A stretch of 64,000 bases of DNA, from contig NZ_MASN01000018.1 of NCBI RefSeq assembly GCF_001861355.1, positions 186,001-250,000 of the forward strand, given 5' to 3'. Under the pieces are notes generated by a model. That model was not told where the DNA came from, ran no database searches, and was given only the letters and a program-made list of their open reading frames with translations. A program made the translations under genes and the position numbers. This document shows, piece by piece, positions 1 to 64,000 of this stretch. The stretch comes from Natrialba sp. SSL1 (GTDB lineage Archaea; Halobacteriota; Halobacteria; Halobacteriales; Natrialbaceae). The number at the start of each line of letters is the position of its first letter. The first letter of the stretch is position 1.

Positions 1-204
1 CAGGAGAACCTCGTACTGGAGGACACACCCGACAGAGTGGAGACTCCCGACCAGAACGGGAATCAAGCCGTCGCCGCTGTTCGGGAGCGACTCCGGGCGC
101 AACTCGTCGACTGGATGTCCGAGACGAACGATCCGCTACTCGACGGCCCAGTCGTCCCCAGCGACTGGGAGAAAATCCACCCGCAGATGGGCGACGACCG
201 CTAG
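1..204 (+). CDS. Sulfatase family protein, C-terminal fragment
   Basis: The window opens inside this gene; the last 67 codons are visible, read in frame from base 1 to TAG. The segment has the spacing typical of the end of haloarchaeal alkaline-phosphatase-like sulfatases: an amphipathic helix (VRERLRAQLVDWM) followed by a TNDPLLDGPV segment and a short tail with a tryptophan. The catalytic N-terminal half, with its formylglycine and metal ligands, lies outside the window, so substrate and activity cannot be judged. It is convergent with the winged-helix gene that follows after 13 nt. The family call rests on the tail pattern alone; another alkaline-phosphatase-fold hydrolase is possible. Confidence 0.55.
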   Translation, partial: QENLVLEDTPDRVETPDQNGNQAVAAVRERLRAQLVDWMSETNDPLLDGPVVPSDWEKIHPQMGDDR

Positions 205-217
205 CGCGACACCCGGG

Positions 218-625
218 TTACTCGAGTACCGACTCGTCGGTTTGTTGTTCGCACTCGAGTCGCTGGCAGCCAACGACCAGCGAGTCAGGCAACTCAGCCG
301 CTGTCTCGTGAAGTGCGGTGAAGACGACTGCCACTTCGTCGAAGCGGTCCCCCCGGATCGCACGCAGCGGGTCAGTCTCCCACTCGACGAACCCGAGATC
401 GTCGAGCAGCGGCAAGTGGTTGTGTACCAGCTGTTGTCGGAGCGTCGTCGAGTCCATCGGTACGTTCGGATTGCTCGCTGCCGCCGGCAACGCAACCGAC
501 TGGTCGGGTTCGCGGTCCATCAAGGAAATGATGATCTGCCGCCTCGGGTCCGCCGATGTCGCCGTGAACACCTGGTCCCACCGCTTGATAACACGCTTCC
601 CGTTGTCAAACCGTACCACCGTCAT
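218..625 (-). CDS. Winged-helix DNA-binding protein (DUF7344-like)
   Basis: A 135-residue protein with the pattern of the small winged-helix regulators common in haloarchaea. A helix with DPRRQIIISLMD is followed by a segment (residues 55-90) containing LRQQLVHNHLPLLDDLGFVEWE, the usual recognition helix and wing. No sensor domain is visible. The ATG at 625 is favoured because a clear TATAAAA lies about 28 nt upstream. An inverted repeat, TACCA-N5-TGGTA, covers 625-639 and touches the start codon, which suggests autoregulation (inference). It is convergent with the sulfatase gene, so it is probably transcribed alone. Target genes are unknown. Confidence 0.75.
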   Translation of the reverse strand: MTVVRFDNGKRVIKRWDQVFTATSADPRRQIIISLMDREPDQSVALPAAASNPNVPMDSTTLRQQLVHNHLPLLDDLGFVEWETDPLRAIRGDRFDEVAVVFTALHETAAELPDSLVVGCQRLECEQQTDESVLE

Positions 626-639
626 ACCACAGTATGGTA
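625..639. promoter_or_regulatory. Inverted repeat over the start of the winged-helix gene
   Basis: TACCA at 625-629 and TGGTA at 635-639 form a perfect 5-bp inverted repeat with a 5-nt spacer, between the TATA box (650-656) and the ATG. A repeat at the transcription start is where an archaeal repressor would act. Operator function is inference. Confidence 0.4.
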
Positions 640-649
640 ACTACATCGA

Positions 650-656
650 TATAAAA
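650..656 (-). promoter_or_regulatory. TATA box of the winged-helix gene
   Basis: TATAAAA on the plus strand (TTTTATA on the coding strand), centred about 28 nt upstream of the ATG at 625. This is the normal distance for a leaderless or very short-leader haloarchaeal transcript. Confidence 0.65.
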
Positions 657-764
657 CGTGTGCCAATGATAACCAATCCCGAGCCGTTGTGGGGATCAAT
701 CTATTACGAAACGAAATACGACGTAGACAAACCTCCCAGGATAACGATGGTTCCGGTAGCGGAG

Positions 765-1700
765 CTAGCCTAGCAGGGACTCGAGTCCAGCACCGAGAAC
801 CGACCGAAACCGTGCCGTGTCGACGGCGGTCGCGACGTGGCCGTTCGGTGCGCGGTCGGTGACGCCGCGTGCGTCACAGACGAGTGCGCCACGCGCGAGG
901 TCGCTGTCGGTCCCGACGCGCATGGCACAGGGTTCGGTCTCCAGAATGCCGTCGTCGAGCAGCCAGGCGACGACGAGTGCGTCGTGGATCGCAGCCGACT
1001 CGATGTCGTAGCGCGCCAGTTGCTCCTCGTCGTAGTAGGTGAGCCACTGACGGATGGTCTCCTCGAGTCGCCCGTCCCACGAGAGCGCCGGGAGGCGATC
1101 CGGTGGGAAGGTTGCGCCTCTGGTGACGTCTAGCCCGACGATGGTCGGCGAGAGGTCTCGTACGACGCGGTGGGCTGCGTGGGGATCAGAGTGGAAGTTC
1201 GCCTCGGCGAGCGGGGTTACGTTTCCCTGCCCGAAGGCGGCCCCGCCCATGACGACGAGCTCGTCGAGCAGATCCGGCAGGTCAGGTTCCAGCGCGAGCG
1301 CGAGGGCGACGTTCGTTAGCGGCGCGATGGCGACGAGCGTGAGGTCACCAGCGTGCTCGCGGGCCTGTTCGACGATGAACTGTGCGGCAGGGGCGTCGAC
1401 GGGCTCCGTTGCAGCGGTTGGCTCCGGCAGGTCTCCGAGAATGCCGCCGGGGCCGTGGATGTGCTCGGCCGTCTCGAGATCGACCGTCAGCGGACAGGTC
1501 GCGCCCTTCGCGACGGGAACCTCCGTCCGGTCGACGAGTTCGAGAATCGACCGGGCGTTCGCGGTCGTGTCGTCGACGGTGGTGTTTCCGTGCGCGGTCG
1601 AGAGCCCGACGACCTCGAGGTCGTCGCTGGCAAGCGCCAGCGTGATGGCGACGGCGTCGTCACAACCGGGGTCCGTATCGAACAACACTGGACGGCTCAT
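765..1700 (-). CDS. Inosine/uridine-preferring nucleoside hydrolase
   Basis: Hydrolyses the N-glycosidic bond of ribonucleosides to base and ribose in nucleoside salvage. The N terminus carries the diagnostic DTDPGCDDA motif (residues 8-16), whose aspartates bind Ca2+ and the ribose hydroxyls, and the central NFHSDPHAA block is the family's second signature. At 311 residues it matches the usual 300-330. The reading frame extends further upstream, but the ATG at 1700 places the DTDPG motif at the family position and lies 24-30 nt below a strong TATAAAA box. It is divergent from truA. Base preference cannot be read from the sequence. Confidence 0.9.
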   Translation of the reverse strand: MSRPVLFDTDPGCDDAVAITLALASDDLEVVGLSTAHGNTTVDDTTANARSILELVDRTEVPVAKGATCPLTVDLETAEHIHGPGGILGDLPEPTAATEPVDAPAAQFIVEQAREHAGDLTLVAIAPLTNVALALALEPDLPDLLDELVVMGGAAFGQGNVTPLAEANFHSDPHAAHRVVRDLSPTIVGLDVTRGATFPPDRLPALSWDGRLEETIRQWLTYYDEEQLARYDIESAAIHDALVVAWLLDDGILETEPCAMRVGTDSDLARGALVCDARGVTDRAPNGHVATAVDTARFRSVLGAGLESLLG

Positions 1701-1723
1701 ACCGACACTGACGCTCGCGAGCG

Positions 1724-1730
1724 TATAAAA
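1724..1730 (-). promoter_or_regulatory. TATA box of the nucleoside hydrolase gene
   Basis: TATAAAA on the plus strand, 24-30 nt upstream of the ATG at 1700. It supports that start over the longer open frame. Confidence 0.65.
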
Positions 1731-1821
1731 CGCGGGTCCGAAACGCCCCTCAACCGCTGACCGGTGGCGTCGACATTCGACGGGGCTAACCCGCTGCACT
1801 CACTTTCTCGAGTCACCACCG

Positions 1822-2703
1822 ATGCGCGCGTTCCGACTCGCCTACGACGGCACCGACTACTACGGCTTCCAGCGCCAGCCTGACGTGCCAACCGTCGAGG
1901 GCGCGATGTTCGACGCCCTGCGCGCGCTCGACGTTCTCGCCCCCGACGCGGACAAACCCGCCGGCTACGCCGCCGCCGGCCGCACCGACGCTGGCGTCTC
2001 CGCGCTCGCACAGACCGTCGCCTTCGAGGCCCCCGACTGGCTCACTCCGCGGGCGTTCAACGGCCAACTGCCGGCCGACATCCGCGCCTGGGCGGCCGCC
2101 GACGCGCCCGACGAGTTTCACGCGACGCACCACGCGCGGGAGCGCGAGTATACCTACTATCTGTACGCACCGCCCGCCAACGACGACGAACCGCCCGCCA
2201 GCGACACCGATGAAGGCCACGCTGCGACTACCGCCACGGCCCACACCGTCGACGACGACCGCTTCCAGGCAGCCTGCGACGCCCTCTCTGGTTCCCACGA
2301 CTTTCACAACCTCACACCCGACGACCGCAACACCGAGCGCTCGCCGGTACTCGAGTCCACCCGTGATGGGCAATTCCTCATTCTGACCGTGACCGCGGGC
2401 GGCTTCTGTCGCGAACTCGTCCGCCGGCTCGTCTCGCTCGCACAGGATGTTGGAACCGGTGAGGCCGACCTGCGAACGATCGAGCGGGCACTTGAGTCCG
2501 ACCCGCTGCCTGGCCACGAGGGAATCGCGCCCGCGCCGCCCGAGCCGCTGGTACTGACTGACGTCGAGTATGCGGAACTCGAGTTCGCCGTCGACGAGGA
2601 GGCAGCCGAGAGCGCGCGGGCGGTGTTCGAGCAGCGGCGGCGAGAGCGGGTGACGGGAGCGCGTGTGGCAGGGCGAGTTGCGGAGGGAGTGCGAGAGCGG
2701 TAG
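1822..2703 (+). CDS. truA: tRNA pseudouridine(38-40) synthase TruA
   Basis: Isomerises uridines 38-40 in the tRNA anticodon stem-loop to pseudouridine, in the cytoplasm. The catalytic motif AAGRTDAGVSA is intact with the nucleophilic aspartate at residue 56, and the tyrosine-rich EREYTYYLY strand typical of TruA follows near residue 110. Residues 115-145 hold an acidic, threonine-rich insertion common in halophilic versions. The C-terminal GGFCRELVRRLVSLAQDVG helix is also a family hallmark. The length of 293 aa is slightly above the bacterial 260-270 because of the insertion. The ATG start gives the expected short N terminus (MRAFRLAYDGT). It stands alone, divergent from the nucleoside hydrolase. 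Confidence 0.95.
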   Translation: MRAFRLAYDGTDYYGFQRQPDVPTVEGAMFDALRALDVLAPDADKPAGYAAAGRTDAGVSALAQTVAFEAPDWLTPRAFNGQLPADIRAWAAADAPDEFHATHHAREREYTYYLYAPPANDDEPPASDTDEGHAATTATAHTVDDDRFQAACDALSGSHDFHNLTPDDRNTERSPVLESTRDGQFLILTVTAGGFCRELVRRLVSLAQDVGTGEADLRTIERALESDPLPGHEGIAPAPPEPLVLTDVEYAELEFAVDEEAAESARAVFEQRRRERVTGARVAGRVAEGVRER

Positions 2704-2705
2704 GG

Positions 2706-2740
2706 CTGCGCTGTGTTCTGCTGTGTTGTGCTGTGCTGTT
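2706..2740. repeat. CTGTG-rich simple repeat after truA
   Basis: About 35 nt just after the truA stop made of near-copies of CTGTG and CTGTGTT. It is one of several low-complexity runs at gene ends in this window. No gene or hairpin is evident. Confidence 0.5.
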
Positions 2741-2806
2741 CCGATCCAGCCCAACGTCGGTACCAGTGAATGGGTTATCATCCATGACGGTCACGATGAC
2801 GAGACG

Positions 2807-2813
2807 TTTTTAT
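2807..2813 (+). promoter_or_regulatory. TATA box of the small membrane protein gene
   Basis: TTTTTAT, 23-29 nt upstream of the ATG at 2836; fits a leaderless transcript. Confidence 0.55.
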
Positions 2814-2835
2814 GGCCGGACTCTGACCTCGGCGT

Positions 2836-3081
2836 ATGGAACTGTCCCCCGAGGAGTACGGTGCGTACTGGCGGGCGTCGATCCGCGTCGCGATGGGGAT
2901 CGTGATCGTCTTCCTCGGCACGCAAGCCGTCGTCTCGCCGCTGCTCACCCACCCGAACCTGCCCGCCGTCGGACTCGGGATCTTTCTGTTCGTCGCGATC
3001 GTCTTCGTCGGGAGTTTCCTCGCGATGCTCGGGATCGCACGGGTCGTTCGCACCGCGATGGACGCCGAGCTTCGAGGCTGA
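2836..3081 (+). CDS. Small two-helix membrane protein, unknown function
   Basis: An 81-residue protein with two strongly hydrophobic segments (about residues 17-38 and 44-68), separated by a proline-containing turn (HPNLPAVG). A short acidic N terminus and a basic-then-acidic C-terminal tail flank them. No known enzyme or transporter motif is present. A good TATA box precedes it and GC-rich third codon positions support coding. It is convergent with the M28 peptidase. I do not recognise the family. Confidence 0.75.
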   Translation: MELSPEEYGAYWRASIRVAMGIVIVFLGTQAVVSPLLTHPNLPAVGLGIFLFVAIVFVGSFLAMLGIARVVRTAMDAELRG

Positions 3082-3099
3082 CCGCCAGCGAGTTGGCCG

Positions 3100-4494
3100 C
3101 TACTCCCAGCCGGCCGGCCAGATCCCTGCCGCTCGCATTCCCGGCTCGTAATCCTGTTCGACCAGACGCTCGCGCAGTTCGTTCACCGCGATCGACGACA
3201 CGTCCGTTCGTGTGAGTTCCCACACCAGTAGCGCCGTCAAGATTGCGTGCTCGCGGAGATTTCGCGGATCGACCTTGTCGCGCGTATCGGCCGACGTGTG
3301 CCCCCACCCGCGCCCGCGGTCGCTCCCCCTCGGCGGCTCGCTGTGGAGCTGGACCGAGGGAACGCCCGCCTGCAGGAACGGCCAATGATCGCTGAACGGG
3401 TGTGGATCCGGCTCGTGAACGACCGGCTGGCCGGCCCCACCTGCGACCGACGCGGCCAGTTCCTCGAGTTCGTCCGAGGCGTGCGAGTAGACCTGCAGAT
3501 CGCGGAATCGGCCCGCGCCGTCGACGTTGACCACTGCCCGAATTGCGTCCGGGTCGAGATCGTCGGCCAGTGCTTCGGCACCGAGCAGGCCGATTTCCTC
3601 GCAGCCGACACCCGCGATTTTGACCTGGGACTCGAGTGCGTCTTCGATTTCGGTGAGGATGCTGACCGCGCCGGCGACGGTGGCGATGCCACAGCCGTTG
3701 TCGAGTGCGCCCTCGCCGATGTCGTGGGCGTCGTAGTGGGCGAGGACGAGGACCGTGCCGTTGGGACCAGTATCTTGGTCGGCGGTCGCGTCGGTAGCCG
3801 GACCAAGTGTTGCGTGAACGTTCTGGCTGGTGCCCTCGCTGGTCCGGGCGTCGACGTGAAGGTGGGCACGAACGCCTTCCGCACGGCTCGCGTACTCAGA
3901 CAGCCAGTCGCCGGTCTCAGCGCTGACGCCGACGGCTGGAATCTCGCCCTCCTCGTTGAATCGGAGTGAGCCCGTCGGCGGCAGCTGTCCGGGAACGTGA
4001 TTGACGAAGACGAACGCCGCCGCGCCGGCCTCGGCCGCGTGGCCGTACTTCTCCATCCGGTGGACGAACCGCTGGTCTGCGGGCGTCGTCGTGCTCGCGA
4101 CAGCAATCGCACCCTCGAGGTCGACCGCGTCGACCTCCGCAGGTGTGCCGTAGCCCACGTCGACCAGCCGTCCCTCGACATCGCCGGCGGGCGAGTACGG
4201 CAGCGCGATCGTCTCGAACTGCCGCGAGAGCGAGGCCGTTTCGACGGTGATCTCAGAGGTTCCGCGCTCCCAGTACTGCATGTCGAACTCGTCGATTCGG
4301 GCGTCGTCGAGACCCGCATCGGTAAACGACTCGCGGACCAGTTCGGCCGCCCGGCGCTCGCCGGGCGAGCCACCCATCCGATTCGGTAGTTCGGTTAGCG
4401 CAGTCAGAAGCTCCCAGGCGCTGTCGTCCGTCCAGGCGCGGCCGATCGCACGGGCGACGGCGTCGCCAGTCAGCTGTCGGTCAGCATCAGTCAT
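3100..4494 (-). CDS. M28 family zinc aminopeptidase with PA domain
   Basis: Predicted two-zinc exopeptidase of 464 residues. The metal-site pattern of family M28 is complete: H253-x-D255 (LAHYDAHD), D265 in ALDNGCG, the catalytic pair E299-E300 in GCEEIGLLG, D325 in VNVDGAG, and the late H384 in VQLHSEP. Residues about 100-215 look like the protease-associated domain that often interrupts this family. No signal peptide is visible, so a cytoplasmic role in peptide turnover is likely. The ATG at 4494 is preferred to the longer frame because its divergent promoter lies between it and pepF. Exact substrate specificity is unknown. Confidence 0.9.
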   Translation of the reverse strand: MTDADRQLTGDAVARAIGRAWTDDSAWELLTALTELPNRMGGSPGERRAAELVRESFTDAGLDDARIDEFDMQYWERGTSEITVETASLSRQFETIALPYSPAGDVEGRLVDVGYGTPAEVDAVDLEGAIAVASTTTPADQRFVHRMEKYGHAAEAGAAAFVFVNHVPGQLPPTGSLRFNEEGEIPAVGVSAETGDWLSEYASRAEGVRAHLHVDARTSEGTSQNVHATLGPATDATADQDTGPNGTVLVLAHYDAHDIGEGALDNGCGIATVAGAVSILTEIEDALESQVKIAGVGCEEIGLLGAEALADDLDPDAIRAVVNVDGAGRFRDLQVYSHASDELEELAASVAGGAGQPVVHEPDPHPFSDHWPFLQAGVPSVQLHSEPPRGSDRGRGWGHTSADTRDKVDPRNLREHAILTALLVWELTRTDVSSIAVNELRERLVEQDYEPGMRAAGIWPAGWE

Positions 4495-4546
4495 ACCCAC
4501 GTATTCGCTCGACGCGACAAAAACGCCAGTCACGTCGTTCGATACC

Positions 4547-4553
4547 CTTTACC
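4547..4553 (+). promoter_or_regulatory. TATA box of pepF
   Basis: CTTTACC, 24-30 nt upstream of the ATG at 4577. It supports the shorter start rather than the much longer open frame that runs back into the M28 gene. Confidence 0.5.
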
Positions 4554-4576
4554 ACCTTCGTTCCGAAACCGGGAGT

Positions 4577-6394
4577 ATGAGTTCCGTTCCCGAACGGTCA
4601 GAGATTGACGAGGAGTATACCTGGGATCTGGAGAGCGTTTACGCGACCGACGACGAGTGGCAGGACGCCTACGAAGACGTCGCCGAACGCGTCGAAGAAC
4701 TACAGGCGTACGAGGGACAGGTCACCGACGACGCCGAGACGCTACACTCGGTACTCGAGTTGCGCGACTCAGTCATGCGTGACGTGTCGACGGTCGCAGC
4801 CTACGCGCGGATGCGCCGCGACGAGGACACGACGAATCAGGAGTACCAGGCGCTGACCGCTCGCGCGCAGTCGCTCGCGGCGGACGCCCAGTCCGCGGCG
4901 TCGTTCATCGACCCCGAACTGCAGGAGTTGACCCGCGAGGAGTTCGACGACCTGGTCGAGACGGAACCAGCACTTGAGCTGTACGACCACTACGTCGACG
5001 ACGTGCTCCGGATGAAGCCCCACACGCGCTCCGCTGAGGTCGAGGAGTTACTCGCGGAGCTTGGCGAGGTCACCGGAGCGACTGGCGAGGTGTACAACAT
5101 GCTCTCGAACGCGGATATGTCGTTCCCAACTGTGGAGGATCCCGAGGGCGAGGGCGAGGCCGTCGAAATCACCCAGAGCAACTTCACGAACCTGCTCAAG
5201 CGACCCGACCGGGAGTTCCGCCAGCAGGTCTACGAAGAGTACTTCGACGAGTGGGGGTCGATGCGAAATACCGTCGCCTCGGCGTACAAGAACAGCGTCA
5301 AGGCCGACGTAAAGACTGCGCGGGCGCGCAACTACGACACCGCCCGCGAGGCGGCCCTCGACGGCCCGAACGTCCCCGTCGAGGTCTACGACACGCTCGT
5401 CGAAAGCGTCCACGACAATCTCGACAAACTCCACCACCACGCCGAACTCAAGCGCCAGGCGCTCGACGTCGACGAACTGCAGATGTGGGACCTCTACATG
5501 CCACTGACCGGCGACGAGGGCCCCGACGTCGAGTACGACCAGGCCGCCGAGTACGTCGTCGACGCGCTCGAACCGCTCGGCGAGGCGTACCAGTCCCGCG
5601 TCGCCGAGGGCCTCGACTCGCGCTGGGTCGACGTCTACGAGAACGAGGGCAAGCAGTCCGGGGCGTACTCGAGTGGCACCTACGACACCCAGCCGTTCAT
5701 CCTGATGAACTACCAGGACGACATCTCCTCGATGTACACGCTGGCCCACGAACTCGGCCACTCGATGCACTCGCAGTTGACGAAAGACGAACAGCCGTTC
5801 GTCTACTCGGGCTACGAAATCTTCGTCGCCGAGGTCGCCAGTACGGTCAACGAGGCGCTGCTGACGGCACACCTGCTCGAGACCGTCGACGATCCGGAGT
5901 TCAAGAAACACGTCCTGAACGAGTTCTTAGAGCGCGTTCGCTCGACGCTCTACCGCCAGACGCTCTTCGCTGAGTTCGAACACGAGGCCCACCGACTCGA
6001 GGAGGAGGGTGAACCGCTCACCGCCGACCGACTCGACGAACTCTACGGCGGGCTCAAGGAGACCTACTACGAACCCGCCGCGGTCGACGACCGAATCGCT
6101 CGCGAGTGGATGCGCATCCCGCACTTCTACCGCGCGTTCTACGTCTACCAGTACGCGACCGGCATCTCGGCCGCGCTCGCCATCGTCGACGACGTGCTGC
6201 CCGACGGCGCGAGTGGCGAACCGAACCGCGAGGCTGCAGACGACTATCTCGAGTTCCTCCAGCAGGGCTCCCGGGAGTACCCGCTCGAGCTCCTACAGAT
6301 TGCGGGCGTCGACATGAGCAGTTCCGAGCCGATCGACCGGGCGCTTGCGACCTACGGCGAGCGACTGGACGAACTCGAAGAACTGCTTTCCTGA
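4577..6394 (+). CDS. pepF: Oligoendopeptidase F (M3 family)
   Basis: Cytoplasmic zinc endopeptidase that cleaves medium-length oligopeptides. The 605-residue length is normal for PepF. The zinc motif HELGH is at residues 391-395 (H391, E392, H395), followed downstream by the conserved FVAEVAS-TVNEA segment that supplies the third ligand. The helical N-terminal lid region (residues 15-170) is typical. The frame is open well upstream, but the ATG at 4577 gives the normal N terminus and follows a TATA-like box. With the divergent M28 exopeptidase and the downstream PAN ATPase, this forms a locus rich in protein-degradation genes. Confidence 0.95.
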   Translation: MSSVPERSEIDEEYTWDLESVYATDDEWQDAYEDVAERVEELQAYEGQVTDDAETLHSVLELRDSVMRDVSTVAAYARMRRDEDTTNQEYQALTARAQSLAADAQSAASFIDPELQELTREEFDDLVETEPALELYDHYVDDVLRMKPHTRSAEVEELLAELGEVTGATGEVYNMLSNADMSFPTVEDPEGEGEAVEITQSNFTNLLKRPDREFRQQVYEEYFDEWGSMRNTVASAYKNSVKADVKTARARNYDTAREAALDGPNVPVEVYDTLVESVHDNLDKLHHHAELKRQALDVDELQMWDLYMPLTGDEGPDVEYDQAAEYVVDALEPLGEAYQSRVAEGLDSRWVDVYENEGKQSGAYSSGTYDTQPFILMNYQDDISSMYTLAHELGHSMHSQLTKDEQPFVYSGYEIFVAEVASTVNEALLTAHLLETVDDPEFKKHVLNEFLERVRSTLYRQTLFAEFEHEAHRLEEEGEPLTADRLDELYGGLKETYYEPAAVDDRIAREWMRIPHFYRAFYVYQYATGISAALAIVDDVLPDGASGEPNREAADDYLEFLQQGSREYPLELLQIAGVDMSSSEPIDRALATYGERLDELEELLS

Positions 6395-6464
6395 GCCGGT
6401 AACCGGCAGTTGCAGGCCGTTTCTGCGATTTTGGTGGAAATCCCTCCGCGACCCAAAGGCACAT

Positions 6465-6470
6465 TTATCG
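6465..6470 (+). promoter_or_regulatory. TATA box of the PAN gene
   Basis: TTTATC, 27-32 nt upstream of the ATG at 6497. It supports that start and gives PAN its own promoter after pepF. Confidence 0.55.
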
Positions 6471-6496
6471 TCGGGGACTTATCCGTGCACGTCAAG

Positions 6497-7729
6497 ATGT
6501 CTCGAAGCCCGTCTCTCCCCGAACGACCTCACCGCGATATCGATCCCGATCTCCCCGACGACGAGCGGGTTGAGGCCCTTCGCGGGCACTATGCGGAACT
6601 CGTTGACGTCAACGAACAGCTCGAAAACCAGCTCGATCAGACGACCGACCGCCGCGAGGACCTCCGCGAGCGCGTCGACCGCGTCGAACGCGAGAACGAG
6701 ACGCTCAAGAGTTCCTCGCTGTACATCGCGAGCGTCGAGGATGTCGTCGGCGACGGCGAAGTCGTCGTCAAACAGCACGGCAACAACCAGGAGGTGCTCA
6801 CCGAGGTCTCCCCACGCATCGCAGAGCGCGTCGAGGCCGGCGACCGCGTCGCCGTCAACGACTCCTTCGCGATCCAGACGATTCTGGAGACGGAAACTGA
6901 CGCGCGCGCACAGGCGATGGAGATCACCGAACGCCCCGAGGTCGGCTACGAGGATATCGGCGGCATCGACGAGCAGGTCCGTGAGGTCCGCGAGGCCGTC
7001 GAACAGCCACTCATCGAACCCGAACGCTTCGAGGAAGTCGGCATCGACCCACCGAGTGGCGTCTTGCTCCACGGCCCGCCGGGCACCGGGAAGACGATGC
7101 TCGCGAAGGCCGTCGCCAACCAGACCGACGCCACCTTCATCAAGATGGCCGGCTCCGAACTCGTGCGCAAGTTCATCGGGGAAGGCTCGCGACTCGTCCG
7201 CGACCTCTTCGAACTCGCTCGCGAGCGCGAACCAGCAATCATCTTCATCGACGAAATCGACGCCGTCGCGACGACGCGCACCGAGTCAAAGACCTCCGGT
7301 GACGCCGAAGTCCAGCGCACCATGATGCAACTGCTCTCCGAAATGGACGGCTTCGAGGCCCGCGGAGAGATCCGCATCATCGCCGCCACGAACCGCTTCG
7401 ACATGTTAGACCGCGCGATCCTCCGTCCCGGTCGGTTCGACCGCCTCATCGAAGTGCCCGAACCGAACCGCGACGGTCGCGAGCAGATCCTCGAGATCCA
7501 CACCCGCGGCATGAACATCGCCGACGGCGTCGACTTCGCAGACCTCGCCGACGAAACTGACGGCTACTCCGGCGCGGAAATCGAGAGCCTGGCCACCGAA
7601 GCCGGCATGTTCGCCATCCGCAACGAGCGCGACGAGGTCCACCACGAAGACTTCGTCGACGCCTTCGACAAGATCGAGGCCGACGACTCGAGTGACGTCA
7701 TCTCTTCGGCCGGCTACTTCTACCAGTAA
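6497..7729 (+). CDS. panB: Proteasome-activating nucleotidase (PanB/PAN2-like)
   Basis: AAA+ ATPase that unfolds substrates and opens the gate of the 20S proteasome. Order: N-terminal coiled coil (about residues 25-75), OB domain (75-145), AAA module with Walker A GPPGTGKT at 193-200 and Walker B IIFIDEID at 248-255, then the arginine-finger region and C domain. The last three residues, FYQ, fit the HbYX motif that docks into the alpha ring. The N terminus (SRSPSLPERPHRD) resembles the second haloarchaeal PAN paralogue rather than PanA, from memory. The 410-residue length is normal. The upstream frame is rejected because the TATA box lies inside it. Confidence 0.93.
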   Translation: MSRSPSLPERPHRDIDPDLPDDERVEALRGHYAELVDVNEQLENQLDQTTDRREDLRERVDRVERENETLKSSSLYIASVEDVVGDGEVVVKQHGNNQEVLTEVSPRIAERVEAGDRVAVNDSFAIQTILETETDARAQAMEITERPEVGYEDIGGIDEQVREVREAVEQPLIEPERFEEVGIDPPSGVLLHGPPGTGKTMLAKAVANQTDATFIKMAGSELVRKFIGEGSRLVRDLFELAREREPAIIFIDEIDAVATTRTESKTSGDAEVQRTMMQLLSEMDGFEARGEIRIIAATNRFDMLDRAILRPGRFDRLIEVPEPNRDGREQILEIHTRGMNIADGVDFADLADETDGYSGAEIESLATEAGMFAIRNERDEVHHEDFVDAFDKIEADDSSDVISSAGYFYQ

Positions 7730-7741
7730 GCGTCGATCGGC

Positions 7742-7771
7742 GGGCTTCGACAGGCTTCGACTGGTTTCGAC
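7742..7771. repeat. Three tandem 10-bp units (nGGCTTCGAC)
   Basis: Consecutive decamers at 7742-7751, 7752-7761 and 7762-7771 share the core GGYTTCGAC. They begin 12 nt after the PAN stop codon and run into an ACTCGAGT octamer. Function is unknown. Confidence 0.75.
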
Positions 7772-7831
7772 TCGAGTGCAGACACAGACCGCAAGTCCTT
7801 ACGCGATCCGTCCCCGAACCCGACTACAGCA

Positions 7832-8311
7832 ATGAGTACGATTCGAATCGTTCAGGGCTCCGCGTCAGCCCCGACCAAAATGGCGTCCTACGACGCCGCT
7901 CTCGCCGACGCCGGCGTCGAAAACTACAATCTCGTCGCCGTCTCTTCCGTCATTCCAGCCGATGTCGACGTCGAAGCCGTCGGTACGGCACCGGATCTCG
8001 GCCCCGCTGGCGAACGCCTCACCGTTGTCGAAGCACGAGCGACCACCGCCGGTCCCGGTCAAGTCAGCGCCGCCCTCGCCTGGTCGCGATCCGCCGACCG
8101 CGGACCGGGCCTCTTCTACGAAGTCGCAGACGAAACCGACTCCGACGACGTCGAGCACCGCGTTCTCGAGGGACTCGCCGCGGGCCAGGAGCTACGCGAC
8201 TGGGAGTTCGGGGACTCGAGTGTCGCCGTCGAGCACAGCCAGGCCGAGGCGGGCATCTATACTACGTCGCTCGTGCTCGCGGTCTACGGCGAGAGCGAGC
8301 CGATCTGCTGA
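7832..8311 (+). CDS. pdaD: Pyruvoyl-dependent arginine decarboxylase
   Basis: Decarboxylates arginine to agmatine, the first step to polyamines and to agmatinylated tRNA-Ile2 in archaea. The proenzyme self-cleaves at a Ser-Ser pair, here S38-S39 in AVSSVIP, creating the pyruvoyl group and an alpha/beta complex. The GPGLFYE segment carries the conserved active-site glutamate, and SVAVEHS near the C terminus matches the family's IAVEHT block. The 159-residue length is typical. It follows PAN by 102 nt. The ATG is the natural start (MSTIRIVQGSA). Confidence 0.93.
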   Translation: MSTIRIVQGSASAPTKMASYDAALADAGVENYNLVAVSSVIPADVDVEAVGTAPDLGPAGERLTVVEARATTAGPGQVSAALAWSRSADRGPGLFYEVADETDSDDVEHRVLEGLAAGQELRDWEFGDSSVAVEHSQAEAGIYTTSLVLAVYGESEPIC

Positions 8312-8401
8312 GGCGAGTTCGGACACGAGCGGCGTTCTCACCGACTGTGCGAAGGCGAACCCTTTTCACCTGCCGGCCCGTTGCTACCCAATACGCTTCT
8401 C

Positions 8402-8794
8402 ATGAACGGAAATACGCCGTACGCAGGGCTACCAGGGGAGACTGCTGCTGGCCAGCGTGCCGCAGCCGACGTCCCCGACCTCTCGAGTTCCCAGAAGCGG
8501 CTGTTACACCGCGACGTTTCGCGGATCGCCGCCCGGACTCGTGAGTTTCTTCCCAACGAGTACGCGGTCGACGCCGACGTTTCGACGGGTGCAACCGGCC
8601 CGCAGGTGACCGTCGCCGTTCGCCCACCGGTCGGCCACGCCGTCAGCGCCGGCTTTACGCCCGATCTCGAGGATGTCTCCGAGGAGATCATTACCTCCGA
8701 CGAACGCGACGAGGTCGCCCGCGGTCTCGCTGCGAGTGCCGCGCTGCAGGTGAAACAGGCGGTCAGCGATGCGATGACGCCGACGGCGAAGTAA
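8402..8794 (+). CDS. DUF5811 family protein
   Basis: A 130-residue soluble acidic protein. The pattern NTPYAGLPGE at the start, RIAARTREFLPNEY in the middle and AASAALQVKQAVSD at the end matches the haloarchaeal family annotated DUF5811 (from memory). No catalytic or metal motif is evident. The start is the ATG at 8402, seven codons inside the longest frame, because it gives the conserved MNGNTPYAG N terminus. It lies 90 nt downstream of pdaD on the same strand. Function unknown. Confidence 0.8.
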   Translation: MNGNTPYAGLPGETAAGQRAAADVPDLSSSQKRLLHRDVSRIAARTREFLPNEYAVDADVSTGATGPQVTVAVRPPVGHAVSAGFTPDLEDVSEEIITSDERDEVARGLAASAALQVKQAVSDAMTPTAK

Positions 8795-8913
8795 CGCGCA
8801 TCGGACAGTCTACAGTCGACAGTAGTTTTCGTTGCGGTTTGTGGGGAACAGTGTGCTGATAGCTATCGGTTCTACAAGCGCCGATGTCGAGAGACGTGAG
8901 TGCTGTCACAGCC

Positions 8914-9381
8914 TCAATAGAGCAACTGCTCGAGTTGATGCTGTCGCCTCCCCAGATCGATCGCCGGCTCGACCGACGGATCACGCTGGAGTCGATCCAG
9001 CACCAGCAGGGGATCTGCCCCGGCACGCTCGACATCTCGCAGGAGCGTTTCGATCGCGGACCGATTCATCGCCAGCGATTCGGCGAGTCCGATCGCAAGC
9101 GCCAGCGGAACGGCCTGTTCGGGAGTCGTCGGAAACGCGTCGCTGACACGCGAGAAATCAGGGTCGGTGGGCACAGGCCCGTCCATCTCCGAGTCGGCCG
9201 CTTCGGCGTCGTCACCGAACTCGAGTACCAGACAGTGCGTACAGATCGTACAGGAGTCGAGGGTGTGCGTGTGGTCGTCCGGGACGGAGGTGGAAATGGA
9301 ACCGGCAGTAGAGAGAACAGTTCGGTAGTCGGCCGGCACCGCGAAGCGAACAGTTGGGGAGCCACACGCGGAACAGGTCAT
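8914..9381 (-). CDS. DUF6276-like zinc-ribbon protein
   Basis: A 155-residue protein with an N-terminal CSAC knuckle (residues 3-6) and a second CTICTHC cluster near residues 44-50, together a likely zinc ribbon. The C-terminal half is helical and acidic, without an enzyme motif. Annotation as DUF6276 is from memory. It is co-directional with and directly downstream of atpD (56-nt gap), so it may be the last gene of that transcript. Function unknown. Confidence 0.7.
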   Translation of the reverse strand: MTCSACGSPTVRFAVPADYRTVLSTAGSISTSVPDDHTHTLDSCTICTHCLVLEFGDDAEAADSEMDGPVPTDPDFSRVSDAFPTTPEQAVPLALAIGLAESLAMNRSAIETLLRDVERAGADPLLVLDRLQRDPSVEPAIDLGRRQHQLEQLLY

Positions 9382-9437
9382 CGTCTTGTGTAGTTGTACT
9401 TGGAGTCGCGGTCGCGGCTGCAGTTACAGCCCCGCCC

Positions 9438-10163
9438 TTAGTTCCCCGGCACACCGCCCGTCGCCGGCGGCTCCATGTCCTCTTCTTCGATCTCGATATT
9501 ATCTTCGTCCGCTTCGGCCTCGCGGGCTTCCTTCTCCTCTTGCTCTTTCTTCTCCTTGATTTTCTTCAGGCGGAACGTCTCCTCACGCTCTTGCTCCTCG
9601 AGCTTCTGCTCGATGTACTCCTGGCTGTCGTAGAGATCCGGCAGGAGTTTGAACTCGAGTGCGTTGACGCGGCGCTTGGTCGTCTCGATCTCGCGGAGCA
9701 TCTTCTTCATCGCCGTCTCGACCTCTGCGGCGAGGATGATGCTCTCAAGCAAGTCTTCGTAGGCTTCGGCAGCCTCGTCGATGCGCGCGGAGGTCCCCAT
9801 GATACCGTACCCGCGCTCGCTGAGGTTTTTCGAGACGCGCGAGGATTCGATCTGTGGGACCACGACGCCCATGATGTTCTTCGACTCCGTGGTGATCTCG
9901 GGGTGTTCCTGCAGCGCGGCGGCAGCACCGCGGACGGCAACGTCACCCTCCATGGCGCGTGCCATGTTGATCTTGCGCTGGGCCTGGTCGTAGTCGTCGG
10001 CCAGATCCCCGCGGACGTCCTGGGCCTTGTCCAGGATGTCCATGAATTCCATGATCAGCCCGTCCCGTTTCTTCTCGAGTGTCCCGTGCCCGCGTTCGGA
10101 GAGTTCGATCCGATCCTCGATCTCCATCAGGTTCTTGCGGGTGGGCTTGACGTCCTTGGCCAT
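9438..10163 (-). CDS. atpD: A-type ATP synthase subunit D
   Basis: Central-stalk subunit that rotates inside the A3B3 head and couples it to the membrane ring. The 241 residues form two long coiled-coil stretches, at the N terminus ([20 protein letters not shown]) and at about residues 150-215, the expected antiparallel hairpin. The last 40 residues are very acidic, a halophilic tail. It is separated from atpB by about 900 nt holding two small genes, and a TATA-like GTTATCC about 30 nt upstream suggests it also has its own promoter. Confidence 0.95.
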
Positions 10164-10285
10164 GTTGTGGGGAGATTGCGCCCCCAGTCGGATAACTGTT
10201 TACAGTTGTGTTCGTTCGGCCTGACAGTGGTGTTCGCGAATGCGAGCCAGAGAGCAGGACGATTACCCCAGAAAGAGAAGGATGG

Positions 10286-10555
10286 TTAGCCCAGAAAGAG
10301 GTCCGTCAGATCGTTGGTCTTGCCGCCTTTGTAGAGTTCGGCGTAACCGCAGTTGGTACAGGAGACGACCCGGAAGCGCCGATTCTGGATGTCGAAAAAC
10401 TTCGAAAAGCCGGTGCCGGTCGTCGAAATGTCGTCGACCTCCGTTTCCGTGTGGCCGCACTTGAGACACCCGTGCTGGCCGCTGCCGGTCCCGTGGTTAT
10501 CGTCGGTATTCGCAGTGCTGTCGGCCGAAGACGCAGTCTCGTGGTCGTCGAACAT
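10286..10555 (-). CDS. Small zinc-ribbon nucleic-acid-binding-like protein
   Basis: An 89-residue protein with an acidic, disordered N terminus and a C-terminal zinc ribbon: CLKC (residues 30-33) paired with CTNC (about residues 70-73), followed by GYAELYKG. This is the domain annotated in many archaea and bacteria as nucleic-acid-binding zinc ribbon (PF09855-like). It is an intervening gene between atpB and atpD on the same strand. A symmetric AT-rich element upstream (10581-10588) may drive it and the divergent gene. Confidence 0.75.
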   Translation of the reverse strand: MFDDHETASSADSTANTDDNHGTGSGQHGCLKCGHTETEVDDISTTGTGFSKFFDIQNRRFRVVSCTNCGYAELYKGGKTNDLTDLFLG

Positions 10556-10580
10556 GCGCCGAACTGCGGCGACCGGTCAT

Positions 10581-10588
10581 AAATATTT
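10581..10588. promoter_or_regulatory. Symmetric TATA-like element shared by two divergent genes
   Basis: The palindrome AAATATTT sits about 30 nt upstream of the zinc-ribbon gene (start 10555) and about 36 nt upstream of the membrane protein gene (start 10621). The 65-nt gap has no other AT-rich stretch, so both promoters may use the same box. Confidence 0.55.
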
Positions 10589-10620
10589 TGTGCTCCACAC
10601 GAGGAAGTAGAATCAAACCC

Positions 10621-10956
10621 ATGGCCGCTGGATTTGCGTTCGTGCTTATGCTGGTCATCGCACTCGCGTTCACGGTCGGACTCTACCTTCTGATCGCGAG
10701 TGAAACGTCGAATCCGACAGTAATGGATCGCGAACAGGCAGAGGCCGAAGCCAAACGACGAGGTGGATTGCAGCAGGGACAAAATCACAACCACAACCAC
10801 CACGACCAGGGTGAGCGAACTGCTCACGACCCCGATGCCCGTTCCGACCACGAGAGAGCGACCGGTTCACATGCCGCCCACGGGAGGCCGAGTTCCGACG
10901 ACGGTGACACGACCGACGGCAACACGTCCGGATGGGAGTTCAACCAAGAAACGTAA
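10621..10956 (+). CDS. Single-pass membrane protein with His/Asn-rich tail
   Basis: A 111-residue protein with one N-terminal transmembrane segment (residues 4-26), then a short charged linker and a disordered hydrophilic tail that includes a run of alternating Asn and His (about residues 54-61). Such runs can bind divalent metals, but this is not established here. The ATG at 10621 follows a likely promoter at 10581. It lies inside the ATP synthase region but on the opposite strand, convergent with atpB. I do not recognise the family. Confidence 0.65.
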   Translation: MAAGFAFVLMLVIALAFTVGLYLLIASETSNPTVMDREQAEAEAKRRGGLQQGQNHNHNHHDQGERTAHDPDARSDHERATGSHAAHGRPSSDDGDTTDGNTSGWEFNQET

Positions 10957-10959
10957 GCA

Positions 10960-11034
10960 GTGAGACAGTCCCTACCCAGTTCCGGTGAAACACTTTTTAC
11001 CCGAATCCGGTGAGACAGCCGCTACCCGATCCTG
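10960..11034. repeat. Three tandem 25-bp repeats downstream of atpB
   Basis: Three contiguous 25-nt units begin at 10960, 10985 and 11010, consensus GTGAGACA-N5-TACCC-N3-TCCG with 60-85% identity between copies. They fill the gap between the convergent ends of the membrane protein gene and atpB. The spacing is exact and there is no coding signal. Confidence 0.85.
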
Positions 11035-11078
11035 AGTGCGGGAAGCGGGAAGAAAGATCTGCCTGAACGCTGCGACGC

Positions 11079-12494
11079 TTAGGCTTCGACTTCGGCTGCT
11101 TCCGGCTCGTCTTCGCGGTAGTGCTCTTCGATGAGGTCCTCGTCGATCCGGTTGAGTGCCTCCTTCGGGAGATCCGAGAGAAGGTCCCAGCCGAGTTCGA
11201 GCGTCTCCTCAATGGAGCGGTTGTTGTCGTAGCCCTGCTGGACGAACTCCGTCTCGAAGCGGTCGGCGAAGTCGAGGAACTTGTTGTCCCGTTCGCTGAG
11301 CGCTTCACGGCCGACGATGTTCACGAGGTCGCGCAGGTCCTCACCCTCTGCGTAGGCGGCGTACATCTGGTCGGAGACGTCGCCGTGGTCTTCGCGGGTC
11401 AGGCCCTCACCGATCCCGTCGTCCATCAGTCGTGAGAGCGATGGCAGGACGTTGACCGGTGGCTCGACACCCTGGCTGTTCAGGTTCCGGTCCATCACGA
11501 TTTGGCCTTCCGTAATGTAGCCAGTCAGGTCCGGAATCGGGTGGGTGTCGTCGTCGCCGGGCATCGTCAGGATCGGAATCTGGGTGACCGACCCGTCCTT
11601 GCCCTCGATACGACCGGCACGCTCGTAGAGCTGTGCCAGGTCCGTGTACATGTATCCGGGGTAGCCACGGCGACCCGGGACCTCCTCACGTGCGGCACCG
11701 ATCTCACGCAGTGCCTCACAGTAATTAGTCATGTCCGTCAGGATAACCAGCACGTGGTAATCCTTCTCGAACGCGAGGTACTCTGCCGTCGTCAGGGCGA
11801 GACGTGGAGTGACCTGGCGTTCGACTGCCGGGTCGTCCGCGAGGTTCATGAAGACGACGGAGCGCTCGAGTGCACCCGTGCGCTCGAAGTCGTCCATGAA
11901 TTCGTTTGCCTCTTCAGCAGTGATACCCATCGCACCGAAGACGACTGCGAACTCGGAACCGTCCTCGTCGTCTCCGTCTTCTTCCTCTGGGACAGTTGCC
12001 TGCCGGGCAATCTGGAGTGCGAGTTCGTTGTGCGGCAGCCCCGATCCGGAGAAGATCGGCAGCTTCTGCCCGCGAACCAGTGTGTTCATGCCGTCGATGG
12101 CGGACACACCGGTCTGGATGAACTCCTCCGGGTACTCACGCGAGTACGGGTTGATTGCCTCGCCGACGATGTCCTGGCGCTGGTCCGGGACGATTTCCGG
12201 GCCGCCGTCGATCGGGTTCCCGGAGCCGTCGAGAACGCGACCGAGCAGGTCCTCGGTGACGGGCATCTTCATCGTCTCGCCCAGGAAGCGAACGGAGGCG
12301 TTGCGGTCGATGCCGCCGGTGCCTTCGAACACCTGGATCGAGACGACTCCTTCACTCGATTCCAGTACCTGTCCGCGCAGGGTCTCGCCCTGTGGTGTCT
12401 CGATCTCGACGATCTCGTCGTAGCCGACGGGTTCGTCGACCTCGGCGAACACCAGCGGACCACTGATTTCCGTGATAGTCTGGTACTCTTTCAT
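11079..12494 (-). CDS. atpB: A-type ATP synthase subunit B
   Basis: Non-catalytic nucleotide-binding subunit of the A3B3 head. As expected for subunit B, the P-loop is replaced by [10 protein letters not shown], while the beta-barrel N domain ([15 protein letters not shown]) and the [13 protein letters not shown] block are conserved. At 471 residues it is normal length, ending in the acidic tail usual in halophiles. The ATG at 12494 leaves a 2-nt gap after atpA; the longer frame would overlap atpA and is rejected. Last gene of the main atp block. Confidence 0.96.
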
Positions 12495-12496
12495 TG

Positions 12497-14260
12497 TTAG
12501 TACAGTGCTCGCAGTTGGTCTTCGAGATCGCTCTCGAGTTCGTCGATGAACTCGTTCCACTCCTCGGCGGTGCCCATACGGTTGAGCCGTGGGGCAGCGT
12601 CGACATCCTGAATCTCGTCGACTGGGACGCCGGCGTCGAGTGCGTCGAACGCCTCGTCGTTGAACGTCTTGATCGCCTGGAGCATTCGGTAGGTCTTCTC
12701 GGGTTCGCAGTAGGTGTCGACATCGTGAAGTGCGTTCTGCTGGAGCCAGGACTCACGCAGGTAGCGAGCGACTTCGAGCGTGAGCTGCTGGTCTTCCGGC
12801 AGTGCGTCCTTGCCGACGAGCTGAACGATTTCCTGCAGTTCGTCCTCCTCGTCGAGCACGTCGACGGCCCACTGGCGAACCTCCGGCCAGTCGTCTTCGA
12901 CGTTTGCCTCCCACCACGGGTCGAGCTGGTCCTTGTACAGCGAGTAGGACTCGTTCCAGTCAATTGCCGGGAAGTGCCGACGCTCTGCGAGGTCGGCGTC
13001 GAGCGCCCAGAACGTCTTGACGATACGCAGCGTGTTCTGGGTGACCGGCTCGGAGAAGTCCCCGCCCGGTGGCGAGACTGCGCCGACGACCGAAATCGAT
13101 CCCTCGCCGCCGTTGATCAGCTGGAACTTGCCGGCGCGCTCGTAGAACTCCGAAAGCGACGCGGCGAGGTATGCTGGATACCCTTCTTCGCCGGGCATCT
13201 CCTCGAGTCGGCTCGAAATTTCACGCATGGCCTCTGCCCACCGGGAGGTGGAGTCGGCCATGAGTGCAACGTCGTAGCCCATGTCGCGGTAGTACTCTGC
13301 GATCGTGATTCCCGTGTAGATACAGGACTCACGCGCTGCGACGGGCATGTTCGACGTGTTCGCGATAAGGCAGGTCCGGGCCATCAGCGGGTTCCCGGTC
13401 TGCGGGTCAGGCAGCTCTGGGAAGTCCTCGATGACCTCGGTCATCTCGTTGCCACGCTCACCGCAGCCGATGTAGACGACGATGTCCGCGTCGGACCACT
13501 TTGCAAGCTGCTGCTGCGTGACGGTCTTCCCGGAGCCGAACGGGCCAGGAATTGCGGCCGTTCCGCCCTTCGCGAGCGGGAACAGACCGTCCTGAATGCG
13601 CTGTCCGGTGACGAGCGGTTCGGTTGGGGTTTCCTTGTCGCCAGCGGGACGGGCCTGACGGACCGGCCACTCCTGGCGCATCTGGATCTCTTCGCCATTG
13701 TCGAGTTCGGCGACCGTCTCCTCGACGGTGAACTCGCCGCTCTCGATCGACGTGACTTCGCCGCCCTCGTAGTCCGGCGGCACCATCACCTTGTGGTCGA
13801 TCGTGACGGTCTCGGGAACGATCCCGACGACGTCACCGGGTTCGACGGTGTCACCCTCGCTGACTTCCGGGGTGAACTCCCACGTCTTTTCGAGGTCGAT
13901 ACCGGGGGCGTCGACCCCACGGTCGAGGAACGCTGTCCCCATCTTGTCCTCGAGGACGTCGAGCGGGCGCTGGACTCCGTCGTAGATGGAGTCCATCATC
14001 CCCGGTCCGAGGTCGACGGAGAGCGGTTCGCCCGTGTTCTGGACGGGTTCGCCCGGGCCGACGCCGGAGGTTTCCTCGTACACCTGAATCGTGGTCAGGT
14101 TCCCTTCGATTTCGATGACCTCTCCCATCAGCCCTTCGTCGCCGACGTAGACGACGTCGTTCATCCGGGCGTCGAGGTCCGTGGCGGTCACGACAGGACC
14201 ACTCACGCTTTCGATTACACCGTCTTGATCGACGGATTCGATGTCTTCTGCCTGGCTCAT
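12497..14260 (-). CDS. atpA: A-type ATP synthase subunit A (catalytic)
   Basis: Catalytic subunit of the archaeal ATP synthase, converting ADP and phosphate to ATP from ion flow. The P-loop GPFGSGKT is intact in [19 protein letters not shown]. The archaeal non-homologous region is present before it, and the [17 protein letters not shown] block follows. The 587-residue length is normal and no intein is present. It is tightly packed between atpF (4-nt gap) and atpB (2-nt gap), so it is translated as part of the operon. Confidence 0.97.
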
Positions 14261-14264
14261 AGTG

Positions 14265-14606
14265 TTACTCGCTGTCGCTGTCTTCGTCCTCTTCCATCAG
14301 GTCGATACCGATCGCGCGTTTGATCTGGTCGCGCAGTCCGCCGCCACCGGTGCCGCTGCCGATCGTCACGACGACCGGTTCGACGCTGGTCTCGACGTTC
14401 TGGCGAACGTTTCGCGAGAGGTAATCGAGGTCGTCGTCGTGCATCACAACGATACCGACTTCGTCGTCGTCTAACGCCGTCGTGACGGCATCGTCTAGCT
14501 CCGACTCCTTCTCGTCGTCCGGGACGTTCTCGAATCGGCGAACGCCCGCGAGTCGGAACCCAGTGGTAAACTCCGGACTGCCGACGACCGCAATTTCCTG
14601 GCTCAT
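14265..14606 (-). CDS. atpF: A-type ATP synthase subunit F
   Basis: Small stalk subunit of 113 residues with a Rossmann-like fold: [19 protein letters not shown] at the start and the GIVVMHDDD strand are family marks. A short acidic C-terminal tail follows. It overlaps atpC by 4 nt and is followed by atpA after 4 nt, indicating translational coupling. Confidence 0.93.
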
Positions 14607-15673
14607 AGGATCACCAACTCCTCTTCGATCTCGCTCTCTGACAGGCCGACTTCTCGGCCCCGTGCGATCGCGCGAATGTTCTCGACCTCGCGCTCCTTGG
14701 CGAGAATGTACGACAGCACGGCCGACACGGAGGCCGGGTAGATACTCGAGAGCGTATCAGCGTACTGGAGCAACGCGGCGTCTAGTGCGTGCTCGAACTG
14801 GATAAGGCTGTCAGCTTCGCGCAGTCGACCCAGTGCGCCCGAGAGTCGGTCGCCGTAGCGCTTGTTCTCGGCGATGTGATCGACGAGCGCGTCGTAATCC
14901 CCGACGAGTCGGTTCAGATCCGACGCATCGAACAGCACGCCGCCCTCGATGTAGTACGCTGCCGGGTCCAGATCCGCGCCGCTACGTGCAAGTCGCAGCG
15001 CGTTCCGGGCGTTCCGGAAGTCGATCTCAGCCTGGAGGAACTCGATGTAGCGCGCTTCCGGCCCCTCCTGGGGCTGGGTTCGTCCCGGCGAACGGCTCAC
15101 GTCCTCGAGTAGGTGCTCGTAGAACTCGCGATCCAGCGCGTTCTCGAGTGGCACGAGCGCGCCGGTCTCTTCGTACTCCTCGTGGGCATCCGAGAGCGAT
15201 TCGTAGAAAATCGTTCCCGACACCACTTCGACCGCGTCCTCGATCGTGTCGACGTCGAGCAGTCGATCGATCGTTCGGTCGTCGAGTTCGCCGGCGCGGA
15301 TGAGGTCGGTCTGGACCTCCTCGGGGTCGGTCTCGGTGTAGATCCCGCGGATAATCGTCTTCAGGTTCATGACGTCGAACTTCCGCAGGTAGCGAGAGAC
15401 GAGATCGTACAGTCGTCCCTCGGACCAGTCGAGGAGGTCCTCGAAGTGCTTCGCGAGGTTGCGGTTCAGGGCGTACTCGATCAGGTCGACACCCGAAAAG
15501 CGCGTTCCGAGCGCGTTGATCTCGCGTTCGTACTCCGTTTCCTCCATGAACCGCGCGATTTCACTCGGCCCCATCCGGATCAGCTTCCGATAATCTTCGT
15601 CCGCGAACAGCGAGGCTCGGCGCGACCGAACGCGAGCGTTCACGTATTCCGGATTCGAGGCACCTAGACTCAT
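14603..15673 (-). CDS. atpC: A-type ATP synthase subunit C (V-type d-like)
   Basis: Funnel-shaped subunit that seats the rotating stalk on the membrane ring. The 356-residue helical sequence contains NPEYVNARVRSR at the N terminus and the YILAKEREVENIRAIARG motif near the C terminus, both typical. The ATG at 15673 overlaps the atpE stop by 4 nt; the longer frame would intrude on atpE and is rejected. It overlaps atpF by 4 nt. Confidence 0.95.
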   Translation of the reverse strand: MSLGASNPEYVNARVRSRRASLFADEDYRKLIRMGPSEIARFMEETEYEREINALGTRFSGVDLIEYALNRNLAKHFEDLLDWSEGRLYDLVSRYLRKFDVMNLKTIIRGIYTETDPEEVQTDLIRAGELDDRTIDRLLDVDTIEDAVEVVSGTIFYESLSDAHEEYEETGALVPLENALDREFYEHLLEDVSRSPGRTQPQEGPEARYIEFLQAEIDFRNARNALRLARSGADLDPAAYYIEGGVLFDASDLNRLVGDYDALVDHIAENKRYGDRLSGALGRLREADSLIQFEHALDAALLQYADTLSSIYPASVSAVLSYILAKEREVENIRAIARGREVGLSESEIEEELVIL

Positions 15674-16251
15674 TGCTCGAAGAGTTGGTTGCTGATCTCC
15701 CGGAGGTTGTCTTCCCACACGTCCTCGAGTAGCGAGTCGAACGTGTTGTTGACGCGAACACGGGACTGTTCGCTCTCGACGACAACGCCGCCGAGACAGT
15801 CGTACTCGTCGGCGAACGCGTAGCCGTCGTAATCCGCAAGGATCGACTCGATCAGGTCCTGGTCGTCTGCGCGACCGTAGACGCTGACGTCGTCGCCCTC
15901 GTCGAACTCCGTGCTCGCAGCGTCGAGGAGTGCACGGGTGAGCTCTTCACGCGTGTCGCCCTCGAGTGCGGTGAGTTCGGCCTCGACTTCCTCGCGGACG
16001 TCACCGAGGACGTCGCGGCGAGCCTCCAGGCGCTTTTGTTTCGCCTCCAGCTTGGCGCTGGAGAGTCGCTGTTCGCGCAACTGCTCGATCTCACGGTCGG
16101 CCTCCTGCTCGGCCGACTCGCGGATCTCCTCGGCGTCAGCCTCGGCTGCCGATTCGATCTCCTCGGCGCGAGCCTCACCCTCGTCGCGGATGTCCTCCGC
16201 ACGCGCGTGGGCCTCATCTCGAATGTCTTCTACGACTGTGTCCAAACTCAT
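15670..16251 (-). CDS. atpE: A-type ATP synthase subunit E
   Basis: Peripheral stalk subunit of 193 residues. The first ~110 residues are a continuous, strongly charged coiled coil rich in Glu, Arg and Ala, which pairs with subunit H. The C-terminal globular part with GGVVVESEQSRVRVNNTF binds the head. Overlaps atpC by 4 nt and lies 21 nt after atpK. Confidence 0.94.
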   Translation of the reverse strand: MSLDTVVEDIRDEAHARAEDIRDEGEARAEEIESAAEADAEEIRESAEQEADREIEQLREQRLSSAKLEAKQKRLEARRDVLGDVREEVEAELTALEGDTREELTRALLDAASTEFDEGDDVSVYGRADDQDLIESILADYDGYAFADEYDCLGGVVVESEQSRVRVNNTFDSLLEDVWEDNLREISNQLFEQ

Positions 16252-16272
16252 TGTAAGAGAAGGGGGACGGAG

Positions 16273-16545
16273 TTATCCGACGATGAAGACGACGACCAGT
16301 GCCAGAATCACGAGCGTCTCAGGAAGGACGGTCATGATCAGGCCCGGAACGAACATGTCGTCGTCCTCGGCGATCGCGCCGACTGCAGCAGCGCCGATAC
16401 CGCGCTCTGCGTAGCCAGCTGCGAGTGCTGCCAGACCGACTGCGATTGCTGCTGCGGCCTCGGCGTAGCCGACCGAGAGATTCTCTGCTGCTTCTGGACT
16501 CATTGCCTCTCCGTTCTGCAGTACGATGTCAAGTGCTTCGATCAT
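16273..16545 (-). CDS. atpK: A-type ATP synthase proteolipid subunit K (c ring)
   Basis: Forms the rotating membrane ring. The 90 residues include an unusually polar N terminus (1-25), then two transmembrane helices (about 28-58 and 67-89) with the ion-binding glutamate at E76 in VLPETLVIL. One hairpin per subunit means the protein is not a duplicated or triplicated c subunit as in some methanogens. No extra Na+-ligand motif is evident in the first helix, so proton coupling is more likely (inference). It is 6 nt upstream of nothing but atpI's 3' end boundary, firmly in the operon. Confidence 0.94.
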   Translation of the reverse strand: MIEALDIVLQNGEAMSPEAAENLSVGYAEAAAAIAVGLAALAAGYAERGIGAAAVGAIAEDDDMFVPGLIMTVLPETLVILALVVVFIVG

Positions 16546-16551
16546 TTTTGT

Positions 16552-18831
16552 TTAGTCCTCACTGCGGGTTCGATCGTGTCCGAACGGTTCGTAGTTCTTT
16601 CCACCGCCTTCATAAAACTTCCCAAAGAACTCGACGTACTCGAGCCTGATACCCTGTAATCCGGCACTTGTGATACCAAGTAACAAGACCAGAATGTGAC
16701 CAAGGATCAGGACGACTACACCGAACGCGAAGGCGGCGGTCGCGACCACGCCGTCGCCCATGTGGAAGAGCCCGGGGAACATCTCGACGGATCCCTCGGG
16801 GATCTCGTTCCACGGTGCGGCGAACGGGCGGCCTCCCTCGGTCGTCTCGTAGGCACCGAAGGTCAGCAGGTTGACGACGAACGCCATCCCACCCTTTGCG
16901 AGCAGGACTGCCGTCATCCGGGCGTACGAGACGACGTGTGCGAACGGCATCGCGAACTCTGCGAGTTCGACCGGGTCACCGATGGCGAGCAGGACGAGTC
17001 CTGCGATAACCATCAGGAACGGGAACGTGGCCTCGAAGCCGCCGAGATACGCAATATCGGCTGGGACGGTGAATACCGTCATCATATCGAAGCCACTGAA
17101 GCCGAAGTTGAACGGCTGGCCGTCGAACGCCGTGAAGATGAAATCCGGCTTGACGCCAGCTGCCTGCGGCGTGAACACCCAGATCCAGATGCCGTTGAGC
17201 ATCAAGAGCCACGAGCCACTGTGGGTGATCGCACCCCAGAGACCGTGCCCGTGCTGGATGTTCTCGATGAAGTCGAGAATCCAGGCGATATTCAGGTGCA
17301 TCACACCGAGTGCGACGGCGACGATCAGCCACGCGTAGACGAAGTCAGCCGTCGCTGGTGAGAGTCCCTTATCGCCCATCGGCGCACCGCCCTCGCCGAA
17401 GATCATGTAGCCGAGTTCGTGTAGACCGAAGAACTCGCCGAACAGGATCCCGAAGAGGATCGTGAACGCGCCAGCCCAGATCGCAACGCCACCGAGACTC
17501 GAGATTCCCGGGCTATCGAATCCCTTGTACATATAGAACCCGATCAGGACGTACAGCAGTCCGTACCCGACGTCGCTGATCATGAATCCGAAGAACAGCG
17601 GGAACGTCAGGAACAGGAAAATCGTCGGATCGAGTTCGTTGTACTTCGGCCGATTGACTGCCTGCACCAGCATTTCGAACGGCTTCGCCGCCGACGGATT
17701 ATCCTGAATCGTCGGCGGTTCGTCGCCCATCGTCACCGCAGAGCCGCCGTCCGTGACGGCCTTTTGCTGTTGCTGGTCATCTTCGTCTGCATCAGCCGAC
17801 GGCTCGTCGCCTTCTTTCGCATCCTGCGTCCCCTGGTGGATATCATCCGTATGGGTCCGACCGTGGCGGTCGTAGCTCGCACGCTCGAGTTCTTCGATCT
17901 CGAGGCTGTCGCCGACCGCATTACGCAGGGCCGTCTTGAGCCGCTCGAGTTCGTCGGACGGAACCCAGCCCTCGGCGATGAAGGCCCGGTCGCTCGTCGC
18001 GAACTGCAGCGGCGCTTCCGCACGCTGGACCTCGATGGTCAGCTCCGCCTCGAGCTGGAGGAGGAACGCCCCCTCCTCGCGCTCGATGCGCTCGAGTTCG
18101 TCGTCGATCTCGTCGATCCGGGACTCGAGTTCGTACTTGCGATCCTCGAGTTCGGAGACGTACGCCGACGGACTCTGTTCGGTGTCCGGCACGTCGTACC
18201 GCGTGAACTCGATGCCGACGAGCGCGTCGTCGATGACGTTGTCGGCGTCAGCGTCGCCAGCGTCTGCGACCGGATCGATCTCACCGGTCGGTGCAGCGAC
18301 GATTGCGACGACGTCACCGCTGGTGAACGTCTCGTAGGCGCGGACGTCCTCGGCTGCCTCAAGTGCAGCCTGGACCTCTGCCTCCGAGCCCTCACCGACG
18401 AGCACGTCGACCGTATCGTACCCCGACAGCAGGTCAAGGTCGATACCGAGTTCCGCAAAGGGTGCGACGCGGTCGATCCGTTCGTTGACCTGTCGTAGCT
18501 CCTCACGAACCTCGGTCTGCTGGTCGTCGAGTTCGTTGATTCGCGTGCGAACCTCCTCCAGTCGCTGTTCCCAGCTCTCCTCGAGTACCCCCTGGCTCGA
18601 TGCGTCCTCCTCGGACAGGCCAAGGGTGCTCTCGAGTGCCCGGACGGTGACGAGCTTCTCGGAGGCGTCGTCGGCACCCTCGATCGGGTTGCCGTTGTCG
18701 AACCCCTCCCAGGAGCCGTCGTAGTCCGAGAGATGCACCAGATTCAGCTCGTGGATCGTCTCGATGACCGTGGGCATGACGCCCTTGGAGCCGGTCACCG
18801 AGACCTTGCTCATCTTCTCAGGTCTGAGCAT
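16552..18831 (-). CDS. atpI: A-type ATP synthase subunit I (a-like stator)
   Basis: The membrane stator carrying the ion half-channels. The cytoplasmic N-terminal half (to about residue 390) holds long coiled coils; the C-terminal half has about eight transmembrane helices with conserved PLFFGFMISDVGYG and SYARMTAVLLA segments. An acidic, Gln-rich insertion at about residues 325-370 appears halophile-specific. At 759 residues it is long for the family. The start at 18831 overlaps atpH by 14 nt; an internal ATG at 18813 would give a 4-nt gap and cannot be excluded. Confidence 0.95.
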   Translation of the reverse strand: MLRPEKMSKVSVTGSKGVMPTVIETIHELNLVHLSDYDGSWEGFDNGNPIEGADDASEKLVTVRALESTLGLSEEDASSQGVLEESWEQRLEEVRTRINELDDQQTEVREELRQVNERIDRVAPFAELGIDLDLLSGYDTVDVLVGEGSEAEVQAALEAAEDVRAYETFTSGDVVAIVAAPTGEIDPVADAGDADADNVIDDALVGIEFTRYDVPDTEQSPSAYVSELEDRKYELESRIDEIDDELERIEREEGAFLLQLEAELTIEVQRAEAPLQFATSDRAFIAEGWVPSDELERLKTALRNAVGDSLEIEELERASYDRHGRTHTDDIHQGTQDAKEGDEPSADADEDDQQQQKAVTDGGSAVTMGDEPPTIQDNPSAAKPFEMLVQAVNRPKYNELDPTIFLFLTFPLFFGFMISDVGYGLLYVLIGFYMYKGFDSPGISSLGGVAIWAGAFTILFGILFGEFFGLHELGYMIFGEGGAPMGDKGLSPATADFVYAWLIVAVALGVMHLNIAWILDFIENIQHGHGLWGAITHSGSWLLMLNGIWIWVFTPQAAGVKPDFIFTAFDGQPFNFGFSGFDMMTVFTVPADIAYLGGFEATFPFLMVIAGLVLLAIGDPVELAEFAMPFAHVVSYARMTAVLLAKGGMAFVVNLLTFGAYETTEGGRPFAAPWNEIPEGSVEMFPGLFHMGDGVVATAAFAFGVVVLILGHILVLLLGITSAGLQGIRLEYVEFFGKFYEGGGKNYEPFGHDRTRSED

Positions 18832-19150
18832 GAACGTCCTCCTGGAACAGGGAGACGACGTGGTCCGTCACCTCGTCGACTCGGTTTTGGGCACGCTCGG
18901 CCAGCGCCTCGCGCTCCTGTTCACCCTCCTCGAGGACGCGCTCGCACTCCTGATCGATCTCGTCACGCGCCTCCTCCAGGCGACGTTCTTTGAGATCTCG
19001 CGCCTCTTGTTCCGCTTCCGTGCGAATCTCCTCGGCACGTTCCCGGGCCTCGGCTATCCGCTCGTCGCGGTCGTTTTCTGCCAATGCGACGATCTCGTCG
19101 GCCTCTTCCTCCGCCGACTTAATTCGTTCGAGAACCTGTGGCCTCGGCAT
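18818..19150 (-). CDS. atpH: A-type ATP synthase subunit H
   Basis: Peripheral-stalk partner of subunit E: 110 residues that are almost entirely one coiled coil with repeating Glu/Ala/Arg pattern (residues 8-100). First gene of the operon atpH-I-K-E-C-F-A-B. A TATA-like element at 19183-19188 lies about 33 nt upstream, so the transcript likely has a short leader. Confidence 0.92.
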   Translation of the reverse strand: MPRPQVLERIKSAEEEADEIVALAENDRDERIAEARERAEEIRTEAEQEARDLKERRLEEARDEIDQECERVLEEGEQEREALAERAQNRVDEVTDHVVSLFQEDVHAQT

Positions 19151-19182
19151 ACTCTAAGCAAGGGAACGTTTGCGACAGCGCG

Positions 19183-19188
19183 TATATG
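19183..19188 (-). promoter_or_regulatory. TATA box of the atp operon
   Basis: TATATG on the plus strand (CATATA on the coding strand), 33-38 nt upstream of the atpH ATG. It is the only AT-rich element in this position and is likely the main promoter for the ATP synthase genes. Confidence 0.5.
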
Positions 19189-19210
19189 GTAGTTGCGAAA
19201 GTACCTCAGC

Positions 19211-19266
19211 TCGAGCCGGCTCGAACCACCGCCTCGGTGGCGTTCGCGCCGGAGCACTCCGGCGCG
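19211..19266. promoter_or_regulatory. Three consecutive inverted repeats between atpH and the methyltransferase
   Basis: First, a perfect 14-bp palindrome TCGAGCCGGCTCGA at 19211-19224. Second, a stem with a 2-nt bulge at 19222-19246 around CCACCG-CCT-CGGTGG. Third, a perfect 10-bp inverted repeat with a 2-nt spacer at 19245-19266 (CGCGCCGGAG/CTCCGGCGCG). They lie between the two divergent TATA boxes, outside both predicted transcripts, so DNA-level control is more likely than RNA structure (inference). Confidence 0.75.
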
Positions 19267-19276
19267 GAACAGCAGA

Positions 19277-19282
19277 CATATC
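19277..19282 (+). promoter_or_regulatory. TATA-like box of the methyltransferase gene
   Basis: CATATC, 27-32 nt upstream of the ATG at 19309; fits a leaderless transcript. Confidence 0.45.
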
Positions 19283-19308
19283 CCGGTCCACCGAAAACTC
19301 CTTCGACA

Positions 19309-19932
19309 ATGGGAATTCTCGAGAACAAAGCCCGTGCACGGCTGTTCTACAAGTACCTCTCGAAGGTCTACGATCAGGTGAACCCCTTCATCTGGAACGA
19401 AGACATGCGTGCGGACGCGCTGTCGCTCCTCGATTTCGAGGAGGACATGACCGTGCTCGACGTCGGCTGTGGGACCGGCTTTGCGACTGAGGGACTCCTC
19501 GAGCACGTCGAGGAAGTGTACGCACTCGACCAGAGCGAACACCAACTCGAACAGGCCTACGCGAAGTTCGGGAAGCACGCCCCGCCGGTGCACTTCCACC
19601 GCGGCGACGCCGAACGACTCCCGTTTGCGACGGACACGTTCGATGTCGTCTGGTCTTCCGGTTCGATCGAGTATTGGCCGAATCCCATCCTCGCGCTCCG
19701 CGAGTTCCGCCGCGTCCTGAAGCCCGGCGGACAGGTGCTCGTCGTCGGCCCGAACTACCCCGACAACGTCATCGCCCAGCACCTCGCCGACTCGATCATG
19801 CTGTTCTACGACGAGTACGAGGCCGACGAGATGTTCAAACGCGCCGGCTTCGAGGACGTCAAACACGCGTTTATGGGGCCGTCCTACGACCCCGACGTTG
19901 CGATTACGACGATCGGCCGCGCACCGCAGTGA
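19309..19932 (+). CDS. SAM-dependent methyltransferase, quinone-methylase-like
   Basis: A 207-residue class I methyltransferase. The SAM-binding motif DVGCGTGFATEGLL is at about residues 47-60, with the acidic post-motif ALDQSEHQL and the later VWSSGSIEYWPNP and LKPGGQVLVVGP segments. The short N terminus, the IEYWP block and the C-terminal membrane-associating-like stretch resemble proteins annotated as MPBQ/MSBQ methyltransferases; a role in menaquinone methylation is plausible because it is divergent from the ATP synthase operon, but this is inference. The ATG at 19309 is chosen for the TATA box and for excluding the palindrome region from the protein. Confidence 0.8.
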   Translation: MGILENKARARLFYKYLSKVYDQVNPFIWNEDMRADALSLLDFEEDMTVLDVGCGTGFATEGLLEHVEEVYALDQSEHQLEQAYAKFGKHAPPVHFHRGDAERLPFATDTFDVVWSSGSIEYWPNPILALREFRRVLKPGGQVLVVGPNYPDNVIAQHLADSIMLFYDEYEADEMFKRAGFEDVKHAFMGPSYDPDVAITTIGRAPQ

Positions 19933-20094
19933 GCGGGCCACGGCTAAACCCCAATTTTCTGATCTTCTCCTGTTGACAGCCACGAGATACCCCTCCACGA
20001 GACGATTCTGCCGTAACTCGCTCCGAAACTACTCCGTACTCACTCTGCAACCATCCCACACTCACGTCGCAATCACCCCACACTCACTTCACAC

Positions 20095-20574
20095 TCACTC
20101 CGCAACCGACTCCAGTTCGGCAACCCGTGACCCCTCTACAACGACCACCACCCGAACTGTCGATCCCGACTCGAGTGCCGGCTCGTTCGTTCCCGCAATC
20201 GTAACGCTCGCCTGCTCGCCCGTCTTCCACGTGGACTCGCTCTTCGCATTGAACGGCCCTTCCGGACTCCCGTTGAATCCCTCCGCACCGACGAACGGGA
20301 TTGGCGGCTGGTACTCGAGTGCGGTGCTATCGACGGTAACGTGCAGTGAGAGAGCCTCGACATCGAGCTTGTCGCCAGCCGTGTGTTCGAAGGTGAGTTG
20401 GCCTGTTTCGCTATCAGCTGTCAGTTCGAACGCTGCGGTGGGAGGCGGTGATCCGAGAGTCCAGCCTGACAGAACGAGTGCGATAGCCCCCACGAGAAAG
20501 ACGGTGAGGACGAGTAGCGTGATGGTGCCGACGACAGGACTGATCGCTCGCGGGAGAGCACACAGTGACCGCAC
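20095..20574 (-). CDS. Type IV pilin N-terminal domain protein
   Basis: Predicted prepilin or pilin-like surface protein. The signature RAISPVVGTITLLVLTVFLVG is the haloarchaeal class III signal: PibD-type peptidase would cut before the hydrophobic helix, which then forms the pilus core. The rest (about 110 residues) is beta-rich with HTAGDKLDVEALSL, common in this family. The frame is open to a TTG at 20670, but a TATA box lies within that extension, so a GTG start is needed: 20574 (159 aa, short basic leader) or 20607 (170 aa, leaderless). It lies downstream of nothing on its strand for 125 nt and near two other envelope genes. Confidence 0.8.
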   Translation of the reverse strand: MRSLCALPRAISPVVGTITLLVLTVFLVGAIALVLSGWTLGSPPPTAAFELTADSETGQLTFEHTAGDKLDVEALSLHVTVDSTALEYQPPIPFVGAEGFNGSPEGPFNAKSESTWKTGEQASVTIAGTNEPALESGSTVRVVVVVEGSRVAELESVAE

Positions 20575-20630
20575 CCCGTGTGACGACTGGCGACGATCTG
20601 CAGACACGGAACGCGTTGGTTTCGTCTTCC

Positions 20631-20638
20631 AATATAAA
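20631..20638 (-). promoter_or_regulatory. TATA box of the pilin gene
   Basis: AATATAAA on the plus strand (TTTATATT on the coding strand). It falls inside the longest open frame and so rules out the TTG start at 20670. It is 24-31 nt before the GTG at 20607 and about 57 nt before the GTG at 20574. Confidence 0.6.
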
Positions 20639-20795
20639 TCGTCGGGCGAAGAGGAAGAATAACAGCCCAACAGAGGGCTCGATTCCCTGTAGGCGGGCCA
20701 AGCCGGACCGAGGATGTGTTAGCTGCCACCAATCGGTCGTCAGCCGTCAACTATCAGCGCTCAGCAGTCGACTGGCAACTGGCAACTGTCGGCCG

Positions 20796-22031
20796 TCAGC
20801 CGTTCGAGACCGGTGCTGAGACGCTCTCTGTCTCACCATCGATCGTAATGTTGTACGTATCTGCGGGCGGAAGATACGTTATCGAACCGTTCTCGTCCGT
20901 TTCGCCGATTTCCTGACCATCGATTCTGATGGTCGCCTGCAGCGGTTCGCCGCTACCATCTTCGGTGACGGTCAGCTCTGTTGGACCGATTGCTGGTGTT
21001 TTGTTGAACGTTCGCTCGATACTTCCCGTCGATTTGGTTTCCGTCTCGACAGCTGGCAGTGAGCTGACCGACACCACCTGTGATTCACGGTAGACATCGC
21101 CAGTACCACCGTCGACATAGATATCTAGTTGGCCGGTATCGTGAGGAAGATCGACCCAGTAGAGGTTCTCGAGGCTATTGTCCTGATAGTGTGGTGAGCC
21201 GTGGTCGTGAGCCCATGGGTACTGCTGGGCGATGTCGTCGATCATTTGATCGATTGACTCGTACTGGTTAGGTGCATCCGCATCGCGGTTATCAAAACGA
21301 ACTGTTTCCGTTCTGTACGTATCCCCATCCAGTGCCGAGAGTCGGTACCCGTTCTCTGCGGTCTGGACGCGGAATTCATACGGCGTGCTCGAATCGCTGA
21401 CTTCGCTCGCCGATGCGATGGTTTCACGAATCGGTGTCGTGTGGAACTCTAGAAGCGTTCGATCGGCCCGGAACTGTTGTCGCTGGGAGGGAATAACGTC
21501 GATATCCTCATCGTCTGCAAGCACATCGAGCGTCTCCTCGAGGGCAGTTGCCTCGTAGTAGTTCTGTAACAGCACCTGAATCAGTTCACCGTCCGTGAGG
21601 TCTCCGGCCTGATGTTGGCTGACGGCCTCACGCTCTCTGTCCTCGAGGGCAGTAATCCGATCTTTCGTTTGATTGTAGGCGGATTCGATCTGGTCCGCAC
21701 GGTCCGACCCGTCTAGGTCATCTAGCTCACGCTCTGTGAGATTGTACTGCTCATATTGGACCTGCATTTGTGTCGTGGTTTGTGCAAATGAGCTCGCGAG
21801 ATTGGGTTCGATCGTCCCGTAGGAACCACGAATCTCTCCAGCGAGCGGTAACTGATTCGAGGTGTTTTCGATTTCGACGGGGGTTGTCTGTTCGACTGTC
21901 TGCTGTTGGAGGGCCTGCTGCTCATCGAAGTCGCCAGAGACTCCGTGGGACGGAGATGCCGCGACAACTGTGATCGCGGGCAGCGAACAAACGAGAAGCA
22001 ACGCGAGGAGGACAGGGGTCGCGCTGTTCAT
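20796..22031 (-). CDS. Secreted coiled-coil protein (DUF7096/DUF7094-like)
   Basis: A 411-residue exported protein. A Sec signal peptide spans about residues 1-25 (MNSATPVLLALLLVCSLPA, then AVVAAS-like cleavage region). Residues 60-165 are helical and probably coiled coil, with many Gln and Glu. The middle contains an IDQMIDDIAQQYPWAHDHGSPHY block and a beta-rich LYWVDLPHDTGQLDIYVDGGTGDVY segment; the last 90 residues look like a carboxypeptidase-regulatory-type beta domain (LTVTEDGSGEPLQATIRIDG). The ATG at 22031 is required by the signal peptide. DUF numbers are from memory. It is divergent from the membrane-anchored regulator gene. Confidence 0.8.
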   Translation of the reverse strand: MNSATPVLLALLLVCSLPAITVVAASPSHGVSGDFDEQQALQQQTVEQTTPVEIENTSNQLPLAGEIRGSYGTIEPNLASSFAQTTTQMQVQYEQYNLTERELDDLDGSDRADQIESAYNQTKDRITALEDREREAVSQHQAGDLTDGELIQVLLQNYYEATALEETLDVLADDEDIDVIPSQRQQFRADRTLLEFHTTPIRETIASASEVSDSSTPYEFRVQTAENGYRLSALDGDTYRTETVRFDNRDADAPNQYESIDQMIDDIAQQYPWAHDHGSPHYQDNSLENLYWVDLPHDTGQLDIYVDGGTGDVYRESQVVSVSSLPAVETETKSTGSIERTFNKTPAIGPTELTVTEDGSGEPLQATIRIDGQEIGETDENGSITYLPPADTYNITIDGETESVSAPVSNG

Positions 22032-22382
22032 TGTGCAGCCGTAGGAACTCCTGATACAAAAACTGGTCGCACTTGCGAACTCACTGGTTTTCAATACTAC
22101 ACTGATCGATTACTGTTCAGGGCAACAAGACGTAAACCGAGACACACGATCGCCATACAGAGGCAAAACGCGGCACACAGAGCCAACAACAGTAGACAGT
22201 ACTGATTTCAGGCCAATTCACGGCACAGTTGTCGCCTCTCAAACGTAGGAGTATCTTTTTCACCGTCCCAGAACTGCAGTAAGCAGTCGTTGTCCGCTCT
22301 GGAGACGTTTTACGACCGTCGGTAACGTTTTATTTGTCGATGGAAAGGGTTTTTTCCCCCGGGAAACCACCAGTTGATAGGT
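22032..22382. other. 351-nt divergent promoter region
   Basis: No gene is visible. The region is AT-richer than its surroundings. Near the right end two ACGTTTTA elements occur at about 22312 and 22326; the second forms TTTTATT (22328-22334), the best TATA candidate for the regulator gene and would give it a leader of about 25 nt. A C/T-rich run and a poly-T tract (22351-22356) follow it. Confidence 0.5.
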
Positions 22383-23720
22383 ATGCGGTTGTCCACCGCC
22401 GTTACACTCACCCTCGTTGCCCTCCTCGTCACTGCCGCTTCCGGTGCAGTGGTTGCGATGCCGACTGCGGCTGCCGGTGATCCTGTTGCGGGTCCAGATA
22501 CCGACCCCCAGGCAGGACTCGAGCAACCAGCAGTCCACTCAGCGGTTTCACCGGCCAGTGTCGACTCCTCGGACCAGAACTCCCCCGAGATTGATCACAT
22601 TATACGGCTCAACGTGAGCGACAATGGCGATGCTCACTGGAGTCACGAGTACCGGTTCGTCCTCGAGGACGAAGACGACGTAGATGCCTTCACGGAGTTC
22701 GCTGCCGATGTCGTTGCCGGCGAACGCCACGCCGAGACGCCGATACAGGCCGTTCGAAACCAGGTGTCGATAGCTGACGCCGAGACCGACCGTGAGATGT
22801 CGATCGTCGGCGCTGGCTGGGACGGCTACGACGTTCGGCCGTACGACGATGACATCGAAACAGCGGACGACCCCGACGGCACCCACGACGAAGAAATTGG
22901 CGTTATTACGTACACGTACACCTGGACGAACTTCGCAGAGACAGATGGTGATCGAATCTATCTCGGCGACGCGCTCCAGACGAGTAACAGTGACCGCCCC
23001 GCGATCACTGCACTCGGCGCGAGCCAGCGACTGGTCATCGAATCACCACCGAACTACGGGTTGCAGACGCCAACACAACTCTCCTGGAACGGCTATCACG
23101 AGTTCAGCGATGACGAGTTCGAAATCGTCTTCCTGCGTGGCGCCGAGCCGAGTAGTTCCCTTTCATGGTTCTCGCTCCCACTGGTACTTGGCGCCAGTCT
23201 ACTTGCGGCCATCCTTGCGTTTGGCGCCCTTGCTGCCTATCGGTACAGCCGGGACGACCCACTCCCCGGAGCCCCACACATTGCTTCGCTCCTCGGTATC
23301 GGGGCAACAGAGACCGACAGTGCAGACGCGAAGGCAGACACAGAGACAGAGACAAACACAGCCACTCTGTCCGACCCAAGACAGCCCGCACAGGGCAGCG
23401 CCACCCGCTCACCCGACTCTGGCTCAGGATCACCACCACCGAATACCGCTGGCGACGGCACACAACTCGAGTTCACCGAGCCTGCAGACGAGGATATCGA
23501 CCCAGAGTTGTTGAGCGACGAAGAGCGGGTACAGCGGATGCTCGCGGGCAACGGTGGCCGGATGAAGCAGGCGGCGATCGTCTCGGAGACGGGCTGGTCG
23601 AACGCGAAGGTGTCGCAGTTACTCTCGCAGATGGACGACGACGGACAGATCGAGAAGTTGCGGATCGGCCGTGAGAATCTGATTACGTTGCCGGAAGTCG
23701 ATCCGACGGAGATCGACTGA
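22383..23720 (+). CDS. Membrane-anchored winged-helix regulator (DUF7345 + DUF7343-like)
   Basis: A 445-residue one-protein sensor-regulator candidate. Order: signal peptide (1-28), extracellular beta-rich domain (about 60-250) with HIIRLNVSDNGDAHWSHEYRF, one transmembrane helix (about 262-287), an acidic Ser/Thr-rich cytoplasmic linker (290-375), and a C-terminal winged helix with MKQAAIVSETGWSNAKVSQLL. The order places the sensor outside and the DNA-binding domain inside, and suggests either signalling at the membrane or release by proteolysis. DUF numbers are from memory. Start is ATG 22383, not the TTG 9 nt before. Divergent from the secreted coiled-coil protein. Confidence 0.85.
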   Translation: MRLSTAVTLTLVALLVTAASGAVVAMPTAAAGDPVAGPDTDPQAGLEQPAVHSAVSPASVDSSDQNSPEIDHIIRLNVSDNGDAHWSHEYRFVLEDEDDVDAFTEFAADVVAGERHAETPIQAVRNQVSIADAETDREMSIVGAGWDGYDVRPYDDDIETADDPDGTHDEEIGVITYTYTWTNFAETDGDRIYLGDALQTSNSDRPAITALGASQRLVIESPPNYGLQTPTQLSWNGYHEFSDDEFEIVFLRGAEPSSSLSWFSLPLVLGASLLAAILAFGALAAYRYSRDDPLPGAPHIASLLGIGATETDSADAKADTETETNTATLSDPRQPAQGSATRSPDSGSGSPPPNTAGDGTQLEFTEPADEDIDPELLSDEERVQRMLAGNGGRMKQAAIVSETGWSNAKVSQLLSQMDDDGQIEKLRIGRENLITLPEVDPTEID

Positions 23721-23913
23721 GCGGTTCGATTTGTACGCGATACGTTCGGTGCGCGGTATCGAGAACACGATGACCGAGTCGTAGCTGGATGCGACAACCG
23801 ATGACCGGCTGACGATGGCTCCGAAATGAGCGCAAGCAGTAAGCAACCGGCGGTATGAAGACAGTAAAAAGCGTGCCCGATAGGTATTTCATGCGCGACT
23901 CACAGTCGTTTGT

Positions 23914-24018
23914 ATGGAAACCTTCGGCATCGTTGCAGCTGGTCTTTTCGTATCCGGCTGTGCGTACTCGCTGCTTCGCGTATACTGGGACGACGATGCA
24001 GTCAACTGGCTTGGATAG
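23914..24018 (+). CDS. Very small membrane protein (34 aa)
   Basis: An ATG-initiated frame of 35 codons: one hydrophobic helix (residues 4-22, containing a Cys) followed by an acidic, Trp-containing tail (RVYWDDDAVNWLG). The amino-acid order looks like a real single-pass protein and the codons use G/C endings, but there is no homology information and only a weak promoter. It is below usual annotation cut-offs. It is the only coding candidate in the 363-nt gap between the regulator and radical SAM genes. Confidence 0.45.
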   Translation: METFGIVAAGLFVSGCAYSLLRVYWDDDAVNWLG

Positions 24019-24083
24019 CGGAAAGAAACGGGACCGGTCGTGGTTACACTTACACTACCGGCGTTCGCTCGCGGGACAACGAT

Positions 24084-25079
24084 CTACGCCAGCGGCGTTC
24101 GCTCGACAACCTGCCCGTCGTAGCTCGGGTACTGCTCGACGATTTCGCCGTCATCGAGGTCACCCTCCTCGATCATCTCCTCCAGGAGCCACCAGGCGAC
24201 CTCGACGTGCTCGGACTTAACGGAGTAGAACTCCTCCGGAACGCCGAGTTCGATGAAGCGCTCCGGTTCGGTGTACGTCTTGCCGTAGACCAACGTGCCG
24301 TCGTCGGTGACGTCGTCGAACTCGCGACGGACGTTACGAGCCATGCGCTTCAGTCGTCGGCGGTGCTGGGCAGCGTCCTTGAAGACGGAGGTACAGAAGT
24401 AGACGCGCTCGTGGTCGCCCATCACGTCGAGGATGTCGTCGCGGGAGCCGTCGACGGCGCTCATGTGGCCCTCCTTGAGTTCGTACCCCTCTTCTTGCAT
24501 CCGGCGGTAGTTCCCCTGGGACATCTCGAACTCGTTGACGTTGCAGAAGTCCGCCGCGCCCTCATCGAGGAACTCGAGGAACTCCTCCTCTGCGCGGATG
24601 CCTGGAATCTCGAACGCGGGGGTGAGTCCTTCTTCGCGGGCGATGTAGAGGATGTCCTCCCACTCGGTGCCGTGGAGGTCACCCCACAGCTCGTACGGCG
24701 GGTGGAATCGAATTTCGTCGAGGCCGGCCTCCGAGAGTTTGCGCATGTTCTCGCGGCCGCCCGTGATACCCGTGTAGAGGTGGGTGTGGTGGTCCTCGCC
24801 GAACTCGTCTTTCAGGAGTTCGAGATAGTGGCAGGTCCGCTCGAGTGCCTCCTGTGGTTCGCCGCCGGTGATCGAGGTGCCGAGGGCGTCCATTCGGTAG
24901 GCCTGTTCGAGGACGTCCTCGTCGGACTCGACGCGGCGTTCGTTCGCGTAGACATCGGTGACGTTCTTGCGATTCTCGCCAAGTGGGCAGTAAAAGCAGT
25001 CGCGCTGGTCGCAGTAGCCGTAAACGAACAGCACCATCTTGCCACCCTTCGCGCACTGCTCACAGCCCTTTGAGATCAT
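24084..25079 (-). CDS. Radical SAM protein of COG2108 type
   Basis: A 331-residue protein related to pyruvate formate-lyase activating enzymes. The cluster motif is CDQRDCFYC (C-x4-C-x2-C), one residue longer between the first cysteines than the classical CX3CX2C. It is preceded by a CEQC pair at residues 6-9. The GTSITGGEP block is the SAM-binding GGE motif. The C-terminal region lacks an obvious second cluster. Substrate unknown; the family is widespread in archaea. Divergent from the DUF373 gene. Confidence 0.85.
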   Translation of the reverse strand: MISKGCEQCAKGGKMVLFVYGYCDQRDCFYCPLGENRKNVTDVYANERRVESDEDVLEQAYRMDALGTSITGGEPQEALERTCHYLELLKDEFGEDHHTHLYTGITGGRENMRKLSEAGLDEIRFHPPYELWGDLHGTEWEDILYIAREEGLTPAFEIPGIRAEEEFLEFLDEGAADFCNVNEFEMSQGNYRRMQEEGYELKEGHMSAVDGSRDDILDVMGDHERVYFCTSVFKDAAQHRRRLKRMARNVRREFDDVTDDGTLVYGKTYTEPERFIELGVPEEFYSVKSEHVEVAWWLLEEMIEEGDLDDGEIVEQYPSYDGQVVERTPLA

Positions 25080-25290
25080 TCAGTACACTGGGTTATCGGC
25101 GCGCGTTCAAAAACCGCACGGATCCAGACTGCTGTGACGGTCGATTCGAATAGTGTTGGTAGTTCACACGGCGTTCCGAGACCACGGCAAGGTCGTCCCC
25201 GATTCCTGGCTTCCACTCCCGACCGCAGTATGTGCTGGCTATCGGCGTGGCACAGGCGAGTAACTGCGAGCGCGGACAGCCCAGAAAAGG

Positions 25291-25297
25291 CATATAC
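25291..25297 (+). promoter_or_regulatory. TATA box of the DUF373 gene
   Basis: CATATAC, 23-29 nt upstream of the ATG at 25320. It selects that start over an open frame 62 codons longer. Confidence 0.55.
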
Positions 25298-25319
25298 CGC
25301 CCCGACAAACATTCGCCCG

Positions 25320-26441
25320 ATGCTGCTGGTCCTGTGTGTCGACCTCGACGACGACCTCGGTCGCAAGACCGGGTTCTCGACGCCGGTTATCGGCCGCGAC
25401 CCCGTCGAAGAGGCAGGCGTCGCGCTCGCGACTGCGGACCCGGAGGACTCTGACGTCAACGTCATCTTCCAGGGACTGCACATCTACGACGACCTGGATG
25501 CACGCGACGAGAGCGTCGAGGTCGCCGTCGTCACCGGCAACGACGAGGGCGACGTCAACGCCAACCGCGAAGTCGGCGACGAAGTCGACACCGTCCTCGC
25601 GAGCCTCTCGACGTCGGAGGACGTCACCACCCTCGTCGTCACCGACGGCGCACAGGACGAATCCGTCATCCCGATCATCCGTTCGCGCGTGCCGATCGAC
25701 GGCGTCCGCCGCGTCGTCGTCAGACAGGCCCAGAACCTGGAGTCGATGTACTACACCATCAAGCAGGTGCTTGACGACCCCGAAACGCGGGGAACGATCC
25801 TGATCCCGCTTGGCATCCTGTTGCTCATCTACCCGCTCGCGCTGATCGGCAGCGCACTCGAGATGCCCGGCTTCGTGCTCGGGACCACGTCGGCGCTGCT
25901 CGGCTTCTACCTCATCTCCCGCGGGCTCGGACTCGGCGAGCGACTCGACGCGGCCGTCGAGCGCGCTCGCCGGTCGCTGTACGCCGGACGGACGACCCTG
26001 CTCGCGTACGTCGTCGCGGCGGCGCTGTTCGTCCTCGGCGGTGTGAGCGGTATGAATACGCTCGAGTCGGTGCAGGCGGACGCGACCGGTGACGTCGGCG
26101 TCCCCGTCATGATCGCCGCGCTGGTGTATGGCTCCGTCCAGTGGATCGCCGCCGCGGGCGTGACAACCAGCCTCGGCCAGATCACCGACGAGTACATCGC
26201 AGGGACACTCGAGTGGCGCTATCTCAACGCGCCGTTCTACGTGTTGTCGATCGCGATCGTCCTCTATGCGGTGAGTGCGTTCTTCCTCGATGAGGCGGGG
26301 ATTGCGTTCCTCGCGGCGGCGCTGACGGCGGGGACGCTGCTGGGGATCGTGAGTACGCTGGCGTTTGCGATCGTCGAGTCGCGGTTGTCGGGGGCGAAGG
26401 GGGAGCAAGAGGAACGAGCGAAGGCGGATCGGACTCACTGA
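25320..26441 (+). CDS. DUF373 family membrane protein
   Basis: A 373-residue archaeal protein. The soluble N-terminal part (1-155) has a nucleotide-binding-like alpha/beta pattern with LVLCVDLDDDLG at the start and VVTDGAQDE near residue 110. Four to six transmembrane helices follow (about 158-360), then a charged tail. This matches DUF373 proteins, whose function is not established. A TATA box supports the ATG. Its neighbours do not indicate a pathway. Confidence 0.88.
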   Translation: MLLVLCVDLDDDLGRKTGFSTPVIGRDPVEEAGVALATADPEDSDVNVIFQGLHIYDDLDARDESVEVAVVTGNDEGDVNANREVGDEVDTVLASLSTSEDVTTLVVTDGAQDESVIPIIRSRVPIDGVRRVVVRQAQNLESMYYTIKQVLDDPETRGTILIPLGILLLIYPLALIGSALEMPGFVLGTTSALLGFYLISRGLGLGERLDAAVERARRSLYAGRTTLLAYVVAAALFVLGGVSGMNTLESVQADATGDVGVPVMIAALVYGSVQWIAAAGVTTSLGQITDEYIAGTLEWRYLNAPFYVLSIAIVLYAVSAFFLDEAGIAFLAAALTAGTLLGIVSTLAFAIVESRLSGAKGEQEERAKADRTH

Positions 26442-26498
26442 GTGGTCGCTACAGAGTGGAGATTGTGGTCGGAGAAGATAATGACGCTAGTGCCGGCG

Positions 26499-27341
26499 CT
26501 ATCGCTCGCGTTCGACGACAAACTCCGCGAGTTCTCGGAGATACAGTTCTGCCTCCGGGTCGGCGACCTCGACCCGGTCGAGCGCCTCGAGCGCGCGGTC
26601 GGCCTCCGCTCGCGCACGCGAGTTGGCTTCGTCGGGCGTGAGATCGGTCACCTGCACGACTGAGGGGCGGTCCATCTCGGCGTCGTGGCCGGTCGGCTTG
26701 CCGAGTTCTTCGGCGTCGGCAATCTCGTCCAGCACGTCGTCTCTGATCTGGAAGGCGATGCCGACGCGTTCTGCGTACTCGCCGAGGGCTTCGACCGTGA
26801 ACCCGTCCGAACCAGCCGCGATCGCACCCAGTTCGGCCGCGGCGCGAAAGAGCGCGCCGGTCTTGCGGCGAGCGAGTGTCATGTATTCCGCCTCGTTCGA
26901 CGGCATAGCGGAGAGTTCGGTCGCTTCGCCGACGCCGAGTTCGACCATCGACTCGGTGACGACGCGCATCGCGTCGGGGTCGGACGCGAAGAGATCAAAG
27001 GCCTCCCCGAGGAGGCCGTCGCTGGTGATGATCGCCGGGCCGTAGCCGAATTCGGCCCAGGCGCTTTCGGTGCCACGACGCAACTCCGAGCGGTCGATGA
27101 TGTCGTCGATGACGAGCGAGGCGTTGTGGACGAGTTCGATGCCGACGCCGAACTCGACGGCCTCCTCGGCGGTCCCGCCCACGGTCTCGCAGGCGAGAAT
27201 CGTGACCATGGGTCGGACGCGCTTGCCTCCGGAGAGCGTGACGTGGCGAACTTCGTCGCTGAGCGCCTCCGGGTCGACACCGTCGACGACCTCGTGAAGT
27301 CGCTCTTCGATTAGCGCCCGCCGGCGCTCCAGCAGTTCCAT
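26499..27341 (-). CDS. idsA: Short-chain polyprenyl diphosphate synthase (GGPP-type)
   Basis: Condenses isopentenyl diphosphate with allylic primers to supply farnesyl/geranylgeranyl chains for archaeal lipids, carotenoids and quinones. First Asp-rich motif DDIID at 79-83 and second DDVLD near residue 208 are intact, as is GGKRVRP at 38-44. At 280 residues it is shorter than many homologues (325-350) and may be a paralogue of the main GGPP synthase; chain length cannot be assigned. A TATA-like box at 27363-27370 supports the ATG. Confidence 0.88.
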   Translation of the reverse strand: MELLERRRALIEERLHEVVDGVDPEALSDEVRHVTLSGGKRVRPMVTILACETVGGTAEEAVEFGVGIELVHNASLVIDDIIDRSELRRGTESAWAEFGYGPAIITSDGLLGEAFDLFASDPDAMRVVTESMVELGVGEATELSAMPSNEAEYMTLARRKTGALFRAAAELGAIAAGSDGFTVEALGEYAERVGIAFQIRDDVLDEIADAEELGKPTGHDAEMDRPSVVQVTDLTPDEANSRARAEADRALEALDRVEVADPEAELYLRELAEFVVERER

Positions 27342-27362
27342 TGCCAGCGTTTAGGCAGGTGG

Positions 27363-27370
27363 CAAAAAGT
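27363..27370 (-). promoter_or_regulatory. TATA-like box of the prenyl synthase gene
   Basis: ACTTTTTG on the coding strand, 22-29 nt upstream of the ATG at 27341. Confidence 0.45.
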
Positions 27371-27562
27371 ACGTGACGGTTCGGAAGATGGCGCGTGAGT
27401 CCGTGCCGTTCCTTGAGAGTGTGTCGTTCCTCGGGAGCACGATGGAACGAGAGGACAGTACAACGAGAGAACGACGGAGATCACAACACAGTCACGAAAC
27501 AGGTGACGCAGTGTCACCGAACCCGACGGTACCAACCCGAAGTTCGACAGTGAACTGACAGT

Positions 27563-30109
27563 CTAGGTATCGCCGTCGCTGACCTCCTCGTAGGTGAACG
27601 GATCGGCGATCGGTTCATCGCCGCTTCCGTCACCATCGTCTGTGGCGTCAGTGACACCGTCAACTTCGGCTTCACTTTCGCTGTCACTCTCGTTCGTATC
27701 ACCGTCGCCAGCAGCCGCCCCATCCGTGTCAGCTTGGGAAACGACGCTCTCGTCGAACTCGAGTGCGGCACCGTCGCCATTCCCGGCATCGCCATCGCCG
27801 GTGTCGTCGTACTCGCCGCCGAGCACGTCGCCGGTCTCGAGTGTGTCGAGATCCTCGAGGTCGTCGACCGCCGCGTCGCCGTCAGCGTCCGTCTCGAAGC
27901 GGTCGAGCATCTCGTTGAGCTGGGAAGCCTGGTTTGCGAGCGAGCCGGCGCTCTTGGTGACTTCCGAGAGGGCGGAGGTCTGTTCCTCCGCGGCGGCGGC
28001 GACGCGCTGGGATTCGGTCGCCGTCGAATCGGAAATGTCGGTCGCGGTCGAGACCATCGCGACGACCTCCTGGGTCGAGGCGGCCTGCTGTTCGGTGGTC
28101 GCCGAAATCTCCTGGACGCCGTCGTTGGTCTCCTGTGCGTAGTCGGCAATCTCGTCGAGTGCCCCTGCGGCGTTCTCGACGGCATCGACGTGCGAGGAGA
28201 TCTTGTCCGCCGTCTTCTGGACCTCCGTCGCAGTCCGCTCGGTGCGGTCGTTGATCCGTTCGAGTCGTTGTTCGATGTCCTCGGCCGTCTCCTTCGTGTC
28301 GGCGGCGAGTTCCTTGACCTCGGCGGCGACGACCGCGAAGCCGTCGCCCTGGGAGTCGCCGTCGCCGCTGCGCGAGGCCTCGATGTTCGCGTTCAGCGCG
28401 AGCATGTTGGTCTCGCGGGCGACCTCGGTGATGAATTCGATCAGTTCGTCGATCTGTTCCATCTCCGCGGTGAGGTCTTCGATCGCCTCGACAGTCTCGG
28501 TCGATTCGGCCTCGATCTCGTGCATGCCCTCGATCGCGTCGCGTGCGGCTTCGCGGCCGTAGCGGCCGGTCTCTGCCGTCTGCTCTGCGATATCTGCGAC
28601 CTGATTCGAGGACGCAGCGATCTGCTCGGTCGTCGCCGAGAGGCCACTCATCTCGTCGGAGACCGCCTGCAGGTTCTCGTTCTGTCGGTCCGCACCGTCG
28701 GAAATCTCCTGAATGGAGTTACTGACCTGCCCGGAGGCAGAGCGCACTTCTTCGGCGCTGGCCGTGACTTCCTCGCTGGCGACGGCCACCTCGTTCGCGA
28801 AGGACTTGACGTGAGCCGTCGTCGCCTCGAGCTCCTCGACCATCTCGTTGAACGCGTGGGCGATGTCGGTCATCGCCTCGTTCTCGCTCTCTGGGTCGAG
28901 CCGTCGGGTGAGGTCGCCCTCGGCACAGACCTCCATTACGTCGCGGTACTCGTCGGCTTTCGCCTCGAGATGCTGGTTCATCGCCTCGGTCTCTGCGCGG
29001 GCTTCCTCGGCGTCCGCACGAGCGGATTCGGCCTCCTCGATCTGGTTTCGCAGCGAGGTCCGCATGCTGTCGAACCCATCGTAGAGGCGACCGATCTCGT
29101 CGATGCGCGAGGTCTGTAAGTCGACGTCGAGATCACCGTTCTCCATCGACTCCGTCCGATCGCGCAGTTCCGCGAGCGGCACGACCGTCTGGCGGCCGAG
29201 CACGACACCGACGAGGCCGAGTGCAACCAGGCTCACGAGCACCATCGCGATGACGTTCGTTCCAACGTCGCTCGCGACGCCGTAGGCCTGTTCGGTCGGC
29301 ACGGTCGTCACCGCGACCCACTGCGTGTCACCGACCGGAACATATGCCTGCACCACGTCGTCGTCTTCGACCTGGCTTGCGCGACCGCCGAGTGCCGCCT
29401 CGATGGCATCGTCGTCGGTCGTCGCGGTGAGTTCGCTCTGTCCAGTCTGGAAGATCGGGTCCCCGCGGTCGTCAACGATCGCCGTCGACCCGGCCGCACC
29501 GTCTTGCTGGAGCTGGTCCACACGGTACTCGAGTGTCCCGATGACGACGACGACGCGATCGTTCTGTTCGGGGACCGGACTCGCGAAGGCCATCACCTGG
29601 TCGTCGAGCGCGGCGGACTCGTAGGCCTGCTCGGAGTGCCAGACGTCCTCGTCGAACGAGAGTTCGCCGGCGAAGTCCGTCTCCGCCCACGGATCGTCGA
29701 CGGCAGCGAGGTCGGTGTCGCGGATCTCGGCGTCGGTACTCGTGAGGACGGTCTCCTCGCTCGTGTCGACGTAGTGTATCGCCCGCACGTCGACACCCAT
29801 TCGGGCCTGTTCTTCGACAATTGCTCCCTGGACGGCCTGCACGTCGTCGTCCTGGGTCCCCGGCGACGCAGACGCGGTACGGGTCTGGACGTGCATCGAC
29901 TCGACCCAGTCGCCGATGCCATCGGCCTGAAGTTCAGCGGTCGACTCGAGTTGCTCGTTCGAGTCGGCTCGCACGGTGTCGTCGATTTCGGCGTAGCTGA
30001 CAGCGCCGACGGCACCGATGATGAGTACGACGGCGAGGATGGAGATGACGAACTTGAGCAGGTATCGTCGGCGGATGAACGACGGGACGAGTTTGGCGAG
30101 CAGCGACAT
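27563..30109 (-). CDS. Methyl-accepting chemotaxis transducer (BasT-like Htr)
   Basis: An 848-residue haloarchaeal transducer. TM1 is at about 17-39, an extracellular Cache-like domain at 40-280 and TM2 at about 281-303. HAMP follows ([14 protein letters not shown]), then a second HAMP-like stretch. A long signalling coiled coil carries the tip hairpin near [21 protein letters not shown] and [11 protein letters not shown], where CheA and CheW would dock. The acidic C-terminal tail of about 110 residues is typical of halophiles. The ATG overlaps the stop of the upstream binding-protein gene by one base (TAATG), so the two are coupled, as in the BasB-BasT attractant systems. Confidence 0.93.
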
Positions 30110-31383
30110 TAGGCGCTCACCCGGTCGAGTTCCGTGATACCACCGTCTGCTGATTCGTCGAACTCCCAGTAGGAGAAGCTCGCACCGCGGACGTCCCCGT
30201 GCTGGTCGAACGTGACCGAACTCGAAGCGCCCTCGTAGGCGACGTTTTCACCCTGGGCGGCGAGTTCGAGGCCTTCGTCGAGGTTCTCGGGCGTGATCGT
30301 CGTCCCTGGACTGTAGGTGACGGCCTGCATCGCGTTTCTGATCGCCGTCCCCTCGTTCTGGCCGGCGTAGGCGTTCGCGAGCAACAGCGCCGCCGTCGCG
30401 TCGTAGGCGTGGGCGGTGAAGAGTCCCGGACTGTCACCGTAGGCGCTCTCGTACTGGTCGCTGAACGTATCGTAGCCCGGTCCGCTGGCGATTGGTGCGG
30501 TGCCACGGATGCCGTCGAGCGAGGAGTCAGTCGACTCGTGAAGGCCGCCATCCTGCATCCCCTCGGTGACGAGTACCTCGACATCGTCCCGTGTGCCGGT
30601 TGCGGCCAGATCGTCGAATAGCTGCTCCCCGGTATCGGGATACCCGATGACGATCAGCAGTTCCGGGTCGTCCGCCATCGCCGTCTCGATGGCATCGTCG
30701 TAGGAGTCCGCGCCCTCGGTGACCGGCACTTCGGCCGTCACGGTCGCGCCGTGGTCGGTCTCGAACGCCTGCGAGAACGCCTGTGTGAGCTGCCAGCCGT
30801 AGTCGTTGTCGACGTACAGCACCGCTGCACGCTCCGTGCCGAGGTCCGTGACGGCCTGCTCGGCGAGGACGAGTGCCTGCAGCGAGTCAGAGAGCGCCGT
30901 TCGGAAGACGAGACCGGCGTCGTTCACCGACGTGATCGTCGGCGACGTTGCACCCGCAGAACAGTTGACGACCCGGTACGGAATCAACACCTGCTGGGTC
31001 GCCTGGAGTGTTACGTCGGAGGCCAGCGGGCCGTTGACCATCGGATACCCACCATCGACGAGTTCGGCGGCACTCTGGACGCCGGCCGACGGCGAGGTTT
31101 CCGTATCGACAACCGTGTAGTCGATATCGAGGCTAACCTCGTCTTCGAACCGTTCGATCGGCAACAACGCGGCGTCGCGCGTCGTTTCCCCAAAGTTCGC
31201 GAGCCCCCCACTCAGCGGAGACATAATACCGAGTCTGAGCGTTCGATCCGTTCCGCCAACTGCGTCGGCGGACTCTACCTCTGATTCGTACCCGGGAACG
31301 TCAGAAAGGCACCCGGCCAGGCCACCAAGTGACGCGGCACCAGCCCCCACCAGGAGTTCCCGTCGCTTCGGTCGAAACGTCAT
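30109..31383 (-). CDS. Tat-exported ligand-binding lipoprotein (BasB-like, type 1 PBP)
   Basis: A 424-residue substrate-binding protein of the branched-chain amino-acid (Peripla_BP_6) fold: [23 protein letters not shown] near the start and [12 protein letters not shown] mid-protein are typical. The N terminus has a twin-arginine signal with a lipobox (R7-R8 and LAGC, lipidated Cys 25), so it is anchored outside the membrane. There are no ABC permease or ATPase genes nearby; instead it is translationally coupled to a chemotaxis transducer, so it probably presents a ligand for chemotaxis. Ligand identity is unknown. Confidence 0.9.
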
Positions 31384-31404
31384 ATCCGTGGTATCAAATT
31401 ACTG

Positions 31405-31412
31405 GTTTATAA
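31405..31412 (-). promoter_or_regulatory. TATA box of the binding-protein/transducer operon
   Basis: GTTTATAA on the plus strand (TTATAAAC on the coding strand), 22-29 nt upstream of the ATG at 31383. Confidence 0.6.
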
Positions 31413-31609
31413 TTCTGCTGTACAGTCACTGGAACGTTCATACATCTGTCTGACACGAGAGAGAACCCGAACGGAACCCTCGACCGTCCTGTGAGCGGGG
31501 GTCCAGCCGAGACACACAGTGTGAGTGATTGCTAGAAGAAACGGTATACGTCGAATACGTCCGATGAGAACGGTGGAAAAACGCGTCGACGATTAGCAGT
31601 GACGCGTGG

Positions 31610-32563
31610 TCACTGGAACTGCTCGGTCAGCGCTGGGACGACATCGAAGAGGTCGTCGTGAATCGCGTAGTCCGCGATGTCCATGATCGGCGCGTTGGGG
31701 TCCGTGTTGATCGCGACGATCGTATCGGAGCCCTTCATGCCGGCGACGTGCTGGACGGCACCGGAGATACCGATCGCGATGTAGACATCCGGCGTAACGA
31801 CCTTTCCGGACTGACCGACCTGGCGGTTCTTCGGCAGCCAGCCGTTGTCGACGATCGGACGCGAAGACGAAACCGTCGCGTCGAGTGCATCCGCGAGGTC
31901 GCGGATAATGTCGAGGTTCTCCTCCTCTTCGATCCCACGACCGACGGAGACGAGTACGTCCGCTTCGCTGATGTCGACGTCGCCGCCGCCGACCTCTTCG
32001 AAGCCGTTGACCGTAGAGCCGACCGCGTCCTCGTCGATGTCTGCATCGAACGCCTCGACGGCGGCGTCACCGGTCCCCTCCGCGGTTGGCCACTCGGCCT
32101 CGCGGATCGTAACGACGGCGTCGCCCTCGAGTTCGTTCGTGGTCTCGACCTTGCCGCCGTACATCTCGCGGGTCGCGGTCAGCGTCTCGCCGTTTGCCGA
32201 CAGATCGATCGTGTCGGTGACAACCGGGAGGTCGAGTTCGTTGGCGACGGCAGGTGCGTAGTCCAGGCCGTTGACGCTGTTCGGCGTGAGGACGTACTGC
32301 GGTGCGAGCTCGTCGTACAGCTGCGTGATCGTCTGCGTGTAGACGTCGTGGTTGAACTCCTCACCGTGGGAGACGGTGTGGATCGCGTCGACGCCGTCGC
32401 GGTTGAGTTTCTCTGCGAAATCGTCGACGGAGCCGCTGATGACGGCGAGGTGGAGGTCGCCACCGGTGTCGTCTGCAAGCTGGCGGCCCGCGGTGATGAT
32501 TTCGTAGCTCACGTCGCGCAGGTCGCCGCGGCGGTGGTCCGTGACTGCGAGGACATCGCTCAT
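31610..32563 (-). CDS. etfA: Electron transfer flavoprotein alpha subunit
   Basis: Carries the FAD of the ETF heterodimer that passes electrons from acyl-CoA and other dehydrogenases to the quinone pool. The C-terminal FAD-binding signature is complete: [32 protein letters not shown] and INTDPNAPI. The 317-residue length is normal. It overlaps etfB by 4 nt (ATGA) and is the downstream gene of the pair. No ETF:quinone oxidoreductase gene lies beside it. Confidence 0.95.
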
Positions 32564-33351
32564 GGTGCCACCCCCTTCTCGCGGAGCAGTTCACCCAACT
32601 CTGCGGCCGTGTCGTCGGCACTGCCTTCCCAGACGGTCACGTCGCTCTCGCTCTCTGGTTCGTACATGTCGGTGAGTTCCAGGTCGGAATCGACGGCACT
32701 CTCGTCGACACCGAGGTCGGCGAGGCCCTTCACGTCGAGTTCCTTGCGCTGGGCCTGGCGAATGCCGCGCAGGCTCGCGTAGCGTGGTTCGTTGATACCG
32801 GTCTGGATCGTGAGTGCGGCGGGCAGCTCGATATCCGTGAGCTCCTCGACACCGCCCTCGAGTTCGCGTCGAACTGAGGCGACATCGCCGTCAAACTCGT
32901 GCTCGAGGTGGTTGACGACGGCACCCCACTGGTAGCCGACCTCTTCGGCGAGGGCAACGCCCGTTGCGCCGAAGCTGTCGTCGCCGGCCTGCACGCCGGT
33001 CAGGATGAGGTCTGGATCCTCTTCTTCGACGACGGCACTGAGGATTTCCGTCTTCGCGTTGACGTCGAGCAGATCGACGCCCTCGAGGGAGTCGTCCCAG
33101 ACGCGGACCGCGCGGTCTGCGCCCTTTGCGAGCGCCTGACGGATGGTCTGTTCACAGTCTTCGGGGCCGATTGTAACCGTGACGACTTCGTCGGCGACGC
33201 CAGCTTCTTGCAGCTGAACGGCCTCTTCGACGGCGTAATCGTCCCACTCGTTGAGGTCTGCACCGAGGTACTGGTCTGCGATTTCAGTCCCCTCGATTTC
33301 GAACTCATCTTCGACGGTCGCAACTTCTTTGACCGTAACGAGGATTTTCAT
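32560..33351 (-). CDS. etfB: Electron transfer flavoprotein beta subunit
   Basis: Partner of EtfA; binds AMP (or a second flavin in bifurcating forms) and docks dehydrogenases. The 263 residues include ITVKEV-type N terminus, NEWDDYAVEEAVQL, and GVQAGDDSFGATGVALAEEVG. It is the first gene of the pair. An inverted repeat CGTTT-TCG-AAACG at 33382-33394 overlaps the region where its promoter should be (31-43 nt upstream). Whether this ETF bifurcates cannot be decided by eye. Confidence 0.94.
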   Translation of the reverse strand: MKILVTVKEVATVEDEFEIEGTEIADQYLGADLNEWDDYAVEEAVQLQEAGVADEVVTVTIGPEDCEQTIRQALAKGADRAVRVWDDSLEGVDLLDVNAKTEILSAVVEEEDPDLILTGVQAGDDSFGATGVALAEEVGYQWGAVVNHLEHEFDGDVASVRRELEGGVEELTDIELPAALTIQTGINEPRYASLRGIRQAQRKELDVKGLADLGVDESAVDSDLELTDMYEPESESDVTVWEGSADDTAAELGELLREKGVAP

Positions 33352-33594
33352 CGTTCGTCACTCGTACGTCACACCCGTAAACGTTTTCGAAACGCACAGT
33401 ATTGGACTCCCTGTTCAACTGATAATTTGGGAGGTATCGGTTTTGCACTGAAACGGAGCGTGGGGGGACGCGACTGAAGCTATCGGTCGCAGACAGGGTG
33501 TGTGGCCGGGAGAGAAACCGACACAGTGACTGGTCAGCAAGAGTGGCGAAGAGCGGCCGTTTGCACCGATTTCGCGCGTACAAGACGGAAACGG

Positions 33595-33600
33595 TTTAAC
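33595..33600 (+). promoter_or_regulatory. TATA box of the TRAM-domain gene
   Basis: TTTAAC, 23-28 nt upstream of the ATG at 33623. Confidence 0.5.
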
Positions 33601-33622
33601 GACACCGCCGGTAGTACACCGC

Positions 33623-34144
33623 ATGGCAGACTGTCCACTAGCCGACGACTGTCCGAGCTATTCAGCACGAATCTCGGGGATGGGGTGTCAACACTACGGC
33701 GACCGCGGCGGCAAGGAGTGGTGCCAACACTACAACCAGCCGATCGACGATCTGAAGACCCAGCCGGTCAAGTCCGGCGAGGAGGTCGTCATCGACGTCG
33801 TCGACATGCACGAAAGCGGCGCCGGTGTCGGACGAACTGAAGACGGCTTCATCGTGATGGTCGACGGTGTCCTCCCCGAAGCACGTGCCCGCGTCGAAAT
33901 TACCCGCGTCCACAGCAACCACGCGCGTGCGGAGGAGCTCGAACTGCTCCCGATGGACGAAGAGGAGGGCGACGACGAAGACGATACGGCAGACGCGGAT
34001 GCCGACACCGATGACGATGGCACCGCCAATGACGGCGACAGCGACGAGGGGGACGCTGACGCCGGAGCGGACGACGAATCCACCAGCAGTCGGTCGTCGA
34101 GACGCGAACGCCTCGGAAGCCGCGAGAACTTCTGGGGGAACTGA
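33623..34144 (+). CDS. TRAM-domain RNA-binding protein with Cys-rich N terminus
   Basis: A 173-residue protein. Residues 4-35 hold four cysteines (CPLADDC, CQHY, CQHY patterns) and may form a metal site. The TRAM beta barrel follows (about 48-105, with GEEVVIDVVDMHESGAGVGRTEDG), the module that binds tRNA and other RNAs in methyltransferases. The last 65 residues are an extremely acidic disordered tail. No catalytic domain is attached, so a role as a small RNA chaperone or cold-response protein is plausible but inferred. Confidence 0.87.
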   Translation: MADCPLADDCPSYSARISGMGCQHYGDRGGKEWCQHYNQPIDDLKTQPVKSGEEVVIDVVDMHESGAGVGRTEDGFIVMVDGVLPEARARVEITRVHSNHARAEELELLPMDEEEGDDEDDTADADADTDDDGTANDGDSDEGDADAGADDESTSSRSSRRERLGSRENFWGN

Positions 34145-34625
34145 TCGACACGGTCACTCGAGACACCACCGTCTCGAGGGATCGGCGTCGGTACCTGGAC
34201 AGTCGTGCGGCCGTCTTTTTTCGCCTGTTGCGTTCTGTGCTCTGTTCGCTCGCTGGCTTCTGCGCTCTGTTCGCCCACTGTGTTCTTGTGTTCTGCACGG
34301 TCTGGGTGCGCGCCAGAGAGCGCCATAGCCCGCAAAATCGGGATATAACGGCACGGATTCCGCACCTCGCACGCGACCGGGAGAGCTTTCATCCTGCCCC
34401 CAGCTAGAGGTCTGGTATGAGTAGGCGCGTGCAGGGAACACCAGACCGCACGACGGAGCGACGACAGTGGAACGCGCCCGAAGCAGTCTCGGTGATGGGA
34501 CGACGGGTACGTTCGCAAGTGGTAACGGGCAGTCCTCGAAAGCGGCGAGCCGTGAGCAATTACGACGACGGAGCGACCAGCCAGCGAACTGTACACCACT
34601 GCGATGGAGGGCGATTACCGTGTCA
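34145..34625. other. 481-nt intergenic region upstream of the Tfx gene
   Basis: It begins with a terminator-like hairpin (34157-34178) and a T-run (34215-34221), then pyrimidine-rich text with repeated CTCTGTTCGC-like words (about 34236-34275). A TATA-like GATATAAC occurs at 34341-34348. An ATG frame at 34417-34629 (70 codons) ends in an ATGA overlap with the Tfx start, but its product is strongly basic and codon bias is weak, so I do not call it a gene. Confidence 0.4.
34157..34221 (+). terminator. Possible terminator of the TRAM gene
   Basis: A perfect 8-bp stem CTCGAGAC/GTCTCGAG with a 6-nt loop starts 12 nt after the stop codon, and a run of seven T follows at 34215-34221. Archaeal termination mostly depends on the T-run; the hairpin may protect the 3' end. 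Confidence 0.45.
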
Positions 34626-35090
34626 ATGATCGACGACGCGGACGAGCTGCTCGCCGAAATTGGCTTCGAAGCCGAGACCAGCATACTCACAGACCGGCAG
34701 GCACAGGTGCTTGCCCTGCGCGAGCGCGGGATCTCCCAGGCGGACATCGCCGCTGCACTCGGGACCTCGCGGGCGAACGTCTCCTCGATCGAGGCCAGCG
34801 CCCGAGAGAACGTCGAGAAAGCCAGGGAGACGGTCGCCTTCGCCGAGGCGCTTCGCGCTCCCGTCCGCGTTCGCGTCCCCACTGGAACGGATCTCTACGA
34901 CGTGCCGACCCTCGTCTACGACGCCTGCGACGACGCCGGCGTCAAGGTCGATCACACCGCCCCGGATTTAATGAAAGTCGTTAGCGACGCCGCCGGCGCC
35001 GCCGTCACCGGCCGCGAAGTGTCCTCGCCGCTCGTCATCGGCGTCACCTCGGAAGGTGTGGTTCGCGTCCGCCATCAGGAGCGCGAGTAG
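34626..35090 (+). CDS. Tfx family DNA-binding protein
   Basis: A 154-residue regulator related to Methanothermobacter Tfx, which activates the molybdenum formylmethanofuran dehydrogenase operon. The basic-type helix-turn-helix is at residues 21-60 (LTDRQAQVLALRERGISQAD, then GTSRANVSSIEASAR), and the C-terminal half carries the conserved PVRVRVPTGTDLYDVPTLVYDA segment. Haloarchaea lack that operon, so the targets must differ. Start is ATG 34626; a GTG two codons earlier is also possible. Confidence 0.88.
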   Translation: MIDDADELLAEIGFEAETSILTDRQAQVLALRERGISQADIAAALGTSRANVSSIEASARENVEKARETVAFAEALRAPVRVRVPTGTDLYDVPTLVYDACDDAGVKVDHTAPDLMKVVSDAAGAAVTGREVSSPLVIGVTSEGVVRVRHQERE

Positions 35091-35245
35091 CGCTTCGCAC
35101 GCAATAACACTCACACTCACACCCACACCCACACTCAATCCTGCCTCAGTCCACTCGAGTACACCCGCACAACCTCGCCTCGCCGACCACCGACGCAGCA
35201 TCCCCCTGCCCGAGCAATTTGGTCACTGGCGTCGTGTGGGCCGCT

Positions 35246-36031
35246 ATGGACCTCGATCTCGACGACAACGCAGCGCTGGTAACCGCCTCCTCGAGTGGCC
35301 TCGGACTCGCAAGCGCCCACGCTCTCGCCTCAGAGGGCGCACACGTCGCCATCTGCGGGCGCGACGCCGACCGGCTCGCGGCCGCCCGCGACGATCTCGC
35401 CAACGCGGGATCGGGCCAGGTGCTCGCACTCGAGTGCGACCTAACCGACCCGAACGGAATCTCCCGGCTGGTTCGCCGAACCGTCGACGAGTTCGGCGGT
35501 CTCGACCACCTCGTGACCTCCGCGGGCGGGCCGCCGAGTACGACCTTTCTGGGGACGGACGAACAGGACTGGTACCAGGCGTACGACCTGCTGGTGATGA
35601 GTGTTGTCTGGACGGTCGAGGAAGCACACGCACAGCTACTCGAGTCCGATGTGGGCTCGATCACCTGTATCACCTCGACCACGGTGCGGGAGGTAACCGA
35701 CGGGCTGGTGCTGTCGAACTCCGTTCGGCGGGCCGTCGTCGGCCTCGTGAAGACGATTTCGCGCGAATTTGGACCCGAGATACGTGCCAACGCCGTTATG
35801 CCGGGGACGATCGAGACGCCACGGATCGAAGCACTCGTCGAGGCGGGTGTCGAGCGCGGCACGTACGCGGACTACGACGAGGGTATCACCGAACTCGCGG
35901 CCGAAATTCCACTGGAGCGGCTGGGTGAACCTGCCGAGTTCGGCGACGTGGTGGCGTTCCTCGCGAGCCCGCGGGCGAGTTTCGTCAACGGTGTGTCGGT
36001 GCCGATCGACGGCGGCTTGTTGCGGAGTTGA
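35246..36031 (+). CDS. Atypical short-chain dehydrogenase/reductase lacking the catalytic Tyr/Lys
   Basis: A 261-residue Rossmann-fold protein with the overall SDR layout: nucleotide-binding turn TASSSGLG at 13-20, CDLTDPNG near residue 72, TSAGGPP at about 92, and the C-terminal FLASPRASFVNGVSVPIDGG. Two features deviate. The TGxxxGxG motif has Ala for the first Gly, and where YxxxK should be the sequence reads LVLSNSVRRAV, without Tyr or Lys. This matches an SDR subgroup known to lack a perfect tetrad. Activity may be altered or absent. The ATG at 35246 gives the normal short N terminus. Confidence 0.88.
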   Translation: MDLDLDDNAALVTASSSGLGLASAHALASEGAHVAICGRDADRLAAARDDLANAGSGQVLALECDLTDPNGISRLVRRTVDEFGGLDHLVTSAGGPPSTTFLGTDEQDWYQAYDLLVMSVVWTVEEAHAQLLESDVGSITCITSTTVREVTDGLVLSNSVRRAVVGLVKTISREFGPEIRANAVMPGTIETPRIEALVEAGVERGTYADYDEGITELAAEIPLERLGEPAEFGDVVAFLASPRASFVNGVSVPIDGGLLRS

Positions 36032-36085
36032 TGCGAGAGTGGCGGAACCGTAACGCTCTCGGTCACTCTCCAGCGACTGGATCGT

Positions 36086-37090
36086 GTGTACCGCCCGGTC
36101 CAGTTCACCGGCTTCCTCGCCCTCCTCGCGACGCCCGCCGTGTTGCTCGCCAGCGTCCACGCCGCGCCGTCTGTCCTCCCGAGTGGGACGGATAGTCCCC
36201 ACCTCGGGGCGTACAGTCTCCACCTCGGGACGTACAGCCTCCAGCTCGGTGTCGTCCTCGTCGGCGCGGTCGCGGTCATCGCCGAACGGAATCGTGCCTT
36301 CAGCGCCGACTCCCTGGAAACTGACGCATTCGACCGAACCGACGCCACGAACGCGCTCGCCGTCACCGGCGGCGCGGTCGTCACCTACGGCGCGAGCGTG
36401 GTTGCTGAGCTTGGCCCGGTGCTCGCCTCCGCGCTCGTCGGCCTCCTCGCCGGACTCGCCCTCCCGCGCGTCGGTGCGCCCATCTACTGTGGCTCCTTCG
36501 TCGGGATGGCTTCTCCAGCAGTCTTCCCGGGATTCGAGTACGTCGCCGTTGCCGGCGCGATTTCGGGGCTCGCGTACGTCGCTACGACCGCCTCCTTCGG
36601 CGGCGTCGGCGGCAAACTCGGCACCATCGCGCTCTTTGGGTGTGTGGCGGCCGTCGCACTGACCGGACTCGAGTACGGCTCGCCGAGCGCGCCCGCCTGG
36701 GAACTCCTCCAGTTCGTCGTCCCGGTCGCCGTCGTGGGTGCAGTTGCAACCGTCCTGCTGAGCCTGGAACTCGAGTTGGGTCCGGTCGTGGGCTCGGGGC
36801 TCGTCGGCGTCGCTGCCGGCGTCGGCTTCCCGCTCGCACTGCCGGGCGAACTCGGTGCGACGCTCGCTGCGGTCGCGTTCTGTGCCTCCTTCGTCGGGAT
36901 GTCGAGTGCCGAGCGGTTGACGGTGGCCCACGTAGGTGCGGCCGGCGCGCTCTGCGGGCTCGTGTATCTTGCCGTGACGCCGGCGCTGACGGGTGCTGGT
37001 GGAAAGCTCGGAACGATCGCGTTCGTTTCCTGCGTCGCGCTGGTCGGGCTGGACGAACTGTTCGATGCGGTGAGAACGCGACGTCGATGA
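36086..37090 (+). CDS. Polytopic membrane protein with internal duplication
   Basis: A 334-residue Gly/Ala/Val-rich protein with about nine or ten transmembrane segments. Two related blocks are visible: about residues 133-185 (YCGSFVGMASPAVF ... GGVGGKLGTIALFGC) and 264-318 (FCASFVGMSSAERL ... GAGGKLGTIAFVSC). Each block starts with Cys-x-SFVGM and ends with GGKLGTIA, so the protein appears to be a tandem duplication, as in many transporters. A GTG at 36086 is the apparent start. Substrate unknown; I do not recognise a named family. Confidence 0.75.
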   Translation: MYRPVQFTGFLALLATPAVLLASVHAAPSVLPSGTDSPHLGAYSLHLGTYSLQLGVVLVGAVAVIAERNRAFSADSLETDAFDRTDATNALAVTGGAVVTYGASVVAELGPVLASALVGLLAGLALPRVGAPIYCGSFVGMASPAVFPGFEYVAVAGAISGLAYVATTASFGGVGGKLGTIALFGCVAAVALTGLEYGSPSAPAWELLQFVVPVAVVGAVATVLLSLELELGPVVGSGLVGVAAGVGFPLALPGELGATLAAVAFCASFVGMSSAERLTVAHVGAAGALCGLVYLAVTPALTGAGGKLGTIAFVSCVALVGLDELFDAVRTRRR

Positions 37091-37112
37091 CTCTGATAAC
37101 CGCGAAAACAGC

Positions 37113-37949
37113 TCAGTCAGCCGAAATCTGGCACGTCCCGTCGTAGGAGACGTCCTCGACCGACTGGATCGCCGGCTCGTCGCCACAGACCGGGCACGCC
37201 GGGTTCGGGTGCACGTCCACCGTCTCGAACGTCATGTCCATCGCATCGTAGAGCAGCAGGCGGCCCTCGAGTAGCTCACCCTTGCCGAGCAGGTACTTGA
37301 CGGCCTCGGTGGCCTGGATACAGCCGACGGTGCCGGGAAGCACGCCGAGCACGCCAGTTGTCGCACAGTCGGGAACGGTACCGGGCTCGGGTGCTTCGGG
37401 GAAGATACATCGGTAACACGGCGGCTCAGCGTCGCCGCCCCGATCGTTCGTGAACGTCGTCACCTGCCCCTCGAAGCGGTAGATTGCGCCGTGACAGAGC
37501 GGCGTCTCCGTGAGCACACAGTGGTCGTTGAGCAGGTAGCGCGTCGCGAAGTTGTCGCTCGCATCGAGGACGAGATCGTAGTCGGAGACGAGGTCGCCCA
37601 CGTTGTCAGCGGTCAGACGCGTCTCGTGGGCGTCGACGTCGATGTCGGGGTTGAGCGCCGCCACGTAGTCCGCCGCGCTCTCGACTTTCGGTCGGCCGAC
37701 ATCCTCGTCGCGGTGGACGATCTGCCGCTGCAGGTTCGAGCGCTCAACTACGTCATCGTCGACGATGCCGAGGCGGCCGACGCCGGCCGCGGCGAGGTAC
37801 TGAATCGCCGGCGCACCCAGTCCGCCCGCGCCGACGACGAGGATGCTGCCCTCGAGGAGCCGTTGCTGTCCCTCGGGACCGATTTCGTCCATGATTACGT
37901 GTCTCGAGTAGCGATCGAGTTGGGTCGCATCGAGGCGCAGGTCGCTCAT
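37113..37949 (-). CDS. ubaA: Ubiquitin-like activating enzyme E1 UbaA
   Basis: Adenylates SAMP ubiquitin-like proteins for protein sampylation, tRNA thiolation and molybdopterin synthesis. The 278-residue protein has the nucleotide-binding VVGAGGLGAPAIQYLAAAGVG (38-58), the ERSNLQRQ segment (69-76), zinc cysteines C178/C181 (CYRC) and C252/C255 (CPVC), and the likely catalytic C195 in VPDCATTGVLG. No rhodanese domain is fused, as in haloarchaea generally. The ATG at 37949 gives the typical MoeB-like N terminus. A TATA-like GATTTTTC lies about 28 nt upstream. Confidence 0.93.
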   Translation of the reverse strand: MSDLRLDATQLDRYSRHVIMDEIGPEGQQRLLEGSILVVGAGGLGAPAIQYLAAAGVGRLGIVDDDVVERSNLQRQIVHRDEDVGRPKVESAADYVAALNPDIDVDAHETRLTADNVGDLVSDYDLVLDASDNFATRYLLNDHCVLTETPLCHGAIYRFEGQVTTFTNDRGGDAEPPCYRCIFPEAPEPGTVPDCATTGVLGVLPGTVGCIQATEAVKYLLGKGELLEGRLLLYDAMDMTFETVDVHPNPACPVCGDEPAIQSVEDVSYDGTCQISAD

Positions 37950-38151
37950 GGGCGCTGTTTGGGGCGAGAGCGAGAAAAATCCGCGGGTCGCACACAGCGT
38001 TGTTGACAAGTGATAGGCTATTCAGACAGTTACCGACCAATTGTATTCTCCCTTCAGGTTACAACTCACGTATTGAGGTAGATTCTACAAAGAAACGGCA
38101 GTCTCTTCACCGACCCCATCACTTAAGACCATGCATGTCTTTGACACACTC

Positions 38152-38337
38152 ATGGCATCCGCACCCAATGGTGCCGGCGACGACGTTTTCGATCAATTCC
38201 TCACTGACCGCGGTCACGCCGTCGAACCACTCGAGTGGGAGGAGGAGTATAACAAGAAACAGTGTCCCGAATGTAGCGGTCTCCACGACCTCTCCGCGAG
38301 TACCTGTACCGTTTGTGGGTGGGAGCCAACACGGTAG
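38152..38337 (+). CDS. HVO_0416-type mini zinc-finger protein
   Basis: A 61-residue protein with two zinc knuckles, CPEC (near residue 38) and CTVC (near residue 53), preceded by DDVFDQFLTDRGH and WEEEYNKKQ. It matches a small haloarchaeal zinc-finger family recalled as HVO_0416-like. An upstream in-frame ATG at 38131 adds seven residues; the MASAPNGA start is favoured by the family pattern. Such proteins are thought to mediate RNA or protein contacts; the specific role is unknown. Confidence 0.8.
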   Translation: MASAPNGAGDDVFDQFLTDRGHAVEPLEWEEEYNKKQCPECSGLHDLSASTCTVCGWEPTR

Positions 38338-38581
38338 GCGACGATACCCGGCTACCGATTCCGTTCTTTTGACGCCGAGATTCCGATCCGAGAGCGGTGT
38401 CGCTGTTGGATGATTCCACTGAGTGGCCCCCAATTGCCTTCCTCTCCTGCTATTCAGTTCCGGTGTCCTGTTTGCCGCTATCTGCTATCTACTGTCTGCT
38501 CTCCCCGACGATACCGACTCGAACCGCCTGGCTACACGACACCCTCGCACCCGACCAATTCGGTAATCTTCCGGTAATTTC

Positions 38582-38596
38582 CGCCATCTAATGGCG
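38582..38596. promoter_or_regulatory. Perfect inverted repeat next to the DUF7563 gene TATA box
   Basis: CGCCAT-CTA-ATGGCG: 6-bp arms and 3-nt spacer, ending four bases before the TATA box. In archaea, the site just upstream of TATA is the BRE, where an activator or repressor can act. Operator function is inference. Confidence 0.45.
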
Positions 38597-38600
38597 ATAG

Positions 38601-38608
38601 AATTATAA
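38601..38608 (+). promoter_or_regulatory. TATA box of the DUF7563 gene
   Basis: AATTATAA, 36-43 nt upstream of the ATG at 38644, implying a leader of about 10 nt. Confidence 0.55.
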
Positions 38609-38643
38609 TGTGGTCCGTTCCAACACGTCATTCGAGAAGCATC

Positions 38644-38802
38644 ATGCCGGAATGCCAGAACTGTGGGAACTTCGTAACCGATGCATACGCTCGCGTCTTC
38701 ACGCCGCGGGGGGTCGACGATCCCCGCGTCTGCCCGGAGTGTGAGGACAAGATCCGCGACGGTGCCGACGTTCGAACCGCCCGTTCGTCGCGAAACACGT
38801 GA
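38644..38802 (+). CDS. DUF7563-like mini zinc-finger protein
   Basis: A 52-residue protein: MPECQNCGNFVTDAYARVF, then VCPECEDK. The two CxxC knuckles form one zinc site. The family, recalled as DUF7563, is highly conserved in haloarchaea. It is shorter than usual annotation limits but well supported by the TATA box and codon use. The frame is open 12 codons further upstream, but that extension lies over the TATA box. Function unknown. Confidence 0.85.
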   Translation: MPECQNCGNFVTDAYARVFTPRGVDDPRVCPECEDKIRDGADVRTARSSRNT

Positions 38803-38956
38803 TCCCGCTTCGTTCATCACGAACCGCCTGAATCGTCCGTCACACCGCCCCACCGTTTTCGAGCGACCAGACCGCCGACAGAGCCGGCAGACAGTCCCTC
38901 TCGCGGTCGCGGAGAACCCACGTGACTTATGGGTGTCGCGACCCTGAACAGGGATA

Positions 38957-40822
38957 ATGGCTACCACGGAGACGAAGGTGACCCGGCTGTTCGGTGGACC
39001 GGGGAGCGGGAAGACCACCGCGCTTCTCGACCACGTCGAAGAGATTCTCGAGCAGGACGACGTTACGTTCCGGGACATCCTCGTCGTTTCGTACACGCGA
39101 GCGGCAGCACAGGAGATTCGCGAACGGCTGGCAGAGCGACTCGACGAAAGCCCGCGTGCGCTGCAAGGCAACGTCTGTACCATGCACGCGAAGGCGTACG
39201 ATCTTCTCGATCTCTCTCGAAGCGACGTCATCGGTGAATCCGACAAGGAGGAGTTCTGCGAGGAGTACGGACTCGAGTTCGAAGACGAGTACAGCGGGGC
39301 CGGCCGCCGGACCGCTCGTTCGACGACGATCGGAAACAAGATTATCGCGACGAGTCAGTGGCTCCAGCGAACCCGCCGAGAGGTATCAGACTGGTACGAC
39401 GTGCCGTTCCAGTGGGACGACGAGGAGGTTCGCCTTCCGCCGGAGATCGACGATCACGCCCAGGAGGGCAACAAGTACACGCCGACCTGGCCCTCCGACG
39501 ACGACCGGATCGACGTCCCAGAGGCCATCCGCGGGTGGCGCTCCTACAAGGGCGAACAGGGCAAGATCGGCTTCGCCGACATGCTCGAACGGGTCAAGCA
39601 GCGCTCGCTGCTCCCGAGCGTCGACTACCTGGTGATCGACGAGTTCCAGGACATCACGACGCTGCAGTACGACGTCTACGAGGAGTGGAAACCGCACATG
39701 GACCAGGTGCTGATCGCCGGCGACGACGACCAGGTCGTCTACTCCTGGCAAGGCGCAGACCCAGCCCTGCTGCTCGAGGAGGAAGTCGACGAGGACATCA
39801 TCCTGCCGAACTCCTACCGACTGCCCTCGAACGTCCTCAACGCGGTCAACCAGGAGATTCGCCACATCGAGCACCGGAAGGACAAGGACCTGAAGCCGCG
39901 CAAGGAAGGCGGCGCAGTTGAGGCCCGGCGCAACGCCTCGATGCTCGACGTCGTCCGCATGGTTCGGCGCACCCTCGCCTCGGGCGACGGCACCATCATG
40001 ATCCTCTTCCGGGCGCGCTACCAGATGTTCCAGTTCATCGATGAGTTCATCACGGAGGGTGTCCCGTTCACGTCGCTGACGGACCAGCGGATGTGGACCG
40101 ACCGTCTTACCCAGTACGTCCGCGCCGTCGAAGCGATCGACCGCGGTGACGACGTAACTGGACTCCAGGCACGGCGTGTCGCAGACATGCTTCAGGAGTC
40201 GGCGTTCGGCACCAAAGAGCGCGACGACCTGTTCGATACGATCGACGAGCGCCAAGAGGAGGCCGGTATCGACGACCTGCAGGAGCTCATGATTCCCGCG
40301 TCGGTTATCGAAGACCACGCGCCGTTCATGCCCGGCCCCGAATCCGCATCCGATATGGTGCGGAAAGTGACGAACTTCCAGAAGAAGAGCATTCGCGCGT
40401 ACTTCGCCATCGGCGAGTACGCCGGCATGGACACCGACCGCGTCCGCGTCGGCACCATTCACTCCGCGAAGGGTCGCGAGGCAGACCACGTTATCGTCGG
40501 CACTGACCTGACCGAGAAGGTCGTCGAGCAGATGGTCGCAACGGTCGACGACCCCACGGATGTCCCGGGCGTCGAGGAGTTCACCAAGACCACCTCACCC
40601 GTCCCAGTCCTGACGGACAACGAACGGCGCGTCTTCTACGTCGGCATGTCCCGCGCCCGCGAACGCCTCGTAATGCTCGAGAACCTGGTCGACGGCGCGC
40701 CGACGTTGCCGATCGACGTCCTGCTCCACAACGAACTCACCGAGACCCCACTCGAGGACCTCATCGAAGAGGCCCAGCAGCCTGCCGAGAGCGGCGAGGA
40801 ACTCGAGGCCGAAGCGCCCTGA
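38957..40822 (+). CDS. UvrD/Rep-type superfamily 1 DNA helicase
   Basis: A 621-residue ATP-dependent DNA helicase. Motifs in order: Walker A GGPGSGKT at 13-20, Ia VVSYTRAAAQEI at about 45, II VIDEFQDI at about 230, III AGDDDQVVYSWQGAD at about 255, V TIHSAKGREADHVI at about 500 and VI VGMSRARERL at about 561. The order and the QxxR-like VI motif fit the UvrD/Rep branch. It lacks long 1B/2B insertions of bacterial UvrD (about 720 aa). A role in repair or replication restart is likely. The next gene starts 15 nt after the stop. Confidence 0.93.
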   Translation: MATTETKVTRLFGGPGSGKTTALLDHVEEILEQDDVTFRDILVVSYTRAAAQEIRERLAERLDESPRALQGNVCTMHAKAYDLLDLSRSDVIGESDKEEFCEEYGLEFEDEYSGAGRRTARSTTIGNKIIATSQWLQRTRREVSDWYDVPFQWDDEEVRLPPEIDDHAQEGNKYTPTWPSDDDRIDVPEAIRGWRSYKGEQGKIGFADMLERVKQRSLLPSVDYLVIDEFQDITTLQYDVYEEWKPHMDQVLIAGDDDQVVYSWQGADPALLLEEEVDEDIILPNSYRLPSNVLNAVNQEIRHIEHRKDKDLKPRKEGGAVEARRNASMLDVVRMVRRTLASGDGTIMILFRARYQMFQFIDEFITEGVPFTSLTDQRMWTDRLTQYVRAVEAIDRGDDVTGLQARRVADMLQESAFGTKERDDLFDTIDERQEEAGIDDLQELMIPASVIEDHAPFMPGPESASDMVRKVTNFQKKSIRAYFAIGEYAGMDTDRVRVGTIHSAKGREADHVIVGTDLTEKVVEQMVATVDDPTDVPGVEEFTKTTSPVPVLTDNERRVFYVGMSRARERLVMLENLVDGAPTLPIDVLLHNELTETPLEDLIEEAQQPAESGEELEAEAP

Positions 40823-40837
40823 GTCTGGGAGGCGACT

Positions 40838-42073
40838 GTGACAGACACCGACGGCGCTTCCGACTCACCAGCGACGACACCGACCAGCATCGCGCTCATC
40901 GACGAAGCGCTCACACAGCGAGAGGCCGCCGCGTTCGTTCACGTCGGCTTCGCACGTGAGCCAGCGATTCAGTACTGTCTCGACCGTTACGGACAGGAGG
41001 CTGTACGCGATGACCGGCACACCCTCTCGCCAGCGGATGCTGACCTCATCGCGCTCTCGTGCGACGGCGAGCGCTGGGAGGTCCGGAGTCGACCACGAAA
41101 GCCGGGGCGAGGTGAGTCAGAGACGCACCCCGCCTCACAACTTGCATCGACGCTCGCAGATCGCCACGGCTCCGCGACGGTGCTAACACCTGCGACGATC
41201 CCGCACGATGCGGCACTATATCTCGAAAACGCCGGACTCACACTGGCCTCGACGGACGTACTCGAGCGTGCCCGTGCGAACAAGACGGCGAGCGAGCGAG
41301 CGCGGATCGAGACCGCACAGGCAGCTGCCCGTGCGGGCATTCGCCGGGCGGCCGCCGTCCTCGCGGACGCGGCGGTCGTCGACGGCGAACTCGTTAGCGG
41401 CGATGATGCGAGCGAACCAGTTCGCGACGATGATGCTGGCGAGCCGATCACACCAGACCGCCTCCGGATCGAAGTTGACGAGGCGATCGTTTCGGCCGGC
41501 GCGTACCCCGCCGGCAACACCGCGATCAGTCCCGAGAGCGACCCCGAACGGATCCCGTCGACGGCCGACACAGCCGACACGCCGCTTCGCCCCGGCGATC
41601 CGATCGTCATCCGAACCGCACCGCGCGAACCCGGCGGCTACCACGGCGGCCTCGTCAGGACGCTCGTCGTCGACGGCGACGGCGGCCGCGAGCGCCGAGC
41701 GCACGTCGGCGCCACCCAGTCGTTTCGCTCGGCCAGCGCCATGCTGACCGCCGACACAGAAACCGTGGGCGCCGTCGAAGCCGACCTCGAGGCCGAAGTC
41801 CGTTCGTTCGGCTTCGAAGACGCCGACGCCGTCGACACGAGCGTTGGGGGCGTCGGACTGGCGGCACTCGAGTCCCCCTGCAAACTGACCGGCGAAATCG
41901 AGCCGGGAAGTGTGGTGCAACTCGAGTCGGCTGTACGCGTCGAGGAGGGGGTGTGGCTCCGAATTGCGGATGTGCTGGCACGCGGTCGTGACCAAGATCA
42001 GGATGGGAAGAGACCGGAGTGGCTGGCACCGCTGTCGCGGTCGCTGGATCCGGAGACGGTGCGCGAGTCGTAG
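40838..42073 (+). CDS. Degenerate M24 (creatinase-fold) protein, probably inactive as a metallopeptidase
   Basis: A 411-residue protein with the two-domain layout of M24 proteins: N-terminal creatinase-like domain (1-140), then ARANKTASERARIETAQAAARAG and the pita-bread domain. The metal ligands are mostly lost. The usual D...D pair in GYxxDxxRT reads GYHGGLVRT. The HGxG motif reads VGGVGL. HExP reads LESP, and the final RIED reads RIAD. Only one glutamate (QLES) remains in place. A Shine-Dalgarno GGAGG precedes the GTG start. It is coupled to the helicase by a 15-nt gap, so a binding or regulatory role is possible. Confidence 0.85.
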   Translation: MTDTDGASDSPATTPTSIALIDEALTQREAAAFVHVGFAREPAIQYCLDRYGQEAVRDDRHTLSPADADLIALSCDGERWEVRSRPRKPGRGESETHPASQLASTLADRHGSATVLTPATIPHDAALYLENAGLTLASTDVLERARANKTASERARIETAQAAARAGIRRAAAVLADAAVVDGELVSGDDASEPVRDDDAGEPITPDRLRIEVDEAIVSAGAYPAGNTAISPESDPERIPSTADTADTPLRPGDPIVIRTAPREPGGYHGGLVRTLVVDGDGGRERRAHVGATQSFRSASAMLTADTETVGAVEADLEAEVRSFGFEDADAVDTSVGGVGLAALESPCKLTGEIEPGSVVQLESAVRVEEGVWLRIADVLARGRDQDQDGKRPEWLAPLSRSLDPETVRES

Positions 42074-42254
42074 GTTGGGCGCGTTGCGTACTGGCTCGGT
42101 TGGCTCTGTTGAAATTCTCAATACCCTCAAGAACGTTGGGGGCATTGGTCTGGAGTCGGTGTGTGACACCACCTGAGACCGAGTATCCCTGGGAGTGCGA
42201 GTCTGATGTGGCCGTCTGTGCGTATGTAATCGGCGGGGTTCGCGAGATGCGCCG

Positions 42255-42572
42255 TCAGGACTCGCGCCACTTGTGGCCACACTCGACGCAGGTGAACAGC
42301 CGAACCTCGTAGGAGCCGCCCGGCTTCGGCATCACCTCGTAGTAGGCCCGATCGCTGTCACAGTCGTCCGCCCGACAGGGCTCCTGCATCGTCTCGGCGG
42401 AGCCCTGGGTCGCGTCAGCCACGGCGGGTGCCCCGTCGTCTCGCTGTCCATCCTGGGTCGCCATCGCCGCTTCTGCTTGTGAGTCCCGCGGCTCCTCGTT
42501 CTCACACGAGCGACACACCCACGTGTCGTCCTCCGTGTGCATTATCGAACCACACTCGTCACAGAATTGCAT
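42255..42572 (-). CDS. RPB9/TFS-like zinc-ribbon transcription protein lacking the acidic tip
   Basis: A 105-residue protein with two zinc ribbons: C4, C7, C20, C23, and C66, C71, C95, C98 with the WRES ending of TFS. They are joined by an acidic linker (25-64). True TFS inserts an Asp-Glu dipeptide into the polymerase active site to stimulate RNA cleavage; at the equivalent tip (residues 83-87) this protein reads KPGGS. It may be a structural RPB9-like or inhibitory paralogue. The ATG at 42572 gives the MQFCDECGS N terminus seen in RPB9/RPC11 proteins. Confidence 0.85.
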   Translation of the reverse strand: MQFCDECGSIMHTEDDTWVCRSCENEEPRDSQAEAAMATQDGQRDDGAPAVADATQGSAETMQEPCRADDCDSDRAYYEVMPKPGGSYEVRLFTCVECGHKWRES

Positions 42573-42754
42573 ATAACGGAGGAATACACGGTTGTCGAGT
42601 ATATGTGTTAACTTCCGATCCGTTGTGGATTTCAGGCAACTGCTCATGCTGACTGTACTACGTTATCGAAGCGGCAACAGGCAACGTTTGACCTTGCCTG
42701 ACACCGATACTGATTGAACGGGTCAACAAAGCCGCTTGGCTGCGTTTCGGCGGG

Positions 42755-42934
42755 CTATTGCTCCTCGTCGGCTTCCTCCGCATCAGTTACTGCGGGTGCA
42801 TCGTCGCTAGCTGGGGACGCCCGGTCGTCACTGCTCTGCTCTGCAGTAGCGCCCCGGAATCGACCGTATACCGAGACAGCGGTGTCGACGACGAGTTCGC
42901 CGGCTCTGAGTGCCGCAACGACCAGATCGGCCAT
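42755..42934 (-). CDS. Small acidic protein, coupled to the upstream membrane gene
   Basis: A 59-residue protein, too short for most automatic cut-offs. Residues 1-28 are an amphipathic or weakly hydrophobic helix (MADLVVAALRAGELVVDTAVSV, given in part), the rest an acidic disordered tail. Its ATG overlaps the stop of the preceding gene by one base (TGATG), which strongly suggests coupled translation. Codon third positions are GC-rich. Family not recognised. Confidence 0.65.
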   Translation of the reverse strand: MADLVVAALRAGELVVDTAVSVYGRFRGATAEQSSDDRASPASDDAPAVTDAEEADEEQ

Positions 42935-43230
42935 CAGTCACCCTCATCGTTGGTCGTAACGCTGGTCGAATCGGTGGGTGTGTCGTCGTCCGACTCTGAC
43001 TCTGGATCTCCGATGACGGTGCCCGCCGCGCGCTTGGCCACGAGACCCGGCACATCCGAGGGCATCGTGAGCCAGCGCTCGACGACGACGAGCCCGATTG
43101 CAAGCCCGATGAGAATTCCACCCGTGCCCGCATCGCCACGAACGACGACGAACTCGAGTCCGGCGAGCCCAGCGGGGAGTGCGAGGATAAGGACGCCGGC
43201 GAGTTTGATCGTATCGATGATCCCAGCCAT
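42934..43230 (-). CDS. Small membrane protein with two hydrophobic segments
   Basis: A 98-residue protein: residues 5-30 and 38-55 are hydrophobic, with GLAGLEFVVVRGDAGTG between them; the C-terminal 40 residues are polar and acidic. ATG at 43230 (five codons inside the longest frame) gives the MAGIIDTIKLAG N terminus. It forms a two-gene unit with the 59-aa protein downstream and is divergent from riboflavin synthase. Function unknown. Confidence 0.75.
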   Translation of the reverse strand: MAGIIDTIKLAGVLILALPAGLAGLEFVVVRGDAGTGGILIGLAIGLVVVERWLTMPSDVPGLVAKRAAGTVIGDPESESDDDTPTDSTSVTTNDEGD

Positions 43231-43325
43231 GTGGCGGTGATACACCCGAACAGACCAAAAGGGCAGCGACGAGCACCCGCTACCCCATCATCACAGAAGT
43301 GGAACGCATATCGGGATCAGAATGT

Positions 43326-43333
43326 CTTTATCC
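43326..43333 (+). promoter_or_regulatory. TATA box of the riboflavin synthase gene
   Basis: CTTTATCC, 21-28 nt upstream of the ATG at 43354; selects that start and fits a leaderless transcript. No FMN riboswitch-like structure is visible, as expected for archaea. Confidence 0.55.
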
Positions 43334-43353
43334 GTCGGCTGGTATCGTCGAGT

Positions 43354-43968
43354 ATGTTCACGGGAATCGTCGAGGAGACCGGCGACATCGTCGGTCGGGA
43401 GCGAACCGAGGACGGCCTCCGCCTTCGGATTGCAGCCGACGCGGTCGCGACCGGAGTAACACACGGCCAGAGCATCAGCGTCAGCGGCGTCTGTCTCACC
43501 GTCGAACGCTACGACGATGGCGCGTGGTTCGAGGTCTTCCTCGCGACCGAGACCGTCGAGCGAACGTATCTGGGCGACCTCGGGGAGGGCGACACGGTCA
43601 ACCTCGAACGGGCGATGCCGGCCGACGGCCGCTTCGACGGCCACATCGTGCAAGGGCACGTCGACGCAGTCGCGACGGTTTCGAACATCGAATCCGTCGA
43701 AGAGGATTGGTTCTTCGAGTTCGAACTCCCGGCGGGGTACGGCCGCTACGTCGTGGAGAAGGGCTCGATCACGCTCGACGGGATCAGCCTGACCGTCGCC
43801 GATCTAGAACCGTCTGAGGACGGGCGGGACCGAGTCACCGTCGCCATCATTCCAACGACCTACGAGCTGACGACGCTCTCGGACAAAACGGTTGGCGATC
43901 CGATCCACCTCGAAGTCGACGTGCTCTCGAAGTACGTCGAGCGGCTACTCGAGTCCCGGTTCGACTAA
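43354..43968 (+). CDS. ribE: Riboflavin synthase, bacterial (RibE alpha) type
   Basis: Catalyses dismutation of two lumazine molecules into riboflavin. The two tandem barrel repeats each carry the signature: MFTGIVEETG and SVSGVCLTV in the first, GHIVQGHVD and LDGISLTV in the second. 204 residues is normal. Most archaea use an unrelated RibC-type synthase; haloarchaea have the bacterial enzyme, presumably by old transfer. The frame is open 41 codons upstream, but the TATA box lies within that stretch. Confidence 0.95.
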   Translation: MFTGIVEETGDIVGRERTEDGLRLRIAADAVATGVTHGQSISVSGVCLTVERYDDGAWFEVFLATETVERTYLGDLGEGDTVNLERAMPADGRFDGHIVQGHVDAVATVSNIESVEEDWFFEFELPAGYGRYVVEKGSITLDGISLTVADLEPSEDGRDRVTVAIIPTTYELTTLSDKTVGDPIHLEVDVLSKYVERLLESRFD

Positions 43969-43969
43969 T

Positions 43970-44010
43970 TACTGATTACTGATTACTAATCGCCGATCAC
44001 TGATCACTGC
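43970..44010. repeat. Short ACTGATT/CACTGAT repeats after ribE
   Basis: Just after the ribE stop, TTACTGA occurs as about three overlapping 7-bp copies, then GATCACT as two. It fills the gap to the convergent membrane gene. Function unknown. Confidence 0.6.
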
Positions 44011-44031
44011 TCGGCGGCCCGTTAGGAACGG

Positions 44032-44382
44032 TTAGGCACCCGGCACGCCGAACGCGCCGACACCGAGCCCCAGAATCGTATCGAGGACGAAGAGGATGGC
44101 GAGCGCAGCGAGCCAGGCGACGACGCCGATGAGGGCGGCGTCGAGCCAGCCGCCGGGGTAGCGCCAGTTGATGACCCAGATCCAGGCGAGCAGCGCGATG
44201 AATAGGCCGAAGAGCGGAATCCAGGCCGTCAGCGCCCACGCGAGTGCGCCGACGATGGCGGTGACCACGGCGTGGGAGTAGTCCTCGATACCGACGATAA
44301 TCGAGGCACCGACGTAGATTGCCAACCCACCGACGAGCAGTGCGACGACGAACGCGACGAGCGATCCAATGAGTGCGACCAT
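44032..44382 (-). CDS. Four-helix membrane protein, unknown function
   Basis: A 116-residue, almost entirely hydrophobic protein with about four transmembrane segments and several Trp residues (WALTAWIPLFG, LLAWIWVINW). Charges are few: ED at about 35 and an RYPGGWLD loop. The ATG at 44382 is used; a GTG one codon earlier is also in frame. Convergent with ribE. No family recognised. Confidence 0.75.
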   Translation of the reverse strand: MVALIGSLVAFVVALLVGGLAIYVGASIIVGIEDYSHAVVTAIVGALAWALTAWIPLFGLFIALLAWIWVINWRYPGGWLDAALIGVVAWLAALAILFVLDTILGLGVGAFGVPGA

Positions 44383-44490
44383 CACGAGATCCTACTTGTT
44401 CCCGGGTTATAGTGACTGTGCTGATTCGGGTTCGGCAACCGGTGTGTACTGGGAACGTGGCTGACTCTGTTGGTTCGCTGTGTGCTTGTG

Positions 44491-45504
44491 TTATCTACGA
44501 GGTGGGTCGAACTCCGTTAGTTCGGGCGTTGGTGGACCTGACGTGTCATCTCGGACCGCGCGGTACGTGCGACGGTAACGAACGATTTTCCGGTAGAGGT
44601 AGTAGCCGATGAGCAGGTTGAAGCCGATGACGTAGCTGATGAAGGCCACTCCAGGTCCGAGTGGTGTGACTGCGACGATGAGAGCCGGTGCGAAGCCGAC
44701 GGTCAGGTTGTACGTCCCGTGGACGAACGCGGCGATCAACAGCCCCTTGATCACGAGTGGGCCGGCGTACTCGCGGTTGAACTTCGCGAGACCGAGGTAG
44801 TAGCCCGCGATGGCGGAATAGATGACGTGTCCGGGCCCGACGAGCGCGCGGACGGTCGCGATACCGGTCGCCGCCGACACGGTGCCGACCTCCGCTTGCG
44901 CCTCTGCGACCGTGCTGGCGATGTAGATCGCGTTCTCGATCGCCGCAAAGCCGAGGCCCGCCACAGCACCGTACACTGCGCCCACGATCACCGCGTCGAA
45001 CGTCTCACTCCGATAGGCAAAGACGCGAACGGCGAGCAGTTTCACCGTCTCCTCGACCGGGCCGACGATCAGGTAGAAAAAGAGCGCCGTTCCGATGATC
45101 GGAATCGCCTCGAGTCGTGGCCCCACGACGGAGTTGACGACCGCGGCGAACGTCGCAAAGAGGACAGCGAGGACGAACGTCGCGACGAGCAGGCTGAGTG
45201 GCTCGCTCTCCGTAATATCCGAGTACCAGATGAACGCGGCGAGCAGGCCGGCAGGAACGACCGAGAGTCCGAAGAAGACAGCGAGTGATGGGGCCTCGAG
45301 CACCAGAATCGCCGGCTGGATGAGCAAGAATAGCGTGATGACGACTGCGACGGCGAGGACGATCGTCTGCAACCCGTAGTTGATCGCATTGTAGACGGAG
45401 TACGCGAGGTGATCGACAGCAGATCGCGGCTCCCACGTCGAGACATCGTAGAGGTCTCGCGACTCCTCGTCCGCTCGTTCGACCGGGTCACGGCGACGCT
45501 GCAT
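44491..45504 (-). CDS. PrsW family intramembrane metalloprotease
   Basis: A 337-residue polytopic protein of the CPBP/PrsW superfamily, which cleaves membrane substrates such as anti-sigma factors in bacteria. The conserved motifs are present: VGPVEETVKLLAVR (EExxK, near residue 150), GFAAIENAIY, PGHVIYSAIAGY and FVHGTYN. About nine transmembrane segments. Archaea lack sigma factors, so the substrate must differ. ATG 45504 is chosen over an in-frame TTG two codons earlier. Confidence 0.9.
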   Translation of the reverse strand: MQRRRDPVERADEESRDLYDVSTWEPRSAVDHLAYSVYNAINYGLQTIVLAVAVVITLFLLIQPAILVLEAPSLAVFFGLSVVPAGLLAAFIWYSDITESEPLSLLVATFVLAVLFATFAAVVNSVVGPRLEAIPIIGTALFFYLIVGPVEETVKLLAVRVFAYRSETFDAVIVGAVYGAVAGLGFAAIENAIYIASTVAEAQAEVGTVSAATGIATVRALVGPGHVIYSAIAGYYLGLAKFNREYAGPLVIKGLLIAAFVHGTYNLTVGFAPALIVAVTPLGPGVAFISYVIGFNLLIGYYLYRKIVRYRRTYRAVRDDTSGPPTPELTEFDPPRR

Positions 45505-45566
45505 GTGCAAGCGTACAACACACCCACTGGTAAGCGTTGGGCGTTGGACGTTCTTCCAATCCTAGA

Positions 45567-45583
45567 ATGATACTTATTATCAT
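45567..45583. promoter_or_regulatory. Inverted repeat upstream of prsW
   Basis: ATGATA-CTTAT-TATCAT: 6-bp arms with a 5-nt spacer in an AT-rich stretch, just left of a second inverted repeat (45588-45608). A possible operator (inference). Confidence 0.4.
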
Positions 45584-45587
45584 GTTC

Positions 45588-45608
45588 GTATAAGGGCGAC
45601 GCTTATAC
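45588..45608. promoter_or_regulatory. Mirrored TATA boxes forming a perfect inverted repeat
   Basis: GTATAAG-N7-CTTATAC with 7-bp perfect arms. The right arm (45602-45608) is a TATA box 27-33 nt before the ATG at 45635; the left arm is the same box on the other strand, pointing toward prsW. The symmetric arrangement suggests a compact divergent promoter. Confidence 0.55.
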
Positions 45609-45634
45609 TGATTCACCCATGAGGACAGATAGCT

Positions 45635-45820
45635 ATGCACAATTCACGCCGCGGGTTCCACTACACCGCACCGCCAAATCCGGATGGGGAACGAACACCG
45701 ATGACCGACACTGACACCGACACCAATACCGAAGCCACCATCGAGACCGATACCGAGGAATCGCCCCAGGACGCAATCACACCCTCGAAGCCGGCTGATC
45801 GTCTTCCTGCCGACGACTGA
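45635..45820 (+). CDS. Small acidic hypothetical protein (61 aa)
   Basis: A 61-codon frame starting 27 nt below the CTTATAC box, hence a possible leaderless gene. The N-terminal 20 residues are mildly basic and the rest is Asp/Thr/Glu-rich with a repeated TDTDTDTNT run. Low complexity makes the call uncertain; an internal ATG at 45701 is an alternative start. No domain seen. Confidence 0.45.
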   Translation: MHNSRRGFHYTAPPNPDGERTPMTDTDTDTNTEATIETDTEESPQDAITPSKPADRLPADD

Positions 45821-45956
45821 GCGTCGTTTCCAGTTCTGTCTATACCGCTCTTTCTGCCGCTTTCCCGCCAGCGACCAGCAGCAGCACAGTTCTGTTTCCT
45901 CTCAGCCGCAGACGAGAACGGACGGCCATCAGTGATCTCCAACTCCAACTCCAACT

Positions 45957-45992
45957 ACAACCACAACGACGACCACAACCACAACGACGACC
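45957..45992. repeat. Tandem 18-bp direct repeat
   Basis: Two identical adjacent copies of ACAACCACAACGACGACC (45957-45974 and 45975-45992), preceded by three CTCCAA-like words (45937-45955). Lies about 50 nt upstream of the DUF7532-like gene, at the place where its promoter should be. Confidence 0.8.
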
Positions 45993-46040
45993 ACAGAAGG
46001 ACTCGGAATCCACAAAGCCCCCCCGTGCGAACGCACACCC

Positions 46041-46424
46041 ATGCACTTCGACCAGCGAACACAGCAGGCGCTTCGAGCCGTCGGCCTTGAAACCGACGAG
46101 CTGCAGGCGGCCTCCGACGCCGTCGCCGAAGCCGTCGCCGACGACGCGGCCGCACTCGAGTCCTTCTTCGACGAGCACGACACCGTCTACTCGGATATGG
46201 ACATGGCCCACTCCGCGTCCGACTATCCCGAACACAGCGTCGATTACGCCGACATCACGACCCACGCGGCTGAGATGCGTGGCTGGCTGCGCTTCGACAC
46301 GTGGGGCGTCTACGTCGAGGACGGCCGAATCCTCGACGCCGAGGACGACTACGTCGAACTCACGCTCGGTCCGACGATCAACGACCGCGTTCGGTTCGCC
46401 GCTGATCGCGAGACGCTGCGGTGA
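46041..46424 (+). CDS. DUF7532-like protein
   Basis: A 127-residue acidic soluble protein. A helical N-terminal half (FDQRTQQALRAVGLETDELQ) is followed by HSASDYPEHSVDYADITTHAAEMRGWLRFDTWGVYVEDG and a beta-rich end. DUF7532 is from memory; function unknown. It lies 94 nt upstream of the FAU-1 gene on the same strand. Confidence 0.75.
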   Translation: MHFDQRTQQALRAVGLETDELQAASDAVAEAVADDAAALESFFDEHDTVYSDMDMAHSASDYPEHSVDYADITTHAAEMRGWLRFDTWGVYVEDGRILDAEDDYVELTLGPTINDRVRFAADRETLR

Positions 46425-46518
46425 TCGCCGTGCGCGCTGACGCTCATCGCGTACTCGAGTTCGGATGCGAGTACGACTGCGGGTGCAACTGTGATCGACC
46501 AGTAACGGAGGGGCGACT

Positions 46519-48000
46519 GTGACGGACACCGACGCCAGTTCTGACGCCACGGAGACGACGGTTCGCGTCCGCGGCATCTACACGACGGCTGTAACACACC
46601 TCCTCGAGACGAGCGAAGAGGCCACTTTCAGCGTCGTCCAGGCCTCCGACCCCATCCGCGAGCGCTTCGACCAAGCGTTCGAGACCGCACCGGCTGACGC
46701 AGCGGTTGAGACGACCCGCGACCGGCAGGGCGTTGGCGTGTCGGGCAGCGCTGACGCAGTCGAACTGGTGGCCGCAGACCTCGCCGGCCTCGCGATCGAT
46801 ACCTTCCGCTGGGAGTCCATGGTTCCCCGCGGCGCTATCCTCGACGCCGAAGTGATCGACGCGGCGGGCGGGAGCGGTGCCGTCGTCGACCTCGGTGACG
46901 GACAGCGGGGCTATCTCAAATACGACGACGTCGACGGCTACGTCGACGAGGGCAACCGCTATCGCGTGCAGGTCACCGAACCCACCCCGCCGTGGGACGA
47001 CGACCAGCCGCGAGTCGAGCCGACACTCGCCGTTCGCAGCGGCCTCTGTACCCTCTCGCAGGACCGCACCGGCGTCTCGGCCGCACTCCGCGGCGAGCGC
47101 GCCGACGAACTCGTCGGCATGACCGACCTGCTCTCAGTCGACCTTCCGCAGGGCTGGGGACTACGCTGGCAACACGCCGCAACCGATGCAGATCTCGGCG
47201 CGATGGAAACCGCACTCGAGTCCGTCGCCGAACGCGCACGCGCACTCGAGTCCGATCTCGCGGACGCACCCGAGGAACCGGGCGAGCCAGGACTGCTCGC
47301 CGCCCCCCGAGCAACGGAGTGGCTCTGGTTCGGCCGCGATTCTCGCTTCGCGCTGGATGAGGCCCGCCGCGCCGTCGAGACGACGATGCCGGGTCATCAC
47401 CGAACCAAGGCCGCAGACAGGGCGGCGAGTTCGGCTGTCGATTTCGCGGAGGCCGTCTGTGGCTCGGTCGTCGACGAACTCGAGAGCGGCGAGGACGCGT
47501 TCCCGTTCGACGCCGTCTCCCGACAGTTCGGGCCGCTCTCCGGCGACCGACTCGAGATCGGCCACGGCAAACCCGACGGGAGACTGATCTCACTCGGCTA
47601 CGGCGACGTGACTGAGTGGGACCCTGCGGGGAAGGTCACACTCGAGCGCTCGATGGGCGGCGGCGGCAGCTACGACGCCCTCGGAACGCCCAAGGAGGAC
47701 GGCGACACCGCGGTGACGAAGTTCCGCGAGGGGCGCTGGTGGTACCCGACGACGTACAAGAGCGCCGACGGCTCGTCGAAGGGGACCTACGTCAACGTCT
47801 GCACGCCCGTCGAACTGTTTCCCGACACGGTCCGGTACGTCGACCTCTACGTCGACGTGGTCCGACGGCCGGACGGCGAGGTCGAAATCGTGGACGAGGA
47901 CGAACTCGAGGCTGCCATCGAAGATGGTGTGGTCTCGACCGAACTCGGCGAGAAGGCACAGCACGTTGCGACTGCCGTCGAACGGGCGCTTTCGAAATAG
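46519..48000 (+). CDS. FAU-1/RNase E/G-like RNA-binding protein with DUF402 domain
   Basis: A 493-residue protein like Pyrococcus FAU-1, which binds AU-rich RNA and has been linked to 5S rRNA maturation. The N-terminal RNase E/G-type S1-like domain includes VPRGAILDAEVIDAAGGSGAVVDLGDGQRGYLKYDD (110-150, quoted in part). The C-terminal DUF402 domain (about 340-460) has FREGRWWYPTTYKS and GTYVNVCTPVEL. The start is GTG at 46519 behind a GGAGG-type ribosome-binding site; its start context nearly copies that of the degenerate M24 gene. It is well isolated, convergent with the HalOD1 gene. Confidence 0.9.
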   Translation: MTDTDASSDATETTVRVRGIYTTAVTHLLETSEEATFSVVQASDPIRERFDQAFETAPADAAVETTRDRQGVGVSGSADAVELVAADLAGLAIDTFRWESMVPRGAILDAEVIDAAGGSGAVVDLGDGQRGYLKYDDVDGYVDEGNRYRVQVTEPTPPWDDDQPRVEPTLAVRSGLCTLSQDRTGVSAALRGERADELVGMTDLLSVDLPQGWGLRWQHAATDADLGAMETALESVAERARALESDLADAPEEPGEPGLLAAPRATEWLWFGRDSRFALDEARRAVETTMPGHHRTKAADRAASSAVDFAEAVCGSVVDELESGEDAFPFDAVSRQFGPLSGDRLEIGHGKPDGRLISLGYGDVTEWDPAGKVTLERSMGGGGSYDALGTPKEDGDTAVTKFREGRWWYPTTYKSADGSSKGTYVNVCTPVELFPDTVRYVDLYVDVVRRPDGEVEIVDEDELEAAIEDGVVSTELGEKAQHVATAVERALSK

Positions 48001-48126
48001 CGCGACCACCGGAGGTCGCCCCGAACGCCGGGTTTCGACTGCAGCAGCGACACCGGTCCGTCCGGCAGCGCTGCGCGCGGCTCCCGATGCAACCGGTAGG
48101 CGACCCGAGTTTCACACGCAAGTCGA

Positions 48127-48417
48127 TTACGTTTCGTGAAGACGCAGCCCCTCATCGTCTGAGACGACGACTCTGTACCCCTCGTAGACGAATTCGACGC
48201 GTACTGTAGACTGGCTGGTGTTCGCATGACCGAGCAGTTCGACTACCGCGTCCGGCTCTACCTGTTCGTACAGCGGAGAGAGGTCGGTAACGGGGACGTT
48301 CTTTCCGATCGCCACCGCCCGCACGATCGTCCCCGGAATCGATTCCGGGTCGTACTGATCGGGAGGGAGTACGATTTCGCCATCTGCTGGCGGATTACCG
48401 GAATTATGCGAGGCCAT
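48127..48417 (-). CDS. HalOD1 output-domain protein
   Basis: A 96-residue stand-alone HalOD1 domain, defined in haloarchaeal response-regulator outputs: SIPGTIVRAVAIGKNVPVTDLSPLYEQVEPDAVVELL and VRVEFVYEGYRVVVSDDE (quoted in parts). No receiver domain is attached. A TATA-like CTTATGAA at 48438-48445 lies about 25 nt upstream. Probably a small signalling or regulatory protein; partner unknown. Confidence 0.85.
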   Translation of the reverse strand: MASHNSGNPPADGEIVLPPDQYDPESIPGTIVRAVAIGKNVPVTDLSPLYEQVEPDAVVELLGHANTSQSTVRVEFVYEGYRVVVSDDEGLRLHET

Positions 48418-48566
48418 ATCATGGTTCGTGACTGTTCATAAGAAAGTGTACTCCCAAAACAAGTGGGTGAAAATTCCACTGAAAGTTTGTACTCTGTATG
48501 ATTTTTCACCACAATAACAATATATGAACGGGACGAATACGTCAACTGGTCAACGAGGCCGCCGCA

Positions 48567-49577
48567 TCAGTCCGCAGTCGAAACCGCTTCGTGCTCCGCC
48601 GCTGGGTCGCCGTCCATCCGGGTGAACACCGTCGCCAGCGCCGGCCCCGTCACGTTGTGCCAGACGCTGAACAGTGCCGGGATGAGCGCGGCGAGCGGAT
48701 CGAAGAAGGCGACGGCGAGTGCGACCGCCAGCCCGCTGTTCTGCAGGCCGACCTCGAACGCGCAGGCACGCGCTCGGTCTTCGGCCATCCCGGTCAGGTG
48801 GCCGACGCCGTAGCCCGCCCCGAGCCCGAGCGCGTTGTGAATAATGACCGCGAGGAACACCAGGGCGCTCGCGGCGAAGATTTCCTCGACGTTGAGACCG
48901 ACGATAGCCGCGACGATCATCACGATCGCGAGCACGTTGATCGCGGGAAAAACGGTGAGTCCTACCTTCGCCACCGTCGGCGCGTACCTGTCGAGCAGGA
49001 TTCGAAGGAACAGTCCCGCGGTGACCGGAATGAGGACGATCAGGACGATTTCTTCGGCCATCGCGGCGAAAGTGACGGTGATCTCCTCACCCGCGAGCAG
49101 GACGATCCACGCGGGCACGACCAGCGGCGCGGCGATCGTCGTCACCGACGTAATCGTCACCGAGAGCGCGACGTCACCCCGACCGAGGTACGTCATCACG
49201 TTCGAGGCCGTCCCACCGGGCGCTGCCCCGAGCAGGAGCAGTCCAATGCCAAGTTCCCACGACAGCCCCAGCAGCGCGACGAGCAGGTACGCAAAGAGCG
49301 GCATGAACAGCCACTGGGCCATCGCGCAGATGAACACGTCGCGAGGGCGCTCGAGTACCCGCCGGAAATCCTCGACGGTGAGCGTGAGCCCCATGCCGAG
49401 CATGATAACCCCCAGCATGAGCGAGATGTGGTCGCCGAGCGGGGTGAACGTCGACGGTGAGTAGAGCGCGAGTCCGGAGCCAAGCAGGATCCAGACGACG
49501 AAGTACGTGCTCGTCACCTCGGCAGCGCGTTCGAACAGCCGACCCACGCTCGGCGGTCCGTCGCCGGTGATAGTCAT
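48567..49577 (-). CDS. Bile acid:sodium symporter family transporter (BASS)
   Basis: A 336-residue membrane protein with about ten helices in the inverted-repeat BASS fold. Signatures: GLTLTVEDFRRVLERP, LLGAAPGGTASNVMTYLGRGDVALS and FEVGLQNSGLAVALAV. The unwound-helix GGTASNV segment is where Na+ and substrate bind. Substrate is probably a small organic acid; bile acids are not expected in this habitat. The ATG follows a TATA box at 49603-49609. Confidence 0.92.
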   Translation of the reverse strand: MTITGDGPPSVGRLFERAAEVTSTYFVVWILLGSGLALYSPSTFTPLGDHISLMLGVIMLGMGLTLTVEDFRRVLERPRDVFICAMAQWLFMPLFAYLLVALLGLSWELGIGLLLLGAAPGGTASNVMTYLGRGDVALSVTITSVTTIAAPLVVPAWIVLLAGEEITVTFAAMAEEIVLIVLIPVTAGLFLRILLDRYAPTVAKVGLTVFPAINVLAIVMIVAAIVGLNVEEIFAASALVFLAVIIHNALGLGAGYGVGHLTGMAEDRARACAFEVGLQNSGLAVALAVAFFDPLAALIPALFSVWHNVTGPALATVFTRMDGDPAAEHEAVSTAD

Positions 49578-49602
49578 AATCAGTCATGGATAAGCATGAG
49601 CG

Positions 49603-49609
49603 TATAAAC
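49603..49609 (-). promoter_or_regulatory. TATA box of the BASS transporter gene
   Basis: TATAAAC on the plus strand (GTTTATA on the coding strand), 26-32 nt upstream of the ATG at 49577. Confidence 0.55.
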
Positions 49610-49728
49610 CAGTCGATCGGCGGCCGACAACCCCGCGACTCGACCGCAGAGGCTCAGATCCGGAGCCGCGAGCGGTGGTGACGAAATCGCCAGAATCTAT
49701 TCAACTGTGTGTCACGAATTTCGACGGT

Positions 49729-50613
49729 ATGAGCGAATCAGTTCGGACCTTACTCACCGGCGCGACGGGAACGCTCGGGTCGGCGTTGCGCCCGCAGTTG
49801 TACAATGCAGGCCACGATGTCCGGGCGGCGAGTCGATCACCACCTGCAGTCAACGAAGGGGCACGCGAACTGAAACGCGAACACGGACGTGAACGCGAAG
49901 GTGAACGCAAACGCGAACTCGAGTGGGTGCCCGTAGACGTGCACGACGGAACCGGGCTCACGGCGGCCGTCGACGGTGTCGATGTCGTCGTTCACGCGGC
50001 GACCGCACCGCGGGGTGACAGCGAGGCAGTCGACGTGCGGGGCACTGAACGGCTCCTCGATGCAGCGAGCGCAGCCGGCGTCTCGAACGTCGTCTACGTC
50101 TCCATCGTCGGCGTCGACGAGATTCCGTACTCGTACTACGAGCACAAGCTGGCGGCCGAGCACCTCGTCGAGCAACACGATGTCCCGTCGACGATCGTCC
50201 GGATCACGCAGTTTCACGAATTCATCTCCGAGTTGCTCGCGTCGGTGGCGAGGCTGCCGGTGTGGCTGCTCCCAGCGGGCTTTCGGGTGCAGCCGATTGC
50301 AGTAGATGAGGCCGCGGCCGCGGTTGCGGGCCTCGCGACGACCGACGCGAACGGGCGCGTACCGCCCGTCGGCGGACCCGAGGTGCACACGGTCGGCGAC
50401 CTCGCACGGGTGTATCGGGCGCACCGCTCTCTCAGACGACCGATCGTTCCAGTTCCGATTCCGGGACGAATCGCTCGCGGGTTTCGGTCGGGAGCGGCGA
50501 CGTGCCCAGAGCGAACTATCGGGACGGCGTCGTGGACGAAGTGGCTCGCGACGCGAGCCGAGGCGTCACAGAGAGAAGACAACACTGGGGATGCGGACGC
50601 GTCCGCCGAGTAG
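49729..50613 (+). CDS. NAD(P)-binding NmrA-like protein
   Basis: A 294-residue atypical SDR. LLTGATGTLGSALRPQLYNAGHDVRAASR carries the GxxGxxG nucleotide motif (quoted in part), followed by VDVVVHAATAPRG and YEHKLAAEHLVEQ. It lacks the YxxxK dyad spacing of classical reductases and may sense redox state or act as a quinone or nucleoside-sugar reductase. Residues 45-65 hold a repetitive Arg/Glu-rich insertion encoded by near-repeats of GAACGCGAA. ATG 49729 gives the normal N terminus. Confidence 0.85.
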   Translation: MSESVRTLLTGATGTLGSALRPQLYNAGHDVRAASRSPPAVNEGARELKREHGREREGERKRELEWVPVDVHDGTGLTAAVDGVDVVVHAATAPRGDSEAVDVRGTERLLDAASAAGVSNVVYVSIVGVDEIPYSYYEHKLAAEHLVEQHDVPSTIVRITQFHEFISELLASVARLPVWLLPAGFRVQPIAVDEAAAAVAGLATTDANGRVPPVGGPEVHTVGDLARVYRAHRSLRRPIVPVPIPGRIARGFRSGAATCPERTIGTASWTKWLATRAEASQREDNTGDADASAE

Positions 50614-50657
50614 ATGGGAGAGAAGAGAGAAAAGACAAGAGGTGAGAGGGAAGCGCG

Positions 50658-51713
50658 TCAGTCAGCCGCGAGCTTGTCGAGACCCGCAGACTCGATGTCC
50701 GCACCGTCGACCGAGGAGCGCAGCGCATCCATGCCGTCGTCGCGGTCGATGTCGAAGCCGTTCTCGTAGCGTTCGGCGACGCGATCCATCTCCTCGTCGG
50801 AGAGCTTCGGTACGTCGCTTGCGGCCGCCCACTCGTCGATGTCCTCAGTCGTCCGGAACGTCGGCGTGACGGTCGCGACGGCGTCGTGTGAGAGCAGCCA
50901 CGCAATCGAGGCCTGGCCCATCGTGCGCTCACCGTCGCGCTCTAAGAAACGCAGTTTCTCGAGTTTCTCCCAGCCCGTCTCGTACCACTCGTCGGGACGG
51001 AAACCGCGGTGGTCACCCTCGCCAAGTTCGGTCTCGGGCGTCACCTGCTCATTGAGAATCCCCGAGGAGTGGGGCACGCGCGGGATGAGACTCGTGGTCG
51101 AGCCAGTCTCCTCGATCGTTTCCAAGAAGTGATTGCCTACCTCTTGCTCCAGCACGTTCCAGACCAACTGTACGGAGTCGAACTCCTCCTCGATGGCGAG
51201 GTCGCCCTCTGCGAGCCACCCGATCGAGGGTCCAAGCGCGAGTCCGGTCGCGTCGATCTTCCCTTCCTCCTCGAGTTCGTCGAGTAACTCGAGTACGTCG
51301 GGCGTGATCTCCTCGACGTTGGCGTTGTGGAGTTGGAGGACGTCGACGGAGTCCATCTCGAGGCGGTCGAGACTTTGCTCGACGGCGTCTCGGAGGTATT
51401 CGGGGTCCATCTCCTTGGGGAGTTCGCCGTGGCCGGCCTGTGGGTTGTTGTAGAAGTCGTAGCCGACCTTGGTGGCGACGGTGACCTCGTCGCGGACCTC
51501 GGCGAGCGCCTGGCCGATGAGTTCCTCGCTCCGGCCGTGGCCGTAGACGTCGCCCGTGTCGAAGTAGGTGATCCCCTGGTCGACGGCGTACTGGATCATC
51601 TCGATGGCGTCCTCCTCCGAGCGGTCGCCCCACCAGTCGGTGCCGACGACCCACGCGCCGAAGCCGATCTCGCTCACTTCGACGCCGGACGTTCCGAGTT
51701 CGCTGTGGTGCAT
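50658..51713 (-). CDS. Aldo/keto reductase
   Basis: A 351-residue NAD(P)H-dependent reductase of carbonyl compounds. The catalytic tetrad is in place: D and Y in FDTGDVYGHGRSEELIG, K in ATKVGYD, and H in LQLHNAN. The QVVWN-like VQLVWNVLEQE strand and the C-terminal QASIAWLLSHDAVATVTP cofactor segment follow. The C-terminal 40 residues are an acidic extension. Probable role in stress or carbohydrate metabolism. Convergent with the NmrA-like gene. Confidence 0.92.
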   Translation of the reverse strand: MHHSELGTSGVEVSEIGFGAWVVGTDWWGDRSEEDAIEMIQYAVDQGITYFDTGDVYGHGRSEELIGQALAEVRDEVTVATKVGYDFYNNPQAGHGELPKEMDPEYLRDAVEQSLDRLEMDSVDVLQLHNANVEEITPDVLELLDELEEEGKIDATGLALGPSIGWLAEGDLAIEEEFDSVQLVWNVLEQEVGNHFLETIEETGSTTSLIPRVPHSSGILNEQVTPETELGEGDHRGFRPDEWYETGWEKLEKLRFLERDGERTMGQASIAWLLSHDAVATVTPTFRTTEDIDEWAAASDVPKLSDEEMDRVAERYENGFDIDRDDGMDALRSSVDGADIESAGLDKLAAD

Positions 51714-51829
51714 GGGTGGGCGTTCGTAGCGAGAGAACTTAGGGAGTACGGAACGACGGGCTGGCGGATCCGAACTCGTTCGGTTGTCGCGGTATGGCTG
51801 TCCGTAGAGTAGTTCGTAACACCGGGCTG

Positions 51830-51952
51830 TGATCGCTGACCGTGGCAGTTACTCGTAGCAGTTGATCGTGACGGCCGGCCGTGACAGCAGATTGGGCCGC
51901 TGATCGTGACAGGTGAGTGTGACAGCTGCTCGTGACGACAGATCGTGACAGC
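51830..51952. repeat. Degenerate tandem TGATCGTGACAG array
   Basis: About eight imperfect copies of a 12-15-nt unit with the core TCGTGACAG (clear copies near 51863, 51901, 51914, 51928 and 51941). They fill most of the gap between the aldo/keto reductase start and a small membrane gene. The spacing is not constant and no ORF uses it. Confidence 0.7.
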
Positions 51953-51995
51953 GGAGAGTCGAATCGTTCTTGAGGAGGGGGTCCGGAGAGCCAGT

Positions 51996-52211
51996 ATGGG
52001 CGTGGTCTGTCGGACGACTGCCGGGCGTCGACTGCTCGGCGTCGTCCTCGCCGTCGTCGTACTCCTCCCGGTCGCGCTGACCCAACTCGAGGTGAGTCCG
52101 CAGCGCGTGACGGTTGGCACGGTCGTCGTGAGCGGACTACTCGTGATTGGGACGCTCTCGCTGCCGGCACTGATTTTCGCGGAGTGGCAGGCCGCCGATG
52201 CCGAGACGTGA
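51996..52211 (+). CDS. Small two-helix membrane protein
   Basis: A 71-residue protein with hydrophobic segments at about 14-30 and 39-62 (LLGVVLAVVVLLPVAL and VVVSGLLVIGTLSLPALIF) and a short acidic tail. A GAGG-rich stretch (51971-51980) lies upstream of the ATG. Family not recognised. Confidence 0.7.
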   Translation: MGVVCRTTAGRRLLGVVLAVVVLLPVALTQLEVSPQRVTVGTVVVSGLLVIGTLSLPALIFAEWQAADAET

Positions 52212-52344
52212 TGGGTGAGACGAGGTCGCAGGTTGGTCGACACTACAGCCACGGAGGCGGTAACACTCGTGTTATCGGGCGATGCACGGGAAACACGAAC
52301 CGACAACCGAACCCCTATCAACTCCGCGGCCAATACCTCGGTGT

Positions 52345-53244
52345 ATGACAAAGCGGTACGTCTCGCTCCCCGACGAGGCGGAGGCGGGCATGCGCGAGTT
52401 CATCGAGGCGGTCGACCGGCGACTCTCGGGCGACGAGGACACCTGTTCGGTCGTCGAGGACGTGCTGATCGACCTCTCGGGCGATCGCGAGGCCTACGAG
52501 CGCTGGCAAAACGGCGAGGAAGTCTCACCCGCGACGCAGGTTCGCCTGCAGAGCTACGATCCGTGCAACACGACCTTGGAGAGCGAGTACTACGCCGAGA
52601 AGGACGAGGAAACGTATCGTCGCTCGAAACATCTCCAGTGGCTCTGGCGGCAGTTCGATAGCCTGCCGATTGCCGACAACGTCGAGTTCGCGCTGCGCTT
52701 CCGCGGGATGCTCGCAGACCACCTTTTCGAAGAGTGCGGGGAGAACTGCCGGTTCTTCAAGGGCATTACGTTCACCTACGGGCACAACATTACGATCGGC
52801 GACAACACGATCGTTCACGACGACGTCCACCTGGACGACCGTGGAAAGTTGACCATCGGCGACCGCGTGTCGATCTCCGACGGCGTCCACATCTACAGCC
52901 ACGATCACGACGTCGTCGACCAGACTGAGGTCCGAAACTTCCACACCATCGTCGAAGACGACGTGCGCCTCACCTACGACTCGATGGTCCGCGCCGGCAA
53001 CAAAGTCGGCGAGAACGCAATCGTCGGCGCACGCGGCGTCGTCCAGCACGATATCCCCGCCCACCACATCGCCGTCGGGATGCCCGCCAAGAGCGTCAAG
53101 ATCAAGCCCGGCTGGGAGTCCGTCGCGACGCCCATCGACGAGGCCGGCGTCAACCGCCAGGACGAGCGCCACCTTCCGTACGACCTGCCCGAGGAGTTCG
53201 AGGTATTCGACGAGTTCGACCGCGACCTGCAGTCACCGAACTGA
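52345..53244 (+). CDS. Left-handed beta-helix acyltransferase (maltose/galactoside-type)
   Basis: A 299-residue hexapeptide-repeat enzyme that probably acetylates a sugar or nucleotide-sugar. The N-terminal 130 residues are helical and include YYAEKDEETYRRSKHLQWLW. The left-handed helix spans about 135-245 with NITIGDNTIVHDDVHLDDRGKLTIGDRVSI-type turns, and YSHDHDVVD carries the catalytic histidine. The C terminus has VGMPAKSVKIKPGW. It is longer than typical Maa/LacA (185-200) because of N- and C-terminal additions. Substrate unknown. Confidence 0.88.
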   Translation: MTKRYVSLPDEAEAGMREFIEAVDRRLSGDEDTCSVVEDVLIDLSGDREAYERWQNGEEVSPATQVRLQSYDPCNTTLESEYYAEKDEETYRRSKHLQWLWRQFDSLPIADNVEFALRFRGMLADHLFEECGENCRFFKGITFTYGHNITIGDNTIVHDDVHLDDRGKLTIGDRVSISDGVHIYSHDHDVVDQTEVRNFHTIVEDDVRLTYDSMVRAGNKVGENAIVGARGVVQHDIPAHHIAVGMPAKSVKIKPGWESVATPIDEAGVNRQDERHLPYDLPEEFEVFDEFDRDLQSPN

Positions 53245-53359
53245 CGCCACATCCGTTCGGGTTTTCGAGATACTGAACTGTGTAATTCTGCCGCCACAGA
53301 CAGTCAGACTGCCGTGAATCGGGGAATATCCAAGTGGATTGAGAACCTATGTCACGGTG

Positions 53360-53689
53360 ATGGAACTCTGGGGCTGGCTCATCGGCTACGTGGTGCTGTT
53401 CGCCTTCCTCCATCTGTTACTGTACTACGTGTACGTCCGCCGCGAGGGCAGCGACGGCACAAGCTCACCGTCGTTCGCCGACCCGAATCGCGCGTCGTCG
53501 CGCTCGTCGGGAGCGGCCGATCGGTACCCCGCCAGCGGTGAAAAACGCGGTGGACACGACCCACCACCCGTCGAGGACAATCACGAGGTCGACGGCGAAT
53601 CAATTCGCTGTCGCCACTGCGGAGCGGAGAACGCCGCCGACAAGACCTACACGTACTGCTGGAACTGCGTGACGACGCTCCGACAGTAG
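53360..53689 (+). CDS. Membrane-anchored zinc-ribbon protein (DUF7577-like)
   Basis: A 109-residue protein: an N-terminal transmembrane helix (residues 3-25, many Leu and Tyr), a polar linker of about 50 residues, and a C-terminal zinc ribbon, CRHCGAENAADKTYTYCWNC. The DUF number is from memory. The ATG at 53360 is used. A TATA-like GAATATCC lies about 30 nt upstream. Function unknown. Confidence 0.75.
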   Translation: MELWGWLIGYVVLFAFLHLLLYYVYVRREGSDGTSSPSFADPNRASSRSSGAADRYPASGEKRGGHDPPPVEDNHEVDGESIRCRHCGAENAADKTYTYCWNCVTTLRQ

Positions 53690-53719
53690 AGAACGTGCAG
53701 TGGGACTCGAGACAGTCTG

Positions 53720-54547
53720 TTAGCTACCGACCGCCAACTCGTCTGCCAGTCGGTCGAGGTGGTCGATACCAACAACTGCGACCACATCACCATCGGTCTC
53801 GGTCTGAATTGCTGCCAGTCGATCGACCATACACTGCTCGCGGGTCTCATCTCTGTACGCCAGCGCACTATCCGTCGTCTCGAGGCTGCCGAGCAACGCC
53901 TGAACGCTCGCGACGTGGGCGCGCTCGTGGGATGCCTGCTCGGCCGGCGGATCGTCGAACGAGCAGTCGTACTCGATCTGCTCGTCGGGCGTGATCGTCA
54001 TCGACGTCGCATCCGTCAGCGTCGCCGCGATCCTGCAGGTTAGCGCATCTCGCGTCGCCCCACCGAGACTCGAGAGGAGTCGCCGTGCAGTACCCGGCGA
54101 CACGCGGTCCGCGACGAGCCGCGTCACGAGTCGGCGCAGGAACGACCAGTTCGGCGCGTCGATGCCGACGAGCGACGCATCCGTCGCGGCGCTGATCGCC
54201 GCGCTCATCTCGCCGCCGCGCGAGGGCGGGACGAACTCCGTACCGCCAGCCGTCTCGGTCACCGCCCCGTTTCGAGCGTAGACGCGATACAGCGGGAGCG
54301 CTGCCGGGGGTAACTCGAGTGCAAGTACGTCGGGGTCGACCTCGTCGGCGACGCGCATGACGCGGCCGATGCTCGCAGGGTGGTCGTGGACGACGCCGAG
54401 GAGGTAGAGGGTGGAGGTGTCGGCGTCGGCAACCGGTTCGCTGTCGGTCGGCGTCGGATCCGTTCGAGCGTCGGAGACGCACCGGCAGAACTGACCGGTG
54501 ATCCGCGGGTCGTCGACCGATTCGGGGAGGAGCGGAGACTCGTCCAT
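53720..54547 (-). CDS. TraB/PrgY-like domain protein
   Basis: A 275-residue protein. LYLLGVVHDHPASIGRVMRVADEVDPDVLALELPP matches the TraB/TIKI-type core (a GxxH histidine followed by LALEL with a conserved Glu; quoted to show pattern in parts), and VVAVVGIDHLDRLADEL near the C terminus is its last strand. Some members are metal-dependent proteases, others inhibit pheromones. Unlike many archaeal TraB proteins it has no transmembrane C-terminal region. Residues 20-45 are an acidic insertion. Confidence 0.75.
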   Translation of the reverse strand: MDESPLLPESVDDPRITGQFCRCVSDARTDPTPTDSEPVADADTSTLYLLGVVHDHPASIGRVMRVADEVDPDVLALELPPAALPLYRVYARNGAVTETAGGTEFVPPSRGGEMSAAISAATDASLVGIDAPNWSFLRRLVTRLVADRVSPGTARRLLSSLGGATRDALTCRIAATLTDATSMTITPDEQIEYDCSFDDPPAEQASHERAHVASVQALLGSLETTDSALAYRDETREQCMVDRLAAIQTETDGDVVAVVGIDHLDRLADELAVGS

Positions 54548-54848
54548 CGATCGAATAGTAATACGGGACTAGCGGCATAACGCTTCCGTTGTGCGTTCGG
54601 GAACGGTGGAAGTGTCCGCTTACTCGACGGCGGGCAGTAGGAAGCGCCACCGAACCGGAAGTATGGACAGCGTACGGGCGACAAACGAGTTGGTAATAAG
54701 GGATTACGACCGTCGCGCCGTATAATGGTTCAGTGTGACTGCATGACGGTTTCCGCGATTTATTGCCGCCGTCGTCCCCGAGAGAGACGTTCCGAGCACC
54801 AGCAGCGACACAGCCTCGTCGACCAGCCCTCGCATCCACACCCACCCT
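54548..54848. other. 301-nt divergent intergenic region
   Basis: No gene is seen. On the left, GTATTACT on the minus strand (about 54559-54566) could serve the TraB-like gene. Toward the right, CGTATAATGG (about 54718-54727) and GATTTATTG (about 54756-54764) are possible TATA boxes for the small protein at 54849, which would then have a leader of 60-95 nt, unusually long here. Confidence 0.4.
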
Positions 54849-55094
54849 ATGTCACAGGACGCACTCACGACAGCCGACGAAGGTAAACGAGTCCTGAACA
54901 TCGACGGCACCGAAGTCGGCCGTATCGTCGCCGTCGAAGAGGGTCGCGGCTACGTCGATCCGGACCCATCGCTCACGAAAACGATCAAGGCAAAACTCGG
55001 CTGGGGCGACATTACCGACGGCGCACATCCCCTCGACGAGGGAAGTATCGAGGAGATCACCGAAGACACGGTTCGACTTCGTGGAACGCTTTAA
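54849..55094 (+). CDS. Small PRC-barrel-like protein
   Basis: An 81-residue soluble acidic protein. The pattern ADEGKRVLNIDGTEVGRIVAVEEGRGYVDPDPSLT resembles the first strands of a PRC-barrel domain (quoted in part), followed by a Lys-rich patch around a Gly-Trp and EGSIEEITEDTVRLRG. It stands between the TraB-like and FilR1-type genes and is convergent with the latter. Function unknown. Confidence 0.7.
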   Translation: MSQDALTTADEGKRVLNIDGTEVGRIVAVEEGRGYVDPDPSLTKTIKAKLGWGDITDGAHPLDEGSIEEITEDTVRLRGTL

Positions 55095-55139
55095 TGTCGT
55101 CGTTGCATCCGCATCCACGTCTACGATCGACGACCGCAC

Positions 55140-55922
55140 TCACTCCGGCGGAGCCAGCGGCGACGCGGCTGCTCGCAACTCGTCGAAGACGGACTCGGCC
55201 CACTCGAGTGCAGCCTGCGTGTCGTTCTCGATGACGCCCTCGATCTCGGCGCGGTCGTTGAGCGCGAACAGGAAGATCTGACAGTCGTCGGGCTGTTCGA
55301 CGATCGTGAGTTCGTAGGGGATCGAATCGATCTCGTACATAGTGGAGTCGCCCTCGGAGACGACGCCGGAGACCTGGCCCGGATACTCCGCGCGGAGGAA
55401 TTCGGCGAGATCGGTCGTGAGAATTAGCTCGGCTGTGAGGTCGTCCTCGATGGTCCGCTGGTGGAGTTGGGCACGCGTCTCGGGGATCCGTTCAGCAGAC
55501 GAACTGCCGCGTACTCGCGTCGCCGTCTCGAAGCTCGTCGCCAGTTCCTGCAGCGGTGCGTTCGGCGCGTGTGGTTTCGGCTCGGAAACGGTGGCTCCGT
55601 CGAGGAAGTCGGGAGACATTGGGGCCTCCCGCGGGATAGCGGCGAGCACCTGACTCGCCTCGCCGATTGCCGCGAACGTTTCGGTCGTTCGGCTGAACTC
55701 CTCGAGGACGAGTCGACCGGCTGCCGTAAGTCGGTAGCCCGACTCGGCGCGCTCGATGAACTCGAAGCGCTCGAGTTCGCGGATCGCGCGGTCGACTGTC
55801 GACCGCGAGCAGGCGAGCTGCTCGACGAGGTCGCGCTTTCGCTGTGGCCCGGCCGCGAGTGCCTCGAGAAGGGCACGTCGTCGGGAGACGGTCTCGACGA
55901 CGTCGGCAGTCGGCGGATACAT
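55140..55922 (-). CDS. Winged-helix regulator with FilR1/DUF1724 domain
   Basis: A 260-residue transcription regulator. The winged helix occupies residues 10-75 (RRRALLEALAAGPQRKRDLVEQL, then SRSTVDRAIRELERFEFIE); the C-terminal domain (about 130-250) has DSTMYEIDSIPYELTIVEQ and ENDTQAALEWAESVFDE, typical of the domain first described in FilR1 of methanogens. Ligand unknown. Convergent with the PRC-like gene. Confidence 0.88.
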   Translation of the reverse strand: MYPPTADVVETVSRRRALLEALAAGPQRKRDLVEQLACSRSTVDRAIRELERFEFIERAESGYRLTAAGRLVLEEFSRTTETFAAIGEASQVLAAIPREAPMSPDFLDGATVSEPKPHAPNAPLQELATSFETATRVRGSSSAERIPETRAQLHQRTIEDDLTAELILTTDLAEFLRAEYPGQVSGVVSEGDSTMYEIDSIPYELTIVEQPDDCQIFLFALNDRAEIEGVIENDTQAALEWAESVFDELRAAASPLAPPE

Positions 55923-56152
55923 ACAGTCTGTTAGACGCTAGTCAGTTCTGACCAAAAGAGCATCGGCCAAACTGACGGATTCCGTTCATTGGGACTCGGT
56001 TTCGTCCATCGGTACTCGTGTTGGGACTGCGATCAAAGCAGGGCGGGAAACGCCGGACGCAGATGTGCTGGAGCGGTACAGCCATGAAATCAAACACTCG
56101 GCGACGGCGAGCGTGGTAGTCACGGGAACCGTATCAGGCAGCAAGAACCGCG

Positions 56153-57412
56153 TTAGACACCAGTACTGTAGCGCAGAATGCCGGCGAAGCCGCCGAAGGC
56201 GTTGTAGAGCTGTTCGCCCTTCTCGAAGTCAGTCGAGATGAACTTCGTCTCGGTGCCGCGCTGTTCGGCGATGTCGATGAGGTGGTCAATCGCGTCCTCG
56301 CGGTCCTCTTCGACCGCCTCGACGTCGCTGCCACACTCACTACAGGAGTGGTCCGGTGTCGATTTGCGCCGGTCGATGACCTCGCGGTCGGTGTTGCCAC
56401 ACTCCTCGCAGTCGTAGGTGACGACGTCCTTTCGCAGATCCTCGCTGATCAGCAGACGGTCGACAGCCCCCATCATGAGGTTTTGACGGGTCTGGTCGAA
56501 ACCGTATGTCGCGCGGTCGCCCGCGTTGAGTTCCTCGAAGAACTCCTCCATCTGCTTTTTGTCCTTCATCACCTCGGCGTCGGCCAGCGCGTCCTCCGCG
56601 TTGTCGACGAGGTCTCGCAGGCCGGATTCGTCCGTGTAGGCGACATCGAACTTGCCGATGACGTTGTCCTGAATCTCGTGGTGGAGATAGTCACCGTCCA
56701 GAAACTCGTCTTTCGTCGGCGAGGGACCGCCCACGAGGATACCGTCGAGCTCGTGGCGCTTGGGGACGAACAGGTCGTTTGCCATCCCGGCGACCTCCTG
56801 GTAGAAGTTGTCGATCGCCTCGAGACGCAGGCGAGCGAAACGCTGGGCGGACTGGCCACCTTTGCGCTGCTTGCCGGGGACGAGCGACGAGGCGGACTTG
56901 ACCGGTTCGACGCGCTTGCCCTTCAGCCAGCCGACGTTTGCCTCGCGCCGGTCGAGCACGACCAGCCCGTAGAGGCCCTTGTCTGCCAGCATGTTCTCGA
57001 GTGGTTCCGTCAGGAAGTCAGAGTCACAGTGATAGCGGAACGACTCGACTGGCTGGGGCGGGCTCTCGAGTACGTGCGTGACCATCTCGGTCTGGCCGCC
57101 GCCGGAGTCGACCGCACCGGAGAACAGTACGATGCCGTTCTCTGGTGGGAAGGTATCGAAGTAGCGCAGTCGGTCCTTGATGCTCGTCAGCGCGTCCTGA
57201 ACGGCCGTTCGCGTCTGTTTGGACTTGATGTTGGCCGCTTCGCTGTGTTCTTGTGTGACGTGGGCGACCACGTCGCTGATCTGTCGGTCTTCGGGAACGT
57301 AGATCGAGACGAGTTGCGTCCCCGACCCGTCGAAGTCCTTGAGGTCCTCGATGACCTTCCGGAATTCATACTTTTTCCGGTCGGACTGGTCCTGCGCGCC
57401 CTCCTGGCTCAT
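56153..57412 (-). CDS. prf1: Archaeal peptide chain release factor 1 (aRF1)
   Basis: Recognises all three stop codons and triggers hydrolysis of peptidyl-tRNA. The GGQ motif is in GKQRKGGQSAQRFARLR, the stop-recognition NIKS motif in AANIKSKQTR, and the C-terminal zinc-ribbon-like mini-domain has CEECGN and CSECGS. The 419-residue length is standard. ATG 57412 gives the MSQEGAQDQSDRKKYEFRK N terminus; the longer frame crosses the TATA box at 57437-57444. Confidence 0.96.
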   Translation of the reverse strand: MSQEGAQDQSDRKKYEFRKVIEDLKDFDGSGTQLVSIYVPEDRQISDVVAHVTQEHSEAANIKSKQTRTAVQDALTSIKDRLRYFDTFPPENGIVLFSGAVDSGGGQTEMVTHVLESPPQPVESFRYHCDSDFLTEPLENMLADKGLYGLVVLDRREANVGWLKGKRVEPVKSASSLVPGKQRKGGQSAQRFARLRLEAIDNFYQEVAGMANDLFVPKRHELDGILVGGPSPTKDEFLDGDYLHHEIQDNVIGKFDVAYTDESGLRDLVDNAEDALADAEVMKDKKQMEEFFEELNAGDRATYGFDQTRQNLMMGAVDRLLISEDLRKDVVTYDCEECGNTDREVIDRRKSTPDHSCSECGSDVEAVEEDREDAIDHLIDIAEQRGTETKFISTDFEKGEQLYNAFGGFAGILRYSTGV

Positions 57413-57436
57413 TGGTTCTACAAAACGGTGCTGTGG

Positions 57437-57444
57437 GTAAGTAT
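57437..57444 (-). promoter_or_regulatory. TATA box of prf1
   Basis: GTAAGTAT on the plus strand (ATACTTAC on the coding strand), 25-32 nt upstream of the ATG at 57412. Confidence 0.5.
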
Positions 57445-57566
57445 TCTTTGACACGCACCAGCGCGTATGCAGGTCGTTCCCGGGGAAAACGTCGGCATTT
57501 CGGCGGTCGCGTGGCCGCTCAACCGCCGCGAGCGTCGGAGGTGACGATTTAAGGTGTTCCCGTCCC

Positions 57567-57580
57567 ACTGTCCGGACAGT
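57567..57580. promoter_or_regulatory. Perfect 14-bp palindrome upstream of the MinD-like gene
   Basis: ACTGTCCGGACAGT, fully symmetric, 8 nt before the ATG at 57589. It lies 13-30 nt downstream of a TATA-like GATTTAAGG (57546-57554), that is, over the transcription start. This is the expected place for a repressor site. Confidence 0.5.
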
Positions 57581-57588
57581 AATCGAAT

Positions 57589-58473
57589 ATGTCTCACGAG
57601 ACGGTATATTCCATCGCGAGTGGGAAAGGCGGCGTCGGAAAGACGACGACGACGGTCAACCTGGGGACCGCGCTCGCGCAGGCGGGCAAGCGGGTCGCGA
57701 TCGTCGACGTCGACCTCGGCATGGCGAACCTGGCCGGCTTCGTCAGCCTCTCGCCCGACTCGACGACGCTCCACGACGTCCTCGCCGGCAACGCAGCGGT
57801 CGAGGACGCAACGTATCGACTGGCAGAGAACATCGTCGCCGTTCCGAGCGGGATCGGCTTAGACGAGTACGCAGAGACCTCTCCCGAAGGGCTGCGCGAG
57901 GTCGTCTCCGACCTGCGAGCGGCCTACGACTACGTCCTGCTCGACGTCGGCGCAGGGATCAGCCACGAGACCGTTCTCCCGCTCGGGCTCGCGGACGCCG
58001 TCCTGCTCGTCTCCACACCGGAGCCCGCGGCCGTACAGGACACACAGAAGACCATCGAACTCACCGCACGCGCCGGCGGCGACATTGCCGGTCTCGTCCT
58101 CACGCGCACCCACCCCGGCAGCGACATCTCCCACGAGGACCTCGCAGGTCGCCTCGATGTCCCACTCCTCGCAAGCGTCCCCGAAGACGACGCCGCGCGA
58201 GAGAGCGTCTACGCCGGCACCCCACTCGTCGCCTACGAGCCGAACGGCCCCGCAGCCGCGGCCTACCGTCGACTCGCAGCTGACCTGGCTGGCATCGAAC
58301 TCGAGTCCCCCGACGACGGAGAGGAAGAGGCTGCGGAGTCGGATGGGAGTTCTACTGATGATGAGAGTGACGACGCCCACGCCGACGACGAGACCGAGGA
58401 CACCGACGCCGATCCGGACGCCGATCCCGACACCGTCTCGAGTGCCATCACCGAAGCCGAGTCGAACGACTGA
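57589..58473 (+). CDS. MinD/ParA family ATPase
   Basis: A 294-residue P-loop ATPase with deviant Walker A KGGVGKT at 13-19, switch region DVDLGMANLAGFV (about 41-53) and LLDVGAGISHETV Walker B-like stretch (about 115). A C-terminal amphipathic membrane-targeting helix of the bacterial MinD type is not visible; instead the last ~55 residues are extremely acidic and repetitive. Haloarchaea have several MinD paralogues that position motility and chemotaxis structures rather than FtsZ, but which one this is cannot be decided. Confidence 0.88.
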   Translation: MSHETVYSIASGKGGVGKTTTTVNLGTALAQAGKRVAIVDVDLGMANLAGFVSLSPDSTTLHDVLAGNAAVEDATYRLAENIVAVPSGIGLDEYAETSPEGLREVVSDLRAAYDYVLLDVGAGISHETVLPLGLADAVLLVSTPEPAAVQDTQKTIELTARAGGDIAGLVLTRTHPGSDISHEDLAGRLDVPLLASVPEDDAARESVYAGTPLVAYEPNGPAAAAYRRLAADLAGIELESPDDGEEEAAESDGSSTDDESDDAHADDETEDTDADPDADPDTVSSAITEAESND

Positions 58474-58776
58474 GTCACTATTGCCCTCGAGACCCGAATG
58501 TCACGGCGGTAGGCACCGCCTGAACCGTCGAACTCGGCCTGTCGCGGCGATTTCTATCGTCTGCGATGATTGCAACCAGTTTCGGACTGTTGCCGTTTCG
58601 AGACAGTGTTTGGATGTGACTGATTCGATTTCGTGACTATTCGATACCGTCGAAATACGGCCCGTGAGACCATCAGGTCCGATATTCTGCGAGAGGTGGC
58701 ACCACCAGACGGATTTTTCAACACCGGAAACGGTACGAGCTAATTACTAATTCCATCCCTTCTGGTTGGCTCGTGC
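58474..58776. other. 303-nt intergenic region upstream of the lipoprotein gene
   Basis: No gene is supported. A small perfect hairpin GGCGGT-AGGC-ACCGCC occurs at 58505-58520, 31 nt after the MinD stop, without a T-run. A TAATTACTAATTCC stretch at about 58741-58754 gives an AT-rich promoter candidate 23-36 nt upstream of the lipoprotein ATG. Confidence 0.45.
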
Positions 58777-59304
58777 ATGGAGCGACGAAAAATCCTCCTC
58801 GGCAGTGGAGCCGCACTCGCAACCGCACTCGCTGGCTGTTCCAGTAGCGAAACCGACGACGGTTCTGGCAACGGAACCGACGACGACGGCAGCTCTGGAT
58901 CCAGCGGTAACGGATCCGACTCAGGCAACGGGTCTGATTCGGACTCGAGTTCGAGCGCAGACGTGCCGGGATTCGACAGTGACGGATTCGAACTGAGCAG
59001 CAGTGACCTCACCGTGATGGAACTCGACCGCAGCGGCGAGACGGTCGACGTGCTCGTGAGCACCGAGGTCACAGAAACTGAGAAACTCTACGCGGAACTC
59101 GAGTCCGTGGCCGCGGACATCGCGGCCGCGATCACGGACCCCGATCGGTTCAAAGACGAGATCGATACGGTGTCGTGGGTTCTCGAGCACGACGGTAGCC
59201 GCGTCGTCGGCATCTACGTCGACGTCAGCTGGGTTATCGACTACCTCGAAGACGAGATCTCGCGCGACGAACTCGTCGACAGAATGATCGACTCGGCTCA
59301 CTGA
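58777..59304 (+). CDS. Tat-exported lipoprotein, unknown function
   Basis: A 175-residue secreted protein. The N terminus has twin arginines (R3-R4) and a lipobox ending in Cys 21 (LAGC). Then come about 40 residues of Gly/Ser/Asp low complexity, and a C-terminal domain of about 110 residues with VMELDRSGETVDVLVSTEVTE and DGSRVVGIYVDVSWVIDYLE. The N-terminal half is a linker from the membrane to the globular part. No family recognised. Confidence 0.85.
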   Translation: MERRKILLGSGAALATALAGCSSSETDDGSGNGTDDDGSSGSSGNGSDSGNGSDSDSSSSADVPGFDSDGFELSSSDLTVMELDRSGETVDVLVSTEVTETEKLYAELESVAADIAAAITDPDRFKDEIDTVSWVLEHDGSRVVGIYVDVSWVIDYLEDEISRDELVDRMIDSAH

Positions 59305-59420
59305 TCCGAACTGGGCGCTCGCCGCGGTCGGTGCGAGCGACGACGCTGTCGGCAGGAGCCGAGCTACGGCCTGTTTTCTGGAGATAACGAGACACCGGGT
59401 AGCTGTGGGTGTCCGTGGTC

Positions 59421-61223
59421 CTACATCGATCGCGGCGCGGCCACACCCAGAACGGAGAGCGCGTTCGCGATCGTGTGCTTCGACGCCGCAACGAGTGCGA
59501 GACGCGTCTCGCGGACCTCGGGGTCGACATCGTCCGCCAGCACCGGGCACTCGCGGTAGAACGTGTTGAACCGATCGCCAAACTCGCGAGTGTAGGTCGC
59601 GATCTGGTGGGGTTCGAGATCCGACGCAGCCTCGTCGACGACTGCCGGGAAGCGCGCGATCGTCTCGAGAAGGTCCTGTTCTGCGGGCGTCTCGAGGAGA
59701 TCGGCGTCGATGGCGTCGAGGTCGAGTGATTCCTCTTGGCCCGCCGCAGCCAGCGGTTCTGTCGGGTCGAAGCCGGCTTCCTCGAGGATACCACAACAGC
59801 GCGCGTGGACGTACTGGACGTACGGCGCGGACTGAGCCTCGAAGTCGAGTGCCTGATCCCACTCGAAGGTGATCGCCTTCGTCGCCTGCTTCGAGACGAT
59901 ATCGTAGCGGACTGCGCCGATGCCGACCTGGTGGGCGATGCGCTCGATATCCTCCTCCTCCAGGTCGTCGTCGCGGATACGGTCGTCGAGGCGGTCTTCG
60001 ACCTCCTCGCGGGCGCGGTCGATCGCTTCGTCGAGCAGGTCGTCTAAGTCGACGCCGGTGCCCTTGCGGGTAGACATCCCGAGCCCGCCGGGAAGGTTGA
60101 CCCACGAGAAGATGACGTTCTCCAACTGGTCGGTGTCGTTGCCGAGCAGTTCGAGGGTCTGGCCGAGCTGGTCGGCCTGGAGTTTGTGGTCCTCGCCAAG
60201 CACCGTCACCGCGCGGTCGTAGTTCTCGAACTTCCACTCGTGGTGGGCGAGGTCGCGGGTCGTGTAGAGGGTGGTGCCGTCAGAGCGCAGGAAGACGAGG
60301 TTCTTGTCGATGCCGTGGTCGTCGAGTTCGAGCTGCCAGGCGTCGTCCTCGTAGACGGCTTCGTCGAGTTCCTGCAGGCGGTCGACCAGTTCGTCGGTAT
60401 CGCCGTTGCGCATGAACCGCGTCTCCTTGACGAACTCGTCGAACTCGGCTGGGAGACGGCCGAGGCACTCCGTCATACCGCCGAGCACCTGGTCGACGAC
60501 CTCGCTGACGCGGTCGTAAGCCTCCTCGTCGCCCTCCTCGAGCCCCTGCATGATGGCCTCGATTTCGGCTTCGGCGTCTTCGACCTCGTCTTCGGGGCCG
60601 TCCTCGAGGAACGCGTTGCCCTTGCGGTAGTAGCGCACCAGATCGTACTCGATGCGGTCGCGCTCGGGTTCGTCCTCGAGATCCTCCTCGTCGAAGGTCT
60701 CGTAGGCCCAGGTGAACGTCGCAATCTGGCGGCCGGCGTCGTTGACGTAGTAGTGGCGCCCCACGTCGTAGCCCGCGGCATCGAGCAGGCTTGCGACCGC
60801 GTCGCCGATGATCGGGTTACGCGCGCGGCCGACGTGGACCGGCCCGGTCGGGTTCGCGCTCGTGTGCTCGACGACGACGGACTCCTCGCGGTCGTCGAGG
60901 TGACCGTAGTCCGCTTCGGTCGCGGTCTCGAGCGTCGTCGCGAGATAGGCGCCACTCGGCAGGAAGTTCAGATACGGCCCCTGCGTCTGCACCGCTGCGA
61001 CGTAGGTTAGTTCGTCCGCGTCGATTTCCTCGGCGAGCTGGCCCGCGACCTGCGGTGGGGCCGCCCCGGCCTCGCCGGCGAGTCGGAACGCCACGCTCGA
61101 TGCGAGCACGCTCTCGACGTCTTCCGGCGGTTCTTCGATCCCGAGGTCGTCCGTGGGGTACTCGAGTGCAGCGAGTGCGGACTCGAGTGCGCCCTCGACC
61201 TCTTCGCGTAGGGCAAGGAACAT
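59421..61223 (-). CDS. argS: Arginyl-tRNA synthetase
   Basis: Charges tRNA-Arg. Class I motifs: the HIGH equivalent HVGR at 130-133 within [12 protein letters not shown] and a KMSKS equivalent in GMSTRKGTG. The C-terminal anticodon-binding DALR domain ends with [21 protein letters not shown]. The N-terminal Add1-like domain is present (residues 1-105). The 600-residue length is normal. Several acidic insertions (about 185-215) are halophilic. The promoter region upstream is occupied by a minisatellite. Confidence 0.96.
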
Positions 61224-61578
61224 ACCCGCCCGTATTCAGGGCGCAAGTAAAGGAATGTCGGGTTTCGTTGCTGGCGGGTGCTGCGGTTGGGAGTGCTGTA
61301 GTTGGAGCGCCGTAGGTGGGGTTGCTGTAGCTGGGGGTGCCGTGGTTGGGGCAGTGCTGTAGCTGGAGTGCCGTGGTTGGGGTACTGTAGTTGGGGGTGC
61401 CGTGGTTGGGAGTACCGTAATTGGGAGTGAGAGCGAGAACGAGAGTGTAAGCACTGTGTCAGCGTAGCGACCCTGTCTATACGGAGACGTATCTCTGCAG
61501 TAGTGTAGTGTGTTGGGAAAAGTAAACTTACACGCTATCGTCGGAAGACGACGTCGTGAAGTCGTACGGTATACGTAC
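61224..61578. other. 355-nt region between cspA and argS with minisatellite
   Basis: No gene is supported. Its argS-proximal half is the tandem repeat array at 61265-61425. The other half (61426-61578) is AT-richer and contains a TACGTACTTACG stretch next to the cold-shock gene stop. A reading frame spans the repeats on the minus strand because the unit is about 15 bp, but it encodes only Pro/Thr/Ala text and is not considered coding. Confidence 0.55.
61265..61425. repeat. Minisatellite of about ten 14-17-bp units
   Basis: Successive units end in GGTTGG, AGTTGG, AGCTGG and similar, with a main form GGGTGCCGTGGTTGG and an alternate TGCTGTAGTTGG. Units near 61265, 61283, 61298, 61312, 61327, 61342, 61359, 61373, 61387, 61402 show 65-95% similarity. 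The two forms partly alternate, suggesting a ~30-bp higher-order unit. Confidence 0.8.
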
Positions 61579-61773
61579 TTACGAGCGAACGACGTTCGTT
61601 GCGCGCGGACCCTTTGGGGCCTGTTCAATGTCGAATTCGATCTCGGTCCCTTCCGTCAGATCCTCGCCGCCAACGTCTTCCATGTGGAAGAACACGTCGT
61701 CGTCAGCATCCTCTGTCTCGATGAAACCGTAGCCGCCTGTGTCGTTGAAGAAATCAACAGTACCGTTTGCCAT
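61579..61773 (-). CDS. cspA: Cold-shock domain protein
   Basis: A 64-residue single-stranded nucleic-acid-binding protein. RNP1 is GGYGFIET (13-20) and RNP2 is DVFFH (26-30), both intact with their aromatic residues; the end reads PKGPRATNV as in bacterial CspA. More acidic than bacterial homologues. ATG 61773 gives the standard MANGTVDFFND N terminus; a longer frame crosses the promoter. Monocistronic, with a good TATA box. Confidence 0.95.
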   Translation of the reverse strand: MANGTVDFFNDTGGYGFIETEDADDDVFFHMEDVGGEDLTEGTEIEFDIEQAPKGPRATNVVRS

Positions 61774-61800
61774 TACGACTAAACAAATCCCCGGCACACG

Positions 61801-61808
61801 GGTAAACC
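61801..61808 (-). promoter_or_regulatory. TATA box of cspA
   Basis: GGTAAACC on the plus strand (GGTTTACC on the coding strand), 28-35 nt upstream of the ATG at 61773. The transcript would have at most a few leader bases, so a long bacterial-type cold-shock leader is unlikely. Confidence 0.5.
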
Positions 61809-62046
61809 TTCCGTATTCGTTTTTAGATCTTGTTTCTCAGTATACGAACGTCCACACTAGGCCGTGTTTTGAGAATACCTGTCTACCTGTGGCACTATTC
61901 GAGCTATTGTCGCTGTTCCAGCAGAACGTGGCCAGACTTCTGACGTTCCCTCGGTTTGCTCACTACGACTGCACCGCTCTGCAAACAATCTCAGCTGCAA
62001 AATGCGCGAAATCAACACCCGATCGGCCGGCGGGTCGGCAACGTGA

Positions 62047-62784
62047 TTACTCGGTTGGGTCCAGCGGCGAAACGGTGGACTCGAGTTCGTCGCGTTCTGG
62101 CCGCTCGCTATCCGGCGGTACATCCCGCGTCTCGCCATGTTCACCGCCGAGTTCGGCCTGCACCTTCTCGACGAGCAGGTCGACCGCCATCCGGTTTGCT
62201 CCCTCGGGGATGATTACGTCGGCGTCCTTCTTCGTGGGTTCGACGAAGCGCTCGTGCATCGGTTTCACCGTCTCGAGGTACTGGTCGATGACGCCCTCGA
62301 GTTGCCGGCCGCGCTCGACCACGTCACGTTCGATGCGCCGGAGGATGCGCACGTCCGCGTCGGTCATGACGTAAACCCGCAGGTCGAGCATGTCGCGGAT
62401 TGCCTCGTCGTGCAGCGCGAGAATCCCCTCGAGAACGATCACGTCGGTCGGCTCGACGCGGACGGACTCGTCCTTGCGGGTGTGGCGCTCGAAGTCGTAC
62501 TGGGGCATCTCGACGGGCTGGCCCATGAGCAACGAATCGAGATGCTCTCGGAGGAGGTCCCACTCGAAGGCGTTCGGATGGTCGTAGTTGACGTCCGCGC
62601 GCTCCGCGCGGTCGAGGTGTGAAAGGTCCTCATAGTAGTTGTCGATCGGAATGCGGGTGACGGCCTCGCCGACGGTATCGGCGACCGTTCGGGCGACGGT
62701 GGTCTTGCCGGCACCTGTGCCGCCCGCGATGCCGATAGCGAACGAGGGGATGCTCATCGTCCGTTGCTGGTCCGTTACAGTCAT
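62047..62784 (-). CDS. udk: Uridine kinase
   Basis: Phosphorylates uridine and cytidine in pyrimidine salvage. The P-loop is GGTGAGKT (21-28) and the substrate-binding block is IPIDNYYEDLSHL with NYDHPNAFEWDLL; PQYDFERHTR and VLEGILALHD follow. The last 40 residues are an acidic tail. The 245-residue length is a little above bacterial Udk. Its ATG overlaps the Nudix stop by one base (TAATG); an internal ATG at 62757 would also give a good N terminus. Confidence 0.93.
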   Translation of the reverse strand: MTVTDQQRTMSIPSFAIGIAGGTGAGKTTVARTVADTVGEAVTRIPIDNYYEDLSHLDRAERADVNYDHPNAFEWDLLREHLDSLLMGQPVEMPQYDFERHTRKDESVRVEPTDVIVLEGILALHDEAIRDMLDLRVYVMTDADVRILRRIERDVVERGRQLEGVIDQYLETVKPMHERFVEPTKKDADVIIPEGANRMAVDLLVEKVQAELGGEHGETRDVPPDSERPERDELESTVSPLDPTE

Positions 62785-63380
62785 TAATCCGGTGATTCGG
62801 ATTCGACGTGTTGGGCCGACAGTTCGGTGGTTGTGACCACGTTCGTCGGCTGGTCAAAAACAGCCGCTGCAGCGCGAAAGCGCTCCTCGTGAACCGGGCG
62901 GAACGTTTCCGCTGCCGCGTCGAACTCGCTGGGCGACCAGAACGCCGCGTCGGTCGCGTCGCTTCCCGCAGTTACGTCGCCGGTGGCCGCCGCGCGCTCG
63001 ACCACGTAGTACGTCGTCATCACGTGCTTGCCGTTTCGCGGCGGGAGCGAGACCGCATCGAGAATCTCGAGCGACAAAGGATCGACCTCGAGCCCGGTCT
63101 CCTCGGCGAGTTCCCGCGCCGCAGCGGCCTCGGGTGACTCGCCGATCTCCATGTGCCCGCCGGGAAGCGTCCACTCGCCGACGCCCGGTGGTACCCCGCG
63201 TTCGACGCAAAGCACTGCGGACTCGTCGGGGTCGACGACCGCGACGGTCGCACAGGGAACCGGATTGTGCCAGACGACGCGCTCGCAGACAGAACAGTAC
63301 TTTCGCTCGCGATCCTCGATTGTGGCTGTCTCGAGTGCATCGCCACACTGGGGACAAAACGCCGGCGGTCGACTGACCAT
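62784..63380 (-). CDS. Nudix hydrolase with N-terminal zinc ribbon
   Basis: A 198-residue pyrophosphohydrolase. The zinc ribbon uses C9, C12, C29 and C32. The Nudix box is complete: G75-x5-E81-x7-R89-E90-L-x-E93-E94-x-G96-L. The layout is like NudC, but the SQPWPFPxS motif that marks NADH pyrophosphatases is absent, so ADP-ribose or another nucleoside diphosphate derivative is more likely. It is coupled to udk, fitting nucleotide housekeeping. Confidence 0.92.
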   Translation of the reverse strand: MVSRPPAFCPQCGDALETATIEDRERKYCSVCERVVWHNPVPCATVAVVDPDESAVLCVERGVPPGVGEWTLPGGHMEIGESPEAAAARELAEETGLEVDPLSLEILDAVSLPPRNGKHVMTTYYVVERAAATGDVTAGSDATDAAFWSPSEFDAAAETFRPVHEERFRAAAAVFDQPTNVVTTTELSAQHVESESPD

Positions 63381-63405
63381 CTACGCGGTCATCGGGGATG
63401 GGGGT

Positions 63406-64000
63406 TCAAAGCGTTTTCAGTCCGCTGCCGGTGAGCGGGACGACCACGTCGTCGTCTTCGGCGAGCGTGCCGTCCTCGCGGTACTGCTGGAGGGCGGCGG
63501 GGGCGACGGCGCTCGTCGGTTCGATGTAGAAGCCGTTTCGGTGCAGGCGGTCCAGCGCGGCCTCGATCGGATCGTCGCCGAGCGCGATGGCGTCGCCGTC
63601 GGTCTCGGTGATGGCCTCGATAAGCTGGTTCTTTCGTGCCGGGAGTTCGATCTGGATGCCGTCGGCGATGTCGGTTTCGCCGGCAGCGTCGTCATCCGCG
63701 CCGCCAGTTGGGTCGCCGCCGACTGCCTCGACGATGGGGGCGTGGCCGGCCGCCTGCGCGCCGAGTAGTCGGGGCATCTCGTCGACGATGCCGGCCTCGT
63801 TCAACAGCGAGAAGCCGCGGTAGGCACCGAGCAGGAGTGTCCCATGGCCGACCGGGAGGACGACCGCGTCGGGGACGGTCCAGCCCCGCTGGGCTGCGAC
63901 TTCGAACGCGAACGTCATCGTCCCCGCGTAGAACGCGGGGTTCCAGGCGTGGCTCGCGTACCAGCCGTCGCCCGATTCGACCGCCTCGATACAGGCATCG
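63406..64000 (-). CDS. thrC: Threonine synthase, C-terminal part (gene continues beyond the window)
   Basis: PLP enzyme converting phosphohomoserine to threonine. The frame is open to the window edge; about 198 codons are visible. HAWNPAFYAGTMTFAFEVAAQ and VVLPVGHGTLLLGAYRGF are typical of the large domain around the PLP-phosphate site (quoted in parts), RNGFYIEPTSAVAPAAL includes the serine/proline segment near the cofactor ring, and the last residues VVVPLTGSGLKTL are the family ending. The catalytic lysine is outside the window. An acidic insertion at GGADDDAAGETD is halophilic. Another PLP fold-type II enzyme is possible but less likely. Confidence 0.85.
   Translation of the reverse strand, partial: DACIEAVESGDGWYASHAWNPAFYAGTMTFAFEVAAQRGWTVPDAVVLPVGHGTLLLGAYRGFSLLNEAGIVDEMPRLLGAQAAGHAPIVEAVGGDPTGGADDDAAGETDIADGIQIELPARKNQLIEAITETDGDAIALGDDPIEAALDRLHRNGFYIEPTSAVAPAALQQYREDGTLAEDDDVVVPLTGSGLKTL

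Follow-up and report, generated by a model that had tools for sequence, protein, structure and literature searches.

A membrane-tethered regulator and its exported neighbor: a possible archaeal counterpart of ToxR/ToxS-type sensors in the Halobacteria

How does a haloarchaeon relay conditions at its surface to its genes? Signalling from surface to transcription in archaea is little known beyond the two-component systems, and a locus in Natrialba sp. SSL1 raises the question in compact form. In the window (the whole 64,000-nucleotide stretch that was analyzed, positions 186,001 to 250,000 of contig NZ_MASN01000018.1), a sequence-only reading had picked out a cluster of three genes, encoding a type IV pilin-like protein, an exported protein, and a regulator with an outside domain, one transmembrane helix, and a winged helix inside the cell. 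All three are present and intact (Table 1), and the regulator gene is, as claimed, divergent from that of the exported protein, the two being separated by 351 bp. The same reading suggested a sensing unit in which the exported protein or the pilin is the signal or target of the regulator. Do these genes work together and, if so, which of them?

Table 1. Features of the locus, with positions in the window
Feature	Positions	Strand	Basis and remarks
MenG/UbiE-type methyltransferase	19309..19932	+	Pfam/NCBIfam methyltransferase matches; convergent with pilin gene
Type IV pilin-like protein	20095..20574	-	PF07790 Pilin_N, E=1e-11; downstream of DUF7096 gene, same direction
Exported protein, 410 aa	20796..22031	-	Signal peptide, helical bundle (DUF7096), alpha/beta domain (DUF7094), Fn3_arc
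Putative TATA region of DUF7096 gene, CGACCAGTTTTTGTATCAGG	22050..22069	-	Sequence and position; predicted function
Class-wide conserved element, GATGGAAAGGGTTTTTTCC	22339..22357	+	Regulator core-promoter position; imperfect palindrome; candidate autoregulatory site
Predicted membrane-tethered transcription regulator, 445 aa, N-out/C-in	22383..23720	+	Pfam, hydropathy, AlphaFold2; predicted function
DUF7345 domain (outside), residues 76-225	22608..23057	+	PF24036, 7e-33; model pLDDT mostly >90
Transmembrane helix, residues 258-289	23154..23249	+	Hydropathy and AlphaFold2
Cytosolic winged helix (DUF7343), residues 376-437	23508..23693	+	PF24034, 2e-30; Foldseek

The regulator has hydrophobic segments at residues 1 to 19 and 267 to 285, and two such segments are found in 72 of 75 orthologs. 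Its AlphaFold2 model consists of an ectodomain (residues ~68 to 250), the transmembrane helix, a disordered linker of about 80 residues, and the winged helix, with good model quality for the ectodomain and winged helix. The latter matches solved winged-helix regulators with a probability of 1.00 (Foldseek), and most of the invariant columns of the regulator alignment fall within it. Structural comparison of the ectodomain gave only low-TM matches (the FMO protein and an OST subunit), which were rejected as evidence of homology.

The exported protein matches DUF7096 (2e-65), DUF7094 (4.5e-38), and Fn3_arc (2.7e-26). Its sole hydrophobic segment is N-terminal, and 78 of 79 orthologs likewise have one segment. 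The AlphaFold2 model (pLDDT, 87.5) shows a helical bundle and beta-rich domains. This fold had no match among PDB structures at E≤0.001, and none of the best 50 was described as a lipocalin; searches with sequence profiles likewise gave no significant PDB match. DUF7094 may be a PepSY-like domain. A weak, sub-threshold PepSY match (E=0.0014) was seen in the middle of a DUF7096-like protein at another locus (L133:5539-7119). The third gene ends with a stop codon at 20095, and its start is uncertain (GTG at 20574 or TTG at 20670). Its product scores 46 bits against PF07790, over the cut-off of 25.2, and thus carries an N-terminal pilin domain, while its score against NCBIfam TIGR02537 is slightly under the cut-off.

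Is the arrangement conserved? DUF7096 is found in 374 of 391 genomes of the class Halobacteria, including 121 of 125 in the window's family, the Natrialbaceae (f1), and in 26/26 and 59/60 genomes of two other families (f2 and f4). A homolog of the regulator (E≤1e-28) occurs in 120 of the 125. Several absences are due to strict thresholds: a profile places the regulator beside DUF7096 in G003 and G005, and the block is present in G213, G323, and G417 too. To examine linkage, profiles were run on 80 stretches, 16 kb long in most cases, that represent seven families (f1 to f4 and f7 to f9). DUF7096 was found in 79 of these loci, the regulator in 75, both in 74, the methyltransferase (menG) in 73, and the pilin in 69. 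At 74 of the 79 DUF7096 loci from these families, the DUF7096 and regulator genes are adjacent and divergent, with 32 to 382 bp between them. The order menG-pilin-DUF7096-regulator is conserved across the Halobacteria, with menG as the edge of the block, a membership that is defined by synteny only. Rare linkage of these families would have spoken against the sequence-only reading; the survey of neighbors found them linked almost everywhere in the class.

Five DUF7096 loci have no regulator. One lies at a contig end (L075), and another holds a DUF7096 gene other than the block copy, which sits in L160 (L088). In L057 (G386), DUF7096 is away from the block, which keeps menG, pilin, and regulator (L151). 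In the remaining two, L068 (G122) and L107 (G176), regulator and DUF7096 are genuinely unlinked.

Could the cluster be frozen core synteny, held among A-type ATPase, menG, and isoprenoid genes with no functional coupling? The neighborhood does lie beside core genes in most genomes, but the block is whole where its flanks have been rearranged. The ATPase genes and the GGPPS/DUF373 genes have traded places on either side of an intact block in L103 and L105, and in L092 the flanks are rearranged as well. The pairing also recurs at unrelated loci in co-duplicated paralogs. We therefore consider this explanation very unlikely.

Those paralogs are informative in their own right. By comparison of coordinates, 30 of 36 extra, more weakly matching DUF7096-like genes have a regulator paralog no more than 1 kb away. 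Fifteen of these pairs are divergent and 15 are co-directional, so the two genes stay paired with or without a common promoter region. The regulator and DUF7096 trees divide into identical subfamilies, A, B, and C. A and B are single clades in both (support, 99 to 100); C is one clade in the DUF7096 tree (support, 94) and needs two changes in the regulator tree, where two solo regulators are placed beside or inside it. Since both trees contain the same subfamilies, the regulator and DUF7096 were duplicated as a pair. In subfamily B modules, the regulator is accompanied by a long DUF7096-like protein and, in most cases, by an exported third protein that has DUF7345 as its only domain; in subfamily C modules, a short DUF7096-like protein comes after the regulator.

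Exported DUF7345-only proteins were seen by paralogous pairs at L132 to L136, L141, L142, L145, L147 to L149, L154, and L155. Some have PGF-CTERM-like tails, and the PGF-CTERM anchor scored over its cut-off in one of three tested (L135). It is possible that they are surface-anchored decoys or third sensor subunits. There is also a supported clade of DUF7345-DUF7343 regulators that had no DUF7096 neighbor in the stretches examined (L118, L123 to L127, and L129), one of them from the window's own genome. Because such paralogs exist, DUF7345 regulators can probably function without a DUF7096 partner.

Do the two proteins also change together? The outside parts evolve fast and the winged helix slowly: median distances are 1.66 for the ectodomain and 1.89 for DUF7096, compared with 1.03 for the pilin, 0.39 for menG, and 0.33 for the winged helix. 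Controlling for menG and atpI, the partial correlation between ectodomain and DUF7096 divergence is 0.39 (reached in 0 of 500 permutations; 0.36 on ranks). It rises to 0.64 in 40 genomes outside the Natrialbaceae and is -0.05 within the window's own family (n=16). Because the correlation disappears there, coevolution is taken as no more than moderate support for the pairing.

What of the pilin? Its correlation with the ectodomain is 0.07; it reaches 0.37 within the 16 Natrialbaceae, with little outside them. No pilin ortholog was found on inspection of L043, L045, L053, and L113, and none occurs in the paralogous modules inspected. The pilin is coupled less tightly than the regulator-DUF7096 pair and is lost in some genomes. 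The proposed sensing unit is thus supported for the regulator and the exported protein, through class-wide linkage, repeated pairing and co-duplication of paralogs, and correlated divergence over the whole set (absent within the Natrialbaceae alone), and not for the pilin as signal. The pilin and menG are conserved neighbors that need not belong to the sensor.

Which DNA might the regulator act upon? An element with the class-wide consensus GATGGAAAGNGTTTT lies at the regulator's own core promoter and not at that of DUF7096. In 72 of 75 loci it can be recognized ahead of the regulator, with little variation in its distance from the gene; the string ATGGAAAG occurs in 49 of 75 intergenic regions, compared with 0.4 expected, and the copy in Table 1 is the only strong match in the window. 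It stays with the regulator where DUF7096 is unlinked (L069 and L150) and is absent at the regulator in every paralogous (B, C, or solo) locus scanned. Across 30 genomes, the exact pattern matched 27 times: 23 of the matches belong to the regulator gene, the other 4 lie immediately upstream of a DRG/OBG-like GTPase gene, and the reversed pattern gave no match. No covariation of the winged helix with the element was found.

That the element is an autoregulatory site is a reasonable but unproved reading. It sits where a leaderless or short-leader mRNA would have its core promoter, the place at which BRE/TATA is expected. Conservation alone is no proof of an operator, because the promoter of the A-type ATPase gene atpH is conserved even better (29.4 versus 25.6 bits); its class-wide element, TTTCGCAACTACCNTATA, was seen in 62 loci (L038 to L117). 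In the window's genus, all seven genomes have a close variant of the regulator's element in the promoter of the GTPase gene (L177, minus strand, upstream of 1473; L206 to L235), and four other Natrialbaceae have exact copies there. Across the class, the region at this position degenerates to a generic BRE/TATA, and for this reason the gene was dropped as a second target.

These observations bear on a rival explanation, in which DUF7345 lets the regulator respond directly to some other cue, and the neighboring DUF7096 and pilin genes, switched by it, would be its targets only. Divergent genes over a short shared region are the classic arrangement of a regulator and its target, and the solo regulator paralogs fit as well. 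The element, however, is at the regulator's promoter and remains there after unlinking, whereas the DUF7096 promoter shows a generic signal of 14 bits across the class. Half of the paralogous pairs are co-directional, which also counts against it, and a mere target would not be expected to diverge in correlation with the ectodomain. We judge this explanation unlikely, although it is the strongest of the alternatives.

The reading we favor, and consider fairly likely, is that the regulator signals jointly with the DUF7096 protein, its outside domain working with this exported partner. The regulator would insert into the membrane by means of its Sec signal, with DUF7345 facing outward and the winged helix in the cytosol. 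The DUF7096 protein would dock on DUF7345 as a sensor or co-sensor of some envelope condition, and its binding could shift the cytosolic winged helices or change how they pair. These helices would act on DNA with the regulator still in the membrane. Among possible targets, the first to consider is the regulator's own core promoter with its palindrome-like element. Several points count against such a pair: the missing correlation within the Natrialbaceae, the unlinked genes in G122 and G176, the displaced DUF7096 in G386, the regulator paralogs that had no DUF7096 neighbor in the stretches examined, the lack of covariation between winged helix and element, and an element that sits at the BRE/TATA position and is similar to the promoter of a GTPase gene with no relation to the pair.

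Might the winged helix instead leave the membrane? A signal involving DUF7096 could trigger proteolysis near the membrane and free the linker and winged helix. The long disordered linker suits this idea, which agrees with all of the linkage data, but the genes annotated in the conserved block, which cover part of the neighbors, include none for a protease. We consider such release improbable. A wider proposal, made tentatively and at slightly under an even chance, is that the pair is a core sensing system of the whole class: the exported glycoprotein would be the obligate partner of the tethered regulator. On this view, the system would have arisen separately from the ToxRS type and been co-duplicated into two or more further versions, some of which include another copy of the sensor domain, anchored at the surface and serving as a decoy or a third subunit.

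Can the pair be studied? Nearly every member of a large archaeal class has it, no function has been assigned to its genes, and likely counterparts occur in the genetically tractable Haloferax volcanii, which opens the pair to experiment. HVO_0306 and HVO_0307 are the likely equivalents of the subfamily A regulator and DUF7096 protein, judged by description, gene order, and neighbors rather than by alignment. There, a gene for an HTH glycoprotein adjoins one for an exported glycoprotein. HVO_0306 is a "probable transmembrane glycoprotein/HTH domain protein" with an O-glycopeptide and is an O-glycoprotein candidate, and HVO_0307 is a Sec protein with three N-glycosites (PMC8241124). HVO_0309 is annotated as menG (PMC8305020), which fits the block. 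The neighbors HVO_1944 and HVO_1945, both N-glycosylated (PMC8241124), match a subfamily C pair in their descriptions and in the gene order seen in other Haloferax genomes; a CdrS motif is also listed for the region upstream of HVO_1944. No function is assigned to any of the four in PMC8241124, and their glycosylation fits exposure outside the cell.

How does the pair compare with known systems? The literature searched yielded no paper naming DUF7096, DUF7345, DUF7343, or DUF7094 and no description of this regulator family or its exported partner. The sequence-only reading held that the tethered layout is little studied in archaea. Such regulators are in fact already known. A survey of transmembrane transcription regulators (TTRs), which combine a DNA-binding domain and at least one transmembrane region in one protein, counts 1,384 in archaea and gives single-pass as the commonest layout (PMC10269533). 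The regulator, with DUF7343 and its transmembrane helix in one chain, has this structure; in the passages of the survey consulted, no description of the DUF7345/DUF7343 family or of a conserved haloarchaeal exported partner was found. ArnR and ArnR1 of Sulfolobus acidocaldarius, in the portions of the reports consulted, are membrane-bound one-component regulators acting at archaellum and pilus gene promoters (PMC6396743, PMC13286277). They are, like this regulator, archaeal and membrane-bound, but are set apart by domain position, their HTH being in the N-terminal part (they are also phosphorylated by ArnC) and the winged helix here C-terminal. Those portions describe no exported partner for them.

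The nearest known mechanism is, on our best reading, the co-component system of ToxR/ToxS and VtrA/VtrC (PMC9214523). Shared with these are a single-pass tethered HTH regulator with an outside domain, an adjoining gene for a separate exported partner (here at 74 of 79 loci and for 30 of 36 paralogous genes), and fast-evolving outside parts. Evolutionary coupling of the two outside parts is a possible further likeness, their partial correlation being 0.39 overall, 0.64 outside the Natrialbaceae, and -0.05 within that family. The bacterial genes form operons, running in the same direction and often overlapping, whereas the main pair here is divergent and only some paralogous modules are co-directional; the partner there is lipocalin-like, and here it combines a helical bundle, an alpha/beta domain, and Fn3. 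Because of these two differences, the pair is treated as an analogue and not as a member of the co-component class. In addition, the partner here has no further transmembrane helix, no sequence homology was found between the systems, and this pair, a putative heterodimer, is archaeal. The polarity is also reversed, the regulator being N-out with its DNA-binding domain C-terminal. The pair nonetheless looks like an undescribed archaeal counterpart of the bacterial ToxR/ToxS-type sensors and, if so, the principle of a regulator plus an exported partner would have arisen outside the bacteria as well, with other folds and the opposite membrane polarity.
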